Of a DNA stretch of 33,721 nucleotides, positions 1-33,721 are shown piece by piece. The position numbers and the translations under genes are program-made. The notes beneath the pieces are model-generated. The model did not search any database and was not told the DNA's origin. It was given only the letters and a program-made list of their open reading frames with translations. Position 1 is the first letter of the stretch, and the number at the start of each line of letters is the position of its first letter. Origin of the DNA: Acetobacter sp. (GTDB lineage Bacteria > Pseudomonadota > Alphaproteobacteria > Acetobacterales > Acetobacteraceae); NCBI GenBank assembly GCA_012517935.1, contig JAAYUA010000174.1, forward strand, positions 1 through 33,721. The letters are read 5' to 3'.

Positions 1-833
1 ATCAAAGGCTTGCCCGGACGCATCGCGATCTTCCAGAATTCTGTCCTGAGGCCTGCCGCCTTCAACGCGGACTGAACAAGATCATAATCCCCGACACTGG
101 CGCCACCAATCGTGACCAGAAGATCGATTGCGTCCAAGCCTGACACAAGACGACGAATCTCAGCCTCATCATCCCGCGCAACAGGCAGCAGCACGACATC
201 CGCCCCAGCGGAACGCAGCAGAGCCTGAAGCATCAGGCCTGCTGATCCCAGAATCCCACCCGGGAGCAGTGTTTCTCCCGGCATCACCAGTTCATCACCC
301 GTGGACAGAATGGCAACGCGTGGCCGACGATACACAGACACCCAAGGGGTATTGCCCGCCGCCGCAAGCCCGATATCGCGACTGCCCAGCCTCTTTCCTG
401 CTGCCACCAGAATGTCACCAGCCGCAAAATCCTGGCCCGCCCGGCGAATAAACGCCCCAGCCTGCACATTCTCCGTCAGGAAAATATTTGCCCCCCTGCG
501 TTCCGTATTTTCCTGAATGACCACTGCTTCCGCCCCAGCGGGCATCACACTGCCGGTAAAGATACGGATAGATGTGCCGGGATCGACAGAAAGATCTGAA
601 GGATGTCCAGCCGGGGCTTCCCCGATCACAGCCAGAAGGCGTCCGGCGCAGGCATCTTCCGCCCTGACGGCATACCCATCCATCGAAGAAACATCAGTCG
701 GTGGATTCGTGACATTGGCACGAACCGACTGCGACAGGACCCTTCCGGCAGCCTCCGGAAGACTGACCAACTCACTGCCTGTCGGCTTCATCGCCTCCAG
801 AATACGGCTCCGCGCCTCGGAAACTTCGAGCAT
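1..833 (-). CDS. moeA: Molybdopterin molybdotransferase MoeA, C-terminus beyond the window
   Basis: I translated this by hand from the ATG at 833 and it stays open to base 1, giving about 277 residues of a protein usually near 400. Family hallmarks are visible: SSMDGYAV (around residue 50), TGDELV, GGASVGDYD and MRPGKPL close to the window edge. MoeA inserts molybdate into adenylylated molybdopterin to complete the molybdenum cofactor in the cytoplasm; this is known for the family. The missing part is the C-terminal domain IV. It is divergent from rpmG, with about 150 bases between the two starts. No clear regulatory RNA is seen upstream. The identification is secure; only the end is unknown. 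Confidence 0.95.
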   Translation of the reverse strand, partial: MLEVSEARSRILEAMKPTGSELVSLPEAAGRVLSQSVRANVTNPPTDVSSMDGYAVRAEDACAGRLLAVIGEAPAGHPSDLSVDPGTSIRIFTGSVMPAGAEAVVIQENTERRGANIFLTENVQAGAFIRRAGQDFAAGDILVAAGKRLGSRDIGLAAAGNTPWVSVYRRPRVAILSTGDELVMPGETLLPGGILGSAGLMLQALLRSAGADVVLLPVARDDEAEIRRLVSGLDAIDLLVTIGGASVGDYDLVQSALKAAGLRTEFWKIAMRPGKPL

Positions 834-890
834 AACCGGCCTTTACCCCCGATTTTCTGACATATCTGGCGATCATATGCGCAAGAATGC

Positions 891-919
891 TTGACCGAAC
901 GGTTCTCTATGCGCATTTT
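891..919 (+). promoter_or_regulatory. Probable sigma-70 promoter for rpmG
   Basis: TTGACC at 891-896 is followed by a 17-base spacer and a weak -10, CATTTT, at 914-919. It points at rpmG, which starts 66 bases further on. The -35 is good; the -10 is poor, so the call is tentative. Confidence 0.4.
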
Positions 920-984
920 GCGCCAACTTAAAGCACACAGCCGCGCCGGAAGGTTCGCGGCCGGGGTAAGGTTCCGAGGATTCC

Positions 985-1152
985 ATGGCCAAGACCAATG
1001 TCATTCAGATCCGGCTCGTCTCAACGGCCGACACAGGTTACTTCTATGTCACGCGCAAGAACGCACGCGCTCAGACGGGCAAGCTTGAGCTGAAGAAGTA
1101 TGACCCTGTTGCACGCAAACACGTTGTCTTCCGCGAAGCGAAGATCAAATAA
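985..1152 (+). CDS. rpmG: 50S ribosomal protein L33
   Basis: This 55-residue basic protein begins [18 protein letters not shown] and ends with a REAKIK tail, matching the cysteine-free type of bacterial L33 in length and sequence. L33 sits in the large ribosomal subunit near the E site. GAGGA lies six bases before the ATG, which supports the start. The gene is monocistronic, with a candidate promoter upstream and a strong hairpin terminator 24 bases after the stop. The reading frame is short and easily missed; two longer overlapping frames here are artefacts. Confidence 0.97.
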
Positions 1153-1175
1153 GAAGCTGGTTCAGACCAGATATG

Positions 1176-1212
1176 AAAAGGCCGCTGGCAGATTTTGCCA
1201 GCGGCCTTTTTT
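1176..1212 (+). terminator. Rho-independent terminator of rpmG
   Basis: An 11-bp perfect GC-rich stem (1180-1190 with 1196-1206) has a 5-base loop and is followed by six T. A short A run before the stem means it could also stop transcription coming from ftsB on the minus strand. Confidence 0.93.
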
Positions 1213-1247
1213 GCGTCCTAACTCACTGAAAAACAGGCAAAATTTCT

Positions 1248-1577
1248 TCAATACAGCCTGTCATGCCGATCATAAGGCACAACAATTTCATTGCCATGCG
1301 CCAGGTTCAACATGGCTCTGGAACGCTCATCCAGAACGTCAGGATCAAGAGCCGTTTCCTTCAGGGCAGCAACCCGCCGCTTCCAGATCGCCTGTTCCTC
1401 AATCGCATTTTTCTCAGAAATCTTGGCCTCATCCAGCAGATGAATCTGCTCGCCATAGGCCTTCAGACCATGGTCGCCCTGCGTTGCCTGCCAACCGAAA
1501 TAGCCGGTCAAAGCAAGAAAAAGAGTCGGTGGAATGACAGCTCGGATAAAACGTCGGACAACCCGAAGGATCTTCAT
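1248..1577 (-). CDS. ftsB: Septum formation initiator, FtsB/DivIC family
   Basis: A 109-residue bitopic membrane protein. Residues about 11-29 (VIPPTLFLALTGYFGW) form one transmembrane helix after a short basic cytoplasmic tail; a periplasmic coiled-coil segment follows (about residues 35-75, rich in Glu, Lys and Ala heptads). A short region containing ALDPDVLDERSR is typical of the alphaproteobacterial family. FtsB joins FtsL and FtsQ in the divisome. I chose the ATG at 1577 because GGGAG precedes it closely; the frame can be extended to 1682, but that part looks unlike the family. It lies directly downstream of eno on the same strand, a common alphaproteobacterial order, but a strong terminator separates them, so it probably has its own promoter within 1578-1666 or relies on read-through. 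Confidence 0.88.
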   Translation of the reverse strand: MKILRVVRRFIRAVIPPTLFLALTGYFGWQATQGDHGLKAYGEQIHLLDEAKISEKNAIEEQAIWKRRVAALKETALDPDVLDERSRAMLNLAHGNEIVVPYDRHDRLY

Positions 1578-1666
1578 ATCACTCCCGCCTGCATGATTCG
1601 GCACCAAACATAACGGGAAAAACGCCCCTGACATGGCCTCATCATGGCAAGCAGAGCGAACTTTAT

Positions 1667-1706
1667 AAAAAAAATCCCTCACGTGACAAAAAAGTCACGT
1701 GAGGGA
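1667..1706 (-). terminator. Rho-independent terminator after eno
   Basis: A 13-bp perfect stem (1675-1687 with 1694-1706) with a six-base loop is followed, reading the minus strand, by eight T (A at 1667-1674). It begins 11 bases after the enolase stop codon. Confidence 0.95.
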
Positions 1707-1716
1707 CCAAAGCCGT

Positions 1717-3036
<1,320 letters not shown>

Positions 3037-3048
3037 TTAAAAAACCTT

Positions 3049-3069
3049 GTGCATATTGTAGTGCATATT
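3049..3069. repeat. Direct repeat GTGCATATT (x2) upstream of eno
   Basis: GTGCATATT occurs at 3049-3057 and 3061-3069, one helical turn (12 bases) apart, in the gap before eno. On the minus strand the same stretch offers a -10-like TACAAT. The spacing suits an operator, but no regulator is recognised. Confidence 0.35.
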
Positions 3070-3104
3070 ATCGCCGGGAAAAACCGTGCTTGAGGAATAC
3101 CGCG

Positions 3105-5069
3105 TCAGCCCCGACGCAAACGTCTCAAGCCCCCCGTCAGACGCGGGCAATAAGCATCGAACTTCCGCAATATGCTTCCAGCGCGCCAGATCAGACTGGT
3201 CCGCACACGCTCCAGTTCCGCCTCGGCCTGATGCACTCTCTGTTCCATCGTGTTCAGTTCTGCCTGCCGCTCCTGCGCGGCTTTCTGCATCTCAACAATC
3301 CGGACTTCCAGCGCCAGACGAGTGTCTGCCGACATGCCGACAGGATCAGATTGCGGCTCATACCAACGCAGAGGAAAGTCGTTGTAACGAATCCGCTCCC
3401 CTATATTCAGCGAATGCGGTTCATCATTCACCCACGCCTGAAACACGGCTTCTTCCGCAGAGCAGCGATCCAGATCCTCCTGCGACAGATGCAGGCCAAA
3501 ATGAGCCAGAACACGCGTCACGATCTTATCGTTCGTGGACAGAGAACGGTCCGCAGGTGGCGCCAGCAAGGCCACTTTCCGAAAAGCTTCCCGTAACGCC
3601 CGCACCAGCAGGAAATCAGCCGCCACGGGTTTGCTGCTGCTCCACTCCAAATCGAAGAAGGTTGCTGTGCGGCCATCTTTCGCGACGATCATGTTGAACG
3701 GTGTCGCGTCCACCATATCACCATGAACCCTGAGACCATTTTCCAGACCTTCGACACCGGCACGCGCCAGCCACGCTTCGATCCAGACTGTTGCCCATCC
3801 TGTCAGTTGCTCAAGCGTCCAGCCATCACGCGACACGATATCAAGCAGACTGAACCACCAACTTGGACGGGCGATATAGGCCTCGCGCTCCTCTTCCCCC
3901 GCAGCCCAAACATAACCGGCTTCGGTCGCTCTGGCTTTTTCACGACCAAGAGCATGGCGGGATACCATCACACCTTCGCCCTCGATCGCGGCAAAGCGTG
4001 TTTCACGCACGAACGGACGAGCGCGCCCTGTCGAAAAATGCCACGCAAGAACAGATGAATCGGCAAGATTTTCAGCCTGCCCGGCAACCATCAGGAACGA
4101 GTTCGCCATCTCTGGCAAAAGACCATTCCGCTCCAGAACAGGCCACGCACGTTGTGGAGAAAAAACCGGTCGCTGCTCACATCCATTTGTCTCTGCGATC
4201 AGGAAACCGGGCCTGAAATCAGCATGATGCATTGCTTCAGGCGCAAGCATCAGTGTCGGCATCTTGTAATCAGGGAAAGGCAGCCAAGTTCTAACTGCCT
4301 CAAAACCCGCATCTGAAAAATGGCGACACAGTTCGGCGTGGCCATATGTCACAGCTGTATCCGCGCTGTAGAGATCATTGACCCCAAACCACGGGATTCC
4401 CAGATGATCTTCCTTGTCTCCCGCGAGATATTTCAGACCAAGCTGATTTTCGATGGCAAGAAACAGAACACCATCAGGTTTCAGAAATTTCTTTATATGC
4501 CGAAGGAAAGTTGCTGCCCCGGTCTCTCCCGGCAAACCAGCCAGACGGGCATATTCAAGCACACCGACCACGACAACAGCGTCAAACTGCTCCTTGGGCT
4601 CAATGCCGAGAAGATCCTCTGCCACAACCTGCACATTGGAAAGATCATCCGTACGCGCACGGGCAATCGCTGCACGGCGCGAGCTACCTTCCACAGCAAC
4701 AACATTCCCGCCACCCTCTGCAGTCACTTCACCAAGATAACGTGTGACGGCACCACATCCGGCCCCGAGTTCCAGAATATTCTTGTCAGCCAGCCAACCC
4801 CCGAAAGGACGCAACAGATTGGCCCGCGCCGGGGAGAGATGATAGGTGGAAGGCCAGTCTTTCATTGCATCACGCAACTCGCGTGAAAAAACCGAACGAT
4901 CCTTCGCGGAACGCACGACAGACATCAGGCGATTTTCCGTTCTGTCCCCGTCACTATAGTTGTTCACTGGAACTACAGCTCCTTCACGCACGAACACACC
5001 ATCGTCATTCAAAGCGTAAAATCCGGATAGAAATTGCGATGGAGAACCAGAAACCTGCAACCGCCCCAT
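3105..5069 (-). CDS. Methyltransferase / kinase-like / coiled-coil protein, WbdD-like architecture
   Basis: This 654-residue protein has three visible parts. Residues about 75-260 are a class I SAM methyltransferase: motif I LELGAGCG at 99-106, an acidic residue in VVAVEGS (E127), motif IV-like VVVVGVLEYA and KFLKPDGVLFLAIEN. Residues about 350-560 look like an aminoglycoside-phosphotransferase/kinase fold, with HGD at 449-451, Asn 459 and FFDLEW (D473, E475) in the places of the catalytic loop and metal-binding Asp. Residues about 583-623 are charged heptads (coiled coil), followed by SLIWRAGSILRKF and a basic tail, like the membrane-associating ends of polysaccharide enzymes. The same domain order occurs in WbdD, which caps O-antigen chains. 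No polysaccharide gene is adjacent in this window, so the role is inferred. The ATG at 5069 has GGGA six bases upstream. Confidence 0.72.
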   Translation of the reverse strand: MGRLQVSGSPSQFLSGFYALNDDGVFVREGAVVPVNNYSDGDRTENRLMSVVRSAKDRSVFSRELRDAMKDWPSTYHLSPARANLLRPFGGWLADKNILELGAGCGAVTRYLGEVTAEGGGNVVAVEGSSRRAAIARARTDDLSNVQVVAEDLLGIEPKEQFDAVVVVGVLEYARLAGLPGETGAATFLRHIKKFLKPDGVLFLAIENQLGLKYLAGDKEDHLGIPWFGVNDLYSADTAVTYGHAELCRHFSDAGFEAVRTWLPFPDYKMPTLMLAPEAMHHADFRPGFLIAETNGCEQRPVFSPQRAWPVLERNGLLPEMANSFLMVAGQAENLADSSVLAWHFSTGRARPFVRETRFAAIEGEGVMVSRHALGREKARATEAGYVWAAGEEEREAYIARPSWWFSLLDIVSRDGWTLEQLTGWATVWIEAWLARAGVEGLENGLRVHGDMVDATPFNMIVAKDGRTATFFDLEWSSSKPVAADFLLVRALREAFRKVALLAPPADRSLSTNDKIVTRVLAHFGLHLSQEDLDRCSAEEAVFQAWVNDEPHSLNIGERIRYNDFPLRWYEPQSDPVGMSADTRLALEVRIVEMQKAAQERQAELNTMEQRVHQAEAELERVRTSLIWRAGSILRKFDAYCPRLTGGLRRLRRG

Positions 5070-5327
5070 AAATGTCCCTACCTCATATCAATCACGGCTG
5101 GAACGGTCAGCCGCGGCGGCGGGACACTATCGGAAAGAACTTAGCATGTCATGAATCTGAGAACATTCTCCACACATCCGAACCCGTTCTGATCAAAAAC
5201 ATCCAACAGACGCTCAGGATGCTCGTGAAACATCATGAGCCTTCATTATACCCCACAGAAAATTTCTGCCTCCATTTCTGATGACAGCTCCATCCTGACA
5301 TCTCATGAAAGCAGAACATTTTCCTTT
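5070..5327. other. Gap of 258 bases, no gene recognised
   Basis: This holds the promoter and leader of the WbdD-like gene on the minus strand and the 3' end of the pirin transcript region. A 69-codon frame on the plus strand shows no protein-like composition. I see no strong hairpin or clear -35/-10 pair. Confidence 0.5.
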
Positions 5328-6194
5328 TTATGAGATATCGCCAAACTTCCCGGATCTGAATTCCTCCATGGCCTGATGGATCTCTTCCTGCGTGTTCATC
5401 ACAAACGGACCATATCCCGCAATCGGTTCGTTCAGAGGTTCACCCGTGAGAACCAGAAAGCCCGTTTCTCCAGCAGCCTGCAACGCCGCCGTATCGCCTT
5501 CAGGATCAAGAAGAACGAATTGTGCACTGCCAACAGTTTCCGCACCATTCACAATTAACTGTCCTTCCAGAACAACAATCGCGCAGGTATGGCCTTTGGG
5601 AAAATGCAATGTGACTTCGCTGCCCTGATGCAGGATTGCATCCCACACATTCAAATCGGAAAACACGTGTGCAGGTCCTTTGACACCATCATAAGACCCG
5701 GCAATGACACGCATGCTCCCTGCATTCTCACCGAACGAAACAGATGGAATATCAGCGGATATAATCGTCTGATAAGCCGCCGGAGCCGACTTATCGCTGG
5801 ACGGAAGATTCACCCAAAGCTGCACCATCCGAAACGGGCCTCCCGTTTTGGCATAAGCAGGAGAGTGATACTCCTGATGCACAATCCCATTGCCCGCAGT
5901 CATCCACTGCACATCACCCGAACCGATAACGCCTCCACCGCCGGAGGAATCCCGATGCTCAACCTCACCATCATAAACGATCGTGACAGTTTCAAATCCT
6001 TTATGCGGATGAACACCCACACCACGGCGTTCAGCCGTCGGCGTAAATTCATAAGGGCCCGCATAATCAAGTAGCAGGAAAGGACTGAGATTGTTTCCAA
6101 AATCACTATATGAAAACAGAGACCTTACAGGAAACCCGTCTCCAACCCAGTGACCACGCTCATTACCATAGCGTCCAAGTATTTTCTTCTGCAT
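5328..6194 (-). CDS. Pirin family protein
   Basis: A 288-residue bicupin of normal pirin length. The N-terminal cupin shows the metal-binding set: H62 and H64 in HPHKGFETVT, then H106 and E108 in GNGIVHQE. The C-terminal cupin (about 170-270) is the usual degenerate second domain. Bacterial pirins bind Fe and some act as quercetin dioxygenases or modulate central metabolism; the substrate here cannot be told. The ATG at 6194 follows a strong AAGGAG. It is divergent from a LysR regulator with a 99-base shared control region, so LysR control of the pirin is likely. No terminator is obvious after the stop. Confidence 0.93.
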   Translation of the reverse strand: MQKKILGRYGNERGHWVGDGFPVRSLFSYSDFGNNLSPFLLLDYAGPYEFTPTAERRGVGVHPHKGFETVTIVYDGEVEHRDSSGGGGVIGSGDVQWMTAGNGIVHQEYHSPAYAKTGGPFRMVQLWVNLPSSDKSAPAAYQTIISADIPSVSFGENAGSMRVIAGSYDGVKGPAHVFSDLNVWDAILHQGSEVTLHFPKGHTCAIVVLEGQLIVNGAETVGSAQFVLLDPEGDTAALQAAGETGFLVLTGEPLNEPIAGYGPFVMNTQEEIHQAMEEFRSGKFGDIS

Positions 6195-6213
6195 GGAACT
6201 TCACTCCTTACCT

Positions 6214-6227
6214 CTTGAGACAACAAG
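6214..6227. promoter_or_regulatory. Candidate LysR-type operator, CTTG-N6-CAAG
   Basis: In the gap between the divergent pirin and lysR starts, CTTGAGACAACAAG is an inverted repeat that fits the T-N11-A pattern of LysR binding sites. It lies about 20 bases upstream of the pirin start codon and 67 upstream of the regulator. Confidence 0.45.
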
Positions 6228-6293
6228 ATATAGGCACGCGATCCCTGCCCCTGAAGATTGTCATATCAGACAAAGCGTCCTATTTTGGGAACG

Positions 6294-7247
6294 ATGAAAG
6301 ATCTGAATGACTTTGGCTATTTCGTGCAGGTCGTCAGGCATGGTGGCTTTTCAGCCGCTGCCAGAGCCACTGGATTGCAGAAATCCCTGCTCAGCAGACG
6401 TATACGCCTGCTGGAAGAACGTCTCCACACACAGTTGGTTCAACGCACATCTCGCCATTTCAGCGTCACGGAAGCAGGACAGAGAGTTTACGAACACAGC
6501 CTTGCCATGCTGTCGGAAGCCGAGGCCGCAGAACAATCGGTCGCCCCATTTCAAAGCGAACATCGCGGCACCATTCATCTGAACTGTCCGGTAGCGCTCC
6601 TGCATTATCAGTTCGGAGATATTCTGGCCCGCTTCATGAAGGCATATCCCGCCATCATCCTGCATCTCGATACAACGAACCGCGCCGTCGACGTCATCAA
6701 AGAAGAGCTGGATCTCGCAATCCGCGTCAGATTTCCGCCGCTACCTCCATCCGACCTGATGATGCGCACATTCGACACAAGCACGCACTGCCTTGTCGCG
6801 GCTCCCGATCTGGTGCCCTATCCCCTCACCTCTCCCGCAGATCTGAAGAATTTCCCAAGTCTGGATTTTCACACTCTGCCGGGCACACACACATGGACGC
6901 TGGAAAATCAGGATGGCCAAACCGCCACTGTCTTCCATGAACCTCGTCTCGTCACCGATGACATGACCACGCTGAGAACAATTGCGCTGACAGGTGCTGG
7001 TATCGTCGAATTGCCAACAATCATGGTCTGGCAGGATATCGAAGCCGGTCGTCTTGTCCCCGTGCTGCCGGACTGGCATCCGAAAGCCGGGATCGTCCAC
7101 GCCGTTTTCCCTTCACGCCGTGGTCTCATGCCTGCTGTCAGAACCCTGCTCGATTTTCTCGCTCATGAATGTCGAATTCAAAGAAAACGGGCCTCAGCCG
7201 CTTTTCGGATACCGCCGAACTTGCAACACTCTCCACCATCCAGCTGA
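6294..7247 (+). CDS. LysR family transcriptional regulator
   Basis: This 317-residue protein has the LysR layout. The winged helix-turn-helix occupies residues about 3-60 (FGYFVQVVRHGGFSAAARATGL, read in part: GGFSAAARATG then KSLLSRRIRLLEERL), and a LysR substrate-binding domain runs from about 90 to 295. This start gives the classic N-terminus, M-KDLNDFGYF; an in-frame upstream ATG at 6258 would add twelve atypical residues. It resembles the LrhA/CrgA-like branch often found next to pirins and reductases, by inference. It is divergent from pirin, and the glycosidase follows 41 bases later on the same strand, so all three may be one regulatory unit. Confidence 0.9.
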   Translation: MKDLNDFGYFVQVVRHGGFSAAARATGLQKSLLSRRIRLLEERLHTQLVQRTSRHFSVTEAGQRVYEHSLAMLSEAEAAEQSVAPFQSEHRGTIHLNCPVALLHYQFGDILARFMKAYPAIILHLDTTNRAVDVIKEELDLAIRVRFPPLPPSDLMMRTFDTSTHCLVAAPDLVPYPLTSPADLKNFPSLDFHTLPGTHTWTLENQDGQTATVFHEPRLVTDDMTTLRTIALTGAGIVELPTIMVWQDIEAGRLVPVLPDWHPKAGIVHAVFPSRRGLMPAVRTLLDFLAHECRIQRKRASAAFRIPPNLQHSPPSS

Positions 7248-7288
7248 TCCACAATCCCTTGCCTGTATAATATGGAGATATCATAAGG

Positions 7289-8797
7289 GTGCCAAAAGCC
7301 AGACAATATCCGAACCGCCGCACCCTTCTCCTCTCCGCACCAGTGGCTGCTCTCGCCATGACGCGAAAGCTCAGGGCCGCAGAATTACGTCCGCATATTG
7401 CATCAGCCGAAGCGACACTCTCCATCAGCACGCAAGAAAGGCGGCGCTTTCTTCCACGAACACTTTGCGGACTGAGCCTTGAAACTGCAGCACTCGCAGA
7501 ACCGGGTGTGCTCTGTCCCGACAATCATGAACTGATCGCGCTGCATCGTGGCATAGCTTCCAAAGGCATCCTGCGTCTGGGCGGAAATACCTCCGATGTT
7601 TCATGGTGGCAGGCAGAAAACAGCTTTCCCATGCCGCAGATGCTTCACTCCCCACCCTCCACACACCGCCATTTCTTCGCCATCACGCCGGAGCAGTTGC
7701 AAAATCTGAAGGGGTTCGTGGATCAGACAGGATGGGACGTGATCTGGGGGCTTAATCTGGGAACAGGAACCGCCGAGCAGGCGGCAGTCGAAGCTATTGC
7801 TGTTACCAAAATTCTCGGCAAATCCCTCATGGCCTTCCAGATTGGCAATGAACCTGATCTTTTCAATCGTTATGGTCATGCCATGCGTGGACAGAACTGG
7901 AATTTTCCGTACTATCTGAACGAGTGGATCCATTATGCCCGCATCATCCTGAAATCCTACCCCGATGCGGTATTCATGGGGCCAGATACCGCGATCAGTG
8001 ATGACTGGATCAACAGCTTTGCATATGGCGTTCCGGAAGATCTGCGCCCCCATCTGCTTGGTCTCAGTGGTCATTACTATGCTGAAGGCCCTCCGGATGC
8101 CCCGGAAAGCACGATTGCGCATCTTCTGACAGATAGTCCCGTCGTGCAGAACCGCATCGACATGCTGAAAACAATAGAAGAAAAAACACATCTTCCGTTT
8201 TTTATGACCGAAGGCAACAGTTGCTATCTGGGTGGAAAACCGGGCGTCAGTGACAGTTTCGCGGCTGCACTCTGGGCAACGGATTATATTCTCCGCATGG
8301 CGCAAAATGGCTGCAACAGCGTCTGTTTCCATGGAGGGGCATCGGAAGTCGAGCACGCCAATAACGAACAATCACAAGGTGCTCGTAACGATGCTGAACG
8401 CAAACGAGCGAAAAACGGCGCATTCTATTCTCCCATCGCGGGCACGCCCACAACGGGATATCAGACCCGACCGCTTTATTATGGCATAAAAGCTGCTGCG
8501 GCCCTCGCCGGAACAACTCTTGCTTCCTGTATGCTGAAAGATGCTGATCCGGAACTGACAGCATATGCCGGACATGACGTGAACGGACTAACCCTCATTC
8601 TGGTCAATCGCAGCCTGTCGAACGATCTGCACGTCAATATGACATATGATGGAAAGCCTGCCGAATTTTCAAAAATTCAGCGTCTGAGTGCACCTTCTGT
8701 CGATGCACTGGATAACACCCGTCTTGAAACAGTCTCCGGACAGGTTGCAGGACAAACAAGCATACCAAAAGCTTCGGCGCTGATCCTGAAAACATAA
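7289..8797 (+). CDS. Exported glycoside hydrolase, GH79 (beta-glucuronidase/heparanase)-like
   Basis: A 502-residue protein. The N-terminus NRRTLLLSAPVAALAM, with two arginines before a hydrophobic stretch, looks like a Tat or Sec signal ending near AAE. The catalytic barrel then carries LRLGGNTSD (95-103), FQIGNEPD with E188 in the acid/base position, and FMTEGNS with E308 in the nucleophile position, followed by GGKPGVSDSFAAALW. These are the arrangements of GH79. A C-terminal beta domain (about 400-502) completes the fold. It probably hydrolyses a glucuronide or related glycoside outside the cytoplasmic membrane; the substrate is unknown. The start is a GTG with GGAG about 11 bases upstream. 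It lies 41 bases after the LysR gene and ends in a terminator. Confidence 0.8.
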   Translation: MPKARQYPNRRTLLLSAPVAALAMTRKLRAAELRPHIASAEATLSISTQERRRFLPRTLCGLSLETAALAEPGVLCPDNHELIALHRGIASKGILRLGGNTSDVSWWQAENSFPMPQMLHSPPSTHRHFFAITPEQLQNLKGFVDQTGWDVIWGLNLGTGTAEQAAVEAIAVTKILGKSLMAFQIGNEPDLFNRYGHAMRGQNWNFPYYLNEWIHYARIILKSYPDAVFMGPDTAISDDWINSFAYGVPEDLRPHLLGLSGHYYAEGPPDAPESTIAHLLTDSPVVQNRIDMLKTIEEKTHLPFFMTEGNSCYLGGKPGVSDSFAAALWATDYILRMAQNGCNSVCFHGGASEVEHANNEQSQGARNDAERKRAKNGAFYSPIAGTPTTGYQTRPLYYGIKAAAALAGTTLASCMLKDADPELTAYAGHDVNGLTLILVNRSLSNDLHVNMTYDGKPAEFSKIQRLSAPSVDALDNTRLETVSGQVAGQTSIPKASALILKT

Positions 8798-8828
8798 AAC
8801 CCTCTTCGCTCACGCCAAAGAGGGTTTT
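8796..8828. terminator. Bidirectional terminator between the GH79 gene and thiC
   Basis: An 11-bp stem (8796-8806 with 8818-8828) has A and T runs at its ends, so it can stop transcripts from both sides. A second, GC-rich hairpin at 8848-8875 (11-bp stem, six-base loop) lies closer to the thiC stop but lacks a T run. Confidence 0.85.
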
Positions 8829-8887
8829 ATTTAATCACAGCCTGAAGGCTCTTCCTCCGGTTTGGGAGGAAGAGCGTCGTTCAGGAT

Positions 8888-10789
<1,902 letters not shown>

Positions 10790-10823
10790 TCAACACCCGG
10801 ACCAGCAAGACATATTCCAGCCA

Positions 10824-10950
10824 GTCCCTCCGCCGGTCTTAACCGGATCAGGTTCCCCAAACAACCACGATGGTCGCTGGCTGGGTCGCCGCGCCGCGCT
10901 GGTTTTCACAACGCATACCGGCCTCTCAGCTCCTTGCCGGAGCCCCCCTT
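10824..10950 (-). ncRNA. TPP riboswitch (THI element) upstream of thiC
   Basis: Reading the minus strand, the 5' part has the conserved GGGGGCUCC and CUGAGA (complement of 10921-10947), and the 3' part has CCUGAUCCGG followed by UUAAGACCGGCGGAGGGA (complement of 10825-10853), the two halves of the thiamine pyrophosphate aptamer. A variable insertion of about 60 bases between them is the usual P3 extension. The aptamer ends 64 bases before the SD-masking hairpin. TPP binding represses thiC in known examples. Confidence 0.95.
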
Positions 10951-10961
10951 GGCTGAGCGCA

Positions 10962-10991
10962 AACAGACCCGATCCACTGACCTGCTGTCAA
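10962..10991 (-). promoter_or_regulatory. Probable promoter of the thiC transcript
   Basis: A consensus -35 TTGACA (complement of 10986-10991) is followed after 18 bases by TCTGTT (10967-10962). This would start transcription a few bases before the riboswitch, as expected. Confidence 0.6.
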
Positions 10992-11220
10992 CAACGGAAC
11001 ACGTTCTCCCGCGCATCTCGACGGAACGTGACTTCCGCTCCCTGCCAGAACGAGAAAAAGATGCTAATAATTTCCGATGCCCGGGCCACGCAAAACCCGA
11101 CATCCCCATTCCCGCCCGAAACCGCGGAAAGACGTGGAAAAATAGCTTCCCCCGGAAGCATTGACCTGCTCCAACATCCCTCCTACGCCGCACTAACGAC
11201 TTATGTGCAGGAGAATTCCC
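10992..11220 (+). other. Gap upstream of the nucleoside hydrolase gene
   Basis: Between the thiC promoter and the next gene I see one candidate promoter, TTGACC at 11161-11166 with TACGCC after 17 bases, pointing at the nucleoside hydrolase. No gene, repeat or riboswitch is recognised in the rest. Confidence 0.4.
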
Positions 11221-12150
11221 ATGAAAATCATCATCGACACCGATCCCGGTCAGGACGACGCGATGACCATCCTGCTCGCTCTCGCCTCTCCGGAAATCGA
11301 ACTTCTCGGGGTCACGACAGTCGCAGGCAATGTTCCGGTTGCACAGACAACCGAAAATGCCATAAAGGCACTGGACCTTGTCGGACGATCAGATATCCCC
11401 GTCCATGCGGGAGCAGAGCGCCCGCTGCTGCGCCCCCCCGTCAACGCAACGCATGTGCATGGCCAGACAGGATTCGAAGGCGTTGATCTTCCGCCTCCCT
11501 CCCGTCCGGCCACACCCGGTCATGCCGTCGACTTCATCATCGACACGGTCATGGCGCATCCGGCTGGTGAAATCACAATCTGCACCATCGGTCCCATGAC
11601 CAATCTCGCGCTTGCGCTGGCCCGGGAACCGGCTCTGCGCACGCGCATTGGCCGGATCGTTGCAATGGCAGGCGCCTTTTCTGAAGTCGGCAACATCACA
11701 CCCGCTGCTGAATTCAACGTCTATGTCGATCCACACGCCGCCCAGATGGTTCTGGCATCAGATATTCCGATCGTCATGCTGCCGCTGGATGTCACACATC
11801 AGATGCACACCAGCGCCGCACGACTGGCTCGTTTCCGGGCCATGCCCAACAGGGTTGGACCCGTGATCGCAGACTGGCTGACGTTCGAAAAAAAATTCGA
11901 AGCCACGAAATACGGCACCGATGGCGGCCCGTTGCACGATCCCAATACCGTGCTCTGGCTGTTGCGTCCTGACCTTTACCGCGGACGCGGCGTGAATGTG
12001 CGCATCGAAACAGACAGCCCCCTGACCATCGGCATGACCGTCACGGATTGGTGGCAGATCACAGACCTGCCACGCAATGTCCTGTTCATTCGTGAAGCTG
12101 AAGTCGAAGCCCTCTATGACTTCATGTTCGAGCGTTTCTCACGCCTGTAA
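11221..12150 (+). CDS. Inosine/uridine-preferring nucleoside hydrolase family protein
   Basis: A 309-residue protein with the family's N-terminal Ca-binding cluster DTDPGQDDAM (D6, D8, D12, D13) and the C-terminal HDPNTVLWL segment (His plus Asp). TIGPMTNLALAL and GAFSEVGNITPAAEFNVYVDPHAA are also typical. It hydrolyses the N-glycosidic bond of ribonucleosides, giving base and ribose; which nucleosides are used cannot be said. AGGAG precedes the ATG by eight bases. Its stop codon overlaps the 3' end of the histidine kinase gene by 12 bases, tail to tail, with no terminator between. Confidence 0.93.
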   Translation: MKIIIDTDPGQDDAMTILLALASPEIELLGVTTVAGNVPVAQTTENAIKALDLVGRSDIPVHAGAERPLLRPPVNATHVHGQTGFEGVDLPPPSRPATPGHAVDFIIDTVMAHPAGEITICTIGPMTNLALALAREPALRTRIGRIVAMAGAFSEVGNITPAAEFNVYVDPHAAQMVLASDIPIVMLPLDVTHQMHTSAARLARFRAMPNRVGPVIADWLTFEKKFEATKYGTDGGPLHDPNTVLWLLRPDLYRGRGVNVRIETDSPLTIGMTVTDWWQITDLPRNVLFIREAEVEALYDFMFERFSRL

Positions 12151-13581
12151 TCTGATCGAATTACCCCGTGTCTGTACGCCAGACGGCGACGATACGGGGA
12201 AAATCGCTGTGAACGCCGCACCGGGTGGATCTCCGCCAGCGACGGCATCAGATACATCCAGACGGGCATTATGAAGCCGCAGAATTGAAACGACGAGGCT
12301 CAATCCAAGACCGCTTCCGGGAATGTGCCGACTTTTATCCGAACGATAAAAACGCCCCAGAACAGCTCCCCGTTCTTCCGGCACGATCCCAGGACCCGTA
12401 TCGGAAACCTTCAGTTCGATCTGCGCTCCCTTGCGCGCAAGACTTACACTGACCACCCCACCTTCGGGTGTAAATTTGATCGCGTTATCGACAAGATTGG
12501 CCAGAGCCTCAATCAGGAGATCACGGTCTCCATGGACCGAAAGATCGGGATTTTCCGGTCCCACCCGTTCAAGAAGAATGCCGCCAGCTTCGGCGATTGG
12601 TTCATAGAGATCCAGAATATCACCGATAATTTCATCAAGACTGACCGAACCGAAAGCATCGCGGCGACGCCCGTTATCGATCTCCGCCATACGCAACAGT
12701 GCCGTGATGACTGTAAAACACTGATCCAGATCAAGGATGGCGCGGTCAACTGCGTCCCGCAAAAACGTTCCATTCTCTTCCGAATGTGTCAATGCGCGAT
12801 CCAGACCGGCCCGCACCCGTGCCAGAGGCGTGCGAAGATCATGGGCAATATCGTTCCCCACCTCCCGCATGTCGCGCATCAACTGTTCAAGACGATCCAG
12901 CATTCTGTTCACACTGGCCGCCATCCCCTCCAGCGCATCACGATTATGCCCCGTCGGCAGACGCTCATGGATATCACCGGCCATGATCCGGTCAATCGCT
13001 TCATACATGGCCTGCACACGCCCCAACGCACGCCGGCTCAGCCAGAATCCCGCTATCAATGCAAAAAGAAGGACCGGAACGGCAGCGATCAGGGAGGCAC
13101 GGCGTAGAATGAGCTTGTGTTCAGCCAGAAGATGCAGACTGCGGGCAAGAACAAGAATCTCTCCGTCGGGCATGACCTCGGCAAGAAAATCGAGCCGATA
13201 GGGAACGCCTTCCTCGGGCGTGACAACCAGCCTGTGAATCTTCCCATCAGCGACAAGCCCCGCAGGCCACCCTTTCATCTCTCCTGCGACATGATGATGA
13301 TCTGCCGTGAACACACCTGCCGTATTGACGACAACTCGCAGATCATCTGTCGCACGGCGGGCTATGACATAATCACGATGGGCTGCTGGCATCGCCGCCA
13401 GCAAGGCCGCTTCACGCAGCAGGATGGCCTCGGAACGACGATAATCAAGATCCGAAATCTGCGCGTAAACAAGGAAAAATTGCAAAATAAGCGCGGCAAC
13501 AACCGCAAGGGCCACACCCAGGGGAAAGCGGAACCCTGATGTTCTCCAATGATCAGTCAGAGACACGCAGCATAAATCCAA
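12139..13581 (-). CDS. Sensor histidine kinase
   Basis: A 480-residue HisKA-type kinase. Two membrane helices (about 21-40 and 163-181) frame a periplasmic domain of about 120 residues. HAMP runs about 182-235, the phospho-acceptor H247 lies in NDIAHDLRTPLARV, the N box has N366 in NLVDNAIKF, and G boxes are DTGPG (394-398) and GSGLGL (422-427). All catalytic elements are present. It phosphorylates the response regulator encoded just upstream; the two frames overlap by 29 bases. The true start is uncertain: the ATG at 13581 precedes a GTG six codons in. The periplasmic ligand is unknown. The subfamily resembles QseC/TctE-like kinases by inference. Confidence 0.9.
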   Translation of the reverse strand: MDLCCVSLTDHWRTSGFRFPLGVALAVVAALILQFFLVYAQISDLDYRRSEAILLREAALLAAMPAAHRDYVIARRATDDLRVVVNTAGVFTADHHHVAGEMKGWPAGLVADGKIHRLVVTPEEGVPYRLDFLAEVMPDGEILVLARSLHLLAEHKLILRRASLIAAVPVLLFALIAGFWLSRRALGRVQAMYEAIDRIMAGDIHERLPTGHNRDALEGMAASVNRMLDRLEQLMRDMREVGNDIAHDLRTPLARVRAGLDRALTHSEENGTFLRDAVDRAILDLDQCFTVITALLRMAEIDNGRRRDAFGSVSLDEIIGDILDLYEPIAEAGGILLERVGPENPDLSVHGDRDLLIEALANLVDNAIKFTPEGGVVSVSLARKGAQIELKVSDTGPGIVPEERGAVLGRFYRSDKSRHIPGSGLGLSLVVSILRLHNARLDVSDAVAGGDPPGAAFTAIFPVSSPSGVQTRGNSIRLQA

Positions 13582-14260
13582 CGCCCCTGATACTGCATAT
13601 CAGCGGCTCGTCTTCTGGAGCATCGACCTTCCGTCTGAGTTTCCCAATATGCACATCCACCAGGTTCGTCTGAGGCACGAAACGGTAATTCCAGACATCT
13701 TCCAGCAGCATGTTCCGGGTCAGAACCTGACCGGGGCGACGCATCAGATATTCCAGAAGACGAAATTCCCGCGGAAGAAGCTCAACCTCCCGCCCGTCAC
13801 GTGTGACAGTCCGTTCGATCAGATCCATGATCAAAGGACCAACACGCAGAACCGTCTCTCTTGTATCCACCGGACGCCGCAACAGCGCCTCAATACGCGC
13901 GATCAGTTCCTCCATCGCGAACGGCTTGGTCAGATAATCGTCGCCCCCGGCCTTCAGGCCACTCACACGATCATCAACGGCAGAAAGCGCGGAAAGCACC
14001 AGAACAGGCACCTTCACTCCCTGTCCGCGCATGGTTTCAATCAGGCTCAGCCCGTCCAGAACCGGCAGCATGCGATCAATGATCATGACCGAAAAACTGT
14101 CTTCAAGGGCGCATTTCAGACCGGCATCACCACTGGAAGCAACAGTCACATCAAATCCGCGACTGCGGAGCTCCTCGGAAATTTCCGTGGCTATCCCGGC
14201 GTCATCTTCCACCAGGAGGAGACGGGATCTCATATCTTCAGGAGATGGAAACGACATCAT
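13553..14260 (-). CDS. OmpR-family response regulator
   Basis: A 235-residue regulator: receiver domain about residues 12-125 with the acidic pair ED-D in LLVEDD, phospho-acceptor D62 in IIDRMLP and K112 in LTKPF; winged-helix DNA-binding domain about 135-232 with LLPREFRLLEYLMRRPGQV and the recognition stretch VDVHIGKLRRKVD. A second in-frame Met at residue 10 (14233) begins closer to the domain and may be the true start, as neither has a clear SD. It is followed by its kinase and is divergent from fliL (180-base gap), so a link to motility is possible but unproven. Confidence 0.9.
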   Translation of the reverse strand: MMSFPSPEDMRSRLLLVEDDAGIATEISEELRSRGFDVTVASSGDAGLKCALEDSFSVMIIDRMLPVLDGLSLIETMRGQGVKVPVLVLSALSAVDDRVSGLKAGGDDYLTKPFAMEELIARIEALLRRPVDTRETVLRVGPLIMDLIERTVTRDGREVELLPREFRLLEYLMRRPGQVLTRNMLLEDVWNYRFVPQTNLVDVHIGKLRRKVDAPEDEPLICSIRGVGFMLRVSD

Positions 14261-14440
14261 GGAACCATGCCAATGCGTTTTCCTTCACGGTAAAACCATT
14301 AAAATCCGATTCATAATTGTTGTTACCGGACACACTAAAAACCTTTCGGAAACCCGAGAAGCCTTCAAAATTAACTATTTCTTCCAGAAATCAATATATT
14401 TCTCACGTCTGTAGGAAACAATGCCGTCAACGGGGTATCC

Positions 14441-14914
14441 ATGGCAGACGACCAAGAAGCAGACGGAACTGCCGCTCCTGAAACAGCGGCTCCCCGCCGA
14501 AGTAAAAAACTTCTGCTCATTCTGCCTGTGCTTCTGCTGATCATCGGCGGAGGCATAGGGTACTATTTCCACCATAACCATGCGAGAAAGGCCCACGACA
14601 ACAAGCCTTCCGACGCAACATCACTGATCAGCATCCCCACGATCATTTCCAATCTTGATGTGGGCTCTACACGTCCTGTCTTCGTTCGCATCACCGCAAA
14701 GCTTCAGGTCAGCAACACAACACCGGAAGAAATGGCTGAAAAAATGCCACAGATCCAGGACTTGTTTCAAAGCTATCTGCATGAAAGCCGGCAAAGCGAA
14801 CTCAGCGGCAATGGCATCTATCGGCTGAGAGAAGCCCTGCTTGGACGGATTGCGACCGAACTTGCCCCGATCAAGGTTCAGGATCTGTTTTTCACGGAGT
14901 TCCTGATCCAATGA
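14441..14914 (+). CDS. fliL: Flagellar basal body-associated protein FliL
   Basis: A 157-residue inner membrane protein: a polar N-terminal tail, one helix at about 23-42 (LLLILPVLLLIIGGGIGYYF) and a periplasmic domain with RPVFVRITAKLQVS and the conserved C-terminal region ending KVQDLFFTEFLIQ. FliL sits by the stator and supports torque. It opens a flagellar operon; its last four bases overlap the fliM start (ATGA). A GGGG lies near the ATG. The upstream 180 bases are AT-rich and must hold the promoter, but no sigma-54 or sigma-28 box stands out. Confidence 0.9.
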   Translation: MADDQEADGTAAPETAAPRRSKKLLLILPVLLLIIGGGIGYYFHHNHARKAHDNKPSDATSLISIPTIISNLDVGSTRPVFVRITAKLQVSNTTPEEMAEKMPQIQDLFQSYLHESRQSELSGNGIYRLREALLGRIATELAPIKVQDLFFTEFLIQ

Positions 14915-16008
14915 GTGCAACTCTCACACATCCAATCCACAACGTCTCCCGGACCGAGGCCTCCGCCACGAACGATGTCAGGACATCTTCAGGCCGGGAA
15001 GACGTCTCGCGTCAGGAAGAGAAAACAGAACCATCGGATCTCGAAAAGCACATCTTAAACCCTCCCTTCAGGGCTCCGACACATGCCTCGCCCAACGGGC
15101 TGGAGCAGATCCTCCATTCCGGACAAGTCTCCTGCGAGAGACTGCCGATGCTGGAGATCATCTTTGATCGTTTTGTCCGCTTGTCATCTGCATCGTTAAG
15201 AAATTTCACTAACGATAATGTGGAAATTACGCTTGGCGACATCACTTCGATGCGATTTGGTGATTATCTGGATAATGTCCAGCCTGCATCTGTATTCGCT
15301 GTTTTCAAAGCTGAAGAGTGGGAAAATTATGGGCTTATGGTCATAAATTCTGATCTGGCCTACTCCATTATCGATGTTCTTCTGGGAGGCAAGCGCATGC
15401 CCCTCCCCCGCAATCTTATGACCCGCACACACACCGCCATCGAACAAGCCCTGCTTGAACAGATGGTCCAGCTTATTCTCCACGATCTTTCAACAGCCTT
15501 CGACCCTGTCTGCGCTGTCAGTTTTCTGTTCGAACGTCTTGAGATCAACACGCGTTTCGCCACGATCACGCGCGCATCCGGCGCAACATTCATGACGCGT
15601 ATGTCGATCGAAATCGACAGTCGTGGCGGGGATATCGACATTCTCCTTCCACATGCGACCCTGGAACCCGTCCGCGATCTTCTTGCGCAACAGTTCATGG
15701 GGGAGAAATTTGGTCGGGATTCCGTCTGGGAAACACATCTTGCAACGGAGATCCAGAGCACAAGCGTCGATCTGCAAGCTGTTCTGTGCGAGCAAACCAT
15801 TTCCCTTGGAACACTTCGCTCCCTGAAACCCGGTTCACAACTTGTGCTGGATTGTCAGAAAACCCAACCCGTCAGCCTGAAATGTGGTGATCTTACCTTA
15901 TTCAAAGGGCAGAGCGGACGCATCAAACAAAATATTGCCGTCAAGATAAATGAAACAGTCATAAAAATGCCGGAAGGAATCCTTCTGAAAGAAACTTCTT
16001 ATTCATAA
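14911..16008 (+). CDS. fliM: Flagellar motor switch protein FliM
   Basis: A 365-residue C-ring protein. The middle domain is clear: VSCERLPMLEIIFDRFVRL, LRNFTNDNVEITLGDITSMRFGDYL (shown in part) and VINSDLAYSIIDVLLGGKR, as in alphaproteobacterial FliM. The C-terminal SpoA-like domain (about 280-360) interacts with FliN. The N-terminal 60 residues are polar and I cannot find the usual CheY-P binding motif of LSQ-EID-LL type. The start overlaps the fliL stop by four bases, so the two are translationally coupled. FliM links chemotaxis signalling to rotation direction. Confidence 0.93.
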   Translation: MSATLTHPIHNVSRTEASATNDVRTSSGREDVSRQEEKTEPSDLEKHILNPPFRAPTHASPNGLEQILHSGQVSCERLPMLEIIFDRFVRLSSASLRNFTNDNVEITLGDITSMRFGDYLDNVQPASVFAVFKAEEWENYGLMVINSDLAYSIIDVLLGGKRMPLPRNLMTRTHTAIEQALLEQMVQLILHDLSTAFDPVCAVSFLFERLEINTRFATITRASGATFMTRMSIEIDSRGGDIDILLPHATLEPVRDLLAQQFMGEKFGRDSVWETHLATEIQSTSVDLQAVLCEQTISLGTLRSLKPGSQLVLDCQKTQPVSLKCGDLTLFKGQSGRIKQNIAVKINETVIKMPEGILLKETSYS

Positions 16009-16019
16009 CTGGAATTTCC

Positions 16020-16529
16020 ATGACAATTTTTGAATATTCCGTCGAATTATCTTTATCTCTCCTTCTTTGTGCAGGAATTTTCTGCAGCATACATATCGTG
16101 CGTTCCCTTGCCACACTCCGTCGGGATCGCTCCGAATTGATGCGGCTTATTGCGCAACTGGATGAAAGTGGTCGGCAGGCAGAAGATGGGATAGAAAAAC
16201 TACAGGTCGCCGGGGATGTCAGCGCACGCACACTGAACAGGATGATAGAACAATCTCGGCTTGTATGTTCCGAACTGTCCTCCATGGCAGAAAAAGGAGA
16301 AATTCTCGCTGAGCGTATTGAGATCCTGCTCAGGAAAGAAAAGAAAACCGCTGAAACGGAAAACGAATTCTATGCAGAAAAATCGGTTCAGAATATAGAA
16401 AACATTATACGGAAAAATCATTCCACGAAAAACAGTAAAACGCAAAATACGAGCACACTCCCAATACCGCCACGCAAGGTTCGCAATGCGACCGAGCGCG
16501 ACCTGATCCGTACATTCAGAACAGTCTGA
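16020..16529 (+). CDS. DUF6468-type flagellar-locus membrane protein
   Basis: A 169-residue protein with one N-terminal membrane helix (about 8-28, ELSLSLLLCAGIFCSIHIV) followed by a cytoplasmic coiled-coil segment (about 35-110) and a polar, lysine-rich tail. The sequence and position between fliM and a MotE-like gene match the family annotated DUF6468 in alphaproteobacterial flagellar operons; this is from memory, not from a search. The role is unknown. It starts 11 bases after fliM and ends one base before the next start codon, so it is in the same operon. The tail is AT-rich relative to its neighbours. Confidence 0.75.
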   Translation: MTIFEYSVELSLSLLLCAGIFCSIHIVRSLATLRRDRSELMRLIAQLDESGRQAEDGIEKLQVAGDVSARTLNRMIEQSRLVCSELSSMAEKGEILAERIEILLRKEKKTAETENEFYAEKSVQNIENIIRKNHSTKNSKTQNTSTLPIPPRKVRNATERDLIRTFRTV

Positions 16530-16530
16530 T

Positions 16531-17286
16531 ATGACACGACCAAAACCTTCTCTCTCGCACCTTTTCCAGATAACGGGCTGCATGATGGCCGGACTTCTGG
16601 GACTCAAGATCTATGATCTCAGCGCGTCTTTCCTGTCCTCAGGACATGCGGTTCTGAATTCAGATCTGGTTGCTGCAGCACATGCAAACGTTCCAACGAA
16701 AACAGACACACAAGACACCGCTGGTGTGCAATCAGGGGGAACTTCACCAGATCAGTCACATGTAGAAAGAAATGACTCTAACGGTGCAGCATGCGCCGAT
16801 GGAAAAGGATGCATCGGACAATCTCCCGTTCCGGAAGAAGACATTTCTCCTCTTGCTGAATCCGCAAGACAGGATCTGCTTTCCAGCCTGAAAAACAGAT
16901 CTGAAGAAATGGAGAAACAGAAACGCAGCATCACACAAGAACGTCAGGAAATTGATGCGTCGGAAACAGCCTTGCAAAAGCAACTCAAAGACCTCGAAGT
17001 GCGTCAAGCCGCTATTTCCCGGCAGATACTTGAGCAGAAACATGCCGATGATGCATCAATTGATCGGCTTGTGAAAATTTATGAAACCATGCCCCCACGT
17101 GATGCCGCGACAATTTTCAACATCATGGAACCAAGCATTCTTACCGCTGTGCTTTCAGTTATGAATCCCCGCAAGGCTTCTGCAATTATGGCTGGTATGT
17201 TGCCAGAAAAAGCAAACAAGGCGACACAACTGATGGCTCCGCAGGAACTCACATCCGATCAAAAAAAAATCCATGAATTTTTCTGA
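16531..17286 (+). CDS. motE: MotE-like flagellar motor chaperone
   Basis: A 251-residue protein: an N-terminal membrane helix or signal anchor (about 12-28), a low-complexity linker (45-105), a coiled coil (115-172, EEMEKQKRSITQERQE and on) and a C-terminal MgtE-N-like segment with MPPRDAATIFNIME and LSVMNPRKASAIMAGM. This arrangement fits MotE, the MotC chaperone of rhizobia. Its start comes one base after the preceding stop, which implies coupling. Whether it acts on MotC here or on another motor part cannot be told. Confidence 0.82.
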   Translation: MTRPKPSLSHLFQITGCMMAGLLGLKIYDLSASFLSSGHAVLNSDLVAAAHANVPTKTDTQDTAGVQSGGTSPDQSHVERNDSNGAACADGKGCIGQSPVPEEDISPLAESARQDLLSSLKNRSEEMEKQKRSITQERQEIDASETALQKQLKDLEVRQAAISRQILEQKHADDASIDRLVKIYETMPPRDAATIFNIMEPSILTAVLSVMNPRKASAIMAGMLPEKANKATQLMAPQELTSDQKKIHEFF

Positions 17287-17409
17287 ATATTTTCATGTGT
17301 GATATAAAAATATTCTCTATCATACATGGAATTTTTATAATTCATCATATACTGACGTCATCATCACTCTCACTTCAAACCATGCAATACACGCATATCC
17401 CGCCATGAA
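17287..17409 (+). other. AT-rich gap before the large repeat protein
   Basis: These 123 bases are much richer in A and T than the flanking genes. An imperfect AT-rich inverted repeat (about 17305-17340) may end the flagellar transcript or start a new one. No clear box is seen. Confidence 0.35.
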
Positions 17410-19893
17410 ATGATTCAAAGAATGACGATCAGTAAAAATACATTCAAAACAAAATTTATATTTTTGCTTTTTGTAATAATACACTCAACATCTATGCCCG
17501 CCTCAGCCAAAACATCATCCACACACACAAAACACTCTGAGAAGAAAAGCAATCTCTCGACAGATAATTCAAAGACAGATGTATTGCCCGCAGGATGGAA
17601 GAAAACCATCATAAGCCCAGAGAGTGACGATACCGAAGATAAAATAAATTCTGATAATTCCTTTGATAATAAAAATAAAACTGAAATTAGTACAATATTC
17701 CTTCCTTTGAGACAGGATTATGGAATTGCGGCTTTCCAGACTGCCCAGGATTTCACAATCGCCATTGATCATTCCATCCCCCTTGATATCAGCTCCCTGA
17801 ACAACAACACCCTATATAAAATTCTCCCTCTACAGATCTCAAACAATTCGACAATCATACACATTCACAGCAATCAGCCTGATATAAAATTCTTTATCCA
17901 GAAAAAAATGGGAGGATGGCTCATCAGCACAACGCCTCTTCCTTCAAAACATCTTCCAACCATAACACCAGAAATTCGCGATCAGGGTGTGCTCTTTCAC
18001 TTCCCAAAACCGGGACATATCGTCACATTACCAGATGAAAAACATGGTGGCAGAATTCTGGTCGGAACCTCAAGCGAAGAAACCGCGCCGGTCACTCAGC
18101 CACGCTCATGGTCGAATTATGAAATAAACCCATCCCTTCAAGGATTGGTTATATCCACAACCGATAACTCCATCGAACTCAGATCAGCTTCGGATGGTGC
18201 TTTTCTCGATTTCTCCAACAGCACATACCCTCATCTCCAAGATCTTACGCTCGAACCTCTCTCACCTTCTGATGTCGACTGGTCATGGCTGACATTAAGT
18301 GGAGAATCTCCTGAGGCACTTAATGAAAATTTCAAGCGTTTCCGTCTTCAGGCTGCAACATCACCTCAAGGCCTGAGAACAAAACCGCGTCTCTCCGCTG
18401 CCCGCATGGCTCTCGCCATCAACGCCCCCAAGGAAACGCGCGCCATTCTCGAGGCCATTACATCGGATGATCCAGAGAGCCTCAAAAATGCATCCATCCT
18501 GTCCCTTCAGGCTGTCTCTGGCCTCCTTGTCGGAGATATGGATGCAGCCAGACCGCTATCCTCTATTCCGCCACCTCCAATCGGAGATGATGAAGCATTA
18601 TGGAGCGGCCTGTACAAAGCACGCACGGATTCCGATAAAAAACTGGCCGCAAATCTTCTGGCTAACGGCTGGTCACGTTTGCAGGCCTACCCCGCTCCGT
18701 TGCGCAACAATATTGCACCGGAAATCGCCGAAACCATCGCCCGATACGGTTCCGCCGATGATCTGATCAGCATAGCAACGCTTCCTGACGCCCCGGAATT
18801 CCAGCTCACAAAAGGATTGCTTTTACTGAGAGCCGGCAACACGGAGAAAGCTCTGAAGACTTTTGTCGATCTCTCCTCCAGCCCGTCACCCCGCTTCAGC
18901 GTGCCGGCTCAATTGGAAGCAATCAGTCTCAAAGAAAAAAATGGCAGCATGACGCATCAGGAGGCGGCGAATGCTCTGGAGAACCTGCGTCTGACGGCAA
19001 GGCTGGTCGATCGTGAAGAAAATCTCCTGCTCACCCTGATGCGTGCATATGCAAACTGCAACGACTGGTCGCACGCTCTGATCACCGCCGATGCCCTCAC
19101 GCTACAATTCCCCGATCACGACGCACTACTGACCCCAGATCTCCTCAATATCGTCACCCATCTGTCCGAATCCTCTCCTCCGGAGACATCAACGACAGAG
19201 CAGATTGATACTGCTGCCCTGATCAGTTCCCACATCGAACAATTGCCCGATAGTCCGGAAAAGGCGAATATCCTCGCATCCCTTGCGGAGCGCCTCAATA
19301 ATCTGGGGCTACAGGCGGAAGCCTCCAACACTCTCGGAAAAGCATTACCTCTGACGGATAATGCCCAGCAAAGAGCTGAATGGGGGATGCGTCTTGCCAC
19401 AATGGAAATGGAAGCAGGACATACCAATCCCGCACGTCAGGCTCTGGACGCAACATCGTCGCCTCAACTTCCGGACGACCTGCAGGCACGACGCAGATTT
19501 ATCTCTGCCCAGCTTTTCATGGATGCCGGCAACCCGGACAAGGCCCTCCAGATCATCGGAAGCGACAAAACGGATGCCGCACTCGATCTGCATGCCCATA
19601 TTCTTGAAACCACCGGGAAATGGGAAGAAGCAACATATATCGTCAGCCACATGGCAGGCCGGTCACTGCCACGTCAGGGACCATTGGATTCAGACCAGCA
19701 GGCTCTCGCCCTCCGCCTGGCGACTGATGCATCGCATGCGAACAACGCGCGCACATTGGAGAAACTGAAGCAGTGGATTGGCGACAGAATTACCGATGAA
19801 CGCAGCAAAAAAATATTTGATCTCCTGACCACTTCAACAGGAAAACCACAGCAAAATGCAAGGATGCATGCAGAACCGGACAACCCCGCATGA
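17410..19893 (+). CDS. Exported 827-residue helical-repeat (TPR-like) protein
   Basis: The N-terminus is a signal peptide (basic start, hydrophobic core LLFVIIHS, then PASAKTS near residue 33). The next about 200 residues are polar and rich in Ser, Thr, Asn and Ile, with beta-like stretches; residues about 300-810 are alanine- and leucine-rich helix pairs resembling tetratricopeptide repeats (for example LLLRAGNTEKALKTFVDLSS and LFMDAGNPDKALQIIGSD). I do not recognise the family. It lies 123 bases after motE on the same strand and may serve the flagellum or envelope. The first half is AT-rich and the second half has the usual GC, which suggests a fusion or transferred 5' part. Start could be at Met 5 (17422). 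Confidence 0.7.
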   Translation: MIQRMTISKNTFKTKFIFLLFVIIHSTSMPASAKTSSTHTKHSEKKSNLSTDNSKTDVLPAGWKKTIISPESDDTEDKINSDNSFDNKNKTEISTIFLPLRQDYGIAAFQTAQDFTIAIDHSIPLDISSLNNNTLYKILPLQISNNSTIIHIHSNQPDIKFFIQKKMGGWLISTTPLPSKHLPTITPEIRDQGVLFHFPKPGHIVTLPDEKHGGRILVGTSSEETAPVTQPRSWSNYEINPSLQGLVISTTDNSIELRSASDGAFLDFSNSTYPHLQDLTLEPLSPSDVDWSWLTLSGESPEALNENFKRFRLQAATSPQGLRTKPRLSAARMALAINAPKETRAILEAITSDDPESLKNASILSLQAVSGLLVGDMDAARPLSSIPPPPIGDDEALWSGLYKARTDSDKKLAANLLANGWSRLQAYPAPLRNNIAPEIAETIARYGSADDLISIATLPDAPEFQLTKGLLLLRAGNTEKALKTFVDLSSSPSPRFSVPAQLEAISLKEKNGSMTHQEAANALENLRLTARLVDREENLLLTLMRAYANCNDWSHALITADALTLQFPDHDALLTPDLLNIVTHLSESSPPETSTTEQIDTAALISSHIEQLPDSPEKANILASLAERLNNLGLQAEASNTLGKALPLTDNAQQRAEWGMRLATMEMEAGHTNPARQALDATSSPQLPDDLQARRRFISAQLFMDAGNPDKALQIIGSDKTDAALDLHAHILETTGKWEEATYIVSHMAGRSLPRQGPLDSDQQALALRLATDASHANNARTLEKLKQWIGDRITDERSKKIFDLLTTSTGKPQQNARMHAEPDNPA

Positions 19894-19923
19894 ATATTAC
19901 ATCATGATTTCATATAAAATCAC

Positions 19924-19952
19924 TTGCATATGGGAAACGCTGGCCCTATCAA
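19924..19952 (+). promoter_or_regulatory. Promoter of speD
   Basis: TTGCAT (19924-19929), a 17-base spacer and TATCAA (19947-19952) make a good sigma-70 promoter. The predicted leader is about 60 bases, contains a run of six T after a G-rich stretch and could fold, but no known riboswitch is recognised. Confidence 0.65.
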
Positions 19953-20020
19953 GCCGGTTCTTGGCCCAAGGGGGCGATATTTTTTGCCCAACAGGCTGTC
20001 TACTGGTTTAGAGGTACGTG

Positions 20021-20488
20021 ATGAACGCACTTGCTCAACTGGGGATGGTCTCGGAACTCCCGAGCAATAACCAGCATGTTTCTGTTTCCGCCGATAACGA
20101 AGAGCGGAAGGATTACTTTGTCGAACGCGATGGCATGAAGTTCGCAGGAACTCATCTGCTGGTCGATCTCTGGGGGGCGACGAATCTCGACAACCCCGAA
20201 CAGATCGACAAGACGCTGTGTGAAGCAGCCGTCACAGCCGGTGCAACGATCCTGCACAGCCATTTTCACCATTTCACGCCGAATGGCGGCGTATCTGGTG
20301 TTGTTGTCCTCGCAGAGAGCCACATCTCCATCCACACATGGCCAGAGCGCAACTTCGCCGCTGTGGATATCTTCATGTGCGGCGTCTGCGACCCCCATCT
20401 GGCCATCCCGGTCATGCAACGCCTGTTTCAGGCTGAGCGCATCGATGTCGATGAACAGCGCCGCGGCAAGGTGACAATTACCGGTTAA
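20021..20488 (+). CDS. speD: S-adenosylmethionine decarboxylase proenzyme
   Basis: A 155-residue bacterial class 1B enzyme that makes decarboxylated SAM, the aminopropyl donor for spermidine. Self-cleavage to the pyruvoyl form should occur between E99 and S100 (VVLAESHISIHTWPE); H105 and C120 (FMCG) are the conserved catalytic residues, and THLLVDLWG and LHSHFHHFTPNGG are present. About 40 residues precede the usual start of the family, an N-terminal extension. GAGG lies six bases before the ATG at 20021; a GTG sits directly before it. speE follows after a 247-base gap. Confidence 0.95.
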   Translation: MNALAQLGMVSELPSNNQHVSVSADNEERKDYFVERDGMKFAGTHLLVDLWGATNLDNPEQIDKTLCEAAVTAGATILHSHFHHFTPNGGVSGVVVLAESHISIHTWPERNFAAVDIFMCGVCDPHLAIPVMQRLFQAERIDVDEQRRGKVTITG

Positions 20489-20499
20489 TCACCCGGAAC

Positions 20500-20518
20500 G
20501 GCCGGAATTTTTCCGGCC
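20500..20518 (+). terminator. Hairpin after speD
   Basis: An 8-bp perfect stem, GGCCGGAA with TTCCGGCC around TTT, begins 12 bases after the speD stop. There is no T run behind it, so it may be a processing or stabilising hairpin and not a terminator. Confidence 0.45.
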
Positions 20519-20525
20519 ACGGGAA

Positions 20526-20606
20526 GTTTCAATGCGCGTGGATGCCGTAATTACCGACGACGGTGTTTCCTGAGTCGGGAATATTTCATCCGCGCCGCAA
20601 TGAAAC
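20526..20606 (+). ncRNA. Structured RNA candidate in the speD-speE gap
   Basis: Bases 20526-20544 pair with 20587-20606 in a long stem (about 18 bp, one A-A mismatch, one bulged C, one G-U). The 42 bases enclosed can form two further hairpins, ACCG-ACGA-CGGT (20553-20564) and TTCC with GGAA (20567-20570, 20578-20581), giving a three-way junction. It lies about 130 bases before the speE start and matches no riboswitch I know. It could be a cis-regulator of speE, a small RNA or an intergenic repeat. Confidence 0.5.
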
Positions 20607-20634
20607 TGTCACCCCCGATAACGCCCTCCGCGTT

Positions 20635-20640
20635 TATAAT
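20635..20640 (+). promoter_or_regulatory. Isolated TATAAT upstream of speE
   Basis: A perfect -10 hexamer about 95 bases before the speE start, without a recognisable -35 at 16-18 bases. It might give speE its own transcript, starting just after the structured RNA. Confidence 0.3.
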
Positions 20641-20735
20641 CTCCCTGAAATTTACCGAGTGACGCTGCCGGGACAGAAACCCGCAGGGCATGTGTCCTGT
20701 CGCTCCATATCTGATCAGTGAACTGGAATCTCCAA

Positions 20736-21608
20736 ATGTCCGAATCATGGATTACCGAAGATCTTTACGACAGCTGGGGTCAGAGGTTTCGTGCAACGCG
20801 TGAACTCGTTCACACGCAGAGCCCGTTCCAGGACATTCGGATCATCGAAACAGACAGCCACGGACGCGTCCTGTTCCTCGACAATGTCGTCCAGATCACA
20901 GAACGTGACGAATTCGTCTATCAGGAAATGCTGACACACGTGCCGCTGCTCGCCCATGGCGCAGCACAGCGCGTCCTGATCATCGGTGCGGGTGATGGCG
21001 GCGTTCTCCGCCGCGTCCTGCAACATCCGACTGTCGAAAAAGCGGTTATGGTAGAAATTGATGGCGCAGTCGTCGAGCTGTCCAAGCAGCACCTGCCTAA
21101 CATTTCCGGAGATGCATGGAATGATCCACGCGCTGATGTCATCATTGGCGACGGTATCGAATATGTCGTTCAGGCTCCGGACAATTCCTTCGATGTGATC
21201 ATCGTCGACAGCACGGATCCGATTGGCGTCGGCGAAGTCCTGTTCACCGATACATTCTATGAAAACTGCGCCCGCGTGCTTGGCGAAAACGGCCTGATTG
21301 TCAACCAGTGTGGCGTGCCGTTCATGCAGGCCGATGAACTGCGTGAAACCAGCCTGCGTCGCGCCCGTTTCTTCAAGCATGTATCGGCCTATGTCGCCGC
21401 AGTTCCAACCTATGTTGGCGGCTTCATGACGCTGGGAATTGGCAGCAACCGTGACATCGCCGGACAGCAAAATCTGGAAACGATTCGCAGCCGCGCCGAA
21501 GCCGCCGGTCTGATCGGTCTGACAGATTACTGGACACCAGAAGTGCATATGGGCGCCTTCTCTCTACCGCCTTATATCTCACGCTGCCTGCCTGACGATA
21601 ACCGCTGA
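20736..21608 (+). CDS. speE: Spermidine synthase
   Basis: A 290-residue aminopropyltransferase: YDSWGQRF near the N-terminus, the cofactor loop GAGDGG (84-89), VEID (107-109) and the catalytic Asp cluster in IIVDSTDPIG (D158, D161). It moves the aminopropyl group from decarboxylated SAM to putrescine, giving spermidine and methylthioadenosine. The ATG at 20736 fits the family; a GTG at 20718 adds six residues. It belongs with speD. Its by-product is the substrate of MtnP, encoded further right in this window. Confidence 0.96.
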   Translation: MSESWITEDLYDSWGQRFRATRELVHTQSPFQDIRIIETDSHGRVLFLDNVVQITERDEFVYQEMLTHVPLLAHGAAQRVLIIGAGDGGVLRRVLQHPTVEKAVMVEIDGAVVELSKQHLPNISGDAWNDPRADVIIGDGIEYVVQAPDNSFDVIIVDSTDPIGVGEVLFTDTFYENCARVLGENGLIVNQCGVPFMQADELRETSLRRARFFKHVSAYVAAVPTYVGGFMTLGIGSNRDIAGQQNLETIRSRAEAAGLIGLTDYWTPEVHMGAFSLPPYISRCLPDDNR

Positions 21609-21617
21609 AACACTCCC

Positions 21618-21645
21618 CGCGATCCGAAACAGATTTCGGATCGCG
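21618..21645 (+). terminator. Hairpin after speE
   Basis: A 12-bp perfect stem (21618-21629 with 21634-21645) around a four-base loop starts about ten bases after the stop codon. No T run follows, so its efficiency as a terminator is uncertain. Confidence 0.6.
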
Positions 21646-21661
21646 AATAAGCAGGTTTCAA

Positions 21662-21690
21662 TTGACCTGTTTCCATTCCCCTGTCAGATA
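21662..21690 (+). promoter_or_regulatory. Probable promoter of the gcv transcript
   Basis: TTGACC at 21662-21667 is a good -35 placed right before the glycine riboswitch. The -10 is weak: AGATAG or CAGATA at 17-18 bases. Confidence 0.45.
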
Positions 21691-21696
21691 GAAAAA

Positions 21697-21866
21697 ATAT
21701 CGCAGAGGGAGAGACTGGACAGCAATGTTCGGCGCCGAAGGAGCAACCGCCCCGGAAACTCTCAGGCAAAAGGACCCCTGTGATTTCAAACTTCTGGAGA
21801 GAGGTGCGCCATGGGCGTGCCCGCCGACGGGATAGCAATCTCAGGCAAAGCGGACAGATGGGGCGC
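21697..21866 (+). ncRNA. Tandem glycine riboswitch (gcvT leader)
   Basis: Two aptamers are visible. The first has GGGAGAGAC (21707-21715), GCGCCGAAGGAGCAA and AACTCTCAGGCAAAAGGAC (to 21776). The second has TGGAGAGAGG (about 21793), CGCCGACGGGATAGCAA and TCTCAGGCAAAGCGGACAG (to about 21858). The order and conserved cores match tandem glycine riboswitches, which usually turn on gcvT in excess glycine. About 70 bases separate it from the gcvT start. Confidence 0.95.
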
Positions 21867-21935
21867 GTCGGTTAATCCCGCTGGAGCGCGTCTGCATGTC
21901 TGCTACGTCTTTCTCTATTATCCCGGTTTCCTTCC

Positions 21936-23069
21936 ATGAATAACGAGCTCCTGCGGACTCCCCTTCATGGGCTGCATGTTTCCAATGGCGGAAAGATGGT
22001 TCCCTTCGCCGGTTATGACATGCCCTTGCAATATGCACCGGGCATTCTGGCGGAGCATAACCACACGCGCGAACATGCCGGATTGTTCGATGTGTCGCAC
22101 ATGGGGCAGGTCCGTATCATCCCCCGCAATGGCAACATCGAAGAAGCTGCAAAAGCCTTCGAAACACTGGTTCCCGTCGATATCGTCGGCTTGAAACAGG
22201 GGCGCCAGCGCTATGCCCTTTTCACGAATGAAAACGGGGGCATTCTGGACGACCTGATGGTCTCCAATTTCGGCGACTGGCTCTATGTTGTCGTCAACGC
22301 TGCCTGCAAGACCGAAGATATTGAGCGGATGCGCAACGCTCTCGCAGCAAGCTGTATCGTTGAGCCACTTGAAAGCCGCGCTCTCCTTGCCGTGCAAGGA
22401 CCTGAAGCCGCGCAGGTCATGGCGCGTCTGCTCCCTGAAACAGAAGAAATGCGTTTCATGGATGCCCGGATCATGAGCTTGGGAGGTGCGGAAATCTTCA
22501 TCTCACGCTCAGGATATACAGGTGAAGATGGCTTCGAAATCAGCATTGAAAGCATTGATGCGGAACGCCTTGCCACGCTGCTGATGGAACAGCCCGAAAT
22601 CAAACTGATCGGTCTTGGCGCGCGTGACAGTCTGAGACTTGAAGCAGGCCTCTGCCTCTATGGATCAGATCTGGACACAACAACCACTCCCGTCGAAGGC
22701 GCGCTGGAATGGGCCATGCAGAAGAGTCGCCGTGCTGGCGGCTCGCGTGCTGGTGGTTTTCCTGGTGCCGACATCATTCTGGAACAGCTTGCAAACGGCG
22801 CATCACGCCGTCGCGTCGGCCTGAAAGCCGAAGGCCGCGCCCCTGTGCGTGGCGGAGCTCCACTTTTTTCATCAGCAGACTCTGACAGCCAGATCGGCAC
22901 AGTCACATCCGGCGCCTTCGGCCCCACCATCGAAGGGCCGGTCGCAATGGGATACGTCACGACAGACCTCGCCGCTCCCGGAACGCCCCTGTTCGCTGAA
23001 CTGCGCGGAAAGCGCGTGCCAGTCACGGTCGTTCCCATGCCGGTCGTGCCGTCCCGCTTTCGCCGCTGA
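21936..23069 (+). CDS. gcvT: Glycine cleavage system T protein (aminomethyltransferase)
   Basis: A 377-residue tetrahydrofolate-dependent enzyme that takes the aminomethyl group from lipoyl-GcvH and yields methylene-THF and ammonia. Marks are TPLHGLHVSNGGKMVPFAGYDMP (in part: GGKMVPFAGYDMPLQY), FDVSHMGQ, GYTGEDGFEI and LGARDSLRLEAGLCLYG, and a C-terminal domain with GTVTSGAFGPT. Lengths and motifs are normal. The leader is the tandem glycine riboswitch. No strong SD is seen before the ATG. gcvH follows after 60 bases holding a hairpin. Confidence 0.96.
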   Translation: MNNELLRTPLHGLHVSNGGKMVPFAGYDMPLQYAPGILAEHNHTREHAGLFDVSHMGQVRIIPRNGNIEEAAKAFETLVPVDIVGLKQGRQRYALFTNENGGILDDLMVSNFGDWLYVVVNAACKTEDIERMRNALAASCIVEPLESRALLAVQGPEAAQVMARLLPETEEMRFMDARIMSLGGAEIFISRSGYTGEDGFEISIESIDAERLATLLMEQPEIKLIGLGARDSLRLEAGLCLYGSDLDTTTTPVEGALEWAMQKSRRAGGSRAGGFPGADIILEQLANGASRRRVGLKAEGRAPVRGGAPLFSSADSDSQIGTVTSGAFGPTIEGPVAMGYVTTDLAAPGTPLFAELRGKRVPVTVVPMPVVPSRFRR

Positions 23070-23079
23070 TTTCTTTCAC

Positions 23080-23100
23080 CCCGGACATCACCTGTCCGGG
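23080..23100 (+). terminator. Intercistronic hairpin between gcvT and gcvH
   Basis: CCCGGACA and TGTCCGGG form an 8-bp perfect stem with a five-base loop, followed by CTTTCC. It is a weak terminator at best and more likely a processing or stability hairpin. Confidence 0.5.
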
Positions 23101-23129
23101 CTTTCCGACCCATCAGGATCTATAATTTC

Positions 23130-23495
23130 ATGACAACCTATTACACACGCGAACACGAATGGCTCCGCATCGAAGGTGACATCGCCGTTGTCGGAATTAC
23201 AGCACACGCAGCAGAAGAACTGGGCGAACTGGTGTTCGTCGAAGTGAAAGACGCTGGCACAACACTCAGCCAAGGCGACAGCGCTGCCGTTGTCGAGTCC
23301 GTCAAGGCCGCTTCCGACATCTATGCCCCCGTTGATGGTGAAATCGTTGAAAGCAATACAGCTCTTGGCGATGATCCTGCCCTGATCAGCAACGAGCCTG
23401 AAGGTAAAGGCTGGATCTTCCGGATGCGTCTCAGCAATCCGGCCCAGCTGGACAGCCTGCTGGATGCAGAAGCCTACGCAGCCCTGCTCGCCTGA
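23130..23495 (+). CDS. gcvH: Glycine cleavage system H protein
   Basis: A 121-residue lipoyl carrier. The lipoylation site is K59 in [13 protein letters not shown], and the start [11 protein letters not shown] and tail region [12 protein letters not shown] are typical. It shuttles the aminomethyl group between GcvP, GcvT and the dihydrolipoamide dehydrogenase. It is the middle gene of the gcvT-gcvH-gcvP order. A terminator-like hairpin follows its stop. Confidence 0.97.
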
Positions 23496-23506
23496 TTTTT
23501 TCCTGA

Positions 23507-23543
23507 AAAGGCCGGTCGTATAGCGCCGGCCTTTGTCTTTTTT
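23507..23543 (+). terminator. Terminator-like hairpin between gcvH and gcvP
   Basis: A 9-bp stem (23507-23515 with 23526-23534, AAAGGCCGG/CCGGCCTTT) with a ten-base loop is followed by GTC and a run of six T. It lies between gcvH and gcvP, so it probably lowers gcvP transcript relative to gcvT-gcvH. Confidence 0.75.
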
Positions 23544-23565
23544 CCTCTCGATCGAGAGCGCACGC

Positions 23566-26469
23566 GTGAACGCCATGCCCCCCATTTCCACATCCCCCAT
23601 CTGGTCCGACCTTAAAGCGCCTGCCGATGCCTTCGCACGCCGGCATATCGGTCCCGGTCCGGAAGACGTCACAGACATGCTGGCCACAATCGGTGTCACA
23701 ACCACCGATGAACTGCTTGCCCAGACCGTTCCGGCACAGATCCGCATGACGGGAGATATGGGCGTCGGCCCCGGCGTCTCGGAAACGGAAGCTCTCGAAC
23801 TGCTTCGTGAAATCGCCAGCCAGAACAAGGTCATGACCTCCCTGATCGGTCAGGGTTATTATGGAACCGTTCTGCCTGGCGTCATTCAGCGCAACATTCT
23901 CGAAAACCCAGCCTGGTACACCGCCTATACCCCCTATCAGCCCGAAATCAGCCAAGGACGCCTTGAGGCACTGCTGAACTTCCAGACATTGATCTGTGAA
24001 CTGACAGGGCTTGATATCGCAAATTCATCCTTGCTTGATGAAGCCACAGCTGCCGCCGAAGCAATGACGCTCGCGAAACGCTCAGCGAAAAGCAAAGCGA
24101 ATGCTTTCTTCGTCGATTCCGATACTCACCCGCAAACACTTGCGGTTCTCCGCACCCGTGCGGAAGCCCTGGATCTGGAAATCGTTACGGGCAGCCCGGC
24201 AACCGATCTGAAACCATCGGAAGTGTTTGGTGCCCTGTTCTCTTGGCCCGGCAGCTCCGGAGAACTGCGTGATCCGACCGAAGCCATCACGGCTCTTCAT
24301 GAAGCCGGAGCCATCGCCGCTGTCGCTGCTGATCCGCTGGCCCTGACTCTTCTGAAAACCCCGGGAGATATGGGTGCCGACATCGCCGTCGGTTCCACGC
24401 AACGCTTTGGTGTCCCCATGGGCTTTGGTGGACCACACGCTGCCTATATGTCCGTGCGCGATGCCCTGAAACGCAGCATGCCCGGTCGTGTGGTCGGTGT
24501 CTCCATCGACAGCGCAGGACACACAGCCTATCGCCTCGCCCTGCAAACACGCGAGCAGCATATCCGTCGTGAAAAAGCGACCTCCAATATCTGCACCGCA
24601 CAGGTTCTGCTGGCTGTCATCGCTTCCATGTATGCCGTCTATCACGGCCCGGAAGGACTGACCGCCATTGCCCGCCGCATCAACGGTCTGACTTCCGTTC
24701 TGGCCGCTGGGCTGCGTGCCATGGGTCTGACGGTCAAGACCGATGGTTTCTTCGACACCATCACTGTCGCGCTGGATGCTGACTCGGCTGCACGTGTGCT
24801 GACGGCTGGCGCTGCCGCAGGCATGAATTTCCGCAACACTGGCAGCGGACAGATCGGCCTCAGCCTTGACGAAACGACCACCCCTGAAATTGTCCGGAAA
24901 GTATGGGCAAGCTTCGCTCCGGAAGCCGCAGCGGGCCATCTTCTCTCCACACTGGAGCAGACGCTGGCGGGTCATGCTTCCGGCATTCCTGACAGACTGA
25001 AACGTCAGGGTGCTTTCATGTCGCAGGCCATTTTCTCGGCCGTCCGTTCTGAAACCGACATGCTGCGCTATCTGCGTCGTCTGGCAGACAAGGATCTGGC
25101 ACTGGATCGCTCCATGATCCCGCTGGGTTCCTGCACCATGAAGCTGAATGCAACGGCTGAAATGCTGCCGATCACATGGCCGGAATTCGCAAATATTCAT
25201 CCATTTGCGCCCGAGGACCAAACCTCAGGCTACAGCAAACTGTTCTCCGATCTGGAAACATGGCTCTGCGCCATCAGTGGTTATGATGCGGTTTCTCTGC
25301 AGCCGAATTCCGGTGCTCAGGGCGAATATGCCGGTCTCCTTGCCATCATGGGATGGCAGGCCGCCCGTGGCGAAGGTCATCGTGATATCTGCCTGATTCC
25401 GGCCTCCGCTCATGGCACCAACCCTGCTTCCGCCCATATGGCGGGCATGCGTGTCGTCGTCGTCCGCTGTGATGATAACGGCAATGTGGACCTCGATGAT
25501 CTGAAAGCCAGAATTGCTGCCAATGAGGGCAAGATCGCGGCCATCATGATCACATATCCTTCGACCCATGGCGTGTTCGAAGAATCTGTGTGTGAGATTT
25601 GCGAACTCGTCCACGCAGCCGGCGGACAGGTCTATCTCGATGGCGCCAACATGAATGCGCAGGTGGGCCTCTCCCGCCCCGGCGCCTTTGGTGCGGATGT
25701 CAGCCACTTCAATCTACACAAGACATTCTGCATTCCACATGGCGGCGGCGGACCGGGCATGGGACCGATTGGCGTGCGGGCTCATCTCGCCCCATATCTG
25801 CCCGGACGTCCGGAACGCGGGGAAGAACGCGCTGTTTCCGCAGCACCTTTCGGCTCTGCCTCCATCCTGCCGATCTCGTGGGTTTATATCCGCCTGATGG
25901 GAGACGAAGGTCTGCGCCGTGCCACAACCGCCGCGATCGTGAACTCCAATTATATCGTCGCGCGTTTGCAGGAAGCCTATCCCGTGCTCTATCGCGGCAC
26001 GCATGGATATGTGGCGCATGAATGCATCCTCGACCTGCGTCCGATCAAGGACCGTTGCGGCGTCACCGTGGATGACATCGCAAAACGCCTGATCGATTTC
26101 GGCTTTCATGCACCGACCGTCAGCTTCCCGGTTGCCGGCACATTCATGATCGAACCGACCGAGTCCGAGAGCAAAGCAGAGCTTGATCGTTTCTGCGATG
26201 CAATGCTCGCGATCCGTACGGAAATCAGCGCCATCGAAAACGGCGAGAGCGATATCGCACAATCTGCACTGCGTCATGCTCCGCACACAGGTCGCGACAT
26301 CGCACAGGCAGAGTGGGAACGCGGCTATTCCCGCGCAGAGGGCTGTTTCCCCGGAGACGTTGCCCCAGAGACGAAATACTGGCCGCCCGTAGGCAGAATC
26401 GACAATGTTTACGGCGACCGCAATCTGGTCTGCTCCTGCCCGGACATCAGCACATATTCCGAGCAGTAA
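23566..26469 (+). CDS. gcvP: Glycine dehydrogenase (decarboxylating), full-length GcvP
   Basis: About 967 residues, the fused P-protein of single-chain type. It decarboxylates glycine with pyridoxal phosphate and passes the aminomethyl group to GcvH. The N-terminal half begins FARRHIGP; the C-terminal half has [20 protein letters not shown] and the PLP lysine in [20 protein letters not shown]719 counting from this start. Start is uncertain: the GTG at 23566 has GAGAG seven bases upstream, and the ATG three codons on (23575) is equally plausible; a TTG at 23533 lies in the preceding terminator. It is separated from gcvH by a terminator-like hairpin. Confidence 0.97.
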
Positions 26470-26487
26470 GATCAAAGAGTCCCACCA

Positions 26488-26521
26488 CTCCTCCTGTCTG
26501 GCAAAATGCCAACAGGAGGAG
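26488..26521. terminator. Long hairpin between gcvP and the ABC locus
   Basis: A 15-bp stem with one bulged C (26488-26503 with 26507-26521, loop AAA) lies between the convergent gcvP and permease-like genes. It has no T run on either side, but its place suggests a bidirectional stop. Confidence 0.6.
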
Positions 26522-26553
26522 CGGTTCCTGACTCCATCTGAAGATCAAACCGT

Positions 26554-26994
26554 TTAAATCTGCGTTTCGATTGAAGCTGAGAGAACGATTGCAGCGACAA
26601 TGACAGCAGGCACTGTCAAAAGCGTTGCAATACATAATGGCCGCATCAACAAAGGCAGCCACAGATAACGCAGCGCTTTCCCCGGAGAAAGCGCCAATGT
26701 GCGAATGGTTATTCCTGTTTCCGCCGGCATTTCCAGCAAGAATCCCAGAAAAGGGCAACTCGCCAGCGGTATCAGACAGATCCCCTGCAGCACCGCCTCC
26801 ATCCACATTTTCTGTGGGCCATATGGGCTGAAGGGAAGACAAACTGCCAGAACAGTGGCGGGAATCACTAAAATCGTCAGCGGCAGACGAAGGCGTTGAG
26901 CCGGTACACGTAGCAATGTGACAACACATCCGCACACGACCACCAGCAGGATCAGAAAAAACGGGAATCCGATAGCAGGCGAGAGGCTTTTCAC
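26554..26994 (-). CDS. Short ABC permease-like membrane protein (146 residues)
   Basis: Four membrane helices are visible (near residues 8-28, 35-53, 65-87 and 112-140), against six and about 270 residues for a normal PotB/PotC-type permease. Before the last helix a stretch, PAETGITIRTLALSPGKALRYLWLPLL (here in part ETGITIRTLALSPGKA), resembles the EAA loop that binds the ATPase, though its Gly and Glu/Ala pattern is weak. The GTG at 26994 overlaps the stop of the upstream binding-protein gene as GTGA, so I prefer it to a GTG at 27009. It is the third gene of the ABC-like operon. The frame is open and healthy, so it is likely expressed. Whether it transports anything is unknown. Confidence 0.6.
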   Translation of the reverse strand: MKSLSPAIGFPFFLILLVVVCGCVVTLLRVPAQRLRLPLTILVIPATVLAVCLPFSPYGPQKMWMEAVLQGICLIPLASCPFLGFLLEMPAETGITIRTLALSPGKALRYLWLPLLMRPLCIATLLTVPAVIVAAIVLSASIETQI

Positions 26995-28097
26995 GGTCGC
27001 GCCAGCCACTGGTTAAAGCGTGCGGAAATGTCCGTCAGATGCTTTGCCCAGAAATCATCGTTGACGTTCAGAACGCGCGCTCTCTCGTCAGACACCTGAT
27101 ATTTCTGCATGAAAGTCTGGGTCTGTGGGGCGGTTTTCAACCAGGACATCAGCGCCTGTGCCTTGATCGGCGATGCCGCGCTCATGGGCACAGCCCATTC
27201 CCATTTCGTCCGAAGATGCAATGCCGGGGAAAGAGCAAAGCGTCCGGGGTTCGCCCCTCCTGAGGAAAGAGAAACGATTTCCGGTGCAGGAGCGGATGTC
27301 ATCAGTGCCGCACCGGATTTCATGACCGCGGCAGCTTCTGTTCCCGTGTTCCACCACACAATATAGGGCCTGATTTGATTAAGACGCCTGAAAGCGCGAT
27401 CCAGCCCCTCCGGAGTGCCCAGAACATTGTAAATGTCTTCCGGCGGCACTCCATCGGACAAAAGTGCGATTTCCAGCGTCGTGCGCGGATCACGCCGCAA
27501 TCCCCGCTTGCCGGGATGCCGGGCAACATCCCAGAACCCGGCCCAGCCGGGTTCACTTTCCAGTCGCGAACTGTCCCATGTCAGAACAATATCCACTGAC
27601 ATCGCAGGCAAACCACAAACCGGCTGTGTGCCCGGCGTTGTGCTGCTCATATCAATCTGCAGCAAACCCTGTGCGCATGCGAAACGGACAAGCCCGCCTT
27701 CCGCCATCAGCAGTGACCATCTGCGGAAATCCACATGCTTCTTCGGATTTGCGATTTCCTCGAACTGTCGATGAAATGCAGCCAGCGTGCCATCCCATTT
27801 ATCGACAGACACAACAACGGCTTCCTGATGGCGATAGGGCTCCCAAAGCGCCGTTTTTTCTTCCTGTGCGATAACACCGCCAGGTGTTGCGACCGTCAGA
27901 TAAGATGGATGATGCTGTCGTACATAAGCGGTAGAGGCTTCTGCTTTCAGCGACACAGCCGCCAGCAACAGGGAAACTCCTGCCAGAATCATCTGCCGAC
28001 GATGCTCCTTCCGCTTCCGGCACACCATCCCGGCAACAGGCGCAAAAAGATGGACGCCCGCCCTCGGGCGACGACTTTTCACAGGCAAGGAACACAT
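26991..28097 (-). CDS. PotD-like polyamine-type periplasmic binding protein
   Basis: About 368 residues. A basic N-terminus and hydrophobic stretch (RRQMILAGVSLLLAAVSLKAEA) look like a signal, Tat or Sec, with a twin Arg. The mature part has WDGTLAAF, GFWDVARHPGKRGLRRDPRTT, then VLGTPEGLDRAFRRLNQIRP and YIVWWNTGTEAA, which is the pattern of spermidine/putrescine-binding proteins (FWDV..FPGKRGLR, IWWxxG). The family role is to bind polyamines and deliver them to the permease. The start is uncertain: TTG at 28103 has GGAGAGG upstream, ATG at 28097 follows; one later Met at 28028 begins right at the signal. It lies between the ATPase-like gene and the short permease gene, in one operon. Confidence 0.78.
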   Translation of the reverse strand: MCSLPVKSRRPRAGVHLFAPVAGMVCRKRKEHRRQMILAGVSLLLAAVSLKAEASTAYVRQHHPSYLTVATPGGVIAQEEKTALWEPYRHQEAVVVSVDKWDGTLAAFHRQFEEIANPKKHVDFRRWSLLMAEGGLVRFACAQGLLQIDMSSTTPGTQPVCGLPAMSVDIVLTWDSSRLESEPGWAGFWDVARHPGKRGLRRDPRTTLEIALLSDGVPPEDIYNVLGTPEGLDRAFRRLNQIRPYIVWWNTGTEAAAVMKSGAALMTSAPAPEIVSLSSGGANPGRFALSPALHLRTKWEWAVPMSAASPIKAQALMSWLKTAPQTQTFMQKYQVSDERARVLNVNDDFWAKHLTDISARFNQWLARP

Positions 28098-28139
28098 TGG
28101 CAAAAAAGACGCCTCTCCATTTACTCTATCACAACCTGT

Positions 28140-29252
28140 TTAACCTTTATCCGCCGCAGACGGAAAGGCTACAGCCGCATTCTCCTGCCAAACCAGACAG
28201 GCTTCACTGCCCGGACGCATATTTCGCGACCCCAGAACCGATGGACGATGCACAATCACTTCCCCGCCATCCGGCAGGCGGAACACCAGACGAAAGACAT
28301 CTGCCATCTGAACGACTGACGCCAGAGTCCCAATGAGAGTCGCAGTCTCGTCATCTGGCTTCGCACCGAAAACAGGTGTGATCCGTCCCGGCCTGACGCA
28401 AACATCCACCAGCATGCCCGGCGTCAGGACGCCTCCAGATGTGGCGCAGACCACAACACCCGCCGCAAGCCGAACGCGCACGATATCGTTTTCTTCGTCA
28501 ATCACGATACCACGCAACAGAACCGCGTCGCCAAATCCCACCGCAACACATGCATCCGCCGGACGATCAAACAATTCATCAGGCCGTCCTGTCTGCAACA
28601 ACACACCATCAGCGATCACACCGATGCGGTCTGCCATAAGAAGTGCCTCGTCCCGCTCTCCCGTCAGCAGCACAAGACTGAAACCCCAGGACGACTTCAG
28701 ACGGCGAATCCGTGCGACCAATTGTGAACGCTCTGCATGGTCAAGCCCGCGAAAGGGATAATCCAGAACAACCGTTGAAGCACCCGTCACCAGCCCCCGC
28801 GCAAGAGCGACTCGTATGCGTCCTTCCTGCCCCAGTTGCATCGGCTTCAGATCAGCTTCCGCCTCAAGTCCCGTCAAAGCAAGCACGCGTGCGACGCGCG
28901 CCGAAATTTCCGCGCCTGGCAATCCCTCCCGAAGTGGCAGGGCGATGTTCTCCCGGACAGTCAGATGTGGGAACAGGGCCAGTCTTGATGTGACAAGCCC
29001 ATATCCTTCCGGGCCTGTTCCCGCGCGCATGAAGGCATCCATGATCTGTTCCGGCAATGGTGGCTGCGGACCATCGTCCCGACCTGCAATGGCCTTTCCA
29101 CCAACGACCGCTGCCATTTCACCCAGATCGAGAAAGGCGATCGTCTCTCCTGCCCGCAATTTCAGGGCAGAGATATCCGGCGATGAAGAAAACACCCGAT
29201 CAGAAGAAAAAAGAAGCCGGGCTTCCGCAGGGGGGACAGAAAATTGATGCAT
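28140..29252 (-). CDS. Degenerate ABC ATPase (PotA-like fold, catalytic motifs lost)
   Basis: A 370-residue protein with the shape of a PotA/UgpC-type ATPase: nucleotide-binding domain about 25-235 and TOBE-like C-terminal domain about 240-365. LALFPHLTVRENIALPL, ADRIGVIADGVLLQTGRPDELFDRPA match the family. Yet the catalytic parts are altered: the P-loop region GETIAFLDLGEMAAVVGGKA lacks GxxGxGKS/T; the Q-loop Gln is Ser (VTSR); the signature LSGGQ reads LGQEG; Walker B is VVLDYPF, with Tyr in place of the catalytic Glu; the switch His is missing (LTGERDEA). The frame has no stops. The start at 29252 has no clear SD. A pseudo-ATPase is my inference; it heads a three-gene operon. Confidence 0.8.
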   Translation of the reverse strand: MHQFSVPPAEARLLFSSDRVFSSSPDISALKLRAGETIAFLDLGEMAAVVGGKAIAGRDDGPQPPLPEQIMDAFMRAGTGPEGYGLVTSRLALFPHLTVRENIALPLREGLPGAEISARVARVLALTGLEAEADLKPMQLGQEGRIRVALARGLVTGASTVVLDYPFRGLDHAERSQLVARIRRLKSSWGFSLVLLTGERDEALLMADRIGVIADGVLLQTGRPDELFDRPADACVAVGFGDAVLLRGIVIDEENDIVRVRLAAGVVVCATSGGVLTPGMLVDVCVRPGRITPVFGAKPDDETATLIGTLASVVQMADVFRLVFRLPDGGEVIVHRPSVLGSRNMRPGSEACLVWQENAAVAFPSAADKG

Positions 29253-29345
29253 GACACTATGGAACCACAAACATGCTACAGAGTTTGAAGAGATCTGCCG
29301 GAACGATATCCGGAAGCCCCTCATATGGAAACGGAGTGATTCCAA

Positions 29346-29636
29346 ATGTCTGCCGAAAAAATCAGCGAGAATTTTCTGGAAAGCCTCACCGAAACCACGA
29401 CATCCATCCGCAAGGAACTGGATGTCATCAAGGAACAGCTCGAAAAATTCGTGTCACAGAGTGTCATCCCTGAGCTTGATCACGCGACATCAAAAGCAAC
29501 CGATGCTGTTGCCTCCGCTCGTGAACTGGCAGACAATCAGGCAAGAAACGTCTCGACAAGAATCATAAGCCAGCCATTGATGTCGATCGCGGTCTCCGCT
29601 GTTATCGGATTTATCGCTGGCCGTCTGTCCCGCTAA
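29346..29636 (+). CDS. YqjD/ElaB-like (DUF883) small membrane protein
   Basis: A 96-residue protein with a coiled-coil-like N-terminal part (about 10-70) and one C-terminal membrane helix, SQPLMSIAVSAVIGFIAGRLSR (about 76-93). This tail is characteristic of the YqjD/ElaB/YgaM family, where the soluble part binds ribosomes and the helix anchors it in the inner membrane. This function is known for E. coli; here it is inferred. It is divergent from the ABC-like operon and is followed 37 bases later by a YqjE-like gene. GGAG lies about ten bases before the ATG. Confidence 0.8.
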   Translation: MSAEKISENFLESLTETTTSIRKELDVIKEQLEKFVSQSVIPELDHATSKATDAVASARELADNQARNVSTRIISQPLMSIAVSAVIGFIAGRLSR

Positions 29637-29673
29637 CCGCGAGCGGACGCAGGAACAGTGAAGTAAAGGTCTC

Positions 29674-30087
29674 ATGCGTATTTTTGAAGCCGGACAGTCC
29701 ACACTCGACTCTCAGATCGAAGTCATCAAATTCAGCAGCCTGAGGGTCGGAAAACAGGTTGCCCTGCTGATCATCGCCGCAGTTTTCGGGTTCTTCGCCC
29801 TGATCTCCGGCCATGCACTGCTATGGGCCATCTTCCTGTTCGAATTCCATTTCGGACCCGTATGCTCGCCGGCAGCTGTCTTCGGGTGCGACGTCCTCGC
29901 CGCGCTCATCTTCGTCCTGTTCGGACGCCGTTCCTATGTGACCCCAGCTGAAATGAGAGCCCGCGTCCAGCTTGACCGGCACCTTTCCGATCTGCGCCAG
30001 ACCATAACGCTCAGCACCATTCTGGCCACGTTTGCTGGCCCTATCGGTCGTTATGTTGGCAGTCAGTTTTTCTCAAGAAAACGCTGA
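29674..30087 (+). CDS. YqjE-like (phage holin superfamily) membrane protein
   Basis: A 137-residue protein with two membrane helices (about 27-55 and 65-84) and a basic C-terminal tail. The size, helix layout and position right after a YqjD-like gene match the yqjD-yqjE pair of enterobacteria, where YqjE is annotated as an integral membrane protein. No enzymatic motif is visible. AAAGGT lies before the ATG. A hairpin (30108-30138) follows at 20 bases. Confidence 0.65.
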   Translation: MRIFEAGQSTLDSQIEVIKFSSLRVGKQVALLIIAAVFGFFALISGHALLWAIFLFEFHFGPVCSPAAVFGCDVLAALIFVLFGRRSYVTPAEMRARVQLDRHLSDLRQTITLSTILATFAGPIGRYVGSQFFSRKR

Positions 30088-30107
30088 CCCGACTGCATAT
30101 CGCTCAA

Positions 30108-30138
30108 ACATCGTGCAGCCTTCACGGGCTCACGATGT
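30108..30138 (+). terminator. Hairpin after the YqjE-like gene
   Basis: ACATCGTG and CACGATGT form an 8-bp outer stem, with AGCC and GGCT as an inner 4-bp stem. It sits 20 bases after the stop. There is no T run, so it may end or stabilise the transcript. The rest of the gap to 30361 is AT-rich near 30270 and must hold the promoter of the next gene; TGCATAAT at about 30320 is a candidate -10. Confidence 0.5.
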
Positions 30139-30361
30139 AAAAGACTGAGGTTACACACCCGTCAGCGGCAGATGCGCACAATGCGGGTTAATTTCAGGCA
30201 ACAGACCAATTTTCCCTCCAGGGCATCCAGCCTGTGAATAAGGGCGGAACAAATCCCGCAGGAAATTATTTATATTTTTGTATATATAAATGACGTCTGT
30301 TCTATTTTTATTCAAATGATTGCATAATCCCTGAAAGACACGGCAATTTCCGGGATTTCAC

Positions 30362-31453
30362 GTGAACAGATTCGTAAAATTTCTCTGCGCCAGCAGCGCG
30401 TTTTCTATTATGACAGCGCTCACCGTATCCTCATCAATCGCGGCCTCCTCTAAAATAGAGCCAAAGGTGATTGTCGTTGCCGGTTGGGAAAACGGTGCGG
30501 ACACCGGTGATGCTCCAGGCGAATACCAGTTCTGGGTAGAACGCCTGCATCTCGACCAGACTGTTCCCGTAACCGGAATTCCGACACAGATCCTTCGTCG
30601 CAACAAGGATGGAGTCTATGGCATCGTCCTGAAGGATGGCGTAACGGACCTGACCGCTCTGGCGCTCGATCCGCATTTCGATCTGCGTCACACCTATTGG
30701 ATTTTTACCGGAATTTCCGGTGTCAATCCGAACGTCGCCTCCGCCGGAAGTGTTGCATGGGCACGTTGGGTCGTTGATGGAGACGCTCTGCGCGAAATAG
30801 ATGATCGCGCCATCCCCGCAGGCTGGCCCTATGGTCTGTATGCAATCGGAGCCGAAAAACCCAACACTCTTCCCGACAATCCCAACCATTATGGATCAGT
30901 TACGGATGTGGCACAGTTGACCAAGGCCTATCCCCTGAATCAGGGGCTGGAACACTGGGCCTATACAATCAGCAAGGACGTGCCGCTCAAGGATAATCCC
31001 GTTCTGGCAGAACGCAGAACACAATGGAAAAATTATCCGAACGCACAAAAGCCCCCTGTCGTCATAGAAGGAGAAACACTGGGGGCATTGCGTTACTGGC
31101 ACGGCAAGGAACGCAATCAGTGGGCTGAAGACTGGGTGCGTCTATGGACCAGAAATCAGGGACAGTTTGTCATGACGAATGAGGAAAGCCAGACAAACCA
31201 GGTGGAAATGCGACGGCTTGCCAAGTTCGGCTATATTGATCCCGATCGGATCATGGTTCTGCGTTCTGGCAGCAACTTCAGTATGCCAGCACCCGATATG
31301 TCCATTACCAAATCCATCGGCGATGAAGGACCGGGACAGGTCACTGCTTTCGATAATAATGAACGTGTCGGCGCACCAGTTATTGCCGAACTGGTCGCAC
31401 ACTGGGGGCAATATCGCACTCATATTCCCACAGCTTCAAAAGACGCGCCCTGA
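30362..31453 (+). CDS. Purine nucleoside permease (NUP)-family exported protein
   Basis: A 363-residue protein that starts with GTG after GGGA at 7-8 bases. The signal peptide is residues about 1-28 (ending SIAAS). The mature part contains PKVIVVAGWENGADTGDAPGEYQFWVERL (in part GADTGDAPGEYQFW), GIVLKDGVTDLTALALD, TYWIFTGISGVNP and, later, RTQWKNYPNA. These fit the NUP family, first seen in fungi as nucleoside uptake proteins and found in bacteria as exported proteins of unclear activity. I make this from memory. It faces mtnP tail to tail, so both may serve purine salvage; the direct role is not shown. Confidence 0.72.
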   Translation: MNRFVKFLCASSAFSIMTALTVSSSIAASSKIEPKVIVVAGWENGADTGDAPGEYQFWVERLHLDQTVPVTGIPTQILRRNKDGVYGIVLKDGVTDLTALALDPHFDLRHTYWIFTGISGVNPNVASAGSVAWARWVVDGDALREIDDRAIPAGWPYGLYAIGAEKPNTLPDNPNHYGSVTDVAQLTKAYPLNQGLEHWAYTISKDVPLKDNPVLAERRTQWKNYPNAQKPPVVIEGETLGALRYWHGKERNQWAEDWVRLWTRNQGQFVMTNEESQTNQVEMRRLAKFGYIDPDRIMVLRSGSNFSMPAPDMSITKSIGDEGPGQVTAFDNNERVGAPVIAELVAHWGQYRTHIPTASKDAP

Positions 31454-31534
31454 GGGAGTTTCCTCGCTCTTCCGTGAATGCGCTGTCTGACCAGACAGGA
31501 ACAGCTTTGCTGCTCCAACCTGAACGGCGCATAG

Positions 31535-31575
31535 AAAACGCCTCCCGACATATCGGCCGGGAGGCGTTTTTCATT
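31535..31575. terminator. Bidirectional terminator between the NUP-like gene and mtnP
   Basis: A 13-bp perfect stem (31535-31547 with 31558-31570) has AAAA before and TTTTTCATTTT after, suitable for both convergent genes. Confidence 0.93.
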
Positions 31576-31639
31576 TTGTCATCATCGTAAATCAGAGCAC
31601 CGGGATACCGCGGCAATGCGGATCCCTTATCGCACTGCT

Positions 31640-32539
31640 TCAGCGCTTCAGCACACGCCCGGCAACAGTATCCAGACGCTTCAGAAGCTCTGGATCACGT
31701 GCTTCCGGAGCCGTGATCAACGCATATTCAAGTGCACGGTCACAGCCAGCCGGACACAAACCGCGGGCCTTGCCCATGTCCGGGATCATCGCCTGCACCA
31801 ATGCACGCGCACGCTCACCATTTTCCTTCATGATCTTCACGACGGCATCAACCGTCACGCTGTCATGGTCGGGATGCCAGCAGTCATAATCCGTCACCAT
31901 GGCAACGGTCGCGTAACAGATCTCCGCCTCACGGGCGAGCTTAGCCTCCGGCATGTTGGTCATGCCAATGACCGAACATCCCCATGAGCGGTAAAGTTCG
32001 CTCTCGGCCTTGGTGGAGAACTGCGGCCCTTCCATCACCAGATATGTGCCGCCACGCGTAAACGGAATGTTCAGCGCCGCCATCTGTGTTGCCGCAACAT
32101 CCCCGATCCGTGGACAAACAGGATCGGCAAGGGAAACATGCGCGACGCATCCCGTGTCGAAAAAGCTCTTCTCACGCGCAAAGCTGCGATCAATGAACTG
32201 ATCAACGATCACAAAATGCCCCGGCGGCAGCTCTTCCTTCAAAGAACCGACAGCAGACAGGGAAATAATGTCCGTCACACCCGACATCTTCAGCGCCGCA
32301 ATATTCGCGCGATAGTTCAGACGCGACGGCGGAATCGGATGACCACGGCCATGACGCGGCAGGAAAACGCAGCGCACACCGTTCAAACGCCCGGTCAGAA
32401 GACTGTCCGAAGGCTTACCCCAGGGTGTTTCAACGTCCTGCCAGACCTTATCTTCAAGGCCTTCGATATCATACAGACCGGATCCGCCAATGATGCCAAT
32501 CACGGGCTCGATCACGGTGTTATCTGTTTCGGTGTGCAT
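31640..32539 (-). CDS. mtnP: S-methyl-5'-thioadenosine phosphorylase
   Basis: A 299-residue PNP-type phosphorylase: IGIIGGSGLYDIEGL at the start, FLPRHGRGHPIPPSRLNYRANI (phosphate and ribose site), EGPQFSTKAES and IGMTNMPEAKLAREAEICYA. It splits methylthioadenosine, made by SpeE, into adenine and methylthioribose-1-phosphate. Its 5' end overlaps the 3' end of the cytochrome c1 gene by 20 bases, so it is the last gene of the cytochrome bc1 operon. Convergent with the NUP-like gene. Confidence 0.95.
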   Translation of the reverse strand: MHTETDNTVIEPVIGIIGGSGLYDIEGLEDKVWQDVETPWGKPSDSLLTGRLNGVRCVFLPRHGRGHPIPPSRLNYRANIAALKMSGVTDIISLSAVGSLKEELPPGHFVIVDQFIDRSFAREKSFFDTGCVAHVSLADPVCPRIGDVAATQMAALNIPFTRGGTYLVMEGPQFSTKAESELYRSWGCSVIGMTNMPEAKLAREAEICYATVAMVTDYDCWHPDHDSVTVDAVVKIMKENGERARALVQAMIPDMGKARGLCPAGCDRALEYALITAPEARDPELLKRLDTVAGRVLKR

Positions 32540-33272
32540 TCGACCAGATTCTCCGTTTCAGGATGACAAGAAGCACAGCAAGGAACAGCAGATAAAGCCC
32601 GGCCCTGACACCTGTGCGGTGCCGGTCATCCAGATGCGGATCTGACGCCCACGCCAGAAACGTGGTGACATCCCGCGCTTCCTGTTCCAGCGTCGCCTTC
32701 GTGCCATCGGAATATGTCACTGCGTCATCACGCAGAGGAGGCGGCATAGCAATGGCGCGCGATGCTGCATAGCGATTCCAGAACGTCCCCGGTGGCGCAT
32801 GCGCCCCTTTCGGCACATCGCCATAAGCCGTCAGCAACGCGAAAATACGATCCGGTCCACCCGGATAAACCATCGCCAGATCCGACTGGTCAGGGGGCAC
32901 AACCGCGCCGGGTGCGACATGCGGCGTCGGCAGAGGGTCATCCAGAGTTGCAGGTCGCAGAACCGGCTTGTCATCCGGACCGGGCTCACCCGGGACCTTA
33001 TGGCTGGCCGCAATCGCCATAACGTCTTTGCGGCTCAGCCCCAGGCCCGTCAGATCGCCGAAATGAACATAACGCATCCCATGGCAGGACGAGCAGACCT
33101 GCTCGTAAACCTGAAAACCACGTTGAGCGGACGCCAGATCATAATGTCCAAGAAGACCGTCAAAACTCCATGACTGTTTGGGAACGGGATCATGTTCCGG
33201 CGCAGCGGAAGCCACGGAAGCGACAAGGCATGATCCAAGCAGTGCGACAGCGGCAGAGCGCAGAATATTCAT
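32520..33272 (-). CDS. petC: Cytochrome c1 of the bc1 complex
   Basis: A 250-residue protein with a signal peptide (to about A23, ASVASA), haem site C60-SS-C63-H64 (VCSSCHGMRYV), a Met-containing axial region (AIAMPPPL) and one C-terminal membrane helix (about 224-240) followed by a basic tail. It carries electrons from the Rieske protein to cytochrome c or a terminal oxidase. Its start overlaps the cytochrome b stop by four bases (ATGA), so they are coupled. The bc1 complex is in the inner membrane, with the haem domain in the periplasm. Confidence 0.95.
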   Translation of the reverse strand: MNILRSAAVALLGSCLVASVASAAPEHDPVPKQSWSFDGLLGHYDLASAQRGFQVYEQVCSSCHGMRYVHFGDLTGLGLSRKDVMAIAASHKVPGEPGPDDKPVLRPATLDDPLPTPHVAPGAVVPPDQSDLAMVYPGGPDRIFALLTAYGDVPKGAHAPPGTFWNRYAASRAIAMPPPLRDDAVTYSDGTKATLEQEARDVTTFLAWASDPHLDDRHRTGVRAGLYLLFLAVLLVILKRRIWSNAHRNR

Positions 33273-33721
33273 GCTGCGTCTCCTTCCCGCAGACGCAGAT
33301 TGTTCACCTCACGCCGGGACACGATTGGCAGAAGCGCCAGAAAATAAAGGAAATAACAAAGCGTTGCGACCTGCCCGACCAACAGCCAGACTCCCTGCAC
33401 ATGGTGTTTCCCCGCAACGCCAAGCAACAGGAACGATACCGTCAGCACGACCATCCCGATCCGGCATGCAGGACGATGACGCGCCGAGCGGACGGGCGAA
33501 TAATCCAGCCAGGGCAGGAAAAACAGCACCAGAATCGCTCCGGCGGCCGCAACAAGCCCGCCAAATTTGGACGGAACAGCCTGAAGAATCGCGTAGAACG
33601 GGAGAAAATACCACTCAGGTTCAATGTCTGACGGGGTATGAAGCGGGTTGGCGGGGCGATAGTTTTCCGCCTCCACAATCAGGTTCGGCAGGAAAAACAG
33701 AACCGCTGCGAAAATCAGCGC
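33269..33721 (-). CDS. petB: Cytochrome b of the bc1 complex, C-terminal part only
   Basis: The visible 150 residues are the C-terminal end of cytochrome b; the frame is open to the window edge and the start lies outside. EPEWYFLPFYAIL is the PEWY motif of the quinol-oxidation (Qo) site. Three membrane helices are seen in this part. It is translationally coupled to petC and probably preceded by the Rieske gene (petA), which is not in the window. Confidence 0.94.
   Translation of the reverse strand, partial: ALIFAAVLFFLPNLIVEAENYRPANPLHTPSDIEPEWYFLPFYAILQAVPSKFGGLVAAAGAILVLFFLPWLDYSPVRSARHRPACRIGMVVLTVSFLLLGVAGKHHVQGVWLLVGQVATLCYFLYFLALLPIVSRREVNNLRLREGDAA

Follow-up and report, generated by a model that had tools for sequence, protein, structure and literature searches.

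The window (the whole stretch of 33,721 nucleotides that was analysed) carries on its minus strand an operon of three genes, each of which encodes a homologue of an ABC importer subunit (type I, Pot-like). First in the operon is the gene for a PotA-like subunit of 370 amino acids without a P-loop (28140..29252, identified by ORF, Pfam, NCBIfam and alignment), followed by that for a secreted substrate-binding-protein-like (SBP-like) protein with a signal peptide (26991..28103; SBP_bac_8, closest solved structures and signal-peptide pattern), while the last encodes a four-helix remnant of a PotC-type permease (26554..27009; ORF, profile match to PotC and hydrophobic-stretch count). The preliminary description of this DNA had pointed to three open frames coupled by a 4-base overlap and short gaps, and indeed all three are open, and the frame read from the GTG at 26994 shares 4 bases (GTGA) with the end of the SBP gene. 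Divergently, on the plus strand, lie a DUF883/YqjD-like gene (29346..29636; a tentative name, from synteny, with no Pfam match for the window copy) and a gene for a Phage_holin_3_6/YqjE-like membrane protein (29674..30087; synteny and a Pfam match with E 0.0002, below the cut-off), with NUP-family genes on the same side; the genes on the other side of the trio read as gcvP, gcvH and gcvT. Among orthologues of the DUF883-like protein, the Pfam DUF883_C match falls below the cut-off (L091, L102, L105) or is absent (L165).

For the ATPase-like protein, the reference was a motif-intact homologue at the same syntenic place (L165), which reads GPSGSGKTT, FQSYALFPH, LSGGQ, IVLLDEPLGALD and VTHD at sites where the window protein reads GE-------, TSRLALFPH, LGQEG, TVVLDYPFRGLD and LTGE; the names of these motifs (P-loop, Q-loop, LSGGQ, Walker B etc.), and that of the EAA loop below, follow textbook usage. 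As had been claimed earlier, the ATP-contacting motifs are gone: the P-loop is deleted (LDLGEMAAVV instead of GPSGSGKTT, 29103..29132), the Q-loop Gln is Ser, LSGGQ is replaced by LGQEG (28821..28835), the catalytic Walker B Glu is Tyr (VVLDYP, 28755..28772) and the switch His is absent, while the Walker B Asp and the D-loop Asp are still present (minus strand, from alignments, coordinates by hand count). The C-terminal TOBE_2 domain is retained (28164..28403, minus strand, residues 284-363) and passes its Pfam cut-off (29.4 vs 21), whereas ABC_tran does not (20.8 bits vs 25), and the NCBIfam potA match (E 1.8e-41, residues 87-360) is, at 142.3 bits, far below its cut-off of 355.6. Because such profile searches place the protein among ABC/PotA relatives, annotation may ascribe to members of this group an importer that is not there. 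A single-sequence AlphaFold2 model of the protein reached a pLDDT of 34.9 and was set aside.

A search for the same trio in relatives, as the preliminary description had proposed, found it in one neighbourhood in 47 of the genus's 49 genomes and also in 15 other genera belonging to the same family; the original observation was correct, and its extent is greater than had been described. We define the clade by its 76 loci, namely those of genus members, those with ykgJ nearby, and L202; very probably it corresponds to the acetic acid bacteria within the Acetobacteraceae. An ATPase adjoins the SBP at 69 of these 76 loci, in every case a degenerate one accompanied by a short permease piece (48 from 47 genus genomes, window included, and 21 from the 15 other genera). 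The ATPase and the permease piece behave as one unit at the locus, being both present at these 69 loci and both absent from the remaining 7. In the SBP tree, which has 118 rows, a branch with an SH-aLRT of 99 sets apart 36 trio loci together with 7 SBP-only loci; the 7 SBP-only clade loci are placed in two parts of the tree.

Among the 69 ATPase-bearing clade loci, none has the P-loop Lys (the frame of L236 not covering that stretch), and LSGGQ and the Walker B Glu are each likewise found in 0/69, while the Q-loop Gln is in place in two (L094, L212) and the switch His in four (L212, L216, L226, L227). Since the first three are lacking from all 69, their losses are shared and old. Within the clade ATPase, the nucleotide-binding part (NBD) lost constraint and the TOBE part did not: the latter is as conserved as in intact importers, the former is not, and the identity ratio TOBE/NBD is 1.20 in the clade vs 0.53 in intact importers.

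The permease piece counts 146 amino acids from the GTG at 26994 and 151 from an upstream GTG, and shows four hydrophobic stretches when counted with a simple sliding window, in agreement with the roughly 146 residues and four helices first reported. Its family profile matches residues 57-193 of E. coli PotC (E 1.9e-7), and the first 20 relatives have one piece each, of 140-174 amino acids; at the threshold used, the clade loci gave no PotB/PotC match that would indicate two full transmembrane subunits. A segment resembling the EAA loop, i.e. the coupling helix of ABC permeases (TAQELGA...WLPLL; 26647..26724, minus strand, by alignment and profile, coordinates by hand count), is recognisable in most of 21 aligned members, although its Gly is lost in the window copy.

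The SBP-like protein matches Pfam SBP_bac_8 over residues 162-335, and its actual start is probably the Met at 28028 or 27992. The solved structures closest to its profile are 9d57, 4i1d, 3rpw, 6dgv and 4eq7, the profile being closest to GABA-/opine-type SBPs (E 2e-36 to 4e-31). The ligand-contacting residues of the GABA-binding SBP Pf622 include Arg205 and Asp228, as given in the available part of PMC12999171. Arg205 is present in 30/30 loci with both permeases vs 2/69 trio loci (67 replaced), where this position is mostly Glu (Glu or Asp in 61/69; Glu275 in the window, 27279..27281, minus strand), whereas Asp228 is present in 29/30 loci with both permeases (the remaining one having Glu) vs 0/69 trio loci, all of which have it replaced, mostly by Tyr. 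Judging from these residues, the clade SBP has lost its ligand contacts, like the ATPase and the permease their working parts. The importer was initially taken for one of polyamines, which finds no support in a profile closest to GABA/opine SBPs and in the replacement of the two best-kept ligand residues; the family's intact importers also differ from Pf622 at other ligand contacts. A clean link between loss of permeases and loss of the pocket is contradicted by Arg205 still being present in 11 of 45 non-clade loci without recognised permeases, a class that can err at contig ends or with odd frames (L184 at a contig end; L172 with an SBP frame of 851 amino acids). Over loci, permease absence and lost pocket are associated with a Fisher p of 9e-22, which ignores shared ancestry, while a tree-aware test has only 4 independent pairs and no power. 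Many residues of the C-lobe are invariant across the 69 trio loci, and 12 SBP positions have a clade-specific consensus that differs from loci with full permeases (e.g. Trp176, Asp205, Arg207, Leu267, Pro272 and Glu275).

Other members of the family carry at this locus either a complete importer whose motifs are intact, one that is partly eroded, or just the SBP. At L165 and L149 the DUF883-like/holin-like pair adjoins potA-potD-potB-potC with all motifs intact, an arrangement that represents the ancestral state at the same place. Spread outside the family was considered and rejected, the best SBP there scoring 277 bits vs 435 for that of the window (385 genomes of the class); of the 8 highest-scoring SBP loci there, 5 have an ATPase within reach, in each case with P-loop and LSGGQ. 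A contig scan with patterns of the window protein alone returned 32 distant ABC loci and no near kin, a protein search returned SBP relatives with <60% identity, and a plasmid DNA search gave, among the matches listed (5 of 126), gcvP or stretches without annotation that align to the same portion of the query.

Within the genus, the median dN/dS is 0.134 for the ATPase (76 pairs), 0.088 for the SBP (41 pairs) and 0.150 for the permease piece (34 pairs), medians which draw on different pair sets per gene (because of the dS filter) and which fall within the range of those of the neighbouring genes (DUF883-like 0.175, holin-like 0.068, ykgJ 0.077, ygjP 0.112). One of the 76 ATPase pairs exceeds 0.5, and in the 22 closest pairs the ATPase has values of 0.05-0.26, those of the SBP and the permease piece being similar. 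Selection on the window copy itself is shown only weakly, because its synonymous divergence (dS) from the nearest relative has reached saturation (ATPase, pN 0.389 and pS 0.733; permease piece, pN 0.563 and pS 0.686). The preliminary description had considered a recently decaying importer, for which a dN/dS near 1 in all three genes would speak; all three are far below 1 within the genus, and a normal P-loop occurs in 0/48 genus loci including the window (L236 uncovered there). Low dN/dS and degenerate motifs shared across the genus rule out sequencing error as well as recent decay.

Slow decay is a further reading: the trio could be a dead importer on its way out, whose frames are open merely because decay is slow and the operon short. 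The locus is eroded to varying degrees across the family, with 6 loci outside the clade classed as PARTIAL and 5 as LOST (one of which, L147, retains the P-loop Lys and the Walker B Glu), there are SBP-only loci elsewhere, and among genus members the ATPase frame is split in two in G170 and lacks its start in L236 (genome G176). The rapid evolution of the nucleotide-binding part also fits slow erosion. However, the dN/dS values just given, the frames that are open at almost every locus across 16 genera, the newly fixed residues and the signal-peptide pattern retained in 75/75 clade loci (a lax test) all disfavour slow decay already, and we regard it as quite improbable.

Because the working parts are lost and yet the trio is kept intact under selection, a different job in the cell envelope is probable. 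We consider the trio, on balance, to be a pseudo-importer, in the sense of a complex of the envelope that acts without ATP as a scaffold or sensor and became fixed in the ancestor of the clade. In that ancestor, a type I ABC importer of the GABA/opine/polyamine SBP class would have ceased transport; one permease would have been lost and the other reduced to a four-helix core, the ligand contacts of the SBP and the ATP-contacting motifs of the ATPase would have gone, and the remainder would have been retained as an envelope protein complex. Such a complex would have the secreted SBP-like domain on its periplasmic side and, in the membrane, a small piece that still bears an EAA-type coupling helix, onto which a PotA-shaped protein with a retained TOBE domain would dock from the cytoplasm. 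As an ATP-free trans-envelope scaffold or sensor it would give its output through protein contacts (the SBP C-lobe outside, the TOBE part inside) and would share its setting with the YqjD/YqjE-like pair next to it. More tentatively, such a three-compartment complex may signal to or tether partners across the inner membrane throughout the clade, with living intermediates in sister lineages. Of the repurposed complex under selection that had been suggested as the second option, the selection and the loss of transport chemistry are supported, while we infer the physical complex, its independence of ATP and its role as scaffold or sensor. Several observations count against the pseudo-importer. Conservation of the permease piece is poor, its relatives sharing 20-30% identity with the window's copy, and 7 clade loci have neither this piece nor the ATPase. 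The nucleotide-binding part evolves fast, and the shift in conservation is the same in eroded ATPases from outside the clade (a TOBE/NBD ratio of 1.09 over 11 loci). The single ATPase pair with a dN/dS above 0.5, the weakly shown selection on the window copy and the broken ATPase frames of G170 and L236 point the same way.

Alternatively, the SBP could be the working part, an orphan SBP from which a new ligand or signal passes to some other system of the envelope, be it a sensor kinase, a c-di-GMP enzyme or a different permease, with the ATPase and permease piece as auxiliaries. The SBP is kept in every analysed locus, although it was through the SBP that the loci were found, and in the 7 clade loci where it stands beside the holin-like gene its job needs neither ATPase nor permease piece, since both are absent there. 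The acidic residue at 205 and the mostly Tyr 228 could form a new pocket, and precedents exist in the polyamine sensing by NspS-MbaA (PMC9993111) and in the orphan GABA-binding SBPs of P. aeruginosa (PMC11113362), as far as these sources are available. This leaves unexplained, however, why ATPase and permease piece are under selection in 69/76 clade loci; moreover, neither a sensor gene nor a c-di-GMP partner lies beside the trio in the window, and the SBPs PA0602 and AgtB showed no binding to the AgtS sensor domain in the available part of PMC11113362. An SBP acting in this way is therefore unlikely.

That the trio is an accessory module of the Mla phospholipid-transport machinery seems scarcely plausible. 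A gene for a STAS-MlaE permease does follow the SBP or potB-potC on the same strand in 25/151 loci (Pfam MlaE 212.6 bits for the L140 gene), and at L164 an eroded ATPase is followed by the SBP, a short permease and MlaE, with a further ABC ATPase match that we take for MlaF by its position only. Yet 0/25 MlaE-bearing loci belong to the clade, and the three MlaE genes of the window's genome are on other contigs. Since motif-intact importers also precede mlaE (L130, L131, L133, L138, L144), this neighbourhood predates the decay.

Returning to the pseudo-importer, the trio resembles PotABCD (E. coli PotA/PotC, 8y5f and 8y5g) in encoding within one operon a TOBE_2-bearing PotA-like subunit, a PotC-homologous piece with an EAA-like loop and an SBP of the same broad class, but it differs in having no intact ATP-contacting motif or ligand pocket, and one short permease instead of two full ones. 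The well-conserved C-lobe is shared with the GABA/opine SBPs Pf622 (6dgv, 9d57), Atu4243 (4eq7, 4euo) and MotA (5l9g). Heterodimeric ABC exporters retain one consensus nucleotide-binding site, whereas the trio operon encodes no intact partner site. What they have in common, going by the available part of PMC7756269, is that ATPase sites are kept after loss of catalytic residues. NspS, whose Pot class the trio SBP shares, is described as sensing rather than transporting, as the trio SBP may do, but its partner is a c-di-GMP enzyme and those of the trio SBP are a dead ATPase and a permease piece (PMC9993111, available part). The divergent DUF883-like/holin-like pair resembles the YqjD/YqjE-like PA3040-PA3042 operon of P. 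aeruginosa, a likeness that concerns the trio's neighbours only, as this three-gene operon includes no ABC-derived gene in the available description (PMC11302039).

If the above is true, a whole ABC importer has been converted to an ATP-independent complex across an entire bacterial clade. Dead versions of individual enzymes are familiar, as are individual degenerate ABC sites, but we know of no case in which a complete importer, with all three parts disabled jointly, is under purifying selection and kept across 16 genera, and a literature search (preprints and most subscription journals being outside its scope) found no title describing one. The family shows apparent steps, from the intact importer, through loci without recognised permeases and those with a partly eroded ATPase, to the fully eroded trio and the SBP alone, and these living steps allow asking in which order a molecular machine loses its functions, and why it is retained.

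The nearness of speD-speE, to which attention had been drawn, looks incidental, because no homologue of speE, gcvP or MTAP was found in the loci of 20 relatives (~7 kb on each side; speD not queried). Separately, a GGAAC-N16-18-NGTT pattern, which resembles general-stress promoters of the EcfG type, occurs towards the ATPase in 0/66 loci and upstream of the DUF883-like gene in 18/66 (vs ~0.8 expected), which makes it a lead on that neighbour only.

The three genes lie on the reverse strand of the window and encode a PotA-like protein (28140-29252), an SBP-like protein (26991-28103) and a short membrane protein (26554-27009); all three frames are open, as the preliminary description had it. Its residue-level account of the ATPase proved right as well: aligned against a motif-intact homologue, the protein lacks the P-loop and the switch His and has Ser for the Q-loop Gln, LGQEG for LSGGQ and Tyr for the Walker B Glu, with the Walker B Asp and D-loop Asp still present. 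The 4-base overlap is formed by the GTG start of the membrane-protein gene and the SBP stop, and the four helices reported for the permease partner are seen as four hydrophobic stretches. Since the profile of its family matches residues 57-193 of E. coli PotC (E = 1.9e-7), the membrane protein corresponds to the middle of a permease, an EAA-like loop included, with both ends missing.

Relatives were searched in the whole genus (49 genomes) and in drawn samples of the family (150 and 249 genomes), 193 genomes of the larger sample having an SBP match at 1e-20. The stretches around the matches gave 151 analysable loci, the window included (L238 was dropped because it holds no SBP); they were picked among the best SBP matches (100 places listed for the 249-genome sample, plus matches in the genus and in the 150-genome sample), so that counts of states are not frequencies in the family. 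Frames were read from stop to stop, by which permeases can be missed in this GC-rich DNA. Within the genus, the locus occurs in 47 of the 49 genomes (48 loci, two of them in G189; weaker matches only in G186 and G190) and its ATPase is degenerate in every case. The same trio is found in 21 more loci from 15 other genera, and recent decay, one of the readings put forward initially, is therefore not borne out.

Taking the genus loci together with those that have ykgJ nearby and L202 as the clade (76 loci), the ATPase and the permease piece are both present in 69 and both absent from the locus in seven, which fall in two parts of the SBP tree. All 69 ATPases are degenerate and accompanied by the short permease piece; none has the P-loop Lys, LSGGQ or the Walker B Glu (the frame of L236 does not extend over the P-loop stretch), while the switch His is in place in four and the Q-loop Gln in two. 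In one genus member the degenerate ATPase frame is in two pieces (L237, G170:C106:37067-38102).

Elsewhere in the family, complete importers (potA, potD, potB and potC, all motifs intact) occupy the same position beside the DUF883-like/holin-like gene pair in L165 and L149, and a third does so in L117, there with a DUF883-like match only. Of the 75 analysed loci outside the clade, both permeases accompany an ATPase with intact motifs in 20, and in 10 more the motifs are intact with the permeases unrecognised. The ATPase is partly eroded in six and classed as lost in five (one of the five, L147, retains the Walker B Glu and the P-loop Lys). No ATPase lies near the SBP in the other 34, of which nine have permeases. 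Outside the family, an ATPase is in reach in five of the eight top SBP loci, motif-intact each time. In the SBP tree (118 rows; SH-aLRT support only, midpoint root, some long rows such as L197, L202 and L204), a branch with SH-aLRT 99 separates 36 trio and seven SBP-only loci from all the remaining rows, which are of mixed states. The clade trio therefore most likely goes back to one ancestor; other parts of the family have undergone similar erosion. Two ATPases outside the clade (L123 and L146, in G062 and G137) have lost the P-loop and kept the Walker B Glu position (LLLxEEP, Glu for Asp), apparently a separate line of erosion.

The SBP profile is closest to GABA- and opine-binding proteins, and PMC12999171 names Arg205 and Asp228 among the GABA contacts of Pf622. 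The Arg205 position holds Arg in all 30 loci with both permeases, compared with two of the 69 trio loci, where it is Glu or Asp in 61; Arg is still present in 11 of 45 loci outside the clade without recognised permeases. At the Asp228 position the permease-bearing loci have Asp (29 of 30, Glu in one), the trio loci never, Tyr standing there in 47 of 69. The other Pf622-type contacts vary even among the intact importers of the family, which may thus have a ligand other than GABA. Many C-lobe residues are invariant across the trio loci, and at 12 SBP positions the clade consensus differs from that of permease-bearing loci (at one of these, 254, the clade has Pro and the window Gly). Judged from these residues, the pocket is changed, not merely worn. 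A signal-peptide-like start is present in 75 of 75 clade loci (lax pattern, L202 left out); in 41 of the 75 (e.g. L095, L096, L098, L099 and the window) the hydrophobic stretch is directly preceded by a twin Arg, and export by Tat is possible on this pattern.

Slow decay of an importer is hard to square with such newly fixed SBP residues, and likewise with the low dN/dS of the trio genes. Nei-Gojobori counts (own script; within-genus pairs with dS 0.1 to 1) gave a median of 0.134 over 76 ATPase pairs, of which one exceeds 0.5, 0.088 over 41 SBP pairs and 0.150 over 34 pairs of the permease piece, for pairs that share species and are hence non-independent, and for sets that differ between genes; no median comes near the value of 1 expected under neutrality. 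Four neighbouring genes gave 0.068 to 0.175. Saturation of dS affects the comparison of the window with its nearest relative (pN/pS 0.389/0.733 for the ATPase, 0.372/0.736 for the SBP and 0.563/0.686 for the permease), so the case for selection on the window copy rests mostly on its relatives.

Of the proposal that the trio is a repurposed complex kept under selection, these values uphold the selection; a scaffold or sensor role may be inferred. From their joint presence or absence, the ATPase and permease piece are read as one physical unit, which the EAA-like helix would hold together and which would work through the SBP C-lobe and the TOBE part as its surfaces. In intact importers (20 loci), median pairwise identity is 0.723 in the nucleotide-binding part versus 0.388 in TOBE, compared with 0.382 versus 0.446 in the clade (69 loci), which suggests that the TOBE part is as constrained as it was, unlike the nucleotide-binding part. 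Eroded ATPases outside the clade (11 loci) display the same shift (0.365 versus 0.388), which alone is thus no proof of new function. An orphan-SBP sensor, by analogy with NspS (PMC9993111), may account for some of this but leaves the kept ATPase and permease piece unexplained, and two P. aeruginosa SBPs gave no binding to the sensor domain tested, according to PMC11113362.

The gene order around the trio is constant, with a DUF883-like or holin-like gene divergently adjoining 68 of 69 trio loci (the exception being L224) and YkgJ (a CxxCxxCC protein), mostly with a YgjP-like peptidase, following in 66 (not in the window, L088 or L209). The DUF883 label is weak, the window copy having no Pfam match and three of four orthologues matching below cut-off only. 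Upstream of this gene and in its sense, GGAAC-N16-AGTT stands at 29261-29285, which we take to resemble an EcfG general-stress promoter; such a pattern occurs in 18 of 66 loci, with about 0.8 expected. The neighbour genes resemble YqjD/YqjE and the PA3040-PA3042 operon, which PMC11302039 connects with stationary phase and stress of the envelope.

Of the 151 loci, 25 have a STAS-MlaE permease gene, for phospholipid transport, on the same strand and downstream of either the SBP or potB-potC (e.g. L140:4138-5253 and L164:6609-7778). This suggests a connection with Mla lipid transport, but none of the 25 belongs to the clade. An ATPase and permeases of the importer are both unrecognised beside the SBP in 15 of the 25. 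The window's genome has one membrane PQQ dehydrogenase above cut-off, which weakly supports the reading, made from gene content, of the group as acetic acid bacteria of the Acetobacteraceae. Near the trio, speE, gcvP and MTAP were not found in the 20 relatives examined. In the window, a purine nucleoside permease (NUP family, PF06516; 30362-31453) adjoins an MTAP-like phosphorylase read by eye (31640-32539), and the two are possibly a nucleoside salvage pair.
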